From assembly GCF_019047785.1 (NCBI RefSeq), contig NZ_CP077290.1, positions 3,782,001 through 3,846,000 on the forward strand: 64,000 nt of DNA. The letters run 5' to 3'. Every line of letters begins with the position of its first letter. Positions within the stretch are counted from its first letter, which is position 1. The DNA is from Enterobacter cancerogenus (GTDB lineage: Bacteria; Pseudomonadota; Gammaproteobacteria; Enterobacterales; Enterobacteriaceae). The notes beneath the pieces are model-generated. The model was given only the letters and a program-made list of their open reading frames with translations, did not search any database and had not been told where the DNA came from. The position numbers and the translations under genes are program-made. Below, in pieces: positions 1 to 64,000 of this stretch.

Positions 1-1254
1 GGCACAGCTGCTGGCGGGCTGTGGTTCGGCCGGTTTTGCTACGGCTTCAGGCAGTGGAGCGAGCGCCCACTGACGTGCGATATCGCGACCGTGCTGGCGG
101 CAGATTTCCAGTGCGTCGATGTCCGGGCGCCATTTGGCCTTGAGGCTCATGGACATTTCAAAACCGGCATCCTGCAGGCGGGTTGAGAGACGGTCAACCG
201 CGCCGCCGCTCCAGCCGTGGGAGCCAAAGGCGCTGGCGCGTTTATTGCGGAAGCGCAGGCCGGTCATCTCTTCTACCAGACCCGCAATTTTTGGCATCAT
301 CACGTTGTTCATGGTGGAGGTGCCCACCAGCACGCCTTTGGAGCGGAAGGTATTGGTCAGAATCTCGTTTTTATCGCTGCGGGCGACGTTGAAGATTTTC
401 ACCGCTACGTTCGGGTCAACTTCGTTGATACCCTGCGCGATTGCATCCGCCATCATGCGGGTGTTGTTGGACATGGTGTCGTAGAAGATAGTGATGCGAT
501 CTTCCTGATAATCTGCCGCCCATTTCAGATACAGTTCGACAATCTGGGTTGGATTTTCACGCCATACCACGCCGTGAGAGGTGGCAATCATATCCACCGG
601 CAGGTTAAAGCCGAGGATCTCAGTGATTTTTGGCGTTACAAGACGGCTGAACGGCGTAAGGATGTTGGCGTAGTAGCGCTGGCACTGCTCGAACAGCTCG
701 GTCTGATCCACTTCGTCGTTGAACAAACGCTCATCGCAGTAGTGCTGGCCGAAGGCGTCGTTACTGAACAGCACCGCGTCGCCGGTCATGTAGGTCATCA
801 TGCTGTCAGGCCAGTGCAGCATAGGCGTTTCCACGAAGATCAGCTGTTTGCCGTTACCGATATCCAGGGAGTCACCGGTTTTCACGGTGTGGAAATTCCA
901 CTCCGGATGGTGATGATGGCCGTTAATGGAGTCAATCGCGTTGGTGGTGCAGTAGATTGGCGTATTCGGGATATGGGACATCAACTCGGTCAGCGCGCCG
1001 GCGTGATCTTCTTCCGCATGGTTAATAATGATGTAGTCGATGTCATTCAGGTCGATTTCGCTGCGCAGGTTCTGCACGAACTCACGGCTGAATTTGTGAT
1101 CGACGGTATCAATCAGGACGTTTTTGCCTTCACGAATGAGATAGCTGTTGTAGCTGCTGCCGCGCAGCGTTTTGTATTCAGTTCCGTGGAAATCACGAAC
1201 TTCCCAGTCACGTTGGCCAACCCAATGAATGTTATTTTTAACCAGAATAGACAT
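1..1254 (-). CDS. norV: Anaerobic nitric oxide reductase flavorubredoxin NorV (3' end outside window)
   Basis: Reduces NO to N2O in the cytoplasm under low oxygen. 418 codons are visible, reading off the left edge. They cover the metallo-beta-lactamase di-iron domain (HAEEDH metal-ligand motif near residue 80) and the flavodoxin domain ([13 protein letters not shown] loop). The last visible residues are the proline/alanine-rich linker; the C-terminal rubredoxin domain and norW would lie outside. The start MSILVKNN was chosen because it follows the sigma-54-like promoter and matches the E. coli protein. It is divergent from norR, which activates it. Confidence 0.95.
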
Positions 1255-1302
1255 AGCAACCTCAGTTTAATGCGACGTTTTTAAATAAGATGGTTTAGCT
1301 AT

Positions 1303-1318
1303 ATCAAGTTGCGTGCCA
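1303..1318 (-). promoter_or_regulatory. Sigma-54-type promoter of norV
   Basis: On the minus strand the sequence reads TGGCACGCAACTTGAT. It has the -24 TGGCAC element and a -12 TTG element, although the usual GC at -12 is GA here. It lies about 50 bp upstream of the norV start and downstream of the three NorR sites, as expected for enhancer-driven sigma-54 transcription. Confidence 0.7.
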
Positions 1319-1373
1319 ACTTTTTAACTTATTGATTGTATATGGTTTTATTTTTTATCCTCCCTAATGGGTA

Positions 1374-1429
1374 GTCATAATGACTATGATAAATACTGTC
1401 AATATGACAATGTGTATTGTCAAAATGAC
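1374..1429. promoter_or_regulatory. Three NorR enhancer sites
   Basis: Three 11-bp palindromes fit the NorR consensus GT-N7-AC: GTCATAATGAC at 1374-1384, GTCAATATGAC at 1398-1408 and GTCAAAATGAC at 1419-1429. In E. coli, NorR binds three such sites to activate norVW, and the same sites lie over the norR promoter. Start-to-start spacing is 24 and 21 bp, about two helical turns. Confidence 0.9.
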
Positions 1430-1441
1430 AGCGAGGTCAAC

Positions 1442-2953
1442 ATGAGCTTTACTGTAGATGTACTGGCGAAGATTGCCATTGAACTGCAAACCGGGATTGG
1501 GCATCAGGACCGTTTTCAGCGGCTGATTTCCACGCTGCGCCACGTGCTGGAGTGCGATGCATCGGCGCTGCTGCGCTACGAGGGGCGGCAGTTTATCCCC
1601 CTGGCGATCGACGGGCTGGCGCAGGACGTGCTGGGGCGTCGCTTTACCCTTGAAGGCCACCCGCGCCTGGAAACTATCGCCAGGGCGGGGGACGTGGTGC
1701 GCTTTCCGGCAGACAGCGATCTGCCCGATCCCTATGACGGGTTGATCCCCGGCCAGGAGAGCCTGAAGGTGCACGCCTGCATTGGCCTGCCGCTGTTTGC
1801 CGGGCAAAACCTCATCGGCGCGCTCACGCTTGACGGCATGTCGCCGGATCAGTTCGACACGTTCAGCGACGAGGAGCTGCGGCTGATTGCCGCGCTGGCC
1901 GCTGGCGCGCTCAACAATGCGCTGCTGATTGAGCAACTGGAGAGCCAGAACATTCTTCCCGGCAGCCCGGCAGCGTTTGAGCAGGTGGCTCACACCGAGA
2001 TGATCGGCCTGTCGCCGGGCATGGCGCAGCTTAAAAAAGAGATCGACATTGTGGCGGCCTCGGATTTGAACGTGCTGATTTTTGGTGAAACCGGCACCGG
2101 GAAGGAGCTGGTGGCGAAGTCGATTCACGAGGCCTCGCCGCGTGCGGTTAACCCGCTGGTCTACCTTAACTGCGCGGCGCTGCCGGAGAGCGTGGCGGAA
2201 AGCGAGCTGTTTGGTCACGTCAAAGGGGCGTTTACCGGGGCCATCAGCAACCGCAGCGGCAAGTTTGAAATGGCAGATAACGGCACGCTGTTCCTCGACG
2301 AAATTGGTGAGCTGTCGCTGTCGCTGCAGGCGAAGCTGCTGCGCGTGCTGCAGTATGGTGATATTCAGCGCGTCGGGGACGATCGCAGCCTGCGCGTCGA
2401 CGTGCGCGTGCTGGCCGCCACTAACCGCGATCTGCGTGAAGCCGTGCTGGCCGGACAGTTCCGTGCCGACCTGTTTCACCGACTGAGCGTTTTCCCGCTC
2501 TCCGTGCCGCCGCTGCGCGAGCGTGGTGAAGATGTGGTGCTGTTGGCAGGCTATTTCTGCGAGCAGTGTCGTCTGAAGATGGGGCTTTCCCGCGTGGTGT
2601 TAAGCCCGGGCGCGCGCAGCCATCTGCTGAGCTACGACTGGCCGGGAAACGTGCGCGAGCTGGAACATGCCATTCACCGTGCGGTGGTGCTGGCGCGGGC
2701 CACGCGGTCAGGGGATGAGGTGGTGATCCACGCCCGTCATTTTGCCCTGCACGATGAAGCCGTGCAGACCGTGACGCAGGTTGTCCCGGAGATTGCTACC
2801 CAGAATCTGCGTGAGGCGACGGAGGCGTTTCAGCGACAGACTATCGCCCGTGCGCTGGAGCAGAATAATCGCAGCTGGGCCGCGTGCGCGCGTGCGCTGG
2901 AGACGGACGTCGCCAACCTGCACCGGCTGGCGAAGCGTCTTGGGCTTAAATAA
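1442..2953 (+). CDS. norR: NO-responsive sigma-54 activator NorR
   Basis: 503-residue bacterial enhancer-binding protein. The N-terminal GAF domain (about 20-165) carries the residues known to hold the NO-sensing iron (R75, D99, C113, D131 all present). The AAA+ domain has Walker A GETGTGKE at 215-222 and the sigma-54 contact loop GAFTGA at 262-267. A Fis-type helix-turn-helix ends the protein. The start MSFTVDVL was chosen over an in-frame upstream codon at 1367 because the longer version would translate through the three NorR operators. Its stop overlaps the stop region of convergent gutQ by 8 nt. Confidence 0.97.
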
Positions 2954-3911
2954 TACCGGCCTGATAGAAATCCTGCAGGTTGATGGCCCCGCACAGCTTG
3001 CCGCTGTCATCCACCACCGGTGCGGCGGTAATTTTACGCTTCATCAGCACCTCTTTAGCCTCAATGGCGCGGCTTTCGGCGTTGAGCGTTAAGCCGCCTG
3101 TGGTCATGGCGTCTGACACCTGCGATTCCAGCTTACCGCCGCCAACCAGCCAGCGGCGCAGGTCGCCGTCGGTAAAGACGCCTTTGACGAAGCCGCCGTC
3201 ATCACACACGGCAACCAGCCCCAGCCCGGTACGGCTCAGCTCCAGCATTGCGTCCATCACGCTGGTATCAAGCGTGACCTGCGGCGTGGCCTCGTCGGTG
3301 CGCATCAGGTGGTGCACTTTATTGAGCAGACGCGCGCCCAGCGCCCCCGCCGGATGCGAGCGGGCAAAATCTTCTTCGTTAAACCCGCGCGCCTGCATCA
3401 CCGCCATGGCCAGCGCATCGCCCATCATCAGCGTATTGACGGTGCTGGAGGTGGGGGCGAGGTGCATCGGGCAGGCTTCGCGTTCAACAGAGATATCCAG
3501 CGTGGCTTTGGCTGCCAGCGCCAGCGGCGAGCGGGGTTTGCCGGTCATCGCCAGCAGCGCTACCGATTTTTCCTGCAGGCGAGGGATGATGAGATCCAGC
3601 TCTTTAGCTGAACCGGAGTAGGAGATGAACAGCATCACGTCGCGGCTTTCAATCATCCCCAGATCGCCATGCAGCGCTTCAGCCGGATGGACGAAAAAGG
3701 CGGGCGTGCCGGTGCTGGCAAGCGTTGCGGCAATCTTTTTGCCGATATGGCCGGATTTACCAATCCCCGCCACAATCACTTTTCCTTCACACTGAATAAG
3801 GGTGTTGGCCGCGCGGACAAAATCCTCGCCCAGACGTTCCGGCAGGCGGCTTGCTTCCTGCAACTCCAGCAGCAGGGTCTGGCGGCCTGCGTTTAACAGA
3901 AAATCACTCAT
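2946..3911 (-). CDS. gutQ: D-arabinose 5-phosphate isomerase GutQ
   Basis: Interconverts ribulose 5-phosphate and arabinose 5-phosphate, a Kdo precursor. 321 residues: an N-terminal SIS sugar-isomerase domain ([11 protein letters not shown], then SYSG) and two C-terminal CBS domains. The start [11 protein letters not shown] matches the E. coli length; the longer reading to 4001 has no homologous N-terminus. In E. coli it is the last gene of the sorbitol operon srlAEBD-gutM-srlR-gutQ, but here the upstream neighbour is mltB, so gutQ stands alone and must have its own promoter. Confidence 0.95.
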
Positions 3912-4101
3912 CACTCTCTCCGGTTTCGATCGTTTCCATTCCCTTCGCGGCGGAAGGAGGGCGCTATAGTAATCCATTCTCCTTTCGGCGATCGTGGTCA
4001 ATGTCGAAAGATTTTGCTTACGGCCACAGAACCGCTTCCTTGAGGAGTTGGGGATGCTTTACCATACTGGGTTCTTATCGAACTCGTTAAATGGATGTCC
4101 C

Positions 4102-5202
4102 ATGTTCAAGCGTCGTTATGCAGCGCTGTTGCCTGCACTTATTTTGCTGTCCGCCTGTAGTAGCAAACCAAAGACCGAAGCTGTTCAGCAGACGGCTGGC
4201 GCGCCGTCCGGGGGCTTCTTGCTGGAGCCGCAGCACAATATGATGCAGATGGGTGGCGATTTTGCGAACAACCCGGCTGCGGAAGCCTTTATCGACAAAA
4301 TGGTGAGCAAGCACGGCTTTGACCGCCAGCAGCTGCACGAGATTTTGTCTCAGGCGAAACGTCTGGACTACGTGCTGCGTCTGATGGACAGGCAGGCCCC
4401 GACGGCACAGGTTCCAACCGGGCCGAACGGTGCGTGGCTGCGCTACCGCAAACAGTTTATTACCCCGGACAACGTGCAAAACGGCGTGGCGTTCTGGAAT
4501 CAGTATGAAGATGCGCTCAACCGCGCGTGGCAGGTTTACGGCGTTCCGCCTGAAATCATCGTCGGGATTATCGGCGTGGAAACCCGCTGGGGCCGCGTGA
4601 TGGGCAAAACCCGCATCCTCGACGCGCTGGCAACGCTCTCCTTTAACTACCCGCGCCGCGCCGAATACTTCTCGTCCGAACTGGAAACCTTCCTGCTGAT
4701 GGCGCGTAACGAGCAGGACGATCCGCTGGATCTGAAAGGCTCGTTTGCCGGTGCGATGGGCTACGGTCAGTTTATGCCGTCTTCCTATAAGCAATATGCC
4801 GTCGATTTCAATGGGGATGGTCACATCAACCTGTGGGATCCGGTAGATGCTATCGGCAGCGTGGCAAACTACTTCAAAGCGCACGGCTGGACGCCGGGCG
4901 GCCAGGTGGCGGTGCAGGCCAACGGCCAGGCGTTTGGCCTGGAAAATGGCTTCAAAACCCAGTACAGCCCTGCGCAGCTGATGGCGGCAGGCTTAACGCC
5001 GACCCAGCCGCTGGGTGACGCCCAGCAGGTGAGCCTGCTGCGCCTGGATGTCGGTACGGGTTATCAGTACTGGTACGGTCTGCCTAACTTCTACACCATC
5101 ACCCGCTATAACCACAGCACGCATTATGCGATGGCCGTGTGGCAGCTGGGGCTGGCGGTTTCCCAGGCGCGCGTGCCGGCGGCATCACCGTTTAGCCAGT
5201 AA
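4102..5202 (+). CDS. mltB: Membrane-bound lytic murein transglycosylase B
   Basis: Cleaves peptidoglycan glycan strands to 1,6-anhydro products. 366 residues with a lipoprotein signal (lipobox LLSAC, C19) placing it at the outer membrane. The Slt35-type catalytic domain contains the active-site glutamate in GVETRWG (E160) and an EF-hand-like loop (DFNGDGHINLWD). The start was set at MFKRRY, which gives a proper signal peptide; the in-frame extension to 3994 does not. Confidence 0.96.
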   Translation: MFKRRYAALLPALILLSACSSKPKTEAVQQTAGAPSGGFLLEPQHNMMQMGGDFANNPAAEAFIDKMVSKHGFDRQQLHEILSQAKRLDYVLRLMDRQAPTAQVPTGPNGAWLRYRKQFITPDNVQNGVAFWNQYEDALNRAWQVYGVPPEIIVGIIGVETRWGRVMGKTRILDALATLSFNYPRRAEYFSSELETFLLMARNEQDDPLDLKGSFAGAMGYGQFMPSSYKQYAVDFNGDGHINLWDPVDAIGSVANYFKAHGWTPGGQVAVQANGQAFGLENGFKTQYSPAQLMAAGLTPTQPLGDAQQVSLLRLDVGTGYQYWYGLPNFYTITRYNHSTHYAMAVWQLGLAVSQARVPAASPFSQ

Positions 5203-5214
5203 GTTACCTTATAC

Positions 5215-5237
5215 CCCCTCTCCCGTTGGGAGAGGGG
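5215..5237. repeat. Intergenic palindromic repeat, CCCTCTCCC family (copy 1)
   Basis: Perfect 10-bp arms CCCCTCTCCC / GGGAGAGGGG around a GTT loop, 13 bp after the mltB stop. The same core recurs at 17881, 25545, 43353, 43385, 45796 (partial) and 50882 (diverged), always between genes. It could act as a 3' hairpin for mltB mRNA. Confidence 0.75.
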
Positions 5238-5318
5238 AGCCGTGCGCCCCGTTCTTCTTAGAAACATTTCGCCACACTCCCTTTACCCTTCCTTCATTTA
5301 CATCATTGTCATCTTTTA

Positions 5319-5341
5319 TTATTGTTATGTTATAACATTTA
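5319..5341 (+). promoter_or_regulatory. Zur-box candidate overlapping a promoter
   Basis: The right half TATAACATTT equals the gamma-proteobacterial Zur half-site. The left half TTATTGTTATGT matches at most positions. The centre is a perfect 12-bp palindrome ATGTTATAACAT (5327-5338). A possible -35 TTGTCA lies at 5306-5311 and TATAAC inside the box could serve as -10 (spacing 19, long). It lies 14 bp before the mini-ORF that opens the metal ABC operon. The consensus is recalled from memory, not computed. Confidence 0.6.
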
Positions 5342-5354
5342 AAGTGGTGTAAAG

Positions 5355-5462
5355 ATGTCGACTTCCTTTTTATCGCTCTCCGCTCAGGCGCGGCTTCTGC
5401 TGGCCCTGGTGCTGATGATCTTTCTCGGTCTCGCCGTGCGCTGGGCGGTGGCGCTGCCATGA
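5355..5462 (+). CDS. 35-residue single-pass membrane mini-protein
   Basis: Not recognised. The ORF encodes 35 residues starting MSTSFLSLSAQARLLL, with one hydrophobic segment from about residue 14 to 33 and two arginines at its edges. Its stop overlaps the ATPase start as ATGA, a typical translational-coupling junction, and it sits directly after the Zur-box candidate. The upstream ribosome-binding site is weak (GTGGTG). It could be a leader peptide that couples translation, or a small subunit or regulator of the transporter. The tight junction argues for real translation. Confidence 0.5.
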   Translation: MSTSFLSLSAQARLLLALVLMIFLGLAVRWAVALP

Positions 5463-6112
5463 TCGTGATGAACGAACTTATTGCGGGCTATGACCGCCAG
5501 CCCGTCACGCGGGCGTTATCGGGGGCTATTGAGCGCGGCAGCCTGACTGCCATCGTCGGTGCGAACGGCTGCGGGAAATCCACGCTGCTCAAAACGCTCG
5601 CGGGTTTTCTTCCGCCGGTAAGCGGCAGCTTTCGCTGGCAGGGAAAACGCCCGGTGATTGGCTGGCTGGCGCAGCGGCACGCGCTGGAGGCGCAATTTCC
5701 GCTGAACGTGCAGGACGTGGTAGGGATGGGCTGCTGGCCACGCGTCTCACTTTTTTCCGGGTTTAGCCGTGACGCGCGTCTGCGAATTGCGGGGGCGCTT
5801 GAGCGAGTGGGGCTGGCGTCAATGGTGCTGTCGACCATCGATGCGCTCTCCGGCGGCCAGTTTCAGCGCATGTTATTTGCGCGCGTGTTAGTGCAGCAGG
5901 CGCCGCTGGTGATGCTCGATGAACCTTTTACCGGTGTCGATGAAGCGACCAGTAACGTCCTGATGGAGATCATGCTGGAGATGTACATGCAGGGGCAGAC
6001 GCTGCTGGCGGTGTTACACGACAGTGAGCGCGTGTCGCGGCACTTCCCACAAACGTTGCGGCTGGATCACGATATTCCCTGCTGGACCACGGAACGGGTG
6101 AGGGTGGCATGA
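5459..6112 (+). CDS. Metal (probably zinc) ABC transporter, ATP-binding protein
   Basis: 217 residues, cytoplasmic ATPase of a ZnuABC/AztABC-type importer. Walker A GANGCGKST is near residues 34-42, the Q-loop follows at WLAQRH, the signature reads ALSGGQFQRM, and Walker B is LVMLDEPFTGVDE. It overlaps the upstream mini-ORF and the downstream permease by 4 nt each (ATGA), so the four genes form one operon. The system is additional to the E. coli core order, where mltB is not followed by a transporter. Substrate is inferred from the Zur-box candidate and the binding protein. Confidence 0.88.
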   Translation: MIVMNELIAGYDRQPVTRALSGAIERGSLTAIVGANGCGKSTLLKTLAGFLPPVSGSFRWQGKRPVIGWLAQRHALEAQFPLNVQDVVGMGCWPRVSLFSGFSRDARLRIAGALERVGLASMVLSTIDALSGGQFQRMLFARVLVQQAPLVMLDEPFTGVDEATSNVLMEIMLEMYMQGQTLLAVLHDSERVSRHFPQTLRLDHDIPCWTTERVRVA

Positions 6113-6984
6113 TCTGGCACATCTTCTTTCAGCCCTTTATCGAATACGGCTTTATGCGCCGCGCGCTGGTGGTCTGCCTGGCGCTCTCCGTCAGCACGAC
6201 GGCGCTGGGCGTCTTTTTGCAACTGCGTCAGATGAGCCTGATGGGCGATGCGCTCTCCCATGCCATTTTGCCCGGCGTGGCGGTGGGGTATCTGCTTAGC
6301 GGAATGTCGCTGCTGGCGATGAGCGTGGGCGGTTTCGTGGCGGGCATTACCGTCGCGCTGGTGGCGGGCGTGGTCAGCCGCCGCACGCCGCTCAAAGAGG
6401 ACGCCAGCTTCGCCGGGTTCTACCTCGGATCGCTTGCCCTCGGCGTGACTCTGGTCTCGCTGCGCGGATCGAACGTAGACCTGCTGCATCTTCTCTTCGG
6501 TTCTATTCTCGCGGTGGACAACGACGCCGCGCTGTTCGTCGCGGGCGTGTGTATGGTCACCCTTATTATGCTGGCGATTTTCTATCGTGGGCTGGTTACC
6601 GAGGCGTTTGATACCGCGTGGCTGCAGGTGAATGCCCGCTGGCTGCCCGGACTGCTGCACGGCCTGTTTCTCGCCCTGCTGGTGCTCAACCTGGTGGCCG
6701 GTTTTCAGGTGCTCGGCACGCTGATGGCCGTTGGGCTGATGATGCTCCCGGCGGTTGCGGCGCGCTGCTGGGCCCGCACGCTACCGGGGCTGCTGGCGGT
6801 GGCGGGTATCAGCGGTATCGGCTGTGCGTGGCTGGGATTAAGCCTCTCCTGGGCCGCAAGCTTACCTGCCGGGCCGTCCATTGTGCTGACCGCCAGCGCG
6901 CTGTTTTTTATCTCGATTTTATTGGGTTCGCGCAGCAGGCTGGCTGGCAGCCTGCGTGCGCTTTTTCAACGCAAGGGGAAATGA
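6109..6984 (+). CDS. Metal (probably zinc) ABC transporter, permease
   Basis: 291-residue integral membrane protein of the ABC-3 (ZnuB/MntB) family, with about eight to nine hydrophobic segments. It contains the family-typical GDALSHAILPG motif near residue 45 and GFQVLGTLMAVGLMMLPAV near 195-213. It would form the channel through the inner membrane together with the ATPase encoded upstream. Start and stop codons overlap both neighbours (ATGA), indicating coupled translation. Confidence 0.9.
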   Translation: MIWHIFFQPFIEYGFMRRALVVCLALSVSTTALGVFLQLRQMSLMGDALSHAILPGVAVGYLLSGMSLLAMSVGGFVAGITVALVAGVVSRRTPLKEDASFAGFYLGSLALGVTLVSLRGSNVDLLHLLFGSILAVDNDAALFVAGVCMVTLIMLAIFYRGLVTEAFDTAWLQVNARWLPGLLHGLFLALLVLNLVAGFQVLGTLMAVGLMMLPAVAARCWARTLPGLLAVAGISGIGCAWLGLSLSWAASLPAGPSIVLTASALFFISILLGSRSRLAGSLRALFQRKGK

Positions 6985-7862
6985 TGAAACGTACAGGGTT
7001 AGCTATTGCGCTCGCGCTAGGAATGATGTCGCCGGGGTTGATGGCGAAAACGCTTAATGTGGTGACCAGCTTTTCCATCCTGGGTGATATTACGCAGGAG
7101 GTGGGGGGCGAACATGTGAAGGTGACTACGCTGGTGGGGCCGGATGGCGATCCGCACACCTTTGAACCGTCGCCGAAAGACAGTGCGGCGTTAAGCAAGG
7201 CGGACGTGGTGGTGGTTAACGGATTAGGGCTTGAGGGCTGGCTTGACCGTCTGGTGAAAGCCTCCGGCTTTAAAGGCCAGCTGGTGGTGGCCTCGGCGGG
7301 GGTGAAAACGCACACGCTGGAAGAAGACGGCAAAACCGTGACCGATCCCCATGCCTGGAACAGCGCGGCGAACGGGGCGCTGTATGCGCAAAATATACTG
7401 TCGGCGCTGGTGAAAGCTGACCCGGACGATAAAGCCGCGCTGGAGGCTACCGGGAAGCCGTATATCGCCCAACTGACCCAACTGGACGGCTGGGCCAAAA
7501 CGCGCTTTAGCCAGATCCCGCAGGCAAAACGCAACGTACTGACCAGCCATGACGCTTTCGGCTATTTCAGCCGCGCCTACGGTGTCACCTTTATGGCGCC
7601 GCAGGGGCTGTCGTCTGAGAGCGAAGCCAGCGCGGCGCAGGTGGCTGAGATCATCAACCAGATTAAAGCCGACGGCGTTAAAACCTGGTTTATGGAAAAC
7701 CAGCTCGACCCGCGTCTGGTGAAGCAAATTGCCAGCGCAACAGGAGCCGAGCCTGGCGGTGAACTCTACCCGGAAGCCTTGTCGGCAAAAGGCGGCGTGG
7801 CGGATACCTACGTCAGGGCGTTCCGCCACAACGTGAATACCCTCGCCGACAGCATGAAGTAA
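6984..7862 (+). CDS. Metal (probably zinc) ABC transporter, periplasmic binding protein
   Basis: 292 residues with a cleavable signal peptide (cleavage after GLMA). It belongs to the cluster A-I metal-binding family. Probable ligands are the histidines in DPHTFEPSP, DPHAWNS and TSHDAFGYF plus an acidic residue near the C-terminus. The long His-rich loop of ZnuA is absent, as in AztC-type proteins; no AztD-like chaperone gene follows. Two ATGs at 6981 and 6984 are possible; the second has better spacing to AGGGG. Confidence 0.88.
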   Translation: MKRTGLAIALALGMMSPGLMAKTLNVVTSFSILGDITQEVGGEHVKVTTLVGPDGDPHTFEPSPKDSAALSKADVVVVNGLGLEGWLDRLVKASGFKGQLVVASAGVKTHTLEEDGKTVTDPHAWNSAANGALYAQNILSALVKADPDDKAALEATGKPYIAQLTQLDGWAKTRFSQIPQAKRNVLTSHDAFGYFSRAYGVTFMAPQGLSSESEASAAQVAEIINQIKADGVKTWFMENQLDPRLVKQIASATGAEPGGELYPEALSAKGGVADTYVRAFRHNVNTLADSMK

Positions 7863-7872
7863 TGTTCTTTCA

Positions 7873-7899
7873 AGCCGATGCGCCCGCGTCGGCTTTTTT
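7873..7899 (+). terminator. Rho-independent terminator of the metal ABC operon
   Basis: Stem AGCCGA (7873-7878) pairs with TCGGCT (7889-7894), followed by a run of T to 7899. It begins 11 bp after the binding-protein stop. Confidence 0.85.
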
Positions 7900-7992
7900 C
7901 TGAAGCTCCCTCGTAAAACCTGAAGCGCATCCCCATATTTAACGAGAAAGTGCTATCTTGTGCTGCACGTTTTTCCGAAGCCTGGAGCGAAA

Positions 7993-8490
7993 ATGACTGA
8001 CCATGAATTGATGCAGCTTAGCGAAGTGGTAGGGCTGGCGTTGAAGCAGCGCGGGGCGACCATCACCACCGCCGAGTCCTGTACAGGTGGCTGGGTAGCC
8101 AAAGTGATTACCGACATTGCGGGCAGTTCCGCCTGGTTTGAACGCGGCTTTGTGACCTACAGTAATGAAGCTAAAGCCCAGATGATCGGCGTGTGTGAAG
8201 CGACGCTTGAACAGCATGGCGCGGTCAGCGAACCGGTGGTCATTGAGATGGCGATTGGTGCCCTGAAAGAGGCGCGCGCAGACTATGCGATTTCGATTAG
8301 CGGCATCGCCGGGCCGGATGGCGGCAGCGACGTGAAGCCTGTCGGCACCGTGTGGTTTGGTTTCGCAACCTCGAAAGGCGAGGGGATAACGCGCCGGGAA
8401 TGCTTCAGCGGCGATCGCGAAAGCGTGCGTCGTCAGGCGACGGAATATGCGTTAAAAACGCTCTGGCAACATTTTCTACAAAATACTTGA
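7993..8490 (+). CDS. pncC: Nicotinamide-nucleotide amidase PncC
   Basis: 165 residues, stand-alone CinA C-terminal domain. It deamidates nicotinamide mononucleotide to nicotinate mononucleotide in NAD recycling. The active-site serine lies in TTAESCTGG, and GIAGPDGG is conserved. The start MTDHELMQ follows a GGAGCG ribosome-binding site; the reading from 7960 adds an unrelated leader. It lies just upstream of recA as in E. coli (ygaD). A paralogue, ydeJ, lies at 49088. Confidence 0.95.
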   Translation: MTDHELMQLSEVVGLALKQRGATITTAESCTGGWVAKVITDIAGSSAWFERGFVTYSNEAKAQMIGVCEATLEQHGAVSEPVVIEMAIGALKEARADYAISISGIAGPDGGSDVKPVGTVWFGFATSKGEGITRRECFSGDRESVRRQATEYALKTLWQHFLQNT

Positions 8491-8514
8491 TACTGTATGA
8501 CTATACAGTATAAT
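8487..8514 (+). promoter_or_regulatory. recA promoter with LexA (SOS) box
   Basis: The -35 TTGATA (8487-8492) and -10 TATAAT (8509-8514) are separated by 16 bp, and the spacer is filled by the LexA box CTGTATGACTATACAG (8493-8508). The arrangement is the same as in E. coli recA: LexA blocks the promoter until DNA damage. The -35 overlaps the pncC stop codon. Confidence 0.96.
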
Positions 8515-8543
8515 TGCACCAACAGAACAGAAATCCACGGTGA

Positions 8544-9638
<1,095 letters not shown>

Positions 9639-9657
9639 TTCTTCCGTGTAGAAAATG

Positions 9658-9682
9658 AAGGGCTGCGAATGCGGCCCTTTTT
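9658..9682 (+). terminator. recA terminator / recX attenuator
   Basis: Stem AAGGGC (9658-9663) with GCCCTT (9674-9679), extended by T to 9682. It lies 20 bp after recA and 27 bp before recX. In E. coli partial read-through here sets the low recX level. Confidence 0.85.
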
Positions 9683-9708
9683 GCATTTCTGAATTAGCAG
9701 GTTTTTTT

Positions 9709-10209
9709 ATGAGTGAACCGACATCTCGTCGCCCTGCCTATGCGCGCCTGCTGGATCGCGCGGTACGTATTCTGGCAGTGCGTGACCACAGCGAGCAGGA
9801 GTTACGGCGTAAACTGGCGGCACCCGTGATGAGTAAAAACGGACCGGAAGAGATTGATGCCACGGCGGAAGACTACGACCGCGTGATTGCCTGGTGCTAT
9901 GAGCAGAACTATCTTGATGACGACCGTTTCGCCTCCCGGTTTCTTGCCAGCCGTGGCCGGAAAGGTTACGGCCCTGCACGTATCCGCCAGGAGCTTAACC
10001 AGAAGGGTATCTCCCGGGAATCGATTGATAAAACCCTGCGAGAGTGCGATCTCGACTGGTGTGAGATGGCGCGAGAGCAGGCGATCCGGAAATACGGAGA
10101 ACCGCTGCCGCGTGAATTTTCGGAAAAAGTCAAAATTCAGCGATTTTTACTCTACCGCGGCTTCCTGATGGAAGATATTCAGGATATCTGGCGCAATTTT
10201 GTCGATTGA
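9709..10209 (+). CDS. recX: RecA regulatory protein RecX
   Basis: 166 residues made of tandem three-helix repeats that bind RecA filaments and limit their growth. Family motifs [12 protein letters not shown] and [11 protein letters not shown] are present. The start [15 protein letters not shown] matches E. coli; the longer frame from 9655 would read through the terminator hairpin. It is expressed by read-through from recA. Confidence 0.96.
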
Positions 10210-10340
10210 ACGCATGCGGGATTTTACTTCCCACTAAAGAAAACTTATCTTATTCCCACTTTTTCCAGTAGCTGGTCTGTCCAACTGTAAACAGATACAG
10301 ACTTGCTGCGACATTTTGTTAGCTTGATTTCAGGATAATT

Positions 10341-12968
10341 ATGAGCAAGAGCACCGCTGAGATCCGTCAGGCGTTTCTCGATTTTTTCCATAGTAAGGGA
10401 CACCAGGTTGTTGCCAGCAGCTCCCTGGTACCAAATAACGACCCGACTCTGCTGTTTACCAACGCCGGGATGAACCAGTTCAAGGACGTATTCCTTGGTC
10501 TCGACAAGCGTAATTATTCCCGCGCGACAACCTCACAGCGTTGCGTGCGTGCGGGCGGTAAACATAATGACCTGGAAAACGTCGGTTACACCGCGCGTCA
10601 CCACACCTTCTTCGAAATGCTGGGTAACTTCAGCTTCGGCGACTATTTCAAACACGATGCCATTCAATATGCATGGGAACTGCTGACCGGTGAAAACTGG
10701 TTCAACCTGCCAAAAGAGCGTCTGTGGGTTACCGTCTATGAAACGGACGACGAAGCGTTCGACATCTGGGAAAAAGAAGTCGGTATCCCGCGCGAACGTA
10801 TTATCCGTATTGGTGATAACAAAGGCGCACCGTTTGCTTCAGACAACTTCTGGCAGATGGGTGACACCGGTCCTTGCGGCCCGTGCACCGAGATCTTCTA
10901 CGATCACGGCGACCATATCTGGGGTGGCCCGCCGGGCAGCGCAGAAGAAGATGGCGATCGCTACATTGAGATCTGGAACATCGTCTTCATGCAGTTTAAC
11001 CGTCAGGCCGACGGCACCATGGAGCCACTGCCGAAACCGTCCGTGGATACCGGCATGGGTCTGGAGCGTATTGCTGCGGTTCTGCAGCACGTTAACTCCA
11101 ACTACGAAATTGACCTGTTCAGCACGCTGATTAAAGCCGTTGCCGAAGTGACGGGCGCAACCGATCTGAATAACAAATCGCTGCGCGTTATCGCTGACCA
11201 TATCCGATCCTGCGCATTCCTGATTGCCGACGGCGTGATCCCGTCGAATGAAAACCGTGGCTACGTGCTGCGTCGTATCATTCGTCGCGCAATTCGTCAC
11301 GGCAACATGCTGGGCGCGAAAGATACCTTCTTCTATAAGCTCGTTGGGCCACTGATTGGCGTGATGGGTTCTGCCGGCGACGAACTGAAACGCCAGCAGG
11401 CGCAGGTGGAGCAGGTTCTGAAAACCGAAGAAGAGCAGTTTGCCCGTACTCTGGAGCGCGGTCTGGCGCTGCTGGACGACGAACTGTCTAAGCTCAAGGG
11501 CGACACGCTGGATGGCGAAACCGCTTTCCGCCTGTACGACACCTACGGCTTCCCGGTTGACCTGACGGCGGACGTTTGCCGTGAGCGCAACATCAAAGTT
11601 GACGAAGCCGGCTTTGAAGCCGCGATGGAAGAGCAGCGTCGTCGCGCGCGTGAATCCAGCGGTTTTGGCGCAGACTACAACGCAATGATCCGTGTTGATA
11701 GCGCCTCTGAATTTAAAGGCTACGACGCGCTGGAACTGACCGGCAACGTCACTGCACTGTTTGTTGACGGTAAAGCCGTAGACAGCATCAGCGCGGGCCA
11801 GGAAGCCGTTGTCATCCTCGACAAAACGCCGTTCTATGCCGAATCCGGCGGTCAGGTTGGCGATAAAGGCGAACTGAAGGGCAACGGTTTCAGCTTCAGC
11901 GTGAGCGATACGCAGAAATACGGCCAGGCCATTGGTCACCAGGGCAAACTGGTTTCCGGTTCACTGAAAGTCGGTGAAGGCGTGCAGGCTAACGTCGATG
12001 AAGCTCGCCGTGCGCGCATCCGTCTGAACCACTCTGCAACACACCTGATGCACGCCGCGCTGCGCGAGGTGCTGGGCACGCACGTGGCACAGAAAGGGTC
12101 TCTGGTTAACGACAAAGTGCTGCGTTTCGACTTCTCGCATTTTGAAGCGATGAAACCGTCTGAAATCCGTGCGGTGGAAGATCTGGTGAACGCGCAGATC
12201 CGTCGTAACCTGCCAATCGAGACCAACATCATGGATCTCGAGGCCGCGAAGAACAAAGGGGCTATGGCGCTGTTTGGTGAGAAATATGACGAACGTGTTC
12301 GCGTGCTGAGCATGGGCGACTTCTCAACCGAGCTGTGCGGTGGGACTCACGCATCACGCACCGGTGATATCGGTCTGTTCCGCATCCTGTCTGAGTCAGG
12401 CACGGCGGCAGGCGTTCGTCGTATCGAAGCGGTGACGGGTGAGGCCGCTATTGCCAGCCTGCACGCGCAGAGCGACCAGCTGCACGATATCGCGCAGCTG
12501 CTGAAAGGCGATAGCCAGAATCTGGGCGAGAAAGTGCGTGTTGCGCTGGATCGTACCCGCCAGCTGGAGAAAGAGCTGCAGCAGTTGAAAGAACAGGCGG
12601 CAGCACAGGAGAGCGCAAGCCTCTCCAGCAAAGCGGTAGACATTAAGGGCGTCAAACTGCTGGTCAGCGAGCTGGCTGGCGTTGAGCCTAAGATGCTGCG
12701 CACTATGGTCGACGACCTGAAGAACCAGTTAGGTTCGGCGGTAATCGTGCTGGCGACGGTGGCAGAAGGTAAGGTTTCTCTGATTGCGGGCGTCTCTAAG
12801 GATGTGACGGATCGTGTTAAAGCAGGGGAATTGATCGGTATGGTCGCTCAGCAGGTGGGCGGTAAAGGTGGCGGTCGTCCGGACATGGCGCAAGCCGGCG
12901 GTACTGATTCGGCGGCACTTCCTGCGGCATTAGCCAGTGTTGAAAGCTGGGTAAGCGCCAAACTGTAA
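10341..12968 (+). CDS. alaS: Alanine--tRNA ligase
   Basis: 875 residues. The class II catalytic core is followed by the tRNA-recognition domain, an editing domain with zinc ligands in HSATHLMH and CGGTH, and a C-terminal DHHA1-type domain ([14 protein letters not shown]). Attaches alanine to tRNA(Ala) and clears mischarged serine or glycine. The start [12 protein letters not shown] follows AGGATAATT. A 131-bp gap separates it from recX, so it has its own promoter. Confidence 0.99.
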
Positions 12969-12986
12969 TAACAACAAAGCACAAAC

Positions 12987-13016
12987 AGACGCCGTAGCGG
13001 TAACGTTATGGCGTCT
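12987..13016 (+). terminator. Hairpin after alaS
   Basis: Arms AGACGCC (12987-12993) and GGCGTCT (13010-13016) lie 18 bp after the alaS stop and are followed by TGTT. The T-run is weak, so termination strength is uncertain. The remaining bases up to csrA hold the csrA leader and promoters; I see no gene. Confidence 0.6.
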
Positions 13017-13209
13017 TGTTCACTGCGCTATCGATAACGATAAAGTCAGGTTGAGTTTGTGTATATCGGCTAAACTTACGTTTAACAGAATGTGATGCCG
13101 TGACTGCTTACACTTTACGTGTTTGTCATCGCTTACTTTTTGGCGTTATATGATGGATAATGCCGGGATACAAGAGACCCGACTCTTTTAATCTTTCAAG
13201 GAGCAAAGA

Positions 13210-13395
13210 ATGCTGATTCTGACTCGTCGAGTTGGTGAGACCCTCATGATTGGGGATGAGGTCACCGTGACAGTTTTAGGGGTAAAGGGTAACCAGGTAC
13301 GTATTGGTGTTAACGCTCCTAAAGAAGTATCTGTCCACCGTGAAGAGATCTACCAGCGTATCCAGGCTGAAAAATCCCAGCAGTCCAGTTACTGA
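13210..13395 (+). CDS. csrA: Carbon storage regulator CsrA
   Basis: 61-residue RNA-binding dimer that binds GGA motifs in mRNA leaders and controls glycogen, motility and biofilm genes. The key RNA contacts L4 and R44 are present. The start follows TCAAGGAGCAAAGA, a site containing a GGA, consistent with self-control. Position between alaS and the serV-type tRNA operon is as in E. coli. Confidence 0.98.
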
Positions 13396-13400
13396 TATTA

Positions 13401-13428
13401 TTGCGTCTCGCTGTCGGGCGAGACGCAA
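13401..13428 (+). terminator. Strong hairpin after csrA
   Basis: Perfect 11-bp arms TTGCGTCTCGC (13401-13411) and GCGAGACGCAA (13418-13428) with a 6-nt loop, 5 bp after csrA. No T-run follows, so it may act as an mRNA 3' stabiliser as much as a terminator. The rest of the 344-bp gene-free stretch 13396-13739 holds the tRNA promoter and no other gene that I can see. Confidence 0.6.
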
Positions 13429-13646
13429 CCCCCTCCTGTTATTCTTCCTCCATAAAGTTACCGTTCTATTTCAATTGCGCTCTTTTTGACCGCTCCATAA
13501 CCCTTAACGTCCGCAAAGTTCACGCTTCTCACGTGAGAATGCTGCATATCTGCCTGCAAAATCCGCTTATAAAACACCCTCTTTGCGGGTTTTACATGCG
13601 AATTGCCTGCGATTTGTCCAAACGATAAAAGCTTTTGGAAAATTGT

Positions 13647-13674
13647 TTGACTTATAAGTCCCAGAAAGTAATAT
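13647..13674 (+). promoter_or_regulatory. Promoter of the tRNA operon
   Basis: The -35 TTGACT (13647-13652) and -10 TAATAT (13669-13674) have 16-bp spacing. A GC-rich discriminator (GCGCCACGC) follows, as at stringently controlled stable-RNA promoters. It lies about 65 bp before tRNA-Ser. Confidence 0.8.
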
Positions 13675-13739
13675 ATGCGCCACGCAGCGACGAGAAGCTC
13701 TTAACGAGTTACTCGAAGCACTCGAAAGAGGCGTTGTGT

Positions 13740-13832
13740 GGTGAGGTGGCCGAGAGGCTGAAGGCGCTCCCCTGCTAAGGGAGTATGCGGTCAAAAGCTG
13801 CATCCGGGGTTCGAATCCCCGCCTCACCGCCA
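13740..13832 (+). tRNA. serV: tRNA-Ser(GCT)
   Basis: 93 nt with a long variable arm, anticodon GCT in CCTGCTAAG, T-arm GGTTCGAATCC and encoded CCA end. Equivalent to E. coli serV; first gene of the tRNA operon. Confidence 0.98.
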
Positions 13833-13836
13833 TTTT

Positions 13837-13913
13837 GCATCCGTAGCTCAGCTGGATAGAGTACTCGGCTACGAACCGAGCGGTCGGAGGTTCGAATCCT
13901 CCCGGATGCACCA
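13837..13913 (+). tRNA. argV: tRNA-Arg(ACG), copy 1
   Basis: 77 nt, anticodon ACG in GGCTACGAACC (A34 becomes inosine), encoded CCA. It lies only 4 nt after tRNA-Ser. All four Arg copies look identical; symbols follow the E. coli order argV-argY-argZ-argQ and are positional guesses. Confidence 0.96.
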
Positions 13914-13977
13914 TCTATTACTTCATATTGCTTTAGAAGTGATATGAATATCGAGTAGTACAGTAGTAAATCCCGAT

Positions 13978-14054
13978 GCATCCGTAGCTCAGCTGGATAG
14001 AGTACTCGGCTACGAACCGAGCGGTCGGAGGTTCGAATCCTCCCGGATGCACCA
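13978..14054 (+). tRNA. argY: tRNA-Arg(ACG), copy 2
   Basis: 77 nt, same sequence as copy 1. It is separated from it by a 64-nt spacer that recurs almost unchanged between the later copies. Confidence 0.96.
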
Positions 14055-14117
14055 TTTACTATTTCATATTACCTGGTCGTGATATGAACATCGAGTAGTA
14101 CAGCAGTAAATCCCGAT

Positions 14118-14194
14118 GCATCCGTAGCTCAGCTGGATAGAGTACTCGGCTACGAACCGAGCGGTCGGAGGTTCGAATCCTCCCGGATGCACCA
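14118..14194 (+). tRNA. argZ: tRNA-Arg(ACG), copy 3
   Basis: 77 nt, same sequence as the other copies, after a 63-nt spacer that differs from the first by a few bases. Confidence 0.96.
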
Positions 14195-14258
14195 TCTATT
14201 ACTTCATATTGCTTTAGAAGTGATATGAATATCGAGTAGTACAGCAGTAAACCCTGAT

Positions 14259-14335
14259 GCATCCGTAGCTCAGCTGGATAGAGTACTCGGCTACGAACCG
14301 AGCGGTCGGAGGTTCGAATCCTCCCGGATGCACCA
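14259..14335 (+). tRNA. argQ: tRNA-Arg(ACG), copy 4
   Basis: 77 nt, last tRNA of the operon. Its 3' end plus trailer (27 nt from AATCCTCCCGG) is repeated 132 bp downstream. Confidence 0.96.
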
Positions 14336-14475
14336 TATTCTCCGAGATAATAGCTACGCTATTGTTTCAAGGTCTGCGGTTTAGCTGCAAGCACCAGGGA
14401 GGATAACGTTGCTTTAGCAACGGCCCGAAGGGCAAGGCGCAGCCAGGTAATCCTCCCGGATGCACCATATTCTCC
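14336..14475 (+). ncRNA. RtT-like repeat RNA after the tRNA operon
   Basis: The 27-nt segment 14317-14343 (tRNA-Arg 3' end plus trailer) is repeated exactly at 14449-14475. Between them lies GTTGCTTTAGCAACGG, a stem-loop, then CCGAAGGGCAAGGCG. The layout, a tRNA 3'-end copy terminating a unit of about 130 nt, resembles the RtT RNA repeats described after the E. coli tyrT operon. The second copy is not a tRNA: the 5' half is missing. It could alternatively be a relic of site-specific recombination at the tRNA, but no integrase is present. Confidence 0.5.
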
Positions 14476-14582
14476 TCTTGTTTATTCCTTCGACGTTCCG
14501 TCAGTAATCCCACTCTCTTTCAGCGACAAAAACGCTCGTTTACGATAAAGTAATGCTTTGTTAATCGTTTAGCGAGAGCACG

Positions 14583-15149
14583 ATGTACGCACAGTATGAC
14601 GGTCTGATCTTTGATATGGATGGCACCCTCTTAGACACCGAGCCGACGCATCGCAAAGCCTGGGATGATGTCCTGGGTCGTTACGGTATGCGTTTCGATT
14701 TACAGGCGATGGTTGCCCTCAACGGATCTCCCACCTGGCGTATTGCCCAGGCCGTGATTGAGCTGAATCAGGCCGATCTCGACCCGCATCAACTCGCACG
14801 CGAAAAAACCGACGCAGTGAAAGCTATGCTATTAGATACCGTACGTCCTTTGCCGTTGATTGATGTGGTGAAGGCGTGGCACGGACGTCGTCCGATGTCG
14901 GTCGGTACGGGCAGCGAAAGCGCAGTGGCGGAAGCCTTGCTGAATCATCTGGGCCTGCGCCACTATTTTTCTGCCGTGGTTGCCGCCGATCATGTTAAAA
15001 ATCATAAGCCCGCACCGGACACTTTTCTGCTCTGTGCTGAACTGATGGGCGTACCCGCAGCAAAATGCGTTGTTTTCGAGGATGCCGATTTTGGTATTCA
15101 GGCTGCGCGTGATGCCGGAATGGCCGCGGTGGATGTTCGCTTACTGTGA
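14583..15149 (+). CDS. yqaB: Fructose-1-phosphate/6-phosphogluconate phosphatase YqaB
   Basis: 188-residue HAD-superfamily phosphatase. Motif I FDMDGTLLDTEPTH holds the nucleophile aspartate; the cap domain follows, then SVGTGSE (motif II), the HVKNHKPAPD lysine (motif III) and FEDADFGIQAA (motif IV). E. coli YqaB shows activity on fructose 1-phosphate and related sugar phosphates. The stop overlaps the GTG start of yqaA (GTGA), so the pair is translationally coupled. Confidence 0.95.
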   Translation: MYAQYDGLIFDMDGTLLDTEPTHRKAWDDVLGRYGMRFDLQAMVALNGSPTWRIAQAVIELNQADLDPHQLAREKTDAVKAMLLDTVRPLPLIDVVKAWHGRRPMSVGTGSESAVAEALLNHLGLRHYFSAVVAADHVKNHKPAPDTFLLCAELMGVPAAKCVVFEDADFGIQAARDAGMAAVDVRLL

Positions 15150-15574
15150 GTGACGCGCTATCACTTGCTTCACTGTTTGCCAGCAGTTTCTTAAGCGCTA
15201 CGCTATTACCGGGCAACTCGGAAGTCGTACTGGTGGCGATGCTGTTGTCCGGCGCAAGTCAGCCCTGGTTGCTCGTGTTAATAGCAACAATGGGTAATAG
15301 CCTTGGAGGGCTGACTAACGTTATTCTTGGGCGTTTCTTTCCGCTACGCGAAAAATCGCGCTGGCAGGAAAAGGCAGTCGGCTGGCTAAAACGCTATGGC
15401 GCTGCCACGCTGTTATTAAGCTGGATGCCTGTAATAGGTGATTTGCTGTGCCTTCTGGCGGGATGGATGCGCATCTCCTGGGGGCCGGTTCTCTTTTTTT
15501 TGTGCCTTGGCAAGGCGTTACGGTATGTTCTCGTGGCATGGGTAACACTACAGGGTATGACGTGGTGGCACTAA
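15146..15574 (+). CDS. yqaA: Inner-membrane DedA/SNARE-associated-type protein YqaA
   Basis: 142 residues with several hydrophobic segments and the family motif LLPGNSEVVLVAMLLSG near the N-terminus, plus LLSWMPVIGDLLCLLAGW. Function is unknown; the family is linked to membrane homeostasis and lipid handling. Starts with GTG inside the end of yqaB, as in E. coli. Confidence 0.93.
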   Translation: MSDALSLASLFASSFLSATLLPGNSEVVLVAMLLSGASQPWLLVLIATMGNSLGGLTNVILGRFFPLREKSRWQEKAVGWLKRYGAATLLLSWMPVIGDLLCLLAGWMRISWGPVLFFLCLGKALRYVLVAWVTLQGMTWWH

Positions 15575-15657
15575 TTGGTGGAGTGAGATAGCGACCTTCA
15601 ATCGTCAACCATTACAATTATGCTGAGAAACATTACTTTGACAGGCGGGAGGTCAAA

Positions 15658-17202
15658 TTGATCCCGGACGTATCACAGGCGCTGGCCTGGCTGGAAAACC
15701 ACCCTCAGGCACTGAAGGGTATTCAGCGTGGGCTGGAACGCGAAACGCTGCGCGTTAATGCGGATGGTAGCTTAGCGACAACGGGTCACCCGGAAGCGTT
15801 AGGCTCGGCGCTGACACATAAATGGATCACAACTGATTTCGCCGAAGCGCTGCTGGAGTTCATTACTCCGGTAGACGGCGATATTGATCATATGCTGAAA
15901 ACGCTGCGCGATGTCCATCGCTTCACCGCCCGTAATCTGGGCGACGAGCGCATGTGGCCGCTCAGCATGCCGTGCTATATCGAGCAGGGGCAGGAGATTG
16001 AGCTGGCGCAGTACGGCACCTCTAACGTGGGTCGTCTGAAAACGCTCTACCGCGAAGGGCTGAAAAACCGCTACGGCGCGTTGATGCAGACTATCTCCGG
16101 TGTCCATTACAACTTCTCACTGCCGATGGCGTTCTGGCAGGCGAAATGCGGTGAAACGGATAAAGAGGCGATCTCTGCGGGCTATTTTCGCCTGATCCGC
16201 AACTATTACCGTTTTGGCTGGGTCATTCCTTATCTGTTTGGTGCCTCTCCGGCCATCTGCTCGTCGTTCCTGCAGGGGAAACCGACCACATTGCCGTTTG
16301 AGAAGACCGAGTGCGGTATGTACTACCTGCCGTATGCCACCTCTCTGCGCCTGAGCGATCTTGGCTATACCAATAAATCGCAAAGCAATCTCGGTATTAC
16401 GTTTAACGAATTGCATGAATATGTGGCAGGATTGAAGCGGGCGATCAAAACGCCGTCTGAAGAGTACGAAAAAATCGGCCTCGAAAAAGACGGCAAGCGC
16501 CTGCAAATCAACAGCAACGTGCTGCAGATTGAGAATGAACTGTATGCGCCTATTCGTCCGAAGCGCGTAACGCGCAGCGGTGAAACGCCGTCGGATGCGC
16601 TGCAGCGCGGGGGGATTGAGTACATCGAAGTTCGCTCGCTCGATATCAACCCGTTCTCACCGATAGGCGTTGATGAACAGCAGGTTCGCTTCCTCGATCT
16701 GTTTATGGTCTGGTGCGTGCTGGCGGATGCGCCGGAAATGAGTGCGGATGAGTTGCTCTGCACCCGCACGAACTGGAATCGGGTGATTCTGGAAGGGCGC
16801 AAACCGGGTCTGACGCTGGGCATTGGCTGTGAAACCGCGCAATTCCCGCTGCCGAAGGTAGGCAAAGATCTTTTCCGCGATCTGAAACGTGTCGCCCAGA
16901 CTCTGGACAGCGTCTATGGCGGTGAGGAGTATCAAAAAGTGTGCGACCAGCTGGTCGAAAGCTTTGATAACCCTGAACTGACGTTCTCAGCGCGTATCTT
17001 GCGTTCTATGATTGATCAGGGCATTGGCGGTACCGGGCGTTCGCTTGCAGCGGAGTACCGTGAGATGCTGATGCAGGAGCCGTTAGAGGTGCTGAGTGAA
17101 GCCGATTTTGTGGCGGAACGCGAGGCGTCTATCGTGCGTCAGAGAGAGGTCGAGGCGGCAGATACCGAGTCGTTTGAGGCGTTTCTGGCGAAGCAGGCCT
17201 GA
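15658..17202 (+). CDS. gshA: Glutamate--cysteine ligase
   Basis: 514 residues, type 1 family. Joins glutamate and cysteine with ATP, the first and feedback-inhibited step of glutathione synthesis. The start is TTG, as in E. coli, preceded by GGCGGGAGGTC. The rare start codon probably limits expression. Conserved blocks include [18 protein letters not shown] and [12 protein letters not shown] few residues shorter than E. coli (518) because of a small deletion near KCGETDKE. Confidence 0.98.
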
Positions 17203-17210
17203 GCCAAAAG

Positions 17211-17284
17211 AAAAAGGCCACATCGCTGTGGCCAAAATATACATCTCTGAATTCAGGGATGATGATAACAAATGCGCGTCTTTC
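17211..17284 (-). ncRNA. micA: MicA small regulatory RNA
   Basis: About 74 nt on the minus strand between gshA and luxS, the same place and direction as in E. coli. The 5' end GAAAGACGCGCATTTGTT, which pairs with ompA mRNA, is conserved, as is the internal CATCCCTGAATTCAG. It ends in hairpin GGCCACA-GCGA-TGTGGCC followed by TTTTT. Hfq-dependent and induced by envelope stress in E. coli; it represses ompA and other porin mRNAs. It lies antisense to the luxS leader side. Confidence 0.93.
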
Positions 17285-17290
17285 ATTTAC

Positions 17291-17317
17291 TCAGACGCGC
17301 ATTCTGTAGAAGAGTTC
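17291..17317 (-). promoter_or_regulatory. Sigma-E-type promoter of micA
   Basis: On the minus strand, GAACTC (17312-17317) resembles the -35 GGAACTT, and GTCTGA (17291-17296) matches the -10 TCTGA. The distance to the MicA 5' end at 17284 is as in E. coli. Confidence 0.75.
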
Positions 17318-17354
17318 AGTTTATTTTAAAAAAAATCACTATCGGAGGTGACGT

Positions 17355-17870
17355 ATGCCGTTATTAGATAGCTTTACCGTCGACCATACCCGTATGGAAG
17401 CACCTGCTGTACGTGTGGCGAAGACCATGCACACCCCGCACGGCGACACGATCACCGTTTTCGATCTGCGCTTCTGCGTGCCGAACAAAGAAGTGATGCC
17501 TGAAAAAGGCATTCACACCCTGGAGCACCTCTTCGCCGGGTTTATGCGTGACCACCTGAACGGCAACGGTGTGGAGATCATCGATATCTCTCCAATGGGC
17601 TGCCGGACCGGTTTCTACATGAGCCTGATTGGCACGCCGGAAGAAAAACGCGTGGCGGATGCCTGGAAAGCGGCGATGCAGGACGTGCTGAAGGTAAAAG
17701 AGCAGAATCAGATCCCTGAGCTGAACGTATACCAGTGCGGTACTTACCAGATGCACTCTCTGGAAGAAGCGCAGGAGATCGCGCGCCACATCATCGAACG
17801 TGATGTCCGCGTGAACAGCAACGACGAACTGGCGCTGCCGAAAGAAAAACTGCAGGAACTGCACATCTAG
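17355..17870 (+). CDS. luxS: S-ribosylhomocysteine lyase LuxS
   Basis: 171 residues. Cleaves S-ribosylhomocysteine to homocysteine and DPD, the precursor of autoinducer 2. Metal ligands H54 and H58 (HTLEH) and C128, and catalytic C83 in MGCRTGF, are present. The start follows CGGAGGTGACGT. MicA lies between it and gshA. Confidence 0.98.
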
Positions 17871-17880
17871 TGCACCTTTT

Positions 17881-17901
17881 CCCTCTCCCTCAGGGAGAGG
17901 G
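17881..17901. repeat. Intergenic palindromic repeat, CCCTCTCCC family (copy 2)
   Basis: CCCTCTCCC (17881-17889), loop TCA, GGGAGAGGG (17893-17901), then TAGGGTGAGGG. It sits 10 bp after luxS, and its GTGAGGG tail lies 11 nt before the next start codon, where it may double as that gene's ribosome-binding site. Confidence 0.75.
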
Positions 17902-17923
17902 TAGGGTGAGGGTTGTTTAACCC

Positions 17924-18688
17924 ATGACCACAACCGCAACCTTCTCCTTTACCCATCGCCCCCTTATTCCCTTTGCGCATGATTACCTTCATGGCGACAG
18001 CGAGCCGTGGCATCAGCACGACTGCGCCCAGCTGCTGCACAGCCTGAGCGGCGTGGTGCGGGTGGACACCGCCTCCGGCAGTTGGGTTGTCCCACCGGGG
18101 CGCGGCGTCTGGCTACCGGCGGATACACCGCATTCCCTGCGTATCTCCGGCAACGTTGCTGCCCGCACGCTGTTTATCGATCCGCTGGCGCGCGCCGATC
18201 TCCCGGCCACCTGTCAGATCGTGCAGATTTCCGCGCTGTTGCGCGAGCTGATCCTCGCCTCCCTGACGCTTCCCGAGTCTTACGCGCCCGGCAGCCGCGA
18301 TGAACGCGTGTATGAGTTGATTCTGGATGAAATCCGCGTGATGCCGGTGCTGCCCTTTCATCTGCCCGAACCGCAAAGTGAACCGTTACGTACGCTTAGC
18401 CTGCGTATTCGCCATTCTCCGGGTGAACCCTGGAGCAGCGCCCAGGCTGCCAACGCCCTCGGGATGAGTGAGCGCACGCTGAACCGCCATTTTCAGCAGC
18501 AGACGGGGTTACGCTACGGCGAGTGGGTGAGAAGGGCGCGTTTGCTGGAGGCGCTGGTACGGCTGGCGCAGGGCCAGCCGGTATTACGCGTGGCGCTGGA
18601 TCTGGGCTACGGCAGCCACAGCGCCTTTACCGCAATGTTCCGCCGGGTGATGGGCATTTCACCCAGCGAGTATTTCAAAGACGGTTAA
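17924..18688 (+). CDS. AraC-family transcriptional regulator
   Basis: 254 residues. An N-terminal cupin-like ligand domain (WHQHDCAQLLHSLSG, then WVVPPGRGVWLPADTPH, residues about 25-75) is followed by a C-terminal double helix-turn-helix (SSAQAANALGMSERTLNRHF and DLGYGSHSAFTAMFRRVMG). The target is unknown. It is absent from this place in E. coli. It converges on the leuA-like gene with a 4-nt stop overlap, so they are not co-transcribed, but they may have been inserted together. Confidence 0.88.
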   Translation: MTTTATFSFTHRPLIPFAHDYLHGDSEPWHQHDCAQLLHSLSGVVRVDTASGSWVVPPGRGVWLPADTPHSLRISGNVAARTLFIDPLARADLPATCQIVQISALLRELILASLTLPESYAPGSRDERVYELILDEIRVMPVLPFHLPEPQSEPLRTLSLRIRHSPGEPWSSAQAANALGMSERTLNRHFQQQTGLRYGEWVRRARLLEALVRLAQGQPVLRVALDLGYGSHSAFTAMFRRVMGISPSEYFKDG

Positions 18689-20334
18689 CCGACGGCATTC
18701 AGCAGCGCCTGCAGCGAAGCGCGCGCCACGTCGCTGTCGATCCCCACGCCCCAGCGGCTGCTGCCGTCCTGGAACAGGCAGCGAATATAGGCCACTGAAC
18801 GGCTGTCGCTGCGCTCGCCCAGCGTGTGTTCGTGATAATCCTTGATCGCAAACGGCGCATTGATCCAGCGGCTCAGCCCGTTAGCCGCGGCGGATAACAA
18901 GCCGTTTCCCTGTCCGTCCAGCTGGCGGATTCCTCCCTCGGTCAGGATACTTGCCGTCAAGCGTAACAGCCCGTCCTGCTCGCTGTCGCTGCGATAGGAC
19001 TGCAGCGCAAAGCGCGGCGTCGCCACCAGGCCGTAGCGGCTGCGGAACAGCTGCCAGAGCGCGTTCTGGGTCATCTCTTTTCCGTGACGGTCGGTTTCCT
19101 GCTGCACGTGCTGGCTAAAGTCCTGCTGCAACGCACGGGGTAATTTCAGCCCATGATTCTGCTCTATCAGCCACGCGCTCCCGCTCTTACCGGACTGGCT
19201 GTTCACGCGGATCACCGCTTCGTACGTGCAGCCAATATCCTGTGGGTCGACCGGCAGATAAGGCATCTCCCAGCGCGCGTCAGGCTTGCGGGCATCAAAA
19301 CCTTTTTTAATCGCATCCTGATGCGAGCCGGAAAACGCGGTGTAGGCCAGCCGGCCGGCCCACGGATGGCGCGGATGAACCGGGAGCTGATTACAGTTTT
19401 CTACCACTTCCACCACGCGCGCCATCTCGCTGAAGTCGAGGTTCGGGCTAACGCCCTGGCTGTAGAGGTTCATCGCCAGCGTTACCAGGCAGACGTTGCC
19501 CGTGCGCTCGCCGTTACCAAACAGGCAGCCCTCCACGCGGTCGGCCCCGGCCATCACGGCCAGCTCCGCGCTGGCAACGCCGGTGCCGCGGTCGTTATGC
19601 GGGTGCACGCTGATACAAACGTCGCGGCGGCGGCTAAAGTGGCGGCAGAAATACTCAATCTGATCGGCATAGACGTTCGGCGTGTTGACTTCTACGGTGG
19701 CGGGTAAGTTGATCACCATCGGGCGTTCGGCGCACGGCTGCCAGATGTCCGCCACGGCTTCGCAAATCTCCAGGGCAAACTCCGGCTCGGTGAAACAGAA
19801 GGTTTCCGGCGAGTATTCATACTGCCAGCGGGTTTCAGGGTTAGCCTCGCAAAGCTGACGGATCAGGCGCGTGGACCGCGTGGCCAGCTCCACGACGTGC
19901 GTCTTCTCCATGCCGAACACCAGGCGACGGAACAGCGGGGCGGTCGCGTTATAGAGATGCACCGTGGCCTGTTTTGCGCCGCGCAGGGACTCAAAAGTGC
20001 GGAGGATCAGATCTTCCCGCGCTTGGGTTAACACCTGAATCGTGACGTCATCCGGAATGCGGTTCTCTTCAATCAGCTGGCGAACAAAGTTGAAGTCGGT
20101 CTGCGAGGCCGACGGAAAGGCGACCTCAATCTCTTTGAACCCACAGCTCAGCAGCAGATCCCAGAACTGCAGCTTGCGCGCGCTGTCCATCGGCTCGGCA
20201 AGCGCCTGGTTGCCATCGCGTAAGTCCGTTGAGAGCCAGCGTGGCGCATGGGTAATGCGCTGTTCAGGCCAGCGGCGGTCGGGCAATGAAACGGTAGGAT
20301 AGGGGTGGTATTTGTCGGCGGGTGTATTCAGCAT
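18685..20334 (-). CDS. 2-isopropylmalate synthase, long (fungal-type) form
   Basis: 549 residues. Condenses 2-oxoisovalerate with acetyl-CoA, the first step of leucine synthesis. The N-terminal TIM barrel has DLRDGNQAL (metal-binding Asp) and VHPHNDRGTGVA with GCLFGNGERTGNV; the C-terminal LeuA regulatory domain is present. It resembles the yeast/actinobacterial type, not the usual enterobacterial LeuA of the leuABCD operon, so it is probably a second acquired enzyme. The start MLNTPADK follows CAGGAGCGCATC. Confidence 0.88.
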   Translation of the reverse strand: MLNTPADKYHPYPTVSLPDRRWPEQRITHAPRWLSTDLRDGNQALAEPMDSARKLQFWDLLLSCGFKEIEVAFPSASQTDFNFVRQLIEENRIPDDVTIQVLTQAREDLILRTFESLRGAKQATVHLYNATAPLFRRLVFGMEKTHVVELATRSTRLIRQLCEANPETRWQYEYSPETFCFTEPEFALEICEAVADIWQPCAERPMVINLPATVEVNTPNVYADQIEYFCRHFSRRRDVCISVHPHNDRGTGVASAELAVMAGADRVEGCLFGNGERTGNVCLVTLAMNLYSQGVSPNLDFSEMARVVEVVENCNQLPVHPRHPWAGRLAYTAFSGSHQDAIKKGFDARKPDARWEMPYLPVDPQDIGCTYEAVIRVNSQSGKSGSAWLIEQNHGLKLPRALQQDFSQHVQQETDRHGKEMTQNALWQLFRSRYGLVATPRFALQSYRSDSEQDGLLRLTASILTEGGIRQLDGQGNGLLSAAANGLSRWINAPFAIKDYHEHTLGERSDSRSVAYIRCLFQDGSSRWGVGIDSDVARASLQALLNAVG

Positions 20335-20436
20335 GATGCGCTCCTGTTGTCTTTTCACTATCGTGAATCGATTTCAGGTGCGCTGCTTTATCGGAACTGA
20401 CAATCGCTGTCGCGTTTTGGACAAGGGTGGCGATGG

Positions 20437-20523
20437 TTGCCCGGTGGCGGCTACGCCTTACCGGGCCTACGGATGTGCCGGTTAACATAGGCCGGATAAG
20501 CGTAGCCGCCGCCCGGCATCCTG
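20437..20523. repeat. Pair of inverted REP-like elements (BIME)
   Basis: GCCCGGTGGCGGCTACGCC (from 20439) and its inverted partner GGCGTAGC-like segment CGTAGCCGCCGCCCGGCA (to 20518) flank a short linker, making a bacterial interspersed mosaic element between emrB and leuA-like. Together with the leader it accounts for the gene-free 20335-20532. Confidence 0.8.
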
Positions 20524-20532
20524 CACAGAAGG

Positions 20533-22080
20533 TTAGTGCGCGCCGCCGCCGCCGCTACCGGCACCAAACGGTGGTCTGGCAAACCACACCAGCCCCAGCA
20601 GGACGAGGAAAATCCCTGCTGAGATCCAGAAAATCTCGTTGGCGGAGATAATCAGCCCCTGGTTGGTAATCTGCTGGGCGATCCAGCCGGACGCCTGCTG
20701 CTCCGTCATGCCCATACCCTGCAGCTGGCTGTACATCTGCTGGGCATTCGGGTTAAACGGATTCACCGCTTCCGTCAGCTGGGCATGGTGCATCGATTCG
20801 CGGTTTGTCCAGAGCGTGGTGGTGATCGATGTCCCGATGGAGCCTGCCAGCGTTCGGGTAAAGTTCGACAGGCTCGACGCCGCCGCCATGCGCTCAGGCG
20901 GCAAGCCGGAAAGCGTGATGGTGGTGAGCGGCATAAAGAAGCACGCCACGGCGAAGCCCTGAATAAACTGCGGCCACGCGGAGGCGCCAAAGTCCATGCC
21001 CGGTTCGAAGGTATAGGCTCGCCAGTAGAAGCACACGGCATACATAATGAAGCTGAACGTCACCAGCCTGCGCATATCGAGCTTGTGGGCGAAGCGGCCA
21101 ATAATCGGCGACAGCAGCACTGGGATCAGCCCAACCGGCGCAGAGGCCAGCCCTGCCCAGGTTGCGGTGTAGCCGTATACCTCCTGCAAAAGCTGCGGCA
21201 GCAACACAATTGCGCCGAAGTAGAGCATATAGGCCAGGCTGATACACAGGCAGCCGATGGTGAAGTTTCGCGACTTAAAGAGCGAGAGATCGACAATTGG
21301 GTTATCGTCCGTCAGCTCCCAGACAATCAGGAAGCTCAGCGAGATCACCGCGACAACCGTCAGAACGATAATCTCTTTCGAGTTAAACCAGTCCAGCTCT
21401 TTACCCTGATCGAGCATCACCTGCAGGCTACCAATCCCCAGCACCAGCAGCGCCAGGCCAACGGCATCAATTCGCCGCTGCTCGGTTCGGGTTTCGCGAC
21501 CACGCAGCGTTTGCAGGGTCAACATCACCACGACCGCGCCAATCGGCACGTTGATGAAGAAGATCCAGCCCCAGTGATAGTTATCGCTGATATAGCCGCC
21601 CAGAATAGGACCGCAAATCGGGGCGACAATCACCGTCATTGACCACAGCGCCAGCGCGATAGAGCGTTTGGCGGGCGGATAGTTGTTGAGCAGCAGACTC
21701 TGCGACAGCGGAATCAACGGCCCGGCAACGATCCCCTGGATCACGCGGAAGAAGATCAGCATGGTCAGGCTGGATGACACGCCGCACGCCCACGAGGCGA
21801 GAACAAAGGCGATAGTCGACCAGAGGAACAGTTTCACCTCACCGACGCGCTTCGCCAGCCAGCCGGTGATGGGGATAGAGATGGCGTTCGCCACCCCGAA
21901 CGAGGTAATGACCCAGGTTCCCTGGCTCAGCGACGAGCCAAGGTTGCCGGCAATCGTTGGGATCGCCACGTTTGCGATGGTGGAGTCCAGCACCTGCATG
22001 AATGTCGCCAGCGAAAGCGCAATGGTCATAATGACCAGTTGCGCCCCTTCCAGCGGTTTTTGCGGCTTTTGCTGTTGCAT
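20533..22080 (-). CDS. emrB: Multidrug efflux MFS permease EmrB
   Basis: 515 residues, 14 membrane segments of the DHA2 family. Motifs FMQVLDSTIANVA near the N-terminus and GPILGGYISDNYHWGWIFF are typical. It pumps hydrophobic drugs and uncouplers with EmrA and TolC. The start MQQQKPQKP follows AAGGTGAG; a GTG nine bases upstream is possible but less likely. It lies 16 bp after emrA. Confidence 0.97.
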   Translation of the reverse strand: MQQQKPQKPLEGAQLVIMTIALSLATFMQVLDSTIANVAIPTIAGNLGSSLSQGTWVITSFGVANAISIPITGWLAKRVGEVKLFLWSTIAFVLASWACGVSSSLTMLIFFRVIQGIVAGPLIPLSQSLLLNNYPPAKRSIALALWSMTVIVAPICGPILGGYISDNYHWGWIFFINVPIGAVVVMLTLQTLRGRETRTEQRRIDAVGLALLVLGIGSLQVMLDQGKELDWFNSKEIIVLTVVAVISLSFLIVWELTDDNPIVDLSLFKSRNFTIGCLCISLAYMLYFGAIVLLPQLLQEVYGYTATWAGLASAPVGLIPVLLSPIIGRFAHKLDMRRLVTFSFIMYAVCFYWRAYTFEPGMDFGASAWPQFIQGFAVACFFMPLTTITLSGLPPERMAAASSLSNFTRTLAGSIGTSITTTLWTNRESMHHAQLTEAVNPFNPNAQQMYSQLQGMGMTEQQASGWIAQQITNQGLIISANEIFWISAGIFLVLLGLVWFARPPFGAGSGGGGAH

Positions 22081-22096
22081 AGCGCTCACCTTCGGC

Positions 22097-23269
22097 TTAA
22101 CCGGCGTTTGCCTTCACGATGTCATCGATCAGCTTGTTGACCGGATCGAGGTTAATTTCACGGGCGTTACTTTCGTACGCCGGGCTGCTACGCACCTGGC
22201 TTGCCAGGATCTGCCCGTCGCGGTTGGCGGTATCGACCGTCACCAGCGTGGAAAGGCCAATACGCAGCGGATGATCCGCCAGCTGTTTGGCATCCAGTTC
22301 GATACGCACGGGCAGACGCTGAACCACTTTGATCCAGTTACCGGTGGCGTTCTGCGCAGGCAGCAGGCTAAATGCGCTGCCGGTACCCATATCGAGACCC
22401 ACCACTTTACCGGTGTATTTCACGTCATCACCGTAGATGTCGCTGACAACGGTTGCGGTCTGGCCGATACGCATGTGGGCAAGCTGCGTCTCTTTGAAGT
22501 TGGCATCCACCCACAGGTTGTTTGCCGGAACCACCGCCATCAGCGGGGTCGTTGTGCCGATCTGCGCGCCAGGCTGAACCGAGCGGCGAGAGACGTAGCC
22601 GGTCATTGGGCTGACGATTTTGGTACGCTGCAGGGCAAGCCATGCGTTACGCACTTCGGTCGCCGCCTGTTTTACCGCAGGCTGGTTTTCCAGACTGGTG
22701 CCCAGCACCATCGCCTGGTTGGCGTTGTATTGCTGAATGGCGACATCCAACTGGGCCTGCGCGCTGGCCACGGCGTCACGCGCGTGCTGCAGCTCTTCAC
22801 GGCCAATCAGGTTGGCGGTGCCGAGCGGAACGCGACGGTTCAGGTCGCTCTGGGCCTGCGCCAGTGCGGTTTTCTGCACGTCGATGCTGGCCTGCAGCTG
22901 TTTACTGTTGATCATCAGCTGGCGGGTCTGACGCACGCTGGAGGCCAGCTGCGTCTGCGCTTTTTCAAACGCCTGTTGGGCGTCGGTCGGGTCGAGCGTG
23001 ACCAGCACATCGCCTTTTTGCACAAAGTCGGTATTGTCAGCCCAGACTTTCGTCACGCTGCCCGACACCTGCGCCATAATTTGTACCTGGTTCCCTGCCA
23101 CGTAGGCATCGTCCGTCTCTTCGACGTGACGCAATACCAAAAACCAATAAATCCCATATGCCACGGCAATAATAATAAAGAGCAAGGTCAACAGAAGAAG
23201 GGCGCCCTTACGTTTACCTTTCTTGTTGGCCGGTTGCTGCGGGTTGGTGGTCTCCGCATTTGCGCTCAT
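22097..23269 (-). CDS. emrA: Multidrug efflux membrane fusion protein EmrA
   Basis: 390 residues. A short cytoplasmic basic stretch and one membrane anchor (LLLLTLLFIIIAVAYGIYWF, about 24-45) are followed by lipoyl half-motifs and a coiled coil (about 100-210), the HlyD/EmrA layout. It bridges EmrB and TolC. The start MSANAETTNP follows GGAGAACAACA; the upstream in-frame extension has no homology. Confidence 0.97.
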   Translation of the reverse strand: MSANAETTNPQQPANKKGKRKGALLLLTLLFIIIAVAYGIYWFLVLRHVEETDDAYVAGNQVQIMAQVSGSVTKVWADNTDFVQKGDVLVTLDPTDAQQAFEKAQTQLASSVRQTRQLMINSKQLQASIDVQKTALAQAQSDLNRRVPLGTANLIGREELQHARDAVASAQAQLDVAIQQYNANQAMVLGTSLENQPAVKQAATEVRNAWLALQRTKIVSPMTGYVSRRSVQPGAQIGTTTPLMAVVPANNLWVDANFKETQLAHMRIGQTATVVSDIYGDDVKYTGKVVGLDMGTGSAFSLLPAQNATGNWIKVVQRLPVRIELDAKQLADHPLRIGLSTLVTVDTANRDGQILASQVRSSPAYESNAREINLDPVNKLIDDIVKANAG

Positions 23270-23326
23270 TGTTGTTCTCCACAATCTTCTTATTTTCACA
23301 TCGGCTGAGCCGACCTGTTGTCAGAA

Positions 23327-23352
23327 AGGCCAGCAGTATTACGTGCTGGCCT
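23327..23352 (-). terminator. Hairpin between mprA and emrA
   Basis: Perfect 9-bp arms AGGCCAGCA / TGCTGGCCT with an 8-nt loop, in the 128-bp gap. On the minus strand it is followed only by TTTCTG, so it is probably a partial attenuator or processing site inside the operon. Confidence 0.4.
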
Positions 23353-23397
23353 GTCGATTTTCTTTTTAAACTCTGGATGTTCGAGCGTGTTGTCGCG

Positions 23398-23928
23398 TTA
23401 GCGCAGCGCCTCAAGAACGGCGCCATCTTCATCCATCTGGTCCAGACGGGTAAGAAGTTTGCGCGTAATTTGCTCAAGCTGCTCGCGCTCGGCGGTGCTG
23501 AGGGCAGACCAAAGCTGGTGCAGGCAGTTGTGCTGAGGTGGCAGCACCTCACGCAGGAATTGGTGTCCTTTATCGGTCAGTTGCAGATGCAGGCAACGAC
23601 GATCGTTATCGCTTTCACGGCGCTCAATCCAGCCGCGTTTTTCCAGCTCATCGGCGATACGGGTAGCATTGGTGCGGGACGAGCCCAGCGCGCAGCTCAG
23701 CTCAGACGGCTGAATACTGTGGTTTTCCTGAGACTCCAGCGTAATCAACGCCATAAATAACGTCTCGTTAATCCCTTGAGCTTTCAGCATCTTATTACGG
23801 TTATCCAGCAGCTTACCCTGCATGTGCATGCACAGGCGGGTCAACAGGATCTCCTGATACGGGAAGTCCTCATGACGACTGGCGCGGAATTTAAGCATTT
23901 GTTCAATGGGCGTAAACGAACTATCCAT
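23398..23928 (-). CDS. mprA: MarR-family repressor MprA (EmrR)
   Basis: 176 residues. A winged-helix MarR domain ([23 protein letters not shown] recognition region near 78-100) represses emrAB and itself until ligands such as salicylate or CCCP bind. Starts [11 protein letters not shown] as in E. coli and heads the mprA-emrA-emrB operon. Confidence 0.97.
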
Positions 23929-23958
23929 TTGGGCATAACCTCATTAATTACAGCCGAT

Positions 23959-23987
23959 ATAGTAACGATAGTGACAAATAATGTAAA
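23959..23987 (-). promoter_or_regulatory. Probable promoter of mprA-emrAB
   Basis: On the minus strand, TTTACA (23982-23987) and TACTAT (23959-23964) are separated by 17 bp and end 31 bp before the mprA start. The surrounding AT-rich sequence is the likely MprA operator. The rest of the gene-free 23929-24240 shows nothing I can name. Confidence 0.55.
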
Positions 23988-24240
23988 TGAATTATTTGTG
24001 CGGTTATATCCGCAGCATGAATGTCACCATCATAAAGCGCCGGGTAGGTCCGTGACCCGGTGAGCACAGAAAGGGCGGGGAATTTCCCAGGGAAGGAGGA
24101 TGTGAGGACGGGGGTCTGAACTATTCATGCCGGTTGTAAATATGTCACCCACATTAAAATTTCTGGGATAAATGATTACGTTTACATTAACAGAGAGCAG
24201 GGCCCCTTTACACCCTAAGAGGCCCAAAGCAATGTAAAAC

Positions 24241-25425
24241 TTAATGAATCGCGTCCTGCCGATGATAGCCGCGCCACCAGACCAGCAGGTTCAGCGTGGC
24301 GACAATGGCCCCGATGGCGCAGACGCCCGTCCAGCCGGCATGCTGCCAGGCAGAGGCCGAAATCAACGACCCGGCTGCACCACCGATAAAGTAGCTGGTC
24401 ATGTAGCCCGCGGTCAGGCGGTTACGCGCTTCAGGCTTCACCCGGTAAATGACGGTCTGGTTAGTGATGTGCACGCCCTGCACGGTGAGGTCGAGCACCA
24501 GAATACCGACGATCAGCGCCAGCACGGAAACATGTCCATACCAGATAGCGGCCCACGAGAGTAGCAACAGCACCAGCCCGGCGCTGGTGGTCATGTGCGA
24601 CTTGCCCTTATCGGCCAGCCCACCGGCCGGACGCGCGCCCAGGGCACCGGCCGCCCCCGCGAGGCCAAACAGGCCAATTACGCCTTCGGAATAGTTAAAC
24701 GGCGGCGCAGCGAGCAGGAACGCCATCGATGTCCACAGAATGCTAAAGTTGGCAAAAGTGAAACAGCCCAGAATAGCGCGGGTGCGCAGCAGTTTATCCT
24801 GAGTGAACAGGCTAAAAACGGAGGCCAGAAGCTGGGGATAGTTCAGGTGGTTTTCCTGCTTCACCTTTGGCAGACCGCGCCACAGCGCCAGGGCCATGAT
24901 TACCATCAGCACGCTCGCCACCCAGTACACGGTACGCCATCCGCCGAGACTCGCCAGCAGCCCCGCAACGGTTCGCGCCAGCAAAATCCCCAGCAGCAGG
25001 CCGCTCATGATGGTCCCGACCACTTTGCCACGCTTTTCCGGAGCGGCAAGCGTAGCGGCGAGCGGGACCAGAATTTGCGCCACCACCGAGAACAGCCCCG
25101 TCAACGCGGTGCCGAGGATCATCATCCCCAGCGACTGGCTGCTTGCGGTGATCAGCATGCCGCCTGCGGCCAGCAGCGTCATGGAGACAATCAGCATGCG
25201 ACGCTCAAACATATCCCCGAGCGGGACGAGGAACAGCAGCCCTGCGGCATAGCCGAGCTGCGCGGCCGTTACAATAAAACCCGCCGAGCTGGCAGAGAGG
25301 TCAAACGCGCGGGCGATGGTGTCGAGCAGAGGCTGTGCGTAATAGTTGCTGGCGACGGCAAGGCCCGTTGCCACAGACATTAAAAGGATAAGCGCCGGGC
25401 TAAGCCCTTGAGTTGATTTGGTCAT
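24241..25425 (-). CDS. ygaY: MFS transporter YgaY (intact)
   Basis: 394 residues, 12 hydrophobic segments. The MFS signature LGDMFERR is in the loop after segment 2. It sits between mprA and proX, the position of E. coli ygaY, which is a broken gene in K-12. Here the frame is complete. Substrate is unknown; the family includes sugar and drug exporters. Confidence 0.85.
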   Translation of the reverse strand: MTKSTQGLSPALILLMSVATGLAVASNYYAQPLLDTIARAFDLSASSAGFIVTAAQLGYAAGLLFLVPLGDMFERRMLIVSMTLLAAGGMLITASSQSLGMMILGTALTGLFSVVAQILVPLAATLAAPEKRGKVVGTIMSGLLLGILLARTVAGLLASLGGWRTVYWVASVLMVIMALALWRGLPKVKQENHLNYPQLLASVFSLFTQDKLLRTRAILGCFTFANFSILWTSMAFLLAAPPFNYSEGVIGLFGLAGAAGALGARPAGGLADKGKSHMTTSAGLVLLLLSWAAIWYGHVSVLALIVGILVLDLTVQGVHITNQTVIYRVKPEARNRLTAGYMTSYFIGGAAGSLISASAWQHAGWTGVCAIGAIVATLNLLVWWRGYHRQDAIH

Positions 25426-25544
25426 CAGGTTTGCGGATCGTCAGTTGAGTGATTATTTTTCCGGAAACCATCATACCGAATGATTGAGAATGTTGGGGAG
25501 TTGTTACGTGGTGGATTGTGCGGTTTAGGTCTCCCTTACCCTGA

Positions 25545-25565
25545 CCCTCTCCCGGAGGGAGAGGG
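25545..25565. repeat. Intergenic palindromic repeat, CCCTCTCCC family (copy 3)
   Basis: CCCTCTCCC (25545-25553), loop GGA, GGGAGAGGG (25557-25565), 22 bp beyond the proX stop, flanked by TACCCTGA. Confidence 0.75.
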
Positions 25566-25586
25566 CAGGAGTGAAGGGACAAAGCA

Positions 25587-26582
25587 TTACTTCTGCGCGG
25601 CCAGCGCCTCTTTCACCCAGCCATCAAACTGCTGCTGGTGGGCTTTGATCCAGCCGTCGACATGGCCTTTCACGTCCGCTTCAGACGATTTGCCGTCATG
25701 CATCATGGCGTTCTGGGCGTTGATGTCCGCCAGCGGCAGTTTCATTACCGAGAACAGCTTCGCCGCCGCCGGGTTTTTCTCAGCCCAGGCTTTGTTGGCA
25801 ACGATGTGCATGGTATTGACCGGGAAGCCGTAGTTCATGCCGTTCGGCAGCTTAGTGTCGATATCTTTCTGCTCGCCCGGCAGAGAAGAGAACGGCACCT
25901 GCAGCCACACCACGTCTTTACCCGGCTTCAGCACGTCGCTCACCCAGTATGGGGTCCAGGTGTAATAGATAACCGGCTTACCCTCTTTGAAGCGGGCAAT
26001 GGTATCGGCCATCATCGCCGAGTAGTTGCCGTGGCTTACGTCGACGGTTTTCTCCAGATCGAAGGCTTTGTTCTGGTGGTTAATGACCGCCTCGCAGCCC
26101 CAGCCCGGTGAGCAGCCCATCATATCGGCCTTGCCGTCACCGTTGGTGTCGAACAGTTTGGCGATCTTCGGATCTTTCAGCTGTTCAATATTGGTGATGT
26201 GATACTGCTCGGCGGTTTTCTTGTCGATCAGATAACCCTGCGCCGCGCCGGTCACGAAGGTGCCTTCACGATAAAACTTCTTGTCCCCGCCCGCAGCGGC
26301 ATACATGTCGTCGTGCAGCGGCTGCCAGTTAACGGCGGTGAACGTCGCATCGCCGGAGGCAATGGAGGTGTAGCCCACGTTGTAATCCACTTCGCTCGGC
26401 GTGTTCACCGTGTAGCCCAGTTTTTCCAGCGCGCGGCTGACGATCAACGTCTGGAAACTCTCTTCCGAAATGGTGCTCTGCACCGGCTGTACGGTGATGC
26501 CTTTGCCCGGCAGGTCTGCCGCAAACGTGCTGGTGGAGACAAGGGTGGCAAACGCTGTGGCAAAAAGTACCTTATGTCGCAT
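25587..26582 (-). CDS. proX: Glycine betaine/proline betaine-binding protein ProX
   Basis: 331 residues. The periplasmic binding protein of the ProU system has a signal peptide cut after TSTFA and substrate-binding tryptophans ([17 protein letters not shown]). The two cysteines in [11 protein letters not shown] are conserved. Delivers osmoprotectants to ProVW. Last gene of the operon, 9 bp after proW. Confidence 0.97.
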
Positions 26583-26591
26583 CGTTGTTCC

Positions 26592-27662
26592 TTATTTTGA
26601 TTTCGTGAAAGGGCGGGTGATTAACCCGACAGGGCCGGTGGTATACCAGCGACGGTTGCCGCGACTGCGTGAATCACGACCGACGGCCTGGGTCAGGCGG
26701 TCAAGAATAATGGCGAGGATCACAATGCCCACGCCGCCTACGGTAGCCAGCCCCATATCGAGCCGGCCAATGCCGCGCAGCACCATCTGGCCCAGACCGC
26801 CCACGGCGATCATCGAGGCGATAACCACCATCGACAGCGCCAGCATCAGCGTCTGGTTAACGCCTGCCATGATGGTTGGCATGGCCAGCGGAAGCTGAAC
26901 CTTAAACAGCATCTGACGCGGGCTTGCACCGAACGAGCGTGACGCCTCAATGAGATCGGCTGGCACCTGGTTAATCCCCAGAATGGTCAGACGAATAATC
27001 GGCGGCAGGGCGAAGATAATGGTCACCACCACGCCCGGCACGTTACCAATACCGAACAGCATGACGATAGGTACCAGGTAGACGAACGCAGGCGTGGTCT
27101 GCATGGCGTCCAGCAGCGGGCGAATGATCTTCGCCGCCCGCGGGCTTCGCGCCAGCCAGATCCCCATCGGCAGGCCGATCACCACGCAGAAGAGAAGGGC
27201 GGTTAAGACCAGCGCCAGGGTGATCATCGCCTGCGACCATGCACCAATCGCCCCGATGGCAATCAGCGAGATCAGCGTGGCGACCCCCATCCCCGCGCTG
27301 CCAAACTGCCAGGCGATCAGGGAGAACAGAATAATCGCCACCGGCGCGGGCATACCCAGTAACATCTGCTGGAAACCGTTCAGGATGTAATCCACCGGGA
27401 CGCGGATCCCCTGGAATACCGGGCGGAAGTGCGTCACCACCCAGTCGATCCCCTCGGTTACCCAGCGGTCGAGCGGGATCAGCGTTTTGTGGAACGGATC
27501 CATAATATTGAAGTGTTCAGGCGCCGGTGCAGGCGCGCTGTTGAGCCAGTCCGCCGTGCCGCCATCGGTTGGCGCAGGCGTGGATGACCCCCACGCGTCG
27601 GCAGATTGTGCAGCGCTGTCTGCTGCTTCAGTGGTGCCCCACGGGTTAGATTGATCAGCCAT
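26592..27662 (-). CDS. proW: Glycine betaine/proline betaine ABC permease ProW
   Basis: 356 residues. A long hydrophilic N-terminal tail (about 1-95) rich in Ala, Pro and Thr comes before the membrane segments. The BPD-type EAA loop appears as [21 protein letters not shown]. Starts 8 nt inside the end of proV, so the two are coupled. Confidence 0.97.
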
Positions 27663-28857
27663 TGTTTGTCCCCTCGCGATCTAAAGCCTGCAGCAACATG
27701 CGTTTTGAGATGATGCCGACGTACTGTTGTTCTTCACCGACGACCGGAACGGCACAGGGTGCCTGGCCAACGTGTGAAAGCAGCTCGCTAAGCGGCGTTT
27801 CGGCGTCCACGGCAAGCGGGGCGTCGATCACGGCCGCATCAATGCTCTGATTTTCAGCCAGAGCGGTTTTCAGGGAGTCGATGGAGACCACGCCAACAAA
27901 TTTGTTACCGCGTTCAACCAGATAACCGTATTCACGGTCTTCATCCTGCAGCAGTTTGAGCGCGGAGCGTGGGCCGAAGCCTGGCGTTTTGCGAATGATG
28001 CCGTTCGGCGTGCGGCGCGCAATATCTTTGGCGCTAAACACCTGGCTAATATCCACACCGCGGAAGAAGGTTCGCACATAATCATTCGCCGGATTATTGA
28101 GTATTTCATCCGGTGTACCGACCTGCACGACTTCACCGTTTTGCATAATGGCAATGCGATCGCCAATACGCATGGCTTCATCAAGATCGTGAGAAATAAA
28201 TACCACGGTTCGTTGATGTTTAGCCTGTAATTTTACCAGCTCATCCTGCATTTCAGTACGAATTAGCGGATCGAGCGCGGAGAAGGCTTCATCCATTAAT
28301 AAAATATCGGGATTAATGGCTAATGCGCGGGCTAATCCTACGCGCTGACGCATCCCACCAGAAAGTTCATCTGGATAAGCGTGGGCATAATTTTCAAGGC
28401 CCACCTGACGTAATGCATCCAGCGCTTTTTCCTGACGTTCAGCGGCGCCTGCGCCTGCTAATTCCATGCCAAAGGCGGTATTATCTAATACCGTCATGTG
28501 TGGCATCAGCGCAAATGACTGAAAGACCATTGCAATCTTCTTTCTGCGCACCTCGCGAAGCTCAGCATCTGATATTCTGGCGATATCCACGCCATCAATC
28601 AGCACCTGTCCACGGGTGGGTTCAATCAGGCGATTGAGAAGGCGAACCATAGTGGATTTACCCGAACCGGATAATCCCATGATGACAAAAATCTCGCCTT
28701 CTTCAATGGCCAGACTGGCGTCTTTAACGCCAAGCGATAGCCCGGTTTTTTCCAGAATTTGTTCTTTCGAGAGGCCTTTCTCAATATATTTGAATGCGCG
28801 CTGCGGATGCTCGCCAAATATTTTATAAAGATTTTTCACTTCTAATTTAATTGCCAT
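27655..28857 (-). CDS. proV: Glycine betaine/proline betaine ABC ATPase ProV
   Basis: 400 residues. Walker [10 protein letters not shown], signature LSGGMRQR and Walker [13 protein letters not shown] are followed by tandem C-terminal CBS domains (about 275-395) that sense ionic strength in this family. Energises osmoprotectant uptake. First gene of proVWX. Confidence 0.98.
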
Positions 28858-28925
28858 GCAATATAGAGTGTCCTGTTATTTGTTTATGTCGATATCATTA
28901 CCATGGTAAATAGTTAACTGGCATT

Positions 28926-28953
28926 ACCCTAACATACTCAGAATCTGAGACAA
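28926..28953 (-). promoter_or_regulatory. proU promoter
   Basis: On the minus strand, TTGTCT (28948-28953) and TAGGGT (28926-28931) are separated by 16 bp. The surrounding bases (CAGATTCTGAGTATGTTAGG) closely match the E. coli osmoregulated proU promoter region. The gene-free 28858-29235 also holds the palindrome at 29186 and an AT-rich stretch that could be an H-NS/StpA target; there is no gene. Confidence 0.7.
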
Positions 28954-29185
28954 CCCTGGGTTTGCTTATGGCACGAATTTTGCCACAGGCGAAACGGCTG
29001 AATTTCCCATGATAGAAGGGCTGAGGGCAGTTTCAATTTTTCTCAATTTTTTGTTTCTGCATCGGGAAATTTCGCCTGTATCGAAGAGATTCAGGCGAAT
29101 ATGACGTGGAAATTACAGTGTAGTAGCCAGGGAAATATAAGGGAGAAAATCATGGGATTTATCATAAATTAATGAACGTTAATTA

Positions 29186-29227
29186 TCCCCTCACGCTGCC
29201 CTGAGGGGAGAGGGCAGCGTGAGGGGA
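29186..29227. repeat. Long perfect palindrome after nrdF
   Basis: 17-bp perfect arms TCCCCTCACGCTGCCCT (29186-29202) and AGGGCAGCGTGAGGGGA (29211-29227) with an 8-nt loop, ending 8 bp from the nrdF stop. It is related in sequence (CCCTCA, GGGAGAGGG) to the palindromic family but has longer arms. It probably acts as the nrd operon 3' hairpin. Confidence 0.75.
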
Positions 29228-29235
29228 ATAATGAT

Positions 29236-30204
<969 letters not shown>

Positions 30205-32349
30205 TTACAGCGCGCAGGACACGCAGCCTTCGATTTCGGTGCCTTCCAGCGCAAGCTGGCGCAGGCGAATGTAGTAGAGCGTCTTGATGCCTTTCTTCCA
30301 GGCATAGATCTGCGCCCGGTTGATATCGCGCGTGGTGGCGGTATCCGGGAAGAAAAGCGTCAGCGACAGACCCTGATCCACATGTTTTGTCGCCTCGGCG
30401 TAGGTATCGATGATCTTCTCCGGGCCGATCTCATACGCGTCCTGATACAGGGCCAGGTTCTCGTTGGTCATAAACGGGGCCGGGTAATAGACGCGGCCGG
30501 TTTTGCCTTCCTTGCGGATCTCAATTTTGGACACAATCGGGTGGATGCTCGACGTGGCGTGGTTGATGTAGGAGATCGACCCCGTGGGCGGCACCGCCTG
30601 CAGGTTTTGGTTATAGATGCCGTATTGCATCACCTCATCGCGCAGTTGCTGCCACATCGTGCGCGTGGGCAGCGTGACCCCGGTGCGGGCAAACAGCTGG
30701 CGCACCATTTCGGTTTTCGGCTGCCAGTCATTTTCCAGATACTGATTAAAATACTCGCCGCTGGCGTAGCGCGACTGCTCAAAGCCCGCGAACCGCTGGC
30801 CGCGCTCGCGCGCCAGCATCATTGAAGTGTGCAGCGCGTGCCAGGTGATGGTGTAGAAATAGAGATTGGTGAAATCCAGCCCTTCGGGGCTGCCGTAGGC
30901 TATTCCTTCGCGCGCCAGATAACCATGCAGGTTCATCTGCCCAAGGCCGATGGCGTGCGACGCGGCGTTGCCTGCTTCAATCGAGGGCACGCTGCGAATA
31001 TGGCTCATGTCCGACACCGCCGTAAGCCCGCGTACGGCGGTCTCCACGGTGCGGCCAAAATTGGGGGAGTCCATGGTGTGCGCAATATTCAGCGACCCGA
31101 GGTTGCAGGAGATATCCTTGCCCACGTCGGCGTAATCAAGGTTTTCGTCATAGGTCGACGCCGCGTTGACCTGCAAAATTTCCGAGCACAGGTTGCTCAT
31201 GTTGATGCGCCCGGCAATCGGATTGGCGCGGTTTACCGTGTCCTCGTACATGATGTACGGATAGCCGGACTCAAACTGGATCTCGGCGAGCGTCTGGAAG
31301 AAATCGCGGGCGTTTATGTACTTTTTGCGGATGCGATCGTCGGCCACGAGTTCATCGTAACGTTCGCTTATCGCCACGTCGCCAAAGGCTTTACCGTAAA
31401 GACGTTCGATATCGTAGGGTGAGAACAGCGCCATATCGGCATTCTCTTTCGCCAGTTGGAAGGTGATATCCGGGATCACCACGCCAAGCGACAGGGTTTT
31501 AATGCGAATTTTTTCATCGGCGTTTTCGCGTTTGGTATCCAGAAAACGCAGGATATCCGGGTGGTGCGCATGCAGATACACCGCCCCGGCTCCCTGACGC
31601 GCCCCCAGCTGGTTAGCGTAGGAGAACGCATCCTCGAGCATTTTCATCACCGGAATAACGCCGGAGGACTGGTTTTCGATGCGCTTAATCGGCGCACCCG
31701 CTTCGCGCAGGTTAGAGAGCAGAAACGCCACGCCGCCGCCGCGTTTGGAGAGCTGCAAAGCCGAGTTCACCGCCCGGCCAATCGACTCCATATTGTCTTC
31801 AATGCGCAGCAGGAAGCAGGAGACCAGTTCGCCGCGCTGCGCTTTCCCGGCGTTGAGAAAGGTTGGGGTGGCTGGCTGGAAACGGCCCGAGAGGATCTCA
31901 TCGGTGAGTTGCACGGCCAGCGCCTCATCCCCCTGCGCCAGGGTGAGTGCCACCATCACCACCCGATCCTCGAAGGTTTCGAGATAGCGTTTACCGTCGA
32001 AGGTTTTCAGGGTGTAGCTGGTGTAATACTTCCACACCCCGAGAAAGGTCTGGAAGCGAAAACCCCTGGCGTGCGCATGCTCGAACAGCTTAACGATGGC
32101 GTCACGCCCGTAGCGGGCGAGCACGCGCTCTTCGTAGTAGCCCTCTTTGACAAGATAATCGAGACGCTGTTGGATGCTCTCAAAAGCCACGGTGTTCGGG
32201 CGAACGTGGGTGGCAAAAAAGGCGTCCACCGCATCATGGTCTTTGCCAAACTGAATGTGCCCCTCACGATCGTAGAGGTTAAGCATCGCGTTTAATGCGT
32301 GATAATCCGGTGTCGCCTGGACTACGGGTTCTGCGGTTGTCGTTGCCAA
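30205..32349 (-). CDS. nrdE: Class Ib ribonucleotide reductase, large subunit NrdE
   Basis: 714 residues. Reduces ribonucleoside diphosphates. The glycyl-rich [10 protein letters not shown], radical cysteine in NLCSEIL, and NLGSLNIAH are conserved, and the C-terminal shuttle pair CVSC is in GCVSCAL. Starts 28 nt inside the end of nrdI. The N-terminal ATP-cone of class Ia enzymes is absent, as normal for NrdE. Confidence 0.98.
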
Positions 32350-32732
32350 AATTCGTTCACTCCTTTACGCACGTTTTCTACGTCCTGCTGTGTCCCCATC
32401 AGTTCAAAGCGATAGAGATACGGCACGCCGCATTTTTGAGAGATGACATCCCCGGCGCGTCCAAACGCATCGCCGAAATTACGGTTACCCGCCGCGATCA
32501 CGCCGCGGATAAGCTGTCGGTTTTGAGGATCGTTAAGAAAGCGGATCACCTGCCGGGGCACGGCCCCCGCCGTTCCGCCGCCGCCATAGCTGGGCACCAC
32601 CAGGATGTAGGGTTCAGTCACCTGAATCCGCTCCCGCTCGTTGAGCGGAATGCGGATCGCAGGCAACCCGACGCGCGCCATAAAGCGGAGCGTGTTTTCC
32701 GAACTGCTGGAGAAGAAGACCAGCCCACTCAT
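32322..32732 (-). CDS. nrdI: Flavodoxin-like NrdI
   Basis: 136 residues. An FMN protein that supplies oxidant for assembling the NrdF manganese cofactor. The FMN loop is FFSSSSENT near the N-terminus, and PSYGGGG and GNRNFGDAF are typical. It overlaps nrdH by 4 nt and nrdE by 28 nt. Confidence 0.96.
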
Positions 32733-32968
32733 GCACGGGCGGCCTGGGCGGCAAGGCGGTTGATCATATCCGGGCGAAAGCCAGACCAGCTGGTTTCCCC
32801 GGCGATAACCACCGGCAACTGCCGGAAACCCTGCGCACGCAGGGAGTCTGCGGCGTCCGGGACCGTGTCGATATTCACCATCTCAAACGCAACGCCGCGG
32901 CTTTCCATGGCGCGTTTGGTGGCGTGGCACTGAACACAATTGTTACGAGTGTAAATAATAATGCTCAT
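32729..32968 (-). CDS. nrdH: Glutaredoxin-like NrdH redoxin
   Basis: 79 residues. Electron donor to NrdEF, reduced by thioredoxin reductase. The CVQC active site is near residues 11-14 and WSGFRPD is the NrdH signature. The start MSIIIYTRN was chosen by comparison with E. coli; an ATG five codons upstream (32983) also exists. First gene of nrdHIEF. Confidence 0.95.
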
Positions 32969-33042
32969 GATTCTTATTTCCATTTAGAATGAGAAAGCGG
33001 CGCGATGTATCGCGTCAGGTTGTGTGTATCTTGCTAAAGGGA

Positions 33043-33089
33043 ATACTAGATGTAGTTGTGATAAGTTTCAACCATACAAGATATGGGAA
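33043..33089. promoter_or_regulatory. Tandem NrdR-box candidates upstream of nrdH
   Basis: ATACTAGATGTAGTTG (33043-33058) and ATACAAGATATGGGAA (33074-33089) share ATAC-AGAT and are offset by exactly 31 bp, three helical turns. Paired NrdR boxes at this spacing are typical before nrd operons. The match to the recalled consensus (ACACWATATWT) is partial. Confidence 0.5.
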
Positions 33090-33164
33090 ATTTAGATTGA
33101 TATCGCCACGATGATGAGCATAGCGGGGCAGGGTGTGCTGTACGGGTTTTTCAGCGTAGCAGGC

Positions 33165-33198
33165 AAAGAAAAGCCCCGGCGCCTGAGGCAACCGGGGC
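33165..33198 (-). terminator. Terminator of ygaM
   Basis: Stem GCCCCGG/CCGGGGC (33173-33179 with 33192-33198). On the minus strand it is followed by TTTTCTTT. Lies 15 bp beyond the ygaM stop. Confidence 0.85.
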
Positions 33199-33213
33199 AG
33201 CGTTCACCGCGGA

Positions 33214-33540
33214 TTACTTACGCAGGCTGAGCAGTGCGCCGACAAAAATACCGACGGCGGCGACGGTTCCCAGCGCGCACATCGGTTTCTCACGCACGAA
33301 GGTGCTGGCGCAGCTCATCGCGTCGCAGGCGGCCTGGGAAGTGCGTGAACGGCCGTTCATCCGGGCACGGGTTTCACGCAGCAGAGACTGAGCCTTACGT
33401 TTCGCGGCATCTGCTTCGTCCTTCGCATCAGAACCCCAGGATTTCAGCACTTCCTCCAGCGTGTCCGCTAATTGGCTGACATCGTTACGAATATCCTGAG
33501 CGTCGTCGTTAATTTCGTTTCGGTTCGGTCTGTTAAACAT
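33214..33540 (-). CDS. ygaM: ElaB/YqjD/YgaM-family membrane protein YgaM (DUF883)
   Basis: 108 residues. A helical, charged N-terminal part (coiled coil about 10-65) and one C-terminal membrane segment (ALGTVAAVGIFVGALLSL) ending in RK. Relatives YqjD and ElaB anchor ribosomes at the inner membrane in stationary phase; the same for YgaM is inference. Good ribosome-binding site AGGAGGATCGT. Confidence 0.92.
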   Translation of the reverse strand: MFNRPNRNEINDDAQDIRNDVSQLADTLEEVLKSWGSDAKDEADAAKRKAQSLLRETRARMNGRSRTSQAACDAMSCASTFVREKPMCALGTVAAVGIFVGALLSLRK

Positions 33541-33700
33541 ACGATCCTCCTTAATTTTGCATTCCCGTTTAGTTTAGCTCATGAATTTAATATCTGAAGT
33601 CAGTCACGGCGTATTGCGCAGTTTATGGAATATTCTGAGGGCGCTGCTATTGCTCAATACGGTAAGGTTGCCGTGCAGGAAAAGATAACGAGGAATATAT

Positions 33701-34045
33701 ATGTATTTACGACCTGATGAGGTGGCGCGCGTTCTTGAAAAGGCGGGATTTACCATGGATGCGGTGACGACTAAAGCCTATGGATATCGCCGCGGTGAGA
33801 ATTATGTTTACGTCAACCGTGAAGCGAGAATGGGGCGTACGGCTCTCATTATTCACCCGACACTGAAAGACAGAAGTCAGACATTTGCTGAGCCTGCCTC
33901 GGATATTAAAACCTGCGATCAGTATCAGCAATTTCCGCTCTATTTAGGCGGAGAAAGGCATGAGCATTATGGTATACCGCATGGTTTCAGTTCACGCATG
34001 GCGCTGGAACGGTTCCTGCAGGGACTGTTTGGCGACGCGCAGTAA
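33701..34045 (+). CDS. ygaC: YgaC, DUF2002 protein
   Basis: 114 residues, starting [17 protein letters not shown], matching the E. coli length. Function unknown; E. coli ygaC is Fur-repressed, but I see no clear Fur box here. Soluble, no signal peptide. Converges on alaE with a shared hairpin between them. Confidence 0.92.
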
Positions 34046-34049
34046 ACGT

Positions 34050-34071
34050 GCGACTGGCCTGCGCCAGTCGC
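34050..34071. terminator. Bidirectional hairpin between ygaC and alaE
   Basis: Perfect 9-bp arms GCGACTGGC (34050-34058) and GCCAGTCGC (34063-34071), loop CTGC, in the 38-bp gap between the two converging stops. No long T-run. Confidence 0.65.
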
Positions 34072-34083
34072 TTACCTTCCTGC

Positions 34084-34527
34084 TCAGGCCTGGCTGTAGC
34101 GGCTGACCTTAAACAGGCGACGGCAGTAGTCGAGAAAATAACCGTACACCGCACCCATCAGCATCGACACCACGATATTCGAGCTGACCGCCGCGGCGAT
34201 TTGCTGCCAGCTTGCTCCTACCGTCAATAAAATCACCACATATACCGGCGACTGGAAGGTCACATACGCCAGCACATCCGCCAGATTTTTTGCCCATCCA
34301 CCCGGGCTAACGCGGCGGGCAAAGCGCATCACGGCGTCACGGTAAAACCCGTAAGGCCAGGCAATCAGGATATTGACCGGGATAGCCACCAGGCGCGAGG
34401 AGAGCGACTGCTCAAACGTCATGCCAGAGAGAACGATTTCAATCACCATGTTCACAACGGAACAGTAGACAACCATCGCGAACGTATCCGCTACCGCGTG
34501 GCGCAGGCGAGATTGCGGTGAGAACAT
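34084..34527 (-). CDS. alaE: L-alanine exporter AlaE
   Basis: 147 residues, four membrane segments, exports L-alanine (and D-alanine) to prevent toxic build-up. The family motifs [14 protein letters not shown] and ANLADVL-like [17 protein letters not shown] are conserved. The start [11 protein letters not shown] follows AAGGAGTTCAGAC; the longer frame to 34674 is non-homologous leader. Confidence 0.94.
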
Positions 34528-34985
34528 GTCTGAACTCCTTGAAATGGACAAAATGACGGCATTGAGCGGGTTAAGCCAGTGTATTAGGTTGGTTTGTTTA
34601 TCGAGCATAGAATAAGTCTCTGGCCATAAACTAACAACTAGTGATAAATTTTTATTTGCAGGCGTTTTGTCCACAAAATTCTCTAAAATTGGTTATTTCT
34701 TACGCGCTGCGTTATTTTCTCTCTCTTACCCGCATTTATTACTACAAATCAACGTGTTGAGCTAACAGTGTGCCGAAACCTGCCTTTCATCCGGGGAAGC
34801 ATTGATTGATGGGATGATTAATACGCCGGAACGCTATCCATGTGCTGAGGGGATATATGAATAATATGTTTTCAAAATATTTACAATAATGTCAAAAAGG
34901 GTCCATGGGTGGATATTGCGATAAAAATGAATTATTCTTGCAGCTTAATTTTCAATTTACCCCTCTGAAAAGGTTTTTAATTTAT
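34528..34985. other. 458-bp AT-rich gene-free region between alaE and stpA
   Basis: No ORF or RNA gene that I recognise. It carries both promoters (divergent alaE and stpA) and long A/T runs such as AAATTTTTATTT, suiting H-NS/StpA binding and autoregulation of stpA. Identity of any operator is inference. Confidence 0.5.
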
Positions 34986-35390
34986 ATGTCTTTGACGTTA
35001 CAGAATCTTAATAATATCCGTACGCTTCGTGCGCTGGCGCGTGAATTATCCCTGGAAGTTCTGGAAGACGTGCTGGAAAAAGTCAGGATCGTGACTGAGG
35101 AAAAACGCACCGAGCAGGCGGAATTGGAACGGCAGCGCGCTGAACAGCAGGAGAAAATTAATGCGCTGCTGGAGCTGATGAAAGCCGACGGTATTTCCCC
35201 GAGCGATTTGCTCGGCAATGACCTGATCAATGCGGGCCAGCCGGCGAAAAAACGTAAAACGCGCGAACCAAAATATCGCTTTACCGACGCCAACGGTGAG
35301 GTGAAAACGTGGACCGGCCAGGGCCGCACGCCGAAGCCTATTGCGACTGCACTGGCAAACGGTAAGAGCCTGGATGATTTCCTGATCTAA
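34986..35390 (+). CDS. stpA: H-NS-like nucleoid protein and RNA chaperone StpA
   Basis: 134 residues. The N-terminal coiled-coil oligomerisation domain (about 1-65) and charged linker (AKKRKTREPK) precede the C-terminal DNA-binding domain with the AT-hook-like loop TWTGQGRTPKPI. Silences AT-rich DNA with H-NS and anneals RNA. It is distinguished from hns by place (next to alaE/ygaC) and by sequence. The start MSLTLQNLNN fits the family. Confidence 0.9.
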   Translation: MSLTLQNLNNIRTLRALARELSLEVLEDVLEKVRIVTEEKRTEQAELERQRAEQQEKINALLELMKADGISPSDLLGNDLINAGQPAKKRKTREPKYRFTDANGEVKTWTGQGRTPKPIATALANGKSLDDFLI

Positions 35391-35399
35391 TCCGTGAAT

Positions 35400-35419
35400 C
35401 GGGCGGCAGAGTCCGCCCG
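35400..35419. terminator. Hairpin after stpA
   Basis: CGGGCGG / CCGCCCG around CAGAGT, 9 bp after the stpA stop and 9 bp before the convergent small gene stop. It could serve both genes. Confidence 0.6.
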
Positions 35420-35428
35420 GTTATTGAC

Positions 35429-35608
35429 TTAGCAGACGCCGAAGTCACCTTCTTCGGTATACAGCACAACGTCCGCCGCTTTCAGTGTATATTTCTCGCC
35501 CTGCTCATCGCTGGCCTGTACGGCCACAATGCTTTCACCCTTCACGTCGAGCACTTTTAATTTAGGACCGCCCTGACGCGGTTGGACATAATCGCCGACA
35601 GAAAACAT
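35429..35608 (-). CDS. 59-residue YodC-like (DUF2158) protein
   Basis: Begins MFSVGDYVQPRQGGPKLKVL, which fits the DUF2158 pattern (a VGD, then GGP, in a small beta-barrel). It ends EEGDFGVC with a C-terminal cysteine. Strong ribosome-binding site GAGGAGGTGCT. Not present at this spot in E. coli as I recall. It is 79 bp downstream of ygaP on the same strand, so it may be the third gene of ygaV-ygaP. Role unknown. Confidence 0.75.
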   Translation of the reverse strand: MFSVGDYVQPRQGGPKLKVLDVKGESIVAVQASDEQGEKYTLKAADVVLYTEEGDFGVC

Positions 35609-35687
35609 AGCACCTCCTCATCGTTGTAATGATCTTCACCATAGCCCACGTCCCGGACGGGGTACAGTCTAATCTGTCTGTTACTGC

Positions 35688-36209
35688 TTATGAGGTACGG
35701 CGGTTCCACGGCATCACTTTCAGCAATCGCGCCATGCCGCAAAAACCGGTTACGCCAGCGAACAGCAGTCCGGCCCCCACAAATCCGCTCAGCAGGAAAA
35801 AGAGGCTGGAGACGCCGTAACCCAGCAACACGCCGCAAAGGATCAGCAGCCCGGCGGCGATCTGCACCTGACGCATCAGCGGAAGCGGCTGGGTTTTGTC
35901 TTCAATGGTCGGCAGCCCGGCCTGTTTCCAGCCCTGAATTCCCCCCTCAACCACGAATGCCTGCGCAGGCGACGCCGCCAGGGCAAGACGTGCGGCATTG
36001 TTTGAGGTTCGCATCCCGGACTGACAGTGAAAAATGACCGTTTCACCGGGAGCCGGGTGTAGCTCGCCGGGTAAGGAATCCAGCGGTATGGCGCGCGCGG
36101 CCGGAATATGCTCGCGGGCATACTCGTCGGCATCGCGAATATCGACAAGTTTTGCGCCCTTATCAATCAGGGCGCGTGCCTGCTGCGGTGAAATAACAGG
36201 AAGTGACAT
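35688..36209 (-). CDS. ygaP: Membrane-anchored rhodanese YgaP
   Basis: 173 residues. A rhodanese domain with active-site loop HCQSGMRT (C62) is followed by two membrane segments (about 115-155) and a second conserved cysteine in GFCGMARL. It carries sulfane sulfur and reacts with S-nitrosothiols in E. coli. Co-operonic with ygaV, 9 bp after it. Confidence 0.95.
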
Positions 36210-36218
36210 GGCAGCTCC

Positions 36219-36518
36219 TCACGGACAGTAAAGGGATTTAAGGGTGCTGATAAGCTTATGCACCGCATCGTTTTTGATGGAGTAAAGAATGCGTTGCGCT
36301 TCCCGGGTGCTGTCGATAAGCCCCTCTTCACGCATACGCGCCAGATGCTGAGAGGTGGCCGAGGGGCTTAGCCCGGTGGCGCGCGCCAGATCGCCCGCGC
36401 GGGTTCCGGGGGCGTCGCACAGCGTACACAGGATCAGCAGCCGGTGCGGATTGCTCATGGCTTTTAACAGCGTGGCGGCCTGCTCAGCGCTGGCCTGAAG
36501 TTGTTCGAGTTCAGTCAT
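36219..36518 (-). CDS. ygaV: ArsR-family sulfur-responsive repressor YgaV
   Basis: 99 residues, winged-helix ArsR/SmtB family; recognition helix SPSATSQHLARMREEG. Cysteines C31, C34 and C98 are candidates for sensing sulfide or polysulfide; C34 is an extra cysteine compared with the E. coli sequence as I recall it. Represses its own operon with ygaP. Its start is 6 bp from the large palindrome. Confidence 0.93.
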   Translation of the reverse strand: MTELEQLQASAEQAATLLKAMSNPHRLLILCTLCDAPGTRAGDLARATGLSPSATSQHLARMREEGLIDSTREAQRILYSIKNDAVHKLISTLKSLYCP

Positions 36519-36524
36519 GGTTAT

Positions 36525-36554
36525 TTAGCATTACCTTAATTAAGATAATGCTAA
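36525..36554. promoter_or_regulatory. 30-bp palindromic operator of ygaVP
   Basis: TTAGCATTACCTTAA / TTAAGATAATGCTAA is a 30-bp inverted repeat with a single mismatched pair. It starts 7 bp upstream of the ygaV start codon, where YgaV would block initiation. Typical in size and AT content for ArsR-family operators. Confidence 0.8.
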
Positions 36555-36697
36555 ACTAATGGGGTGGATTAAACCAGTGTCAAAAGCGTAAAAGAGGGTA
36601 AAAGGGTGCAAAAGTGATGGCGAGGGCAGGTAAACTGGCTACGCTTAGAGGGCATACTCTTTTTTAGATTCAACTGTTTAGCTTGCATGGAGATTTT

Positions 36698-36856
36698 ATG
36701 GGTTTTTGGCGCATCGTCTTTACAATCATTCTTCCGCCACTGGGTGTTTTACTGGGTAAAGGCTTCGGATGGGCATTTATCCTGAATATCGTCCTGACGC
36801 TGCTGGGCTATATTCCAGGCCTGATCCACGCGTTCTGGGTGCAGACCAAAAGCTAA
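36698..36856 (+). CDS. yqaE: Pmp3-family membrane protein YqaE
   Basis: 52 residues, starting MGFWRIVFTIILPPLGVLLG, with two membrane segments and the Pmp3 motif PPLGVLLGKG. Relatives affect membrane potential under stress. The ribosome-binding site is GGAG, 6 bp upstream. Its stop overlaps that of convergent yahB by 3 nt. Confidence 0.92.
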   Translation: MGFWRIVFTIILPPLGVLLGKGFGWAFILNIVLTLLGYIPGLIHAFWVQTKS

Positions 36857-37782
36857 GTGCGCCAGAGTAAATCGCGATAAATTCCGGTCAGTACCCCCTC
36901 AGGGCCAAACTGTTGTTTAACCCAGCGGGTCACCTGACCGGTAGCCGCATGCTGTGTGGCAAGCAGCATGCGCGAATCCTGACGCGGGTTATTAATGCGC
37001 CGCGTCACCAGCAGCCCCTCTTCCACGGCCTCCCGCGCCATATACTCCGGTAAAAATCCAATCCCTTCCCCCAGGATCTGACACTGGCATTTGGTGTTGA
37101 AGTCCGGCACCAGAATCGCCTCCTGACCGTGCAGCAGCCAGCCCACCTTTTTGTTGATGGTGTGGGCCGTGTCTTCGACCATGATATTGGGGTACAGGCG
37201 CAGTTGGCTTTCGGCAATCGGCTCCGGGGTAAATGCCAGCGGGTGTTCGGGCGAGATCGCAAAGACCCAGCGAATCGCGCCGATCTCGGTGTAATCAATG
37301 CCGCCGCCGTCGAGCAGGGTGTCCGGCGCGCCGATGGCGATATTAGCCTGATTATTGATGATGGAATCCCACACCCCGTTGTAGACCTCGGTTGTCACCG
37401 TGATCTGGCAGGTCGGAAACTGTTTTTTCAGCACCTGCAGCAGCCGGGCGGTGTGGCGGGGCGTATACAAAAGCTGATTAATGCAGATCCTGACCCGCGT
37501 TTCGATGCCCTGCGAGATGGTGTCGATCCCGCGCTTGATGGCGTGAAAGTCGTTCAGCAGGTCGGTCGCCTTGCGATAAAAGTAAAACCCTGACTCGGTC
37601 AGCTCAATGTTGCGGGTGTTACGCACGAACAGCACCACGTCCAGCCCGGTCTCCATGCGCTTGATGGTGTAGCTGATGGCTGAGGTTGTCACGCCCAGCT
37701 CTTCCGCCGCCTTGCTGAAGCTGCTGTAACGCGCCGCCATGGTGAAGGCCAGCAGGTTTTCTTCGGTAAAGATGGAATTCAT
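36853..37782 (-). CDS. yahB: LysR-family regulator YahB
   Basis: 309 residues. The N-terminal helix-turn-helix (SFSKAAEELGVTTSAISYTIKRME) is followed by an AllS-like effector domain (YNGVWDSII, NIMVEDTAH, ILVPDFNTK). Matches E. coli YahB closely and shares effector-domain motifs with AllS, the allantoin-pathway regulator. Divergent from yahD, so it likely controls the yahDFG-permease-IJ genes. The start MNSIFTEEN was chosen; the extension to 37971 is not conserved. Confidence 0.92.
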   Translation of the reverse strand: MNSIFTEENLLAFTMAARYSSFSKAAEELGVTTSAISYTIKRMETGLDVVLFVRNTRNIELTESGFYFYRKATDLLNDFHAIKRGIDTISQGIETRVRICINQLLYTPRHTARLLQVLKKQFPTCQITVTTEVYNGVWDSIINNQANIAIGAPDTLLDGGGIDYTEIGAIRWVFAISPEHPLAFTPEPIAESQLRLYPNIMVEDTAHTINKKVGWLLHGQEAILVPDFNTKCQCQILGEGIGFLPEYMAREAVEEGLLVTRRINNPRQDSRMLLATQHAATGQVTRWVKQQFGPEGVLTGIYRDLLWRT

Positions 37783-38103
37783 ATCACTGCTCCCGTCCAC
37801 CATCAGTTTTGAACATATTTTAACAACGCAGTTACACCGCATTTGAAGCGGATCACAATTTTGATGCGTAGCTACGTGCCGCGTGGCGCAAGGCTTTTTT
37901 AGCCATAAGCATAATGTCGCGCCGGGCGTAAAAACGCGGCGAAACATAAGAAAAAGAGTGCACACCCGCACATTTTGGCTGAACTGTTGAATTTAACTCA
38001 ATAATGAATTGCCTGTCGATGAATGATTTTTAAGCGGATTCTTTTCCTGAAAGGCTGTTGCTATTCTCGGGACATCAGCAATGAAAAACCAGGGAGTGTG
38101 AAT
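37783..38103. other. 321-bp divergent regulatory region yahB/yahD
   Basis: No gene visible; the E. coli yahC membrane protein gene that sits here is absent. The region should carry the YahB-controlled promoters. A LysR-type T-N11-A site cannot be singled out with confidence. Confidence 0.5.
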
Positions 38104-38709
38104 ATGTCTGCAACTGAACTCGTGACTGAATTTCTGCTGGCGGCCGAGCAGGGAAACGTGGATGCGCTTAAAGCCTGCCTCGATAAAGGCGTGGATATCA
38201 ACGCCACGAATCGCCAGAAAAGAACCGCCATTATTATTGCCAGCCTGAAAAAGCATTATCCGTGTGTGGAATATTTAATTGCCGCCGGCGCGGATATTGA
38301 TAAACAGGATCAGACCTGCTTTAACCCTTTCCTGATTAGCTGCCTGACCAACGATCTTACTTTGCTGCGCATTGTGCTTCCTGCGAATCCCGATCTCGAT
38401 CGCCTTACGCGCTTTGGCGGCGTGGGGATCACCCCCGCCAGTGAAAAAGGCCACGTCGACATTGTTCGCGAGCTGCTGGAAAAAACCGATATCAACGTCA
38501 ACCACACCAACTTTGTCGGCTGGACGCCGCTGCTGGAAGCCATTGTCCTCAATGACGGCGGCGCGAAGCAGCAGGAGATCGTCAGGCTGCTGTTGGAAAA
38601 CGGCGCGAACCCGCACATGACCGATAAATACGGAAAATCTCCCCTCGAACTGGCCCGGGAAAAAGGCTTCGATGAAATCGCCGACCTGCTGCTTGCCGCA
38701 GGCGCGTAA
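38104..38709 (+). CDS. yahD: Ankyrin-repeat protein YahD
   Basis: 201 residues composed of about five to six ankyrin repeats (for example NVDALKACLDKGVDINATNR and VEYLIAAGADIDKQDQ). It is cytoplasmic, with no signal peptide. Likely a protein-binding scaffold; the partner is unknown. Matches E. coli YahD in length. It heads the operon, 106 bp before yahF. Confidence 0.93.
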   Translation: MSATELVTEFLLAAEQGNVDALKACLDKGVDINATNRQKRTAIIIASLKKHYPCVEYLIAAGADIDKQDQTCFNPFLISCLTNDLTLLRIVLPANPDLDRLTRFGGVGITPASEKGHVDIVRELLEKTDINVNHTNFVGWTPLLEAIVLNDGGAKQQEIVRLLLENGANPHMTDKYGKSPLELAREKGFDEIADLLLAAGA

Positions 38710-38815
38710 TTAATCCGGCCAGCCCTTTCCGGCTGGCAGCGACATAAAAAAGCATTCTACCGTCGTGCGTTTTGCACGATGGCGGCCCCCTTTTATCCGC
38801 ATTCAGGAGAAACCC

Positions 38816-40357
38816 ATGCCCACCAAAATCGTTATCAAAAAGAATACCTGGTTTGATTCCGTCTCGCTCATGTCGGTATCGACCAAAGCCAATAAATTAC
38901 CGGGCGTTGAGCAGGCCGTCGTGGCCATGGCGACGGAAATGAATAAGGGCGTATTACATAACCTCGGGCTGCTTACGCCGGAATTAGCCGAGGCCAAAAA
39001 CGGCGACCTGATGATCGTGATTAAAGGCGAGGCGGCGAATGATGAAACGCTGGCCGCCATTGAAGCCTTATTCACCCGCAAGGAAAGTGCAGGCTCCCAT
39101 GAAGCCCGCTACGCCACTATTGCCAGCGCCAAAGCCCACCGCCCTGACGCAAACCTGGCGGTGATCTCCGTCAACGGCACCTTTGCCGCCCGCGAGGCGC
39201 GACAGGCCCTGGAGAACGATCTCAACGTGATGCTGTTCTCCGATAATGTCTCCCTTGACGACGAACTGGCGCTCAAGCAACTGGCGCACCAGAAAGGACT
39301 GCTGATGATGGGGCCGGACTGCGGCACCGCCATCATTAACGGCGCGGGACTGTGCTTCGCCAACGCCGTGCGTCGCGGATCGATCGGCATCGTCGGGGCG
39401 TCCGGCACCGGCAGCCAGGAGCTGAGCGTGCGCATTCACGAATTCGGTGGCGGCGTGTCGCAGCTGATTGGCACCGGCGGGCGCGATCTGAGCGAAAAAA
39501 TTGGCGGCCTGATGATGCTCGACGCGATCGCCATGCTGGAAGCCGACGAGAACACTCAGGCGATCGTCCTCATCTCCAAGCCGCCAGCTCCTGCGGTGGC
39601 GGAGAAAGTTCTGGCCCGCGCCCGCGCCTGCCGCAAACCGGTTATTGCATGTTTCCTGGGGCGCAACGCACCGCCCGCAGACGAGGACGGCCTGCAGTTT
39701 GCCCGAGGCACCAAAGAGGCAGCCCTTAAAGCGGTGCTGTTGACAGGCATCAAACAGGAATCCCTCGATCTACACCCGCTCAACTGGCCGCTGATTGAAG
39801 AGGTACGCGCCCGCCTGACTCCGCAACAAAAGTATATTCGCGGCCTGTTCTGCGGCGGCACGCTGTGCGATGAAGCGATGTTTGCCGCGCTGGAGAAATA
39901 CGATGACGTCTACAGCAACATCCAGCCCGATCCGGCAAAGCGACTGAGCGACATCAACGTCAGCCAGGCCCACACCTTCCTGGATTTTGGCGATGACGAC
40001 TTCACCCACGGCAGGCCGCACCCGATGATCGATCCGAGCAACCGCATCACCCGCCTGCTGCAGGAGGCGCGCGATCCGGAAGTGGCGGTGATCGTGATGG
40101 ACTTCGTGCTCGGTTTTGGCGCACATGACGATCCGGTCGGGGTGATGATCGACGCCATACAGGAGGCGCAGGCGATAGCGAAAGCCGATAATCGTCCGCT
40201 GGTCATTCTGGGCTACGTACTCGGCACCGACCAGGATCCCCAGTCGCTGGCGCAGCAGTGCGAGCGGCTGACCGACGCTGGCGTGATTTGGGCCAGCAGC
40301 AGCACCAACACCGGCTTACTGGCCCGCGAATTTGTCTGCAAAGGGGAGAATGCATAA
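38816..40357 (+). CDS. yahF: FdrA/AllF-family protein YahF (succinyl-CoA-synthetase-like)
   Basis: 513 residues, related to the alpha subunit of succinyl-CoA synthetase: a nucleotide/CoA-type loop VGASGTGSQELS, then GTGGRDLSEKIGG and LISKPPAP. The paralogue FdrA is part of oxamate carbamoyltransferase in E. coli (recent assignment). The same role with another substrate is inferred here. The start MPTKIVIKK follows AGGAGAAACCC. Its stop overlaps the yahG start by 1 nt (TAATG). Confidence 0.9.
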   Translation: MPTKIVIKKNTWFDSVSLMSVSTKANKLPGVEQAVVAMATEMNKGVLHNLGLLTPELAEAKNGDLMIVIKGEAANDETLAAIEALFTRKESAGSHEARYATIASAKAHRPDANLAVISVNGTFAAREARQALENDLNVMLFSDNVSLDDELALKQLAHQKGLLMMGPDCGTAIINGAGLCFANAVRRGSIGIVGASGTGSQELSVRIHEFGGGVSQLIGTGGRDLSEKIGGLMMLDAIAMLEADENTQAIVLISKPPAPAVAEKVLARARACRKPVIACFLGRNAPPADEDGLQFARGTKEAALKAVLLTGIKQESLDLHPLNWPLIEEVRARLTPQQKYIRGLFCGGTLCDEAMFAALEKYDDVYSNIQPDPAKRLSDINVSQAHTFLDFGDDDFTHGRPHPMIDPSNRITRLLQEARDPEVAVIVMDFVLGFGAHDDPVGVMIDAIQEAQAIAKADNRPLVILGYVLGTDQDPQSLAQQCERLTDAGVIWASSSTNTGLLAREFVCKGENA

Positions 40358-41772
40358 TGACCACCTTATTTAACCAGCCGCTGAACGTGATCAACGTTGG
40401 CATTGCGATGTTCAGTGACGATCTTAAACAGCAGCACATTCCTGTCACCCACCTCGACTGGACGCCGCCGGGGCAGGGCAATATGCAGGTGGTGGAGGCG
40501 CTCGACCAGCTGGCGGACGCACCGCTGGCGGAAAAAATCGCCGCCGCTAACGCCATTGCGCTGGAGCGCATTATTCAGTCCCATCCGGTGCTGGTGGGTT
40601 ACGACCAGGCGATCAACGTGGTGCCGGGCATGACCCGTACCACCATTCTTCATGCCGGTCCGCCGGTTGCCTGGGAAAACATGTGCGGTGCGATGAAGGG
40701 GGCGGTCACCGGGGCGCTGGTATTCGAGGGGCTGGCGAAAGATATCGAAGACGCGGAGCGCGTCGCGGCCTCGGGCGACATCACCTTCTCGCCGTGCCAC
40801 GAGCACGACTGCGTGGGTTCGATGGCGGGCGTCACCTCCGCGTCGATGTTTATGCACATCGTGGAGAATAAAACCTACGGCAACCGCGCGTTTACCAACC
40901 TCAGCGAGCAGATGGCGAAGATCCTGCGCATGGGTGCCAACGATCAGAGCGTGATCGACCGTCTGAACTGGATGCGTGACGTGCTCGGCCCGATGCTGCG
41001 CGACGCAATGAACATTCTCGGCGAAATCGATCTGCGTCTGATGCTGGCGCAGGCGCTGCATATGGGTGACGAGTGCCACAACCGCAACAACGCGGGCACC
41101 ACGCTGTTGATCCAGGCGCTGACGCCGGGGCTGATTCAGGCGGGGTATCCGGTAGAGCAGCAGCGCGAAGTGTTCGAATTTGTCGCCAGCAGCGACTACT
41201 TCTCCGGCCCGACGTGGATGGCGATGTGCAAGGCCGCGCTCGACGCCGCGCACGGTATCGAGTACAGCACCGTGGTCACCACCATGGCGCGCAACGGCTA
41301 CGAGTTTGGCCTGCGCGTCTCCGGCCTGCCGGGGCAGTGGTTCACCGGCCCGGCGCAGCAGGTAATTGGCCCGATGTTCGCAGGCTACAGGCCGGAAGAC
41401 TCCGGGCTGGACATCGGCGACAGCGCCATCACCGAAACCTACGGCATTGGCGGCTTCGCGATGGCAACCGCCCCGGCGATTGTGGCGCTGGTGGGCGGCA
41501 CCGTAGAGGAGGCCGTCGACGTCTCCCGCCAGATGCGCGAAATCACCCTCGGGGAAAACCCCAACGTCACCATTCCGCTGCTGTCGTTCATGGGCATTCC
41601 GACCGCCATCGACATCACCAGGGTAGCGGGCAGCGGCATTTTGCCGGTGATCAACACCGCCATTGCCCACAAGGACGCCGGTATCGGCATGATTGGCGCG
41701 GGCATTGTTCACCCGCCGTTTAGCTGTTTTGAAAAGGCGCTGTTGACCTTCCGCGATCGCTACTTTTTATAA
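40357..41772 (+). CDS. yahG: DUF1116 protein YahG (YlbE/AllG family)
   Basis: 471 residues. Conserved blocks FSPCHEHDCVGSMAGVTSASMF and MGDECHNRNNAGTTLL contain possible metal-binding His/Cys. The paralogue YlbE (AllG) is a subunit of oxamate carbamoyltransferase; the frequent pairing of FdrA and DUF1116 proteins suggests a complex with YahF. Coupled to yahF by TAATG. Cytoplasmic. Confidence 0.9.
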   Translation: MTTLFNQPLNVINVGIAMFSDDLKQQHIPVTHLDWTPPGQGNMQVVEALDQLADAPLAEKIAAANAIALERIIQSHPVLVGYDQAINVVPGMTRTTILHAGPPVAWENMCGAMKGAVTGALVFEGLAKDIEDAERVAASGDITFSPCHEHDCVGSMAGVTSASMFMHIVENKTYGNRAFTNLSEQMAKILRMGANDQSVIDRLNWMRDVLGPMLRDAMNILGEIDLRLMLAQALHMGDECHNRNNAGTTLLIQALTPGLIQAGYPVEQQREVFEFVASSDYFSGPTWMAMCKAALDAAHGIEYSTVVTTMARNGYEFGLRVSGLPGQWFTGPAQQVIGPMFAGYRPEDSGLDIGDSAITETYGIGGFAMATAPAIVALVGGTVEEAVDVSRQMREITLGENPNVTIPLLSFMGIPTAIDITRVAGSGILPVINTAIAHKDAGIGMIGAGIVHPPFSCFEKALLTFRDRYFL

Positions 41773-41783
41773 GGCATGCATCC

Positions 41784-43328
41784 ATGAAAAACATGAAACT
41801 GGAGTGGAAAAGAGGTGACTGGGCGGCGTATTTCGGGTTGATGACCAACAACCTGACCAATTTGCTGACCATGATGGGGCTGCTCATTTTTGTCGTCGGC
41901 ATCCCGAAGGAGATTGTTTATGGACGTATCGCGCCAGCCTTCGGGCTGGCGGTTCTGGTGGCGAGCGTCTGCTACACCTGGTTTGGCCTGCAGATGGCGC
42001 GCCAGACCGGGCGTAACGACGTGACCGCGCTGCCGTCGGGCCCCAGCGCGCCGTCGATTTTCACCGTGACCTTTCTGGTGCTGATGCCGGTCTATCAGCA
42101 AACCGGCGATGCGGATTTCGCCATTCAGATTGGCCTGGTGTGGTGCTTCGTTGAGGCGCTGATCCTCGCGGGCGGCTCCTTCCTCGGGGAGACCATCCGC
42201 AGGATGATCCCGCGCACCGTGCTGCTGTCGTGCCTCTCTGGCCTTGGTTTGCTGCTGCTGGCGATGAACCCGATGCTGCAGGCCTTCGAAGCGCCGACCG
42301 TGTCGTTCATCGTACTGCTGCTGATTTTCATCAACTGGTTCGGCAAGAAGCCGATCTTTGCCCGCATTCCGACCGGCCTGCTGCTGTTGATCGCCGGTAC
42401 TCTGCTGGCGTGGATCTCCGGCCTGCAAAGCCCGGAAGCGATCAGGGCCTCAATGTCGTCGTTCGGCTTTAACCCGCCATCCGTACACATCGACGGCTTT
42501 ATGCAGGGTCTGCCGCACGCGCTGCCGTATCTGGCCTCCGCCGTGCCGCTGGGGCTGGCGAACTACATCTTTGACCTGGAGAACATCGAGAGCGCCCACG
42601 CGGCGGGAGACGAATACCCGACGCGTAAAGTGATGCTGGCGAACGGCCTGGCGTCGATGCTCGGCTGTCTGATGGGCAACCCGTTCCCGGTGACGGTCTA
42701 CGTGGGCCACGCGGGCTGGAAGGCAATGGGGGCCAGCATCGGCTACACCCTGGCCTCCGGCGTGACCATGTTCATCGTGCCGCTGTTCGGGCTGGGGGCC
42801 TTTATGCTCGCCATCATTCCGATGACCGCCATCGTGCCGATCCTGGTGTTTATCGGCGTGGTCACCGCCAACCAGGTGGTGCGCGAAACGCCGAAGGTGG
42901 AGGTGCCCGTTATCTTCATCTGCCTGTTCCCGTGGATCGCCAACTGGGCGCTGACCATGGTGAATAGCGTGATGGGCGCGGCGGGCACCAGCGCGGCGAA
43001 AATAGGGACTGACGTGCTGCACAGCAAAGGGATTTACTACGAAGGGCTGGTGCATCTCGGCAGCGGCGCGCCGCTCGCCAGCATGCTCTGGGGCTGTATC
43101 GCCATCTTCGCCATCATCAACAAACCGCTGCGCGGCGCGGTAGCTGCCGCAGGTGGCGCGCTGCTGGCGCTGTTCGGGGTGATCCACGCGCCGGTGGTCG
43201 GCTTCGCCGAGGGCAGCTCGCTGCTGTTCGTCACGGCCTACCTGATGATGGGCGGCATGTTCGTGGTGAAGCATGTGCTGGACAGTCGCGAGACGGCAAG
43301 CGCGGCGGCACCGGTTTCTGAGTCCTGA
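41784..43328 (+). CDS. NCS2-family (xanthine/uracil-type) permease
   Basis: 514 residues with about 12-14 membrane segments. It resembles the AzgA/xanthine-uracil group (ALPSGPSAPSIFTVTFLVL, MGNPFPVTVYVGHAGWK). Probably imports the pathway substrate, a nucleobase-like or ureide ring compound. Not in the E. coli yah cluster as I recall it. Only 11 bp after yahG, so it is co-transcribed; it supports a purine/pyrimidine-derived substrate. Confidence 0.85.
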   Translation: MKNMKLEWKRGDWAAYFGLMTNNLTNLLTMMGLLIFVVGIPKEIVYGRIAPAFGLAVLVASVCYTWFGLQMARQTGRNDVTALPSGPSAPSIFTVTFLVLMPVYQQTGDADFAIQIGLVWCFVEALILAGGSFLGETIRRMIPRTVLLSCLSGLGLLLLAMNPMLQAFEAPTVSFIVLLLIFINWFGKKPIFARIPTGLLLLIAGTLLAWISGLQSPEAIRASMSSFGFNPPSVHIDGFMQGLPHALPYLASAVPLGLANYIFDLENIESAHAAGDEYPTRKVMLANGLASMLGCLMGNPFPVTVYVGHAGWKAMGASIGYTLASGVTMFIVPLFGLGAFMLAIIPMTAIVPILVFIGVVTANQVVRETPKVEVPVIFICLFPWIANWALTMVNSVMGAAGTSAAKIGTDVLHSKGIYYEGLVHLGSGAPLASMLWGCIAIFAIINKPLRGAVAAAGGALLALFGVIHAPVVGFAEGSSLLFVTAYLMMGGMFVVKHVLDSRETASAAAPVSES

Positions 43329-43340
43329 TAATGCCTGATG

Positions 43341-43418
43341 CCCTCACCCTAACCCTCTCCCACGGGGAGAGGGAACGTTAATCCCCCTCTCCCTGTGGGA
43401 GAGGGCCGGGGTGAGGGC
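43341..43418. repeat. Two tandem CCCTCTCCC-family palindromes (copies 4 and 5)
   Basis: CCCTCTCCC at 43353-43361 with GGGAGAGGG at 43365-43373, then CCCTCTCCC at 43385-43393 with GGGAGAGGG at 43397-43405. The pair is bracketed by CCCTCACCCT and GGGGTGAGGG, so the whole 78 bp can fold as one larger inverted structure. It splits the operon between the permease and yahI. Confidence 0.8.
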
Positions 43419-43448
43419 ACCAGAACGCACCTTTTTAAAGGAAAACAA

Positions 43449-44405
43449 ATGAAAGAGCTCATGGTCGTCGCCATCGGCGGCAACAGCATTATCAAAGATA
43501 ACGCCAGTCAGTCGGTGGAACATCAGGCCCAGGCGGTAAAAGCGGTAGCTGAGTCGGTGCTGGAGATGCTGGCATCCGACTATGACATTGTGCTCACCCA
43601 CGGCAACGGCCCGCAGGTGGGGCTGGATCTGCGCCGCGCCGAAATTGCCCACGAGCGTGAAGGGCTGCCGCTCACCCCGCTGGCCAACTGCGTGGCGGAT
43701 ACGCAGGGCGGCATCGGCTACCTGATCCAGCAGGCGCTGAACAACCGCCTGGCGGCGCGCGGCGAGCAAAAAGCGGTCACCGTTGTTACGCAGGTGGAGG
43801 TGGATGAAAACGATCCGGGCTTTACCCATCCCACCAAACCCATTGGCGCGTTCTTCAGCGAGGCGCAGCGCGATGCGCTCCAGCTTGAGCATCCGGCATG
43901 GCAGTTCGTTGAAGATTCTGGCCGGGGCTATCGTCGCGTGGTGGCCTCGCCGCAGCCGCTGCGCATTGTAGAAGCCGATGCCATTAAAACGCTGACGCAA
44001 AAAGGCTTCGTGGTGATAGGCGCGGGCGGCGGCGGTATTCCGGTGGTCCGTACACAAGCGGGCGAGTATCAGAGCGTGGACGCGGTGATCGATAAAGATC
44101 TCTCCACCGCGCTGCTGGCGCGCGAGATCCACGCCGACGTGCTGGTCATCACCACCGGCGTAGAGAAAGTGTGCATCAACTTCGGCAAGCCGAACCAGCA
44201 GGCTCTGGACCGGGTGAGCGTGGCGCAGATGACGCGCTACAGGGAGGAGGGACACTTCCCGGCGGGCAGTATGCTGCCGAAAATCGTTGCCTCTCTGGAA
44301 TTCCTGCATCATGGCGGCAAACGCGTGGTGATTACCTCACCGGACTGCCTGGCCGCGGCGCTGCGCGGCGAAACCGGTACCCATATTGTTAATGAAGGAA
44401 GATAA
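43449..44405 (+). CDS. yahI: Carbamate kinase YahI
   Basis: 318 residues, amino-acid-kinase fold. AIGGNSII and LTHGNGPQVG near the N-terminus and ADTQGGIGYLIQQAL, GAGGGGIPVV and DKDLSTALLA are family motifs. Converts carbamoyl phosphate and ADP to ATP, CO2 and ammonia in the cytoplasm. It provides the energy-yielding last step for the preceding carbamoyltransferase-like pair. The start follows AAAGGAAAACAA. Confidence 0.94.
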   Translation: MKELMVVAIGGNSIIKDNASQSVEHQAQAVKAVAESVLEMLASDYDIVLTHGNGPQVGLDLRRAEIAHEREGLPLTPLANCVADTQGGIGYLIQQALNNRLAARGEQKAVTVVTQVEVDENDPGFTHPTKPIGAFFSEAQRDALQLEHPAWQFVEDSGRGYRRVVASPQPLRIVEADAIKTLTQKGFVVIGAGGGGIPVVRTQAGEYQSVDAVIDKDLSTALLAREIHADVLVITTGVEKVCINFGKPNQQALDRVSVAQMTRYREEGHFPAGSMLPKIVASLEFLHHGGKRVVITSPDCLAAALRGETGTHIVNEGR

Positions 44406-44406
44406 G

Positions 44407-45786
44407 ATGAAAGAGAATAAAAGCCGCCGCGAGTTTATTAGCCAGAGCGGCAAAATGGTCACCGCCTGCGCGCTGTTTGGCGCGACCGGTTCCGTCGCGT
44501 ATGCTGCCGATAGCGCAAAGCCAACCTGCGAGACCGGCAAACCAATGAGCATCACCGCAAAACACTACTACCTGGATAACGTGCTGCTGGAGGCCGGGTT
44601 TACTTTCGACGGCGGGGTGGCGACAAGCACCCGCACCGAGCAGAAAACGCTGGAGATCCGGGACGGCAAAATCGTCGCCCTGCGCGACAACCAAAGCCAC
44701 GCCGACGCCACGCTGCCGCACTATGACGCGGGCGGTAAACTGATGCTCCCGGCGATGCGCGATATGCATATCCACCTCGATAAAACCTTTTACGGCGGCC
44801 CGTGGCGCTCGCTTAACCGCCCGGCGGGCACCACCATTCAGGATATGATCCGCCTTGAGCAAAAGCTGCTGCCGGAGCTGCAGCCCTACACTCAGGCGCG
44901 TGCAGAAAAGCTGATCGACCTGATTCAGTCGAAAGGTTCCACCATCGCCCGTAGCCACTGCAACATCGAGCCGGTATCCGGCCTGAAAAATCTCGAAAAC
45001 CTGCAGGCGGTGCTGGCGCGTCGCAGCGCAGGATTTGACTGCGAAATCGTGGCCTTCCCGCAGCACGGCCTGCTGTTATCGAACTCTGAAAAGCTGATGC
45101 GCGAAGCGATGCAGGCCGGGGCGCACTACGTGGGCGGGCTGGATCCGACTAACGTGGACGGCGCAATGGAGAAGTCGCTTGATACCATGTTCCAGATTGC
45201 GCTGGACTACGACAAAGGGGTGGACACCCACCTGCATGAAACCAGCCCGGCGGGCGTGGCGGCGGTGAATTACATGGTGGAGACGGTAGAAAAAACGCCT
45301 GAACTGAAGGGTAAACTGACCATCAGCCACGCCTTCGCGCTGGCGACGCTGAACGAACAGCAGGTGGACGAGATCGCCACCCGCATGGCGGCGCAGCAGG
45401 TGACCATTGCCTCCACGGTGCCAATTGGCACACTGCACATGCCGCTGAAGCAGCTGCGCGATAAGGGCGTGTTTGTCATGACCGGCACCGACAGCGTGAT
45501 CGACCACTGGTCGCCGTACGGTCTGGGGGACATGCTGGAAAAAGCCAACCTTTACGCCCAGCTCTATATCCGCCCGAACGAGCAGTCGCTCTCCCGGGCG
45601 TTGGGTATCGCCACCGGTGACGTGCTGCCGCTGAACGAGAAAGGCGAGCGCGTCTGGCCGAAAGCGCAGGATGCCGCCAGCTTTGTGCTGGTGGATGCCT
45701 CCTGCTCCGCCGAGGCCGTGGCGCGCATTTCACCGCGTACCGCGACGTTCCATAACGGCAACCTCGTCTGGGGGACGGTGGGCTGA
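44407..45786 (+). CDS. yahJ: Amidohydrolase YahJ with Tat-like signal
   Basis: 459 residues. N-terminal twin-arginine-type motif SRREFIS and a hydrophobic stretch (MVTACALFGATGSVAYA) predict Tat export. The amidohydrolase metal sites follow: MHIHLDKTF, RSHCNIE, THLHETSP, ISHAFAL and the Asp in GTDSVIDHW. It resembles cytosine deaminase/N-isopropylammelide-type enzymes, which hydrolyse ring C-N bonds. Substrate unknown. Starts 1 nt after yahI. Confidence 0.9.
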   Translation: MKENKSRREFISQSGKMVTACALFGATGSVAYAADSAKPTCETGKPMSITAKHYYLDNVLLEAGFTFDGGVATSTRTEQKTLEIRDGKIVALRDNQSHADATLPHYDAGGKLMLPAMRDMHIHLDKTFYGGPWRSLNRPAGTTIQDMIRLEQKLLPELQPYTQARAEKLIDLIQSKGSTIARSHCNIEPVSGLKNLENLQAVLARRSAGFDCEIVAFPQHGLLLSNSEKLMREAMQAGAHYVGGLDPTNVDGAMEKSLDTMFQIALDYDKGVDTHLHETSPAGVAAVNYMVETVEKTPELKGKLTISHAFALATLNEQQVDEIATRMAAQQVTIASTVPIGTLHMPLKQLRDKGVFVMTGTDSVIDHWSPYGLGDMLEKANLYAQLYIRPNEQSLSRALGIATGDVLPLNEKGERVWPKAQDAASFVLVDASCSAEAVARISPRTATFHNGNLVWGTVG

Positions 45787-45795
45787 TGTGCATTT

Positions 45796-45820
45796 CTCCC
45801 TCTTCACGTGGGAGAGGGAG
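45796..45820. repeat. Intergenic palindromic repeat, CCCTCTCCC family (copy 6, partial)
   Basis: Arms CTCCCTCT (45796-45803) and AGAGGGAG (45813-45820), followed by GGGTGAGGGCATCAGG. Lies 9 bp after the yahJ stop. Confidence 0.65.
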
Positions 45821-45851
45821 GGGTGAGGGCATCAGGCCGCACGCTCCTTTT

Positions 45852-45883
45852 GTAGGCCGGGTAAGCGCAGCGCCACCCGGCAT
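45852..45883. repeat. REP-like element
   Basis: GTAGGCCGGGTAAGCGCAGC then GCCACCCGGCAT, the typical enterobacterial REP core with imperfect stem, between convergent yahJ and the SDR gene. Confidence 0.75.
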
Positions 45884-45917
45884 TCCCGATGCTGGTATTA
45901 GTCGCTGCCCGTAAGGC

Positions 45918-46520
45918 TCAGTAACCTACCGTATATATCCGTCCGCTCTGCACCCCTTCCACGCTGCGGCGATAGGCCTGCGCCACGCGCGCGGCGGGGA
46001 CGCTTTCAAAACCCGGGAAGAAACCGTCATAGGCGTCGGCGGACTCGGTGAGTACGGTCGGGCTAATCAAATTGATGCGGATCCCGCGCGGCAGTTCGCA
46101 GGCGGCAGCGCGGACGAACCCTTCCAGCGCGGCGTTCACCGTGGTGGCATTCACCCCCTGGGCAATCGGCTCGTGCGCCACAATGCCGCTGATGAGCGTG
46201 ATAGAGCCCCCCTCGTTCAGGTAATGTTGCCCGGTTAACGCCAGGCGTACCTGTCCCAGCAGTTTGTCCTGTAAGCCCTGGTTGAAATCGCTGTCTTTCA
46301 TGGTAGAGAGCGGGCCGAAGTGCAGACCACCGCTGGCAGAGACGATGGCATCCACCTTACCTACCGAGTCAAACAGCGCGCTGACGCTCTCCTGAGAGGT
46401 GATATCCACCTGCAGATCGCCCTGCGTGCGGCCCACGCGGATCGTCTCATGACGACGGCTCAACTCCTCCGTCACCGCCCGACCGACCGTACCGCTGGCA
46501 CCAATAATCACGATTTTCAT
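45918..46520 (-). CDS. Atypical short-chain dehydrogenase/reductase
   Basis: 200 residues with an intact Rossmann start (GASGTVGRAV, 7-16) and a catalytic-type serine (S111 in LISGIV). The SDR YxxxK pair is replaced: the aligned positions are A125 and N129 in NATTVNAALEG. It is either an SDR with altered chemistry or an NAD(P)-binding regulator. Divergent from a LysR regulator 97 bp away, which probably controls it. Confidence 0.82.
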   Translation of the reverse strand: MKIVIIGASGTVGRAVTEELSRRHETIRVGRTQGDLQVDITSQESVSALFDSVGKVDAIVSASGGLHFGPLSTMKDSDFNQGLQDKLLGQVRLALTGQHYLNEGGSITLISGIVAHEPIAQGVNATTVNAALEGFVRAAACELPRGIRINLISPTVLTESADAYDGFFPGFESVPAARVAQAYRRSVEGVQSGRIYTVGY

Positions 46521-46617
46521 AGCCGACTCCTTATGTTGTGAGCATGCATTCTTTAATAAATAAGAAGTCGGATAAACTGGGCTAAAGTTAGAGGATTACT
46601 AACCAGAGGTTTGCAAT

Positions 46618-47502
46618 ATGGATAAGCTACGCGGCATGGAGACCTTTATCGCCGTGGTTGAAAGCGGAAGTTTTACCGGCGCGGCGTCCAGGCTTGAGAT
46701 GTCGGCGGTGATGGTCGGGAAATACATCGCCCAGCTGGAATCGCGCCTTGGCACGCGCCTGCTGGAGCGCAATACCCGCCGCCAGAGTTTAACCGACGCC
46801 GGGCGCGTCTATTACGATGAGGCAAAGCGGGTGCTGGAGCAGGTCACCATTGCCGAAAGTGCGGTCGAACGGCTGCGCGCCACGCCCGCCGGAACGCTGC
46901 GCGTCACCGCCCCTACGTCGTTTGGCGGATGCGTGATAGCGCCACTCACCGCCACGTTTTTACAGCGCTACCCGCAGGTGCGCGTCGAACTCGATCTGAC
47001 TAACCGCCGGGTCGATTTGGTCGAGGAAGGGGTCGATCTGGCAATTCGCATTGGGGACATGCATGCCGACGATGTTGTCGCGAAATATCTGTGCCCCTAC
47101 CGGATGGTGATCTGCGCCGCGCCGGACTATCTGGCACGCTACGGTACGCCGCAAACGCCTGCCGACCTGGTGGATCATCTGTGTCTTTCCCATACGGTGT
47201 GGACCGCGCGCAACGAGTGGCGGCTGCCGGGCGTGGAAGGGGAGGTGCGCTGGAAACGCGATGCGGTGTTGCGCTGTAACGACGGCTACGGGTTACGCAT
47301 GGCGGCCCGGGCGGGCGCGGGGCTGCTGCTTCAACCGGAGGTGCTGGTGGCGGAAGAACTGGCAAGCGGCGGGCTGGTTCGGGTGCTGGAGCACTACACC
47401 CCAACGCCGAGGCCGGTAAATCTGCTGTGGCGACAGGATCTACGCCCGCTGCCAAAACTGACAGAATTTATTGCACATCTTATCCGTCACGCGTTGGCCT
47501 GA
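46618..47502 (+). CDS. LysR-family transcriptional regulator
   Basis: 294 residues. Helix-turn-helix SFTGAASRLEMSAVMVGKYIAQLE (about 17-40), then the periplasmic-binding-like effector domain (LRVTAPTSFGG, VDLAIRIGDM). Resembles the DsdC/YafC-like group. It is divergent from the SDR gene, its likely target. Effector unknown. Confidence 0.87.
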   Translation: MDKLRGMETFIAVVESGSFTGAASRLEMSAVMVGKYIAQLESRLGTRLLERNTRRQSLTDAGRVYYDEAKRVLEQVTIAESAVERLRATPAGTLRVTAPTSFGGCVIAPLTATFLQRYPQVRVELDLTNRRVDLVEEGVDLAIRIGDMHADDVVAKYLCPYRMVICAAPDYLARYGTPQTPADLVDHLCLSHTVWTARNEWRLPGVEGEVRWKRDAVLRCNDGYGLRMAARAGAGLLLQPEVLVAEELASGGLVRVLEHYTPTPRPVNLLWRQDLRPLPKLTEFIAHLIRHALA

Positions 47503-47509
47503 TATTTCT

Positions 47510-47530
47510 CTCCCCCGGATGGCGGGGGAG
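47510..47530 (+). terminator. Hairpin after the LysR gene
   Basis: CTCCCCC (47510-47516) with GGGGGAG (47524-47530), 7 bp after the stop. No T-run, so termination is uncertain. Confidence 0.5.
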
Positions 47531-47578
47531 GAAATAAGGATAACGACAAGGGAAATAAGCGTAGCGTACGAACGGGAT

Positions 47579-47968
47579 TTATTTTTGAATATGATTGACA
47601 CGAACGACAGGCGGTGAGGATTTTTTATCCAGACTCCCGTTGATGGAGAGCATATTATCAGGTTCTACCGTTCGGCCATCAAATACTGCCTTTGGAATGA
47701 CGAGATCTATTTCACCCGTTTTATCACGGAAACGGTATTTGTCCCCGGAGCCGTCGATCAAATTCCCGCGCAGTGAAATGGTGGCCCCGTCGTGCATCTC
47801 TTTAGCCTGCTCGACCGTCATGATACGTGCATCCTCGGCACCGCGATATCCATCGTCCAGGGCATGCGGTGGTGGCGGTGCCTCGCCTTTTTTCAATCCA
47901 CCGTTATCGTCTGCCCAGGCCGTTGACATCAGCAGGCAGCAAAATAAGGGTGCGTAGGAAAATTTCAT
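47579..47968 (-). CDS. ydeI: YdeI, periplasmic OB-fold (BOF/YgiW family) stress protein
   Basis: 129 residues with a cleavable signal peptide (cut after STAWA). The OB-fold domain has [13 protein letters not shown] and [16 protein letters not shown]. Relatives YgiW and OmdA/YdeI are linked to peroxide and antimicrobial-peptide resistance in Salmonella. Very close to E. coli YdeI. The ydeJ gene lies nearby but is separated by two other genes. Confidence 0.9.
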
Positions 47969-48108
47969 TCTTGCCTCCGGTAGCGTGTTGGCTTGACTTA
48001 TTAAGCCTGGTTGCTATTGCTTAATCTGGCAAACGAGATGTGTCTTAAAAGGGCTTTTCCTTATAAATCATAAGGATGATTAATTTAATGGAATGCACGG
48101 AGTGACAA

Positions 48109-48621
48109 ATGGCGGGATTTGATGGTGAAGAAGATACCTTACCCGGCGTAAACGAGAGTCGTCTGGCACTGAATTTTGAAGCCGCCTGTCAGCGCCTGGG
48201 GCTGGGCCTTCTTTTACTGATTATTTTATTGGCCGTGGCGGGCGTTTTCTCTAACGGCTATGTCAGCACGGCAACAAAAGAAAATACCGCCAAAACGCTG
48301 ACGGTTAATTATGAGCGTTATGGGCGATTACAAACGGAATATAAGCTGGCCTTTACGGCGAAGGGGGTACAGGCAGACCATTATGAGTTTCGCCTGGGGG
48401 GCGATTTTAATAAGGCATTCCAGCCCGGCAGTATTACGCCGCAGCCGGACAGCATGTTCAGCCGGGGTAATACGCTGCACCTGATCTATAACAACGTCAG
48501 CAATAAACAGGACTTCACCGTCTGGCTGTATATCACCCCTACGCAATTCGGGAATACGGTCAGTTCGCTTGGTCTGAATAACCAGCCGGACATCACCTTC
48601 CGGCAATTTATCTACCCCTAG
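48109..48621 (+). CDS. Unknown single-pass membrane protein
   Basis: Not recognised. 170 residues: an acidic cytoplasmic N-terminus (FDGEEDTLPG), one membrane segment (LGLGLLLLIILLAVAGVFSNG, about 31-51), and an extracytoplasmic domain rich in beta-type sequence and aromatic residues (about 60-170). It is 9 bp before the DUF421 gene, so they are co-transcribed and may form a complex. Confidence 0.8.
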   Translation: MAGFDGEEDTLPGVNESRLALNFEAACQRLGLGLLLLIILLAVAGVFSNGYVSTATKENTAKTLTVNYERYGRLQTEYKLAFTAKGVQADHYEFRLGGDFNKAFQPGSITPQPDSMFSRGNTLHLIYNNVSNKQDFTVWLYITPTQFGNTVSSLGLNNQPDITFRQFIYP

Positions 48622-48630
48622 GAGAACGAT

Positions 48631-49077
48631 ATGGAGATGGTATTCCGTGCCCTGGCGATTTATCTGATTCTGCTGGTGGTATTTAAAATCGCCGGTCGTC
48701 GCGCATTGCTGCAGATGACCAGCTTCGATCTCATTCTGCTGCTCATTATCAGCGAAGCCACCCAGCAGGCGCTGCTGGGAAATGATTTCTCCGTCACCGG
48801 GGCCATGCTCACCATTGTCACGCTGGTGGTGGTCGATATTCTGTTTGGTATTGCGAAGAAATATTTCTCCGGTGCCGAGAATCTGCTGGATGGCACGCCG
48901 GTGATTCTGGTGGAAAACGGCATGCCTTTTACCGACAAACTTAAAAAGGTGGATGTCTCCTGCGACGATATTCTGGTCGCCGCGCGGCAAAACCAGGGGA
49001 TCACCGAGTTCAGTAAAATCAAATATGCCATCCTGGAACGCAACGGCCACATCTCAATTATTCCTGTTGAAAGTTAA
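48631..49077 (+). CDS. DUF421 (YcaP/YetF-like) membrane protein
   Basis: 148 residues. Two to three N-terminal membrane segments (about 5-75) precede a small soluble alpha/beta domain (LDGTPVILVENGMPF, ARQNQGITEFSKIKYAILE). The family is found in many bacteria without firm function; Bacillus relatives affect spore or membrane properties. Ribosome-binding site AGGAGAACG. Middle gene of a three-gene operon. Confidence 0.88.
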   Translation: MEMVFRALAIYLILLVVFKIAGRRALLQMTSFDLILLLIISEATQQALLGNDFSVTGAMLTIVTLVVVDILFGIAKKYFSGAENLLDGTPVILVENGMPFTDKLKKVDVSCDDILVAARQNQGITEFSKIKYAILERNGHISIIPVES

Positions 49078-49087
49078 AAGGTGCGAT

Positions 49088-49612
49088 ATGAATCAATCAG
49101 CCTATAACGTAGCGAAAACCACCGGCGAACTGACCAAACAGGTCGCCAACGTTCTGACCGATCGCGGCCTGCGGTTAACCACGGCGGAGTCCTGCACGGG
49201 GGGCAATTTAGCCACCGCGCTTTGTGCGGAAGAGGGTACCGCGGCGTTCTATGACATTGGGGTGATCACCTTTAGCGATGAGGCCAAACAGAAGATGCTG
49301 GGCGTGCAGGCCTCAACGCTTGAGAAGTACACCGCCGTCAGCGAGCAGGCCGTCCGGGAGATGTCGGCAGGCGCGCTGGAACGTGCCGGGGCCGATATCA
49401 GCATCGCCATCAGCGGCTATGCCGGGCCGGACGGCGGAGACGATGGCACCCCCGCGGGCACCGTCTGGTTTGCGTGGAATTTCCACGGCCAGATCAAGAC
49501 CGACCGCCAGCTCTTTTCAGGGGATTGTCAGGACGTGGTGGAGAAGTCGGTAAGGTACGCTCTGGCGGAACTGGTCGCCAGCCTCTATGCATGGAAAAAG
49601 AGCAAGGCATAA
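49088..49612 (+). CDS. ydeJ: CinA-like amidohydrolase-family protein YdeJ
   Basis: 174 residues, CinA C-terminal family. The nucleophile serine motif TTAESCTGG and GYAGPDGGDDG are intact, so NMN deamidase activity is possible. It is a paralogue of pncC at 7993. Matches E. coli YdeJ. Ten bp after the DUF421 gene, suggesting a shared transcript. Confidence 0.88.
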   Translation: MNQSAYNVAKTTGELTKQVANVLTDRGLRLTTAESCTGGNLATALCAEEGTAAFYDIGVITFSDEAKQKMLGVQASTLEKYTAVSEQAVREMSAGALERAGADISIAISGYAGPDGGDDGTPAGTVWFAWNFHGQIKTDRQLFSGDCQDVVEKSVRYALAELVASLYAWKKSKA

Positions 49613-49686
49613 GCGCAGGGGTTATCAAAGCGTCAGACATATGATACTAAGAAGGAGATCATAAGAAAAAATAAGGTACCAACAGC

Positions 49687-50868
49687 ATGTCATCCCAAAA
49701 ACTCGCCACCAGCGTGCAAAGCCTGCAATCTTCCGCCATCCGCGAACTTCTGAAACATAGCAAAATGGCGGGCGTGATTTCGCTGGGCGGCGGCATTCCA
49801 AACCCTGCGCTTTTCGATCATGAAGGGCTAAAAATTGCGGCTGATGCCGTGTTATCCCAGCAGTTTGGCGAGGCATTTCAGTACGGCCTGACGGAAGGGG
49901 TTCCGGCGTTACGCGAGGGGATCCAGCAGATCTGTGCCGACAGAGGTATTCACTGTTCGGCGGATGACGTGGTTGTCACCTCCGGTTCGCAACAGTCTTT
50001 AGATGTGCTCGCCCGCGCCTTAATTAACCCAGGCGATATCGTTGTGGTCGAGCGCCCAACCTATTTAGCCGCACTGCAGGTGTTTGGCCTGGCGCAGGCG
50101 CAGTTTGAATCCGTGGGTACCGATGGCGATGGCATGATTGTCGATGAGCTGGAAACGCTGGTACAAAACAAAACCATCAAAGCGGTCTATATCGTCCCAA
50201 CCTTTGGCAACCCGGGTGGCGTCACGCTGTCTGAGGCGCGGCGTAAGCAGCTGGTGGCCCTATCCCAGCGCTACGATTTTGTCATCATCGAAGACGACCC
50301 CTACAGCGAAATTAATTATACCGACGAGGTGTTCCGCCCGCTGATTGCCCATGCCAAAGCCATCGGTAATGAGGATAACGTCGTGTATACCTCCACCTTC
50401 TCGAAAATTCTCGCCCCGGGTACTCGCGTGGGCTGGGTGATTGTCCCTGAATGGCTGAAACGTGCGGTGGTTAACCTTAAGCAGACCACGGATCTCCACA
50501 CCAGCACGCTCTCACAGCTGATGACCTCCGAGTACCTCAAAACCGGACGTCTGAAAGGGCAGATTGCCACCATCCGCGAAGCCTACCGTCAGAAGTATCA
50601 GCTTTTTGCCCGCGAGCTTGAAGCGGAACTGGGGGACGTGATGTCCTTCCATAAACCGAAAGGCGGGATGTTCCTGTGGGCCAACATGAACAATGGCATC
50701 AACACCACGCGCTGGCTGGAGAAAACCTTAAGCAACGGCGTGGTGTTCGTGCCGGGCGAGTTTTTCTACTGCGCTAACCCGGACCACACCACCTTGCGTA
50801 TGTCATTTGTGACGCCAACGGATGAACAGCTTATTGATGCCGTTAAACGGTTGAAAGCCTCTTTATAA
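49687..50868 (+). CDS. PLP-dependent aminotransferase (class I/II, 2-aminoadipate type)
   Basis: 393 residues. The PLP lysine is K240 in STFSKILAPGTRVGW; ISLGGGIPNP, VTSGSQQSLD and YIVPTFGNPGG are typical of the LysN/Kat-like group. The substrate is probably a branched, aromatic or 2-aminoadipate-type amino acid. No regulatory winged-helix domain is fused. Convergent with bapD across a palindrome. Confidence 0.88.
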   Translation: MSSQKLATSVQSLQSSAIRELLKHSKMAGVISLGGGIPNPALFDHEGLKIAADAVLSQQFGEAFQYGLTEGVPALREGIQQICADRGIHCSADDVVVTSGSQQSLDVLARALINPGDIVVVERPTYLAALQVFGLAQAQFESVGTDGDGMIVDELETLVQNKTIKAVYIVPTFGNPGGVTLSEARRKQLVALSQRYDFVIIEDDPYSEINYTDEVFRPLIAHAKAIGNEDNVVYTSTFSKILAPGTRVGWVIVPEWLKRAVVNLKQTTDLHTSTLSQLMTSEYLKTGRLKGQIATIREAYRQKYQLFARELEAELGDVMSFHKPKGGMFLWANMNNGINTTRWLEKTLSNGVVFVPGEFFYCANPDHTTLRMSFVTPTDEQLIDAVKRLKASL

Positions 50869-50881
50869 GCGGGTTCCTGAC

Positions 50882-50910
50882 GTAGCCCTCTCTTAACGGG
50901 AGAGGGCTAC
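50882..50910. terminator. Bidirectional hairpin, related to the palindrome family (copy 7)
   Basis: 11-bp arms GTAGCCCTCTC (50882-50892) and GAGAGGGCTAC (50900-50910), loop TTAACGG, between the convergent aminotransferase and bapD stops. Confidence 0.7.
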
Positions 50911-50922
50911 GCGTCGCACTGC

Positions 50923-52122
50923 TTACCGCTCCCGCAGCGCCTCTTTCGCGCGGTTAAACGGTTTGATCATGTAATCCAGCACCGTTTTCTCACCGGTTTT
51001 GATATCCACCGTCGCAATCATCCCCGGCACAATCGAAAAATGCCGTCCCGCTTTGTTGACCAGATAATCCTGGCTGGTGCGGATGAACACCCGGTAGTAG
51101 AACACTTCTGGTTTCGCTTCGTCCTGAATGGTGTCCGGTGAAATGGTTTCCACCACCCCGTGCAGCCCGCCGTAAATGGCGTAATCGTAGGCGGTGATTT
51201 TCACCAGCGCCTCCTGGTTTGGGTGGATGAAGGCGATATCACGCGGGGAGAGGCGGGTCTCAATCAGCAGGTGGTCGTCCACCGGCACAATCTCCATCAG
51301 CTCGCCGTTCGGCGGGATCACGCCGCCGATGGTGGTGACTTTGATATTTTTCACGATGCCACGCACCGGGGATTTGACCGTCAGACGCGTGACGGAATCT
51401 TCCCGCCCCTTCAGGACCGCCGAGACCATATCCACTTCGGCATTGGCTTTGGATAACGCTTCGCGCGCCTGCACGTAATACTGCGAGCGCACGTCGGTAA
51501 GCTTGAGCTCCAGGTCGCTTTTCTGCCGCTGCAGACGCAACACTTCGACATGGCTGGCGGCCCCGGTTTTCACCAGACGCTGGGTGATAGCCAGCTCCTT
51601 GTTGGCAAGATCGAGCGCTGCACGCAGCTCTCGCTGGGTGTCCTCCAGTTGGGCACGACGCGAATTGTAGAGACGCGTTTCGGCGGCGATCAGATCCTTC
51701 CATTTCGCCAGCGACGGCGGGAACGTCAGCGGCAGATCGTTGACCTCGGCATACAGACGCACGCTGGAAGCCAGCGACGCGCGATAGCGGGCGGCACTTT
51801 CACCAACGTTAGATTCCGATCGCGTGGGATCGAGACGCGCCAGGATCTGACCGGCCTGGACCTGATCGCCCTCGTGGACGTTCAGTTCAGTGAGGATCCC
51901 GCCGTCGAGCGACTGTAAAACCTGCTCGCGCGAGCTGGGGATCACTTTCCCGGTCCCGGTGGAAACTTCATCAAGCACGCCGAACCACGCCCAGATGCCG
52001 AGCGCGATAAACAGCAGCAGGGAGAAGATCACGATCCGCCGTGCGCCGGTGTAGCCGCTTTCGGAGTCGAGGGCATTGTCCAGGTCTTCCATCGCGGCGA
52101 CGTCACGCTGACTGATTTTCAT
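50923..52122 (-). CDS. bapD: Type I secretion periplasmic adaptor BapD (HlyD family)
   Basis: 399 residues. A short cytoplasmic part and one membrane segment (IVIFSLLLFIALGIWAW, about 30-46) are followed by the lipoyl half (GGILTELNVHEGDQVQAGQILARLDP), a long coiled coil (about 115-260) and a beta-barrel domain ending PGMIATVDIKTGEKTVLDY. Links the ABC protein to the outer-membrane channel for export of BapA. Starts 20 nt inside the end of bapC. Confidence 0.9.
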   Translation of the reverse strand: MKISQRDVAAMEDLDNALDSESGYTGARRIVIFSLLLFIALGIWAWFGVLDEVSTGTGKVIPSSREQVLQSLDGGILTELNVHEGDQVQAGQILARLDPTRSESNVGESAARYRASLASSVRLYAEVNDLPLTFPPSLAKWKDLIAAETRLYNSRRAQLEDTQRELRAALDLANKELAITQRLVKTGAASHVEVLRLQRQKSDLELKLTDVRSQYYVQAREALSKANAEVDMVSAVLKGREDSVTRLTVKSPVRGIVKNIKVTTIGGVIPPNGELMEIVPVDDHLLIETRLSPRDIAFIHPNQEALVKITAYDYAIYGGLHGVVETISPDTIQDEAKPEVFYYRVFIRTSQDYLVNKAGRHFSIVPGMIATVDIKTGEKTVLDYMIKPFNRAKEALRER

Positions 52123-54295
52123 TTTTCCACTCCCGTCCGGTTGCCTGCTGCTGTTGCTGCATACGGCTGTTGCTCAGGGCCTGCGCTTTCGGCGCGTCCA
52201 TCACCAGCATGCCCTCTTTCAGCACCACCACGCGCTCCACCAGCTCCAGCACCGGAACGCGGTGGGTAGCGACCACCAGGGTGCGGTTGCCGAGCCAGGC
52301 GCTCAGACGCTGGATAAACTCCCGCTCGGTGTGCTCGTCCAGCGAGGCCGTGGGTTCATCCATCAGCACGATATTCGGGTCCCGCAGGAGCATACGCGCC
52401 AGCAAAATGGACTGGCGCTGACCGCCGGATAACCCGACGCCGTTTTCCATAATTGGGTAGTCCAGCCCTTTCGGCAGCTTCTGGACAAAAGCCGCTGCGC
52501 CGCACATCTCCAGCACCTCGAAAATTTCTTCGTCGGTGGCGCGCGGCATGCCGAGAGTGATGTTCTCGCGCAGGGTGCCGTAAAACAGCCGCGCGTTCTG
52601 GGTCATAAAGCCGACGTTGCGCCGCACGTCCGCCACGTCGAGATGAGGCAGACTGAAGTTGTCGAGACGCAGCTCGCCGCCCGCCAGATCCATGCCGCCC
52701 GCCATCGCCTGTAGCAGCGTCGATTTCCCCGCGCCGTTGCGCCCGAGGATCGCCACCTTCTCGCCGGGTTTGATCTCCAGGCGGTTAATACGCAGCGCCA
52801 TGCGCGGATCTTCCGGGTGATAGCGGAACTGCGCCTGCTCAAACAGATAATGGCCGCGCAGCACGTCCTGGCGGATCGGTGTCTCTTCCCGCTGGTTTTC
52901 CGTGGGCAGTTGCATGATGCTGTCCAGCCCTTCCTTCGCCGCTTTGACCTGCTGCCAGCGCGCCAGCACGCCGCACAGGGTGGCCATCGGCGCAATCATG
53001 CGCGAGGCCAGCATCGAGGCGGCGACCACCGAACCGGTGGTTAAGGTGCCGTCGATCACCATCGGTGCGCCGACCACGATCACCCCGGCATACACCAGGC
53101 TTTGAATGGTCATCCCCCAGTTGATCAGGTTCTGCGTCAGCTCGCGGGTGCGCAGGCCGGATTCGGCGGTGATCTGGATATAGCTGTTCCACTGCTGCAA
53201 AAAGCGGTTCTCCGCCTGCATCAGCTTGATGTCCTCCAGCCCCTGCACGCTCTCCACCAGCACCGCGTTGCGCAGGGTTGATTCATGCGCCGACTGCTTC
53301 GCCAGCGCCGCCAGTTTCTTTTGCAGCAGCAGGCCGGGCAGCACCATGATGACCGCCGCGACCGGGGCGATCCACGCCAGCTGCGGGGCGATGATCGCCA
53401 GCACCACCACGAACAGTAAGAAGAAGGGGAGATCGACAATGGTCGAAATGGTGGAGGAGGTGACCATCTCGCGGATCTGCTCCAGCTCGCGCAGCTGGGA
53501 GATAAAGCTGCCGGTAGAGCGCGGGATGGCGCTGTTGCGCAGGCGCAGGGCGTGGCCGAAGACGCGATCCGAGACGCGCAGATCCGAGCGTTTGCCCAGC
53601 AGATCCATGATGTGCCCGCGCGCCACGCGCAGCACAAAGCCAAACAGCGTGGCGATCAGCACGCCGATGGTCAGCACGTAAAGCGTAGGGTAGGACTGGG
53701 CGGGGATCACCCGGTCGTACACCTGCATTGAAAAGACAATGCCCGACAGCGACAGCACGTTGATAAACAGCGCCGCCAGCATCACCCAACTGTAGGGGCG
53801 CAGGTCGCGCATCACCAGCCGGTAGAGCCAGTCCGGACGGTATTTCGAGATATAGGCGTCCACGCGGCTGTCCTTCAGCGCGGCCAGCGGGCGCAGGGCA
53901 ATAACGTGGCGGATGGCGGGCAGCATCGCGCTCAGCGACAGACGGTTGGTGTGTGTTGCGTCATCGAAGAAACTGACTTCCAGGGTGTCCTCGCCGTCGA
54001 AGTGATCGATGACGCCAATTCTCCCCTCGGTTAGCTCCACCACCACCGGCAGACGCCAGCTGTTGATGGCATGCCGATCCGCCGTCAGTAGCTGAAACGA
54101 CAGCCCGGCTTCGCGGGCGAGCTGGGTAAGGGCCGGGACCCTCTGCTTGCCCTTAAGCCACGGGGCACCTGCCATCAGCGCGCCGGGCGAACAGGCCACG
54201 CGATAGCGCGTGGCAACGTAGCCAAAGGCCTGCGCCCACTGCGCCAGCGCCTCATCCGTCATGGGCTCACCCTGCGGGATATCGCGTTGCTTCAT
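52103..54295 (-). CDS. bapC: Type I secretion ABC transporter BapC
   Basis: 730 residues. N-terminal C39-peptidase-like domain (about 15-130) without the usual catalytic cysteine context, so it is likely substrate-binding only. Then a membrane domain (about 160-440) and ATPase: Walker A GRNGAGKST, signature VGLSGGQRQS, Walker B IVLMDEPTASLDE. Resembles LapB/LssB exporters. Overlaps bapB (ATGA) and bapD. Starts MKQRDIPQGEP after GTGGAG. Confidence 0.92.
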   Translation of the reverse strand: MKQRDIPQGEPMTDEALAQWAQAFGYVATRYRVACSPGALMAGAPWLKGKQRVPALTQLAREAGLSFQLLTADRHAINSWRLPVVVELTEGRIGVIDHFDGEDTLEVSFFDDATHTNRLSLSAMLPAIRHVIALRPLAALKDSRVDAYISKYRPDWLYRLVMRDLRPYSWVMLAALFINVLSLSGIVFSMQVYDRVIPAQSYPTLYVLTIGVLIATLFGFVLRVARGHIMDLLGKRSDLRVSDRVFGHALRLRNSAIPRSTGSFISQLRELEQIREMVTSSTISTIVDLPFFLLFVVVLAIIAPQLAWIAPVAAVIMVLPGLLLQKKLAALAKQSAHESTLRNAVLVESVQGLEDIKLMQAENRFLQQWNSYIQITAESGLRTRELTQNLINWGMTIQSLVYAGVIVVGAPMVIDGTLTTGSVVAASMLASRMIAPMATLCGVLARWQQVKAAKEGLDSIMQLPTENQREETPIRQDVLRGHYLFEQAQFRYHPEDPRMALRINRLEIKPGEKVAILGRNGAGKSTLLQAMAGGMDLAGGELRLDNFSLPHLDVADVRRNVGFMTQNARLFYGTLRENITLGMPRATDEEIFEVLEMCGAAAFVQKLPKGLDYPIMENGVGLSGGQRQSILLARMLLRDPNIVLMDEPTASLDEHTEREFIQRLSAWLGNRTLVVATHRVPVLELVERVVVLKEGMLVMDAPKAQALSNSRMQQQQQATGREWKNENQSA

Positions 54296-55695
54296 GGCTG
54301 GATCTCCACGGTCTGGATGGTGCGATTTTCAAGGTCGAACGCGTGGCGCAGGCGTCCGGTATTGTAGAGGCAGTTCAGCTGGAGCTGATGAAGCTGCCCG
54401 GCGGTTTGCTGCTGGGTGAAGCGGGCCTGATAAACTTCCTGCTCGGCGTTGAGGACGTCCAGCAACGGGCGCGATCCGAGGTCGAGATACTGCTGCTGAT
54501 AGAGTTCGCGGGTGCGGGCGCTGAGCGCCTCCTGACGACCCTGAATTTGCAGCGTGCTCATCAGGCTTAACACCTGACTGCGTGCCTCCAGCAGCTTCTG
54601 CCGCACGTCGAGACGGGTGCGCTGGATTGTGGATTGCGCGGACTCCACCGCGTGTCCGGCGGCGTTGCGTCTGGCGGTCAGGCCGCCGCCCTGATAGAGC
54701 GGCATCTGCACTTTCACCCACGCGGAATACTGCGTGCGGTCCAGCGTTTGGTTGCCCGCGTAGCGATCGTTAAGGTAGTGACGCACCTCCGGCTCCAGCG
54801 AGACGGTAGGGGTCATCTGGGCGTTGGCGTAGTCGAGATTAGCCTGCGCCACGTTCGCCTGTGCCCAGGCTGCCAGCACGGCGGGCACCAGGCGGTCGTC
54901 CGGCTCGGCGATATCGCAGCTGCGGGACAGGCTTTGCGGGAAGTCGTTGCTGACGGTGTTGAGGCTGTTCCAGCCGAGGAAGCTCATCAGCGTGGCGCGA
55001 GCGCTGTCGAGGCTGGCCTGATACTGCATCAGCTGCGCGCGTGCCCCTTCGATACGGGCGTCGGTCTGCACCACGTCAGAAAGCGACGTTGCCCCTTCGT
55101 CGTTTCGCAGTTTGGTCAGTTTGCCGATGGAGGAGAGCGCATCAAGCTGCTCTTTGGCGGTGTCGACCATCTGCTGCATAGTTTGCACCTGTACCATGGC
55201 GATGGCGGTATCGTGCGCGATGGTATCGATGCTGACCAGCACGTTGGCCTGCTGCTGGGCCACCCCGGCGGTTTCGGCGCGGACCTGGCTGGCGACTTTG
55301 CCGAAATCGTAGAGCATCTGGGAAAGGGAGAGCACCAGCGACGGGGTAAAACCATTGTCACCGCCGTCGTGGGTGTAGCCATTCTCCATGCCGGCATTAA
55401 CCTGCGGATAGTATTTCGATTTGGCGACGTCGACCTCTTCGCTCTGCTGGTAAAGTTTACCGACGGCTTCGCTGATGGCGGGGTGCCAGGTGACGGCGCG
55501 GTTAACGGCTTCGCCGAGCTGGAGCGTGCCGGGTGCGGCGTTCCCGACCACCGGCGCGACGCGGCCGCTTAATGAAGGTAGCTCCTGTGATTCGCTCAAT
55601 TCTCCTGTATTAATCATCGCGGCGGAACTGGCAGCGATAGCGGGCACAGATATCAGGCAGCACGAGAGCCACCAGTAAGGCATCTTTATTCCCAT
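54292..55695 (-). CDS. bapB: Type I secretion outer-membrane channel BapB (TolC-like)
   Basis: 467 residues. Signal peptide (LSCCLISVPAIA), a short linker, then the two OEP repeats of long helices (about 60-265 and 285-440) typical of TolC/LapE. The tunnel for secreting BapA. Two start codons are possible, 55695 and 55683 (MPYWW). The last codons overlap bapC as ATGA. Confidence 0.9.
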   Translation of the reverse strand: MGIKMPYWWLSCCLISVPAIAASSAAMINTGELSESQELPSLSGRVAPVVGNAAPGTLQLGEAVNRAVTWHPAISEAVGKLYQQSEEVDVAKSKYYPQVNAGMENGYTHDGGDNGFTPSLVLSLSQMLYDFGKVASQVRAETAGVAQQQANVLVSIDTIAHDTAIAMVQVQTMQQMVDTAKEQLDALSSIGKLTKLRNDEGATSLSDVVQTDARIEGARAQLMQYQASLDSARATLMSFLGWNSLNTVSNDFPQSLSRSCDIAEPDDRLVPAVLAAWAQANVAQANLDYANAQMTPTVSLEPEVRHYLNDRYAGNQTLDRTQYSAWVKVQMPLYQGGGLTARRNAAGHAVESAQSTIQRTRLDVRQKLLEARSQVLSLMSTLQIQGRQEALSARTRELYQQQYLDLGSRPLLDVLNAEQEVYQARFTQQQTAGQLHQLQLNCLYNTGRLRHAFDLENRTIQTVEIQP

Positions 55696-55735
55696 GTCTT
55701 ATCCCTAATAAAAAAGTACTGCTTTATTGTTTATG

Positions 55736-55756
55736 CCCGGGCGCTGTGCGCCCGGG
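55736..55756 (-). terminator. Hairpin between bapA and bapB
   Basis: Perfect 9-bp arms CCCGGGCGC (55736-55744) and GCGCCCGGG (55748-55756) in the 80-bp gap; on the minus strand the TTTTTT comes only 20 bp later. It may partly stop transcription so that the adhesin is made in excess over its exporter. Confidence 0.5.
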
Positions 55757-55775
55757 TCATTTGGTGCAGGTGCTA

Positions 55776-58700
55776 TCAGGTAATGATGTGTTGCTGGTTT
55801 ACCAACTCGTCGTAGGTGGTCTGAACGTTGTCCAGCGTAACGAGCGTGGTATTAGTGTAGGTGCCCCCTGCACCATCACGGTCGATGGAGATCACAGTAT
55901 TGCCATTACTATTAGTGACATGCAGGTAGTTACCCAGGGTAGAGGCACTGCCGTTCCAGCCCACCAGCAGATCGCCGATATCGATCTTGTCTCCCTGCGC
56001 CAGTGAGAAGTTGGTCCAGTGATCGCCCGCCGTGCTGTTGACGTTACCCGCCGTGGCGTTGCCCACCGTGTTGTTCAGCACCTGATAAATCAGCGTATCG
56101 CCGTAAGCCGTACCGGTGATGACGTCGTTATGCTCAGAGCTGATGAACTGCGGTGCCATGTTGATGGTCAGCGTGGCGCTGTCCGTCTTACCGGCCGCAT
56201 CGGTCAGGGTGTAGTTAAAGACCTCCTTCGAGGTGATGGTGGAGAGCGACACCCCGGCGTTGAGGGTGTAGGTGTAATGGCCGTCCGCCGCAATCGCCAG
56301 CGTGCCGTAGTGACCGACGACGTTGACGGTGGCGCTGCCGGTGTACGGATCCAGCGTGGTGGTTACGCCGTTGTAGCCCGTCACGCTCAGGCGGGTATCC
56401 ACTGAGTGCAGCTGATCCATTGCCCCGGCGGAATCCGTACCGTCAAAGATATTACCGTTGACGGTGTGCCCGCTGGTGGCGTCGAACTGGCTCAGGGAGT
56501 AGGTGGTCCCGGTGACGCTCGGGGTGATGGTGACGCCGCCCAGCCCAAGTGCTGGCATGCTCCCCGTATAGCTCAGGGTGTAGGTGCCCGCGTTAAGATC
56601 CAGACCGGTCACGGCGATATCCGCATTGCCTCCCAGCAGCAGCCCGCCGCCGAACGATCCGGTCCGCAGAGTGGTGCCCCCCTGGGAGATCGTCCAGTTC
56701 ACGGTCAGCCCGCCCAGCGTCAGCAGCGAGGCGACGTTGAAGTGCAGCACCACGTTATGCAGCGCGGTATTGGCATCGACCACGAAGGTCCCGCTGCCGC
56801 TGCCCGACGTTGGGGCCAGCAGGGCGGCGTTCCAGCTCGCCGTGCCCACCGTGGTGTCCGAGTAGGCCGAGGTATGGTGCACCGAGGTGACATCCAGAAC
56901 CTGGCTGACATCGTTCACCGCGTCCATCGCCCGGGCGGTTGGCGTGATGTTCAGCGACGCCGTATCCTTCGCGCCGCCAGGTGCGGTAATGGTGTAAACA
57001 AAGGTATCCGGGGTGTCGATATGGTCTGCACCGACGCCCGTTTTCAGGGTGTAGGTGTACTGCCCGGATGCGTTGATGGTCAGCGTGCCGTACTCCCCGA
57101 CAATGCTGGTTACGCCGCTGTTGTTCACCGCGACGCCGTTCACGTCAGACACGACGGTGCCGGATGGGGCAATGTCGTCTGCGAGCACGTTACCGGTGGT
57201 GCTGGTGCCCACGCTTGAGACGCTGTAGACGTGGTCTTCCAGCACGTTAAGCGTATAGCCCGTCAGCGCCGTGATCCCCGCGGCGGTATTCAGCAGGAAC
57301 AGATACTCTCCGGACGGCAGGTTCAGCGTCAGCTGGGACGAGGTTCCACCCAGCAGCGGCGCACGCAGCCAGCCCGGCTGAACGCGCATCTGCTCAAACG
57401 TCTGGGTCGCATCGTTGAACTTGTAGACATACAGGTCAAACACCGAGGCCAGCGCCACGCCGCCAACAGAGGCCTGGATGGTCATGGTACGGGTGGTGCC
57501 TTCCTCAACGCTGTAGATGATCGGATTGCTCAGGTCATCCAGCAGGTTCAGGCCGAGCGTATTGCCAAGATTAATCCCCACCACGGTAAAGCCGCCCTGC
57601 GACGAAGTACCGTTATTGATCTCATGCACGGTGGTGTCGTAGGTCAGCGACGCCGTGTTATCGACGGCCACAATGCTGTTCGCGGTGGTGCCTGCACCCA
57701 GGGACAGCACCAGATTCGCCGAGGCGCTGGCACCGTTATGGGTGATGGTGTAGGTGAAGTTCTCCGTCCGGCCAATCACCGAGGCGCTGGTATTGGTCAG
57801 GTTGTAGGTGTAGGTCCCGTCAAGGTTGATGGTTAACGTACCGTAGAGGCCCTGAATGACGGTGCCGTTCGCCGTGACGTTGACCGTGTCGCCCTGAGAG
57901 TTAGTGACCGCGCTGACCGTGGTTCCCGCCGGGGCGTTATCGCTGCCGGCTGTAGGATCCGTATCGAGAATCACGTTCCCGCCGAGGCTGGTTTCCCCGG
58001 TCACGGTGCCTGCGCTGGTCTCTTTCACCGCCACATCAATACTGGTGTAGGAGCCGGTCGCCAGCAGGTTGGTGTTGTAGCTCAGCACGCGATACTGACC
58101 GTTGGCAAGCCCGGCCAGGTTCAGGGAGACGCCGGTTGCGCCTAGTGTCAGCAGGTCTGCGAACTGCGGCTGTCCGGTATCCACCACCGTGGTCCAGGTA
58201 TTATTCACGCTATCGAAACGCTGCACCACCAGCTCAAGGGTGTTGAGCAGTGACAGCACCGCGCCGGTGGCGTTGGCATTGACGGAGATATCCGCGCTGC
58301 CGCCGCTTCCCACCGTAAAGCCAACCTGCGCAGTGTCATTGCCGAGCAGCGTCAGCGCGTTGCCCAGTGCGCCCACCAGCAGGAAGCCATAGTCGTTGTA
58401 CTGCGCGTTCGTCACCGTGGCCGTGGTGCTCAACTCCAGCTCTTCGACGTTAGTGCTGGCCGACAGCGGTACGACCGGCGCAAGCGCTGAACCGATCGGG
58501 GAGACGTTGCCCGCGGCATCGGTGGCGGTAATTTGCAGCGTCTGGCCTTCCGTCTGCTTATTCAGGAAGGTATAGGTAAAGTTCCCGTTGCTGTCGGCAG
58601 TAGTCGTGACCGTCGAATTATCCGCCAGACGAATGGTCACGGTGCTGCCCGCTTCGGCGTTGCCGGTCAACACGCTGCCGTCCGTATTAAAGGTGCCGGT

Positions 58701-61700
58701 AGGCTGAGTCGGCGCGGTAACGTCGACAATCACCGTTGTGGCGCCAGATATCGGACCGGTGCCCGTCGCGTTGGATGCCGAGGCGGTAAAGGCGTGGGAG
58801 CCTTCGCTCAGCGCCGGGGTGGTGAACGTCCAGTTCCCGGCACCGTCGGCAACCACGGTCCCCATCGCCACGCCGTTGTTATACAGGGTGACGGTAGCGT
58901 TAGGCTGCGCCGTCCCGCTCAGGGTCGGGGTGGTGTCATCGGTGGTTTTGCCGTTGGTCAGATTGCCGGTCACGGTACCGACGTTATCGTTAATGGTCGC
59001 GATCACCGGCGCGTTCGGCAGGGTGGTGAACGGCGCCGTAACCGAGACGTTGGCACCGGCGTTACCCGCTTTATCGGTGGCAAACGCCAGCAGCGTTTCG
59101 CCCCCGGTCTGTGCCGGAGCAATGGTCACGTTAAAGTTGCCGCTGCCATCCGCCGTCGCCGTACCCAGTACCGTCCCGGTGCTGGTGGTGATGGTGACGG
59201 TGCTGCCCGCTTCGGCGGTGCCCGTTACGTGTGTACCGTTAGTAATAACAGCCAGTCCGACAGGCAGTGCTGGCGGTGTCACATCAACGGTGATCGAGGT
59301 GACAGGTGATGCCGCGCTGGTATTGCCTGCGGCATCGGTCGCCGTGGCGGTAAAGTTGTGCTGGCCTTCGGTCAGCGTGGTGCTGGTCTGCGGCAGCGTC
59401 CAGTTGCCGTTGGCATCGGCGGTGACGGTGCCAACCAGCGTGGTGCCATCGTAGATCCGCACCGTTGCGTTGGCTTCAGCGGTGCCGTTGAGCGTCGGAC
59501 GGGTGTCGTTGGTCGGGTTACCGCCGGTAATGGCCCCGGTTACGGTGCCAACATCGTCCACGATGGAACTGATGACCGGCGCGGCTGGCGCGGAGGCATC
59601 CACGACGATAACAAAGCCGGTGGTTGGCGCACTGACATTACCCGCTGCGTCGGTCGCGGTGACGGTCAGGGTGTGAGAGCCGTCCCCCAGCGCGGTGGTC
59701 GGGGTAAAGCTCCAGTTTCCGCCGGTGGCGACCACGCTGCCCAGCAGGGTGGTTCCATCGTAGATGTTCACCGTTGCGCCGGCCTCTGCGGTGCCGTTGA
59801 GGGTCGGCAGGGCATCGTTGGTCACCTGGCCGTTGGTCAGGTTAACCGTCGCGCCCACGTCGTCCACCACCGAGGTGACAACAGGCACGGCTGGCGGGGT
59901 AGTGTCGATGTTAATGACAAAGTCCCCCGACGGCGTGCTGACGTTGCCCGCCGCATCGGTCGCTGTTGCGGTAATGGTATGCGGGCCGGTGGTCAGCGCC
60001 GTCGTGAGCTGAATCGTCCAGGAGCCGTCCGCCCCGGCGGTGGTCTGGCCGATCTGTATGCCGTTCTCAAACAGATGCACCACGGCGTTGGCTTCGCTGG
60101 TTCCGTTGAGCACCGGCAGCGTGTCGTCGGTGACTTGTCCGCTGCCGAAGGTGCCGGTCAGGGTGCCGACATCGTCAACGCCCTGGCTGATAATCGGTGC
60201 GACAGGCGCAACGGTATCCACTACCACCGTGAATCCGGTCGACGGCTGGCTGAGGTTGCCCGCGGCATCGGTTGCCGTCAGCGTCAGCGTGTGGCTGCCG
60301 TTGGCCAGCGTGGGTGAAAAGGTCCAGTTACCGGTCTCATCCGCGCGGGTCTGGGCGATCTCCACGCCGTTATCGTAGATGCGAATAACCGCGTTGGCTT
60401 CCGCAGTTCCGGCGAGCGTCGGCTGAGGATCGTTGGTTGCCTGGCCGTTGGTCAGGGTACCGGTCGACGGCAGCTGATCGTCGGTGACGGTGTTGAGCAC
60501 CGGCGCGTTAGGGACCAGGGTATCGACCGTCAGGTTAAACAGGGTGGTGCCGGTGCTGGTATTGCCCGCCGGATCGGTCGCCGTCAGGCCCAGAACGTGC
60601 GGCCCTTCGCCAAGCGGCGTGGTGGGGGTAAAGGTCCACGTGCCGGAGGCGTTCACCACGGCGGTACCAATCTCGACGTTGTTATCAAAGATATGGATGG
60701 TGGAACCAATTTCCCCGGTGCCGTTCAGGGTCGGTTGGGTGTCGTTGGTGGTAGAGCCGGTGACTAACGCACCGGTGCCCGGGCCAATATCATCCAGCAC
60801 GCTGGTAAGGGTTGGCGCAACCGGCGGCGCGGTATCCACCGTCAGAACAAAGGCCGGTGTATTTGCCGAAACGTTGCCTGCGGCATCGCTGGCGTTGATG
60901 CGAATGCTGTGCGGCCCCTCCGGCAGGGCGGTGTCTGGCGTCCATGTCCAGGTGCCGTCGCTGCCCACCTGCACGGTGGCGATTTCCGTGCCGTTATCGA
61001 GAATATGGATCGTGTCCCCGTTATTTCCCGTGCCGGTCAGGGTTGGGGTGCTGTCGTTCGTGACCTGGCCTGACGTCAGCGCGCCATTCACGCCGCCGGG
61101 AACGTTATCCGTGACGGCGGTCAGCACAGGCGTATCGGGCACTACGGTGTCGACGATAACGGTGTACTGATTCGATGATGAGCTGACGTTGCCCAGTGGG
61201 TCGGTGGCCGTGACGTTAAAGGTGTGGGTTCCGTCCGTCAGCGGTGACGTTGGCGTAAAGCTCCATGCGCCGCTGGCGTTGGCCAGTACGGTGCCAATCT
61301 GCGTGCCGCCTTCGAAAATGGCAATGGTGCTGTTCGCTTCGGCGGTTCCCGAGAGCAACGGCGTGGCATCGTTCGTCGTGCCGCCGCTCGGCACGTTGAC
61401 GACCGTCCCGACGTTATCCTCCGCGCCCGTAATGACCGGCGTCGTCGACACGGTATCGACAATAACCACAAACGGAGCGGAGTCTGGCCCCTGATTACCC
61501 GCCGGATCCGTGGCGCGCACGGTGAGAGAGTGGGTGTCGTTGCTGAGCGCAGACGGTGGCGTAAAGCTCCACGCGCCGGTTGCGCCCACCACGACGGTGC
61601 CAAGCAGGTTGCCGTTATCGTAAACCGAAAGGGTGTCGCCAGGCGTCGCGGTACCGCTGAGGGTTGGACGATCGTCGTTGGTGGCCTGGCCGGTGGTGAG

Positions 61701-64000
61701 TGGCCCGGTTCCCGGCCCCACATCATCCGTTACGGCACCGATGGTCGGTGCCGCAGGCGCGGTGGTATCGATGGTGACCGTCGCAGCCGGAGAGAGGCCG
61801 CTGGTTTGCCCGTCCACCGTCGCGGTGACCTCGAAGCGGTGTAATCCTTCCGTCAGTCCCGTGGTCGGGGTGTAGCTCCACGCGCCGGTCGTGGCGTCTG
61901 CGACCACGGTGTCCAGTAACACACCATCGAGATAAAGGGTGACGGTACTCCCGGCGACGGCGGTGCCGTTCAGGGTTGGCGTGGTGTCATCCGAGCTTCT
62001 GCCTTTCACATCGCCCGTGACCGGGCCTTCATTGTCTATCAGGGTGGCGATCACCGGGACAGCCGGCAGGTCCGGCACGTCGACGACGGTGAACGGCGTT
62101 TCAGCGCTTACGTTACCGGCGAGGTCGGTGGCCGTGACCTCCAGCGTGGTTGGGTTGGTTTGCGCAGGCGTCAGGGCGATAGAGAAGGTCCCGTCTTGCC
62201 CCACAACCCCGGTGCCGATAACGGTGGTGCCATCGCGGACAGTGATGGTTGAACCGGCATCACCCGTACCGGTAAGCGGCGTGCCTTGCTCCGTCAGCGC
62301 CAGGTCGGCAGGCGCGCTCGGCGGCAGATTGTCCACGTTGAGGGTAACGGTGGTCGATCCCGATAGGTTGCCTGCCGCATCGGTGGAGGTGACCACGAGA
62401 GTGTGAGAGGTGTTATCCGCCAGCGCAGGGTCGGGTGACCATGTCCAGGTGCCGTCCGGCTGAACCACGGCGGTGATGGTCGATGGCGTATTGTCGATGC
62501 TGACCGTGATGGTCGCACCCGGTTCACCGGTCCCGCTCAGCGTCGGTGTCGTATCCTGAGTGTAGTGAACGCCGCCGACCAGATTACTGTCGGAAACGCT
62601 ATCCACCAGCGGTGTCGTTGGCGCAACGGTATCGATCGTCACGCTGTAGACCGGGCTGGTGCCGCTGACGTTGCCCGCCGCATCAATCGATGAAGCGGTG
62701 AGGTTCAGCGTGCCGTTTGGCAATGCGGTGTCTGGCGTGTATGTCCAGACGCCAGCGTTAACGACCACGCGCGCGATTTCGATGCCGTTATTGTAAATAA
62801 TCACCTGATCGCCGGTGGTGCCCGTCCCGGAGAGGGTTGGGGTGGCATCATCGGTTGCTCCCCCGGTAGCAACGCCTGCGACATCGGTAATGACCGGCGT
62901 GACGGGTGGCGTGGTATCCACGGTAAAGGTGATATCCGAAGACGGAACAGAGACGTTACCGGCTTCATCGGTGGCGGTGGTGGTGATCGCATGCTGCGCA
63001 TTGCCCAGCGGCGTGTCAGGACGCCACGTCCAGTTGCCGTCCGCCCCGACGGTGACCACCCCAATCTGCTGGGTTGCACCGCCGTTCACGCTGTCGAAGA
63101 TGGTGATGACATCGTTTGGCGTGCCGGTTCCGCTCAGGACCGGACGCGGATCGTTGATGCTGTCCCCTGCGGTGACTGGCCCCGTCACCTCGTTGACGTT
63201 ATCAACGACGGTTGGCGGAGTTGGTGCATCCGGTGCTTCGGTGTCAATGGTTATCGAAACCGGTTGTGACGGCGCGCTTTCGTTACCGGCCCCGTCCTTC
63301 GCGGTGACGGTCAGCGTCAGGTTATATGTGCCATCGTCTAACCCACCCGGCGGGGTCCAGGTCCAGACGCCGCCCGGCGGGATCACCACGGTGCCGAGAG
63401 CTTCGTTCCCGTTATAAATGGTGATGGTATCGCCTTCGGTGCCGGTACCAGACAGCACCGGGTTGGTATCACGGGTAATATCGCCTGAACCGAGCGTAAC
63501 CTCTGAACCGTCCGGATTCACCGTGACGGCAGGGGCGTCCGGCGTATCCGGGGCCAGCGTATCCACCCGGATAACGATTGGATCCGAGGTGGTCGTTGTC
63601 CCCGCGCTGTTGGTGGCGACGACGGTCAGCGAATGTGTGCCGTCGGGCAGGGGAGAGGATGGTGTGAAGGTCCACTGGCCAGTGCCGTTCACTGTTGCAG
63701 TACCGATAGGGTTCGCCCCGTCGAAGACGGTAATGGTGGTGCCCGGATCGGTGGTCCCCTGCAGCAGAGGCGAAGAATCGTCAGTGACTGCGCCGTCAGT
63801 CAGGCCGCCAGTCACTGGCCCAACGTCGTCGGTAATCGACTCGATCACCGGTACCGACGGTGCGTCGGTGAAAATGTTCAGGTTAAAGCCTGGGGAGGCC
63901 GGGCTTTGGTTCCCGGCAGCATCGGTGGCAACCGTTGTCAGGACATAATTGCCATCAGGAATGTCGGCAGGCGGCGTAAAGACCCATGCGCCGTTCTGCC
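55776..64000 (-). CDS. bapA: Giant biofilm adhesin BapA, Ig-repeat and C-terminal part (5' end outside window)
   Basis: At least 2,741 codons, open to the right edge. In order from the visible N-side: about 18 full Ig-like repeats of 80-105 residues, with pattern TND-PTL-GTAEA-TV-IYDNG-GTW-FTP-HTLTVTATDAAGN and linker VDTxAPxxP. Three of them are a shorter type. Then follow three cadherin/VCBS-like blocks (GTLTINLDGTYTYNL, GTLTINASGQYTYTL, GTLAIAADGHYTYTL). Last is the C-terminal secretion domain of the VCA0849 type (DVITGTAYGDTLIY, HWTNFSLAQGDKIDI). Exported by bapBCD; mediates cell-cell adhesion in Salmonella. Confidence 0.95.
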   Translation of the reverse strand, partial: QNGAWVFTPPADIPDGNYVLTTVATDAAGNQSPASPGFNLNIFTDAPSVPVIESITDDVGPVTGGLTDGAVTDDSSPLLQGTTDPGTTITVFDGANPIGTATVNGTGQWTFTPSSPLPDGTHSLTVVATNSAGTTTTSDPIVIRVDTLAPDTPDAPAVTVNPDGSEVTLGSGDITRDTNPVLSGTGTEGDTITIYNGNEALGTVVIPPGGVWTWTPPGGLDDGTYNLTLTVTAKDGAGNESAPSQPVSITIDTEAPDAPTPPTVVDNVNEVTGPVTAGDSINDPRPVLSGTGTPNDVITIFDSVNGGATQQIGVVTVGADGNWTWRPDTPLGNAQHAITTTATDEAGNVSVPSSDITFTVDTTPPVTPVITDVAGVATGGATDDATPTLSGTGTTGDQVIIYNNGIEIARVVVNAGVWTYTPDTALPNGTLNLTASSIDAAGNVSGTSPVYSVTIDTVAPTTPLVDSVSDSNLVGGVHYTQDTTPTLSGTGEPGATITVSIDNTPSTITAVVQPDGTWTWSPDPALADNTSHTLVVTSTDAAGNLSGSTTVTLNVDNLPPSAPADLALTEQGTPLTGTGDAGSTITVRDGTTVIGTGVVGQDGTFSIALTPAQTNPTTLEVTATDLAGNVSAETPFTVVDVPDLPAVPVIATLIDNEGPVTGDVKGRSSDDTTPTLNGTAVAGSTVTLYLDGVLLDTVVADATTGAWSYTPTTGLTEGLHRFEVTATVDGQTSGLSPAATVTIDTTAPAAPTIGAVTDDVGPGTGPLTTGQATNDDRPTLSGTATPGDTLSVYDNGNLLGTVVVGATGAWSFTPPSALSNDTHSLTVRATDPAGNQGPDSAPFVVIVDTVSTTPVITGAEDNVGTVVNVPSGGTTNDATPLLSGTAEANSTIAIFEGGTQIGTVLANASGAWSFTPTSPLTDGTHTFNVTATDPLGNVSSSSNQYTVIVDTVVPDTPVLTAVTDNVPGGVNGALTSGQVTNDSTPTLTGTGNNGDTIHILDNGTEIATVQVGSDGTWTWTPDTALPEGPHSIRINASDAAGNVSANTPAFVLTVDTAPPVAPTLTSVLDDIGPGTGALVTGSTTNDTQPTLNGTGEIGSTIHIFDNNVEIGTAVVNASGTWTFTPTTPLGEGPHVLGLTATDPAGNTSTGTTLFNLTVDTLVPNAPVLNTVTDDQLPSTGTLTNGQATNDPQPTLAGTAEANAVIRIYDNGVEIAQTRADETGNWTFSPTLANGSHTLTLTATDAAGNLSQPSTGFTVVVDTVAPVAPIISQGVDDVGTLTGTFGSGQVTDDTLPVLNGTSEANAVVHLFENGIQIGQTTAGADGSWTIQLTTALTTGPHTITATATDAAGNVSTPSGDFVINIDTTPPAVPVVTSVVDDVGATVNLTNGQVTNDALPTLNGTAEAGATVNIYDGTTLLGSVVATGGNWSFTPTTALGDGSHTLTVTATDAAGNVSAPTTGFVIVVDASAPAAPVISSIVDDVGTVTGAITGGNPTNDTRPTLNGTAEANATVRIYDGTTLVGTVTADANGNWTLPQTSTTLTEGQHNFTATATDAAGNTSAASPVTSITVDVTPPALPVGLAVITNGTHVTGTAEAGSTVTITTSTGTVLGTATADGSGNFNVTIAPAQTGGETLLAFATDKAGNAGANVSVTAPFTTLPNAPVIATINDNVGTVTGNLTNGKTTDDTTPTLSGTAQPNATVTLYNNGVAMGTVVADGAGNWTFTTPALSEGSHAFTASASNATGTGPISGATTVIVDVTAPTQPTGTFNTDGSVLTGNAEAGSTVTIRLADNSTVTTTADSNGNFTYTFLNKQTEGQTLQITATDAAGNVSPIGSALAPVVPLSASTNVEELELSTTATVTNAQYNDYGFLLVGALGNALTLLGNDTAQVGFTVGSGGSADISVNANATGAVLSLLNTLELVVQRFDSVNNTWTTVVDTGQPQFADLLTLGATGVSLNLAGLANGQYRVLSYNTNLLATGSYTSIDVAVKETSAGTVTGETSLGGNVILDTDPTAGSDNAPAGTTVSAVTNSQGDTVNVTANGTVIQGLYGTLTINLDGTYTYNLTNTSASVIGRTENFTYTITHNGASASANLVLSLGAGTTANSIVAVDNTASLTYDTTVHEINNGTSSQGGFTVVGINLGNTLGLNLLDDLSNPIIYSVEEGTTRTMTIQASVGGVALASVFDLYVYKFNDATQTFEQMRVQPGWLRAPLLGGTSSQLTLNLPSGEYLFLLNTAAGITALTGYTLNVLEDHVYSVSSVGTSTTGNVLADDIAPSGTVVSDVNGVAVNNSGVTSIVGEYGTLTINASGQYTYTLKTGVGADHIDTPDTFVYTITAPGGAKDTASLNITPTARAMDAVNDVSQVLDVTSVHHTSAYSDTTVGTASWNAALLAPTSGSGSGTFVVDANTALHNVVLHFNVASLLTLGGLTVNWTISQGGTTLRTGSFGGGLLLGGNADIAVTGLDLNAGTYTLSYTGSMPALGLGGVTITPSVTGTTYSLSQFDATSGHTVNGNIFDGTDSAGAMDQLHSVDTRLSVTGYNGVTTTLDPYTGSATVNVVGHYGTLAIAADGHYTYTLNAGVSLSTITSKEVFNYTLTDAAGKTDSATLTINMAPQFISSEHNDVITGTAYGDTLIYQVLNNTVGNATAGNVNSTAGDHWTNFSLAQGDKIDIGDLLVGWNGSASTLGNYLHVTNSNGNTVISIDRDGAGGTYTNTTLVTLDNVQTTYDELVNQQHIIT

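Follow-up and report, generated by a model that had tools for sequence, protein, structure and literature searches.

The yah cluster of Enterobacter cancerogenus is predicted to yield ATP and ammonia from a nitrogen-rich ring compound, the first processing of which probably takes place outside the inner membrane. The reading we favour, with a probability of roughly 0.45, is a ureide-to-ATP route that would start outside the inner membrane and pass from YahJ through a membrane transporter to YahF-YahG and finally YahI. In this scheme, a urea-bearing compound would arise in the periplasm through YahJ, a deaminase-type enzyme with a Tat signal, and would be imported by a transporter with a UraA-like fold. 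YahF-YahG, acting as a two-protein enzyme, would then split the ureide with phosphate, releasing a waste amide and carbamoyl phosphate, from which YahI would form ATP, CO2 and ammonia. If the product of YahJ were still a closed ring, spontaneous opening or an unlisted step would be required; no ring-opening enzyme was found in the cluster.

The cluster was located in a 64,000-nucleotide window, the whole stretch of DNA that was analysed, and its seven genes were present in the divergent order given by the first-pass annotation. The regulator gene yahB (36853..37782, reverse strand) encodes a LysR-type protein of 309 aa from its conserved start (PF03466/PF00126) and is separated from the forward-strand genes by an intergenic region (37783..38103), presumably the YahB-controlled promoter, in which several blocks are conserved throughout the window's clade. 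On the forward strand follow yahD (38104..38709), with an ankyrin family match; yahF (38816..40357); yahG (40357..41772), the start of which overlaps the yahF stop (TAATG); the transporter gene (41784..43328); yahI (43449..44405); and yahJ (44407..45786). The starts used for yahB, D, F, G, I and J (37782, 38104, 38816, 40357, 43449 and 44407) are those conserved in relatives, and they fall inside longer mechanical ORFs.

All six yah genes together with the transporter or yahC were found in 76 of the 80 named relatives fetched by YahG (one of these counted with merely a contig-end scrap of yahB). Three of the remaining four were cut by contig ends and one lacked yahJ. This grouping is far beyond chance. 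Within the window's clade, median dN/dS was 0.03 to 0.06 for the six genes scored (yahB, yahF, yahG, the transporter, yahI and yahJ, with yahD left out of the scoring), indicating strong purifying selection on these genes in the relatives. A YahG search of viral contigs gave no match.

The carbamoyltransferase-like character proposed earlier for this cluster holds at the family level. YahF, with Ligase_CoA and CoA_binding domains, scored 501.6 bits against NCBIfam FdrA (cut-off 433) and matched FdrA of PDB 3dmy at 1.4e-87, making it an AllF/FdrA-type subunit. YahG is AllG-type, with 299.6 bits against PF06545 (cut-off 27), and is the one AllG-family copy in its genome. Among relatives outside the phylum is Enterococcus faecalis, the organism of entry 3clq. 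YahI reached 604.3 bits against the carbamate kinase subfamily PRK12352 (cut-off 266) and narrowly missed the arcC equivalog TIGR00746 (347.9 bits, cut-off 358.25). The domains of YahF and its NCBIfam name would suit an acyl-CoA synthetase. We consider that reading very improbable and rejected it, as RMGHAGAI, the phosphohistidine loop of succinyl-CoA synthetase, was not in the aligned stretch of YahF, nor in FdrA. AllF is moreover described as a subunit of oxamic transcarbamylase in E. coli (PMC11326118).

The third subunit of that oxalurate-splitting E. coli enzyme found no match here. A search of the genome for AllH (PF11392) returned 0 matches, with the same search positive in the E. coli control, so the two-subunit description given to the enzyme at first pass is literally true. 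Without an AllH match, we do not file the enzyme as a three-subunit OXTCase, only as one that would work like it. The yahD-yahF gap (38710..38815), which is the site of yahE (AllH family) in many relatives, likewise held no AllH-family match. Among 60 genomes of the genus, AllG was matched in 58 and AllH in 4; a yahG-type copy, assigned by score, was retained in 56, and 53 of those 56 lacked AllH. YahE was the fastest-evolving gene scored, and in one relative it was fused to YahF. A. cavernicola was discarded as an independent AllH-free case, since its genome has an orphan gene of the AllH family at another site.

We infer that YahF-YahG can transfer the carbamoyl group without AllH. In E. coli, AllF, AllG and AllH together make up oxamic transcarbamylase, with AllH needed for full activity (PMC11326118). 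Work cited in that paper also reports oxamic transcarbamylase activity in Firmicutes and its induction by parabanic acid. Single deletions of allF or allG gave zero oxamate, and the allH deletion still gave 1.2 mM, compared with 17.7 mM in the wild type. In the allFGH deletion, plasmid-borne allGH restored 16% of wild-type oxamate and allFG restored 7% (2.9 +/- 3.3 mM). The last value could be taken to mean that YahF-YahG is inactive or otherwise employed without AllH, and that the operon is being lost in the window's clade. We think this improbable, given the retention of yahG-type copies across the genus and the selection acting on both genes: yahF and yahG are as constrained without yahE as in relatives that keep it, with median dN/dS of 0.053 without and 0.072 with yahE for yahF, and 0.044 and 0.046 for yahG. 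Almost no compensating changes were seen after YahE loss, with consistent differences between the groups at only 3 positions in YahF and 4 in YahG, one of the latter at the C-terminal end.

The transporter has no Pfam or NCBIfam family. It gave no NCBIfam match at 0.001, no NCS2 profile among them, and its one Pfam match, DUF7220 (E 0.88), was at chance level. The predicted structure, of moderate confidence (pLDDT 69.4, pTM 0.71), gave 88 structure matches at E 0.001 or better. SLC23A1, SLC26 proteins and UraA were among the 50 matches listed, with TM 0.42 to 0.60 by query length, and the fold is common to several families. The NCS2 permease named in the first-pass annotation was thus not recovered at the sequence level, and the moderate-confidence fold is in keeping with a UraA/SLC23-like transporter. 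The transporter occurred in 14 of 119 genera sampled, adjoining an AllG or carbamate-kinase gene in 14/14. In E. coli-type clusters its place is taken by yahC (DUF1097), and the two were mutually exclusive in 83/83 loci. We do not use this exclusion as repeated evidence; it corresponds to a single change on the YahF+YahG tree and counts as one event. The transporter family appears tied to these clusters, and DUF1097 proteins may have a transport role of their own.

The direction of transport could differ from the import we propose. By analogy with ArcD, which exchanges ornithine and arginine, the transporter (or YahC in E. coli-type clusters) might export the waste amide, or swap amide for ureide, rather than only import. 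Such a role would suit the accumulation of oxamate as a dead-end product in E. coli cultures on allantoin (PMC11326118), and in one relative (G084) a CodB-like second permease beside a deaminase gene could handle uptake. The predicted fold speaks for import, in that the SLC23, UraA and SLC26 group includes uptake symporters. SLC26 members exchange anions, however, and the fold therefore does not decide the direction; we regard export or exchange as unlikely.

YahJ scored 684.1 bits against the amidohydrolase subfamily PRK06846 (cut-off 447) and aligned to AtzC-type and cytosine deaminases (6nbo, 4cqb). The motif survey comprised 83 rows, one of which has no yahJ (L049) and one of which ends before it (L057). 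The metal and catalytic motifs HxH, HxxE, H and D were present in 80 to 81 of the 81 yahJ loci, with 4cqb carrying D where the HxxE motif of YahJ has E. A twin-arginine RRxF motif, as in Tat substrates, was present in 81/81 yahJ genes. E. coli yahJ appears on predicted Tat-substrate lists (PMC7549933, PMC3027627). YahJ is a predicted exported deaminase, that is, a deaminase-type enzyme apparently placed outside the membrane by its signal.

The motif conservation and the published prediction both run against the order originally proposed, in which a ring compound is imported, YahJ opens it in the cytoplasm and YahFG uses the product. That order accounts for a ureide arising from a ring, and related amidohydrolases, imidazolonepropionase among them, can open rings. 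Given the Tat motif in every yahJ gene found, the order is probably the reverse, and we consider cytoplasmic opening by YahJ a poor prospect. Deamination is also the likelier chemistry, in view of the CodA/AtzC-type motifs and of a guanine-deaminase-like gene that follows the operon in one relative without yahJ. The fetched stretch of this relative (G084) kept yahB, D, E, F, G and I with a transporter and showed no yahJ, and the guanine-deaminase-like ORF starts 12 bp after the transporter.

YahJ and YahFGI could instead belong to two separate pathways, a periplasmic nitrogen-yielding deaminase and a ureide fermentation branch, that share only the regulator YahB. One stretch (G031) carries yahB, yahD and yahJ without yahFG, the transporter or yahI, in a genome where searches for AllG and the transporter gave no match; L049 has every cluster gene except yahJ; and YahJ homologues in G035, G727 and G917 adjoin a LysR gene. 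Against this separation, yahF, yahG and yahI accompany yahJ at 80 of 83 loci, a set that counts the window itself, the other three being one without yahJ and two cut by contig ends. In the window, a single base lies between the yahI stop and the yahJ start. We judge two pathways unlikely and retain the single route starting with YahJ. The G031 arrangement also raised YahD as a partner of YahJ, an idea ruled out by the presence of yahD in G084 and L049 without a visible yahJ.

Evidence on the substrate is weak and leans towards a purine-derived compound, our best guess being one with an amino or imino group. This lean comes from the closeness of YahB to AllS and PunR and from one gene neighbourhood. 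The best NCBIfam matches of YahB were AllS, at 259.3 bits against an equivalog cut-off of 372, and PunR, at 236.7 bits against a cut-off of 345. Both scores lie under cut-off, and the two proteins are the nearest named relatives of YahB. In G035, a single LysR gene separates the urate hydroxylase gene hpxO from a YahJ homologue (58%, with a Tat-like start). This adjacency was confined to one locus, and no hpxO was found in stretches L111, L202, L204, L205 and L206. A search of the genome for an allantoinase-like match, run without a positive control, found none. In E. coli K-12 MG1655, yahEFG is present without a pseudogene flag, but an allFGH deletion of this strain made no oxamate from allantoin (PMC11326118); YahEFG is therefore either not expressed or not oxalurate-using. 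As a long shot, YahJ may be a periplasmic deaminase whose substrate is derived from oxidised guanine or urate and has an imino or amino group, such as the imino form of parabanic acid. Its product would fall open to oxalurate, which the new transporter would import and the AllH-free two-protein transcarbamylase would split. If true, enterobacteria would by this route gain nitrogen and ATP from purines that the host or the environment has oxidised.

The cluster resembles several known systems. The arginine and agmatine deiminase pathways combine a deaminase, a catabolic carbamoyltransferase and a carbamate kinase, the same three-step logic we propose here, whereas the yah transferase is of the AllFG kind and the yah deaminase is predicted to be exported. 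YahJ aligns with AtzC (N-isopropylammelide amidohydrolase) and the cytosine deaminase CodA over the barrel and shares their HxH, H, H and D motifs, but it bears a Tat signal and lies far under the cytosine deaminase cut-off (PRK07572, 101 bits, cut-off 438). With E. coli allFGHK (PMC11326118, PMC9843812), in which AllK is the carbamate kinase, the cluster has in common AllF/AllG-family proteins, an adjoining carbamate kinase and an AllS-related LysR regulator. It differs in lacking the AllH-family and allantoinase-like matches (the latter without control) and in three additions: a Tat-motif amidohydrolase, a transporter that belongs to no named family and an ankyrin protein. The E. coli K-12 cluster yahBCDEFGHIJ has orthologous yahB, D, F, G, I and J, with yahE and yahC but no transporter, in contrast to the window, which has the transporter and neither yahE nor yahC.

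As an enzyme class the AllFGH transcarbamylase is recent, and its need for three genes is unexplained. A clade without the third gene, in which the other two are under full selection, offers a natural experiment for telling which component carries out catalysis. We found no assigned function for the yahB to yahJ operon of E. coli K-12, and work on YahFG would bear on that operon as well.

Each gene of the yah cluster was confirmed at positions 36853-45786 of the window, which is part of the single 4.82 Mb contig of an Enterobacter-like genome. Using Pfam and NCBIfam for the families, we identified yahB on the minus strand and, on the plus strand, yahD, yahF, yahG, a transporter gene, yahI, and yahJ. 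The yahF and yahG genes overlap as TAATG, and yahJ has its conserved start one base beyond the yahI stop. A GC-rich inverted repeat, REP-like in look, was seen between the transporter gene and yahI (43340-43418); the equivalent gap in E. coli holds yahH, which is repeat-like in locus L002. Blocks containing ATAAG 5' of yahD (37783-38103), conserved in the clade of the window, are candidate YahB sites.

The cluster was compared with named relatives, the best 80 of 422 fetched by YahG. All six yah genes plus either the transporter or yahC were present in 76 of the 80, including L016, in which just a fragment of yahB is left at the end of the contig; contig ends cut L018, L037, and L057, and yahJ was missing from L049. 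These relatives, together with two E. coli records and the window itself, made up 83 loci, 80 of which had both yahB and yahI. Of these 80, 26 encoded the transporter without yahE or yahC: the window, Aeromonas cavernicola, and 24 named loci from Enterobacter, Leclercia, Lelliottia, Silvania, Huaxiibacter, and one further enterobacterium. Another 38 combined yahE with the transporter (Citrobacter, Serratia, Providencia, Proteus, Buttiauxella, and others), and 16 combined yahE with yahC and no transporter (Escherichia, Kluyvera, Raoultella, Pseudocitrobacter, Klebsiella spallanzanii, and one record named Enterobacter sp. 10-1). The closest rows to the window in a YahF+YahG tree were Enterobacter asburiae and E. 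mori. This tree, which held 79 of the 83 rows, required two changes of yahE and one each of the transporter and yahC. The mutual exclusion of transporter and yahC in 83/83 loci thus reflects a single swap. YahC belongs to DUF1097, and the available text of PMC3454398 proposes the DUF1097 protein YcdZ as a transporter in another setting, which fits such a swap.

The transporter (41784..43328) matched no Pfam or NCBIfam family, while its AlphaFold model (pLDDT 69.4, 21 sequences) resembled SLC23A1, SLC26 proteins, and UraA; the "NCS2" label of the first-pass annotation is therefore right at most at the level of fold. The gene occurred in 14 of 119 genera, adjoining AllG or carbamate kinase genes in all 14, and a 42% relative in another family (G211) adjoined AllFG and carbamate kinase genes.

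The nearest solved relatives of YahJ were AtzC-type enzymes (6nbo, 1.4e-44; 4cqb, 7.4e-30) and cytosine deaminases, and its motifs were kept in 80 to 81 of 81 loci. In genome G084 no yahJ was seen within the 17 kb fetched; downstream of its yah operon (L111, 9388-11412), a CDA-fold guanine-deaminase-like ORF (PDB guanine deaminase, 2.2e-32) starts 12 bp past the transporter, followed by a CodB-like permease. Other YahJ homologues stood beside a LysR gene with hpxO beyond (G035; 644.6 bits, cut-off 500), a LysR gene (G727, G917), only yahB and yahD (G031), or, for a more distant homologue (G640), chlorohydrolase-family (TRZ/ATZ-like) and Asp/Glu/hydantoin racemase-family genes. No hpxO was found around L111, L202, L204, L205, or L206. 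In G031 (L202), where yahFG is absent from the locus, ahpC- and ahpF-like genes come after yahB-yahD-yahJ. Together, kinship, motifs, the G084 arrangement, and homologue neighbours favor a predicted deamination of a nitrogen heterocycle, and lean toward purine-derived compounds as the candidate substrate class.

The earlier interpretation of the cluster was partly supported; its order of steps, import and then opening by YahJ, is likely reversed, given a Tat motif in 81/81 yahJ. E. coli yahJ is also on predicted Tat-substrate lists in the available text of PMC7549933 and PMC3027627. Gene content, motifs, and selection were directly established, and from these we infer every reaction. YahJ would produce a ureide on the outer side of the membrane, from where the transporter would carry it inward, YahFG would yield carbamoyl phosphate and a waste amide, and YahI would produce ATP. 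Our survey of open-access PMC literature, mostly at title level, found no stated function for YahFG. According to the portions available of PMC11326118, MG1655 lacking allFGH made no oxamate. Its genome contains yahEFG, so YahEFG is either silent on allantoin or uses another substrate.

A second kind of AllFG cluster (L113, L132-L135) contained a BiuH-like isochorismatase, AllF, AllG, carbamate kinase, a stand-alone allophanate-hydrolase C-terminal domain protein, a LysR gene, and a CodB-like permease (window-type in L113); L115-L117 appeared similar by eye. AllH was present in some of these clusters and not in others. They look like a candidate pathway for a compound resembling biuret or urea.

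AllH (PF11392), the family of YahE, had zero matches in the genome of the window, using a search that was positive in the E. coli control. Across the genus, AllG was found in 58 of 60 genomes and AllH in four of 60. A yahG-type copy, assigned by score with gene contexts inspected for part of the genomes, was present in 56 of 60; 53 of the 56 lacked AllH, and in the other three it lay no more than a few kb from a second AllG copy. The yahD-yahF gap was readable in 24 named clade loci, and AllH was absent from 19 of the 21 genomes searched; in the other two (L005, L024), its coordinates match the second-copy AllH of G511 and G543. Among the 119 genera of the family, AllG occurred in 25 and AllH in 23, the exceptions being G000 and G109; the G109 cluster is divided between contigs. 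AllFG clusters without adjoining AllH also occurred in L115 and L116, whose genomes (G544, G508) have no AllH, and in L113, where the sole AllH of the genome (G002) is on another contig. The Aeromonas cavernicola yah operon lacks yahE, although an orphan AllH-family gene is found elsewhere in the genome (L138:8069-8941), on a fetched stretch without an AllF or AllG match.

Where it exists, yahE was the least constrained scored gene (dN/dS 0.198 vs. 0.02 to 0.07 for the others; pairs limited to dS 0.05 to 1.0, yahD left out), and yahF and yahG were equally constrained with and without it. Zophobihabitans entericus encodes a natural yahE-yahF fusion (L139:15094-17547), a single 817-aa frame whose two parts meet at residue 301/302 with no linker, which suggests that YahE and YahF work together. 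Published E. coli data on the need for AllH are mixed: the available text of PMC11326118 reports no oxamate in allF or allG deletions and 1.2 mM in an allH deletion, against 17.7 mM in the wild type, while in the triple deletion plasmid-borne allFG restored only 7% and allGH 16%. MG1655 also carries yahEFG, which could blur these figures. The absent AllH is the most useful finding of this analysis; in our reading, YahF-YahG would form the catalytic core, with YahE/AllH as an accessory component whose loss can be tolerated.
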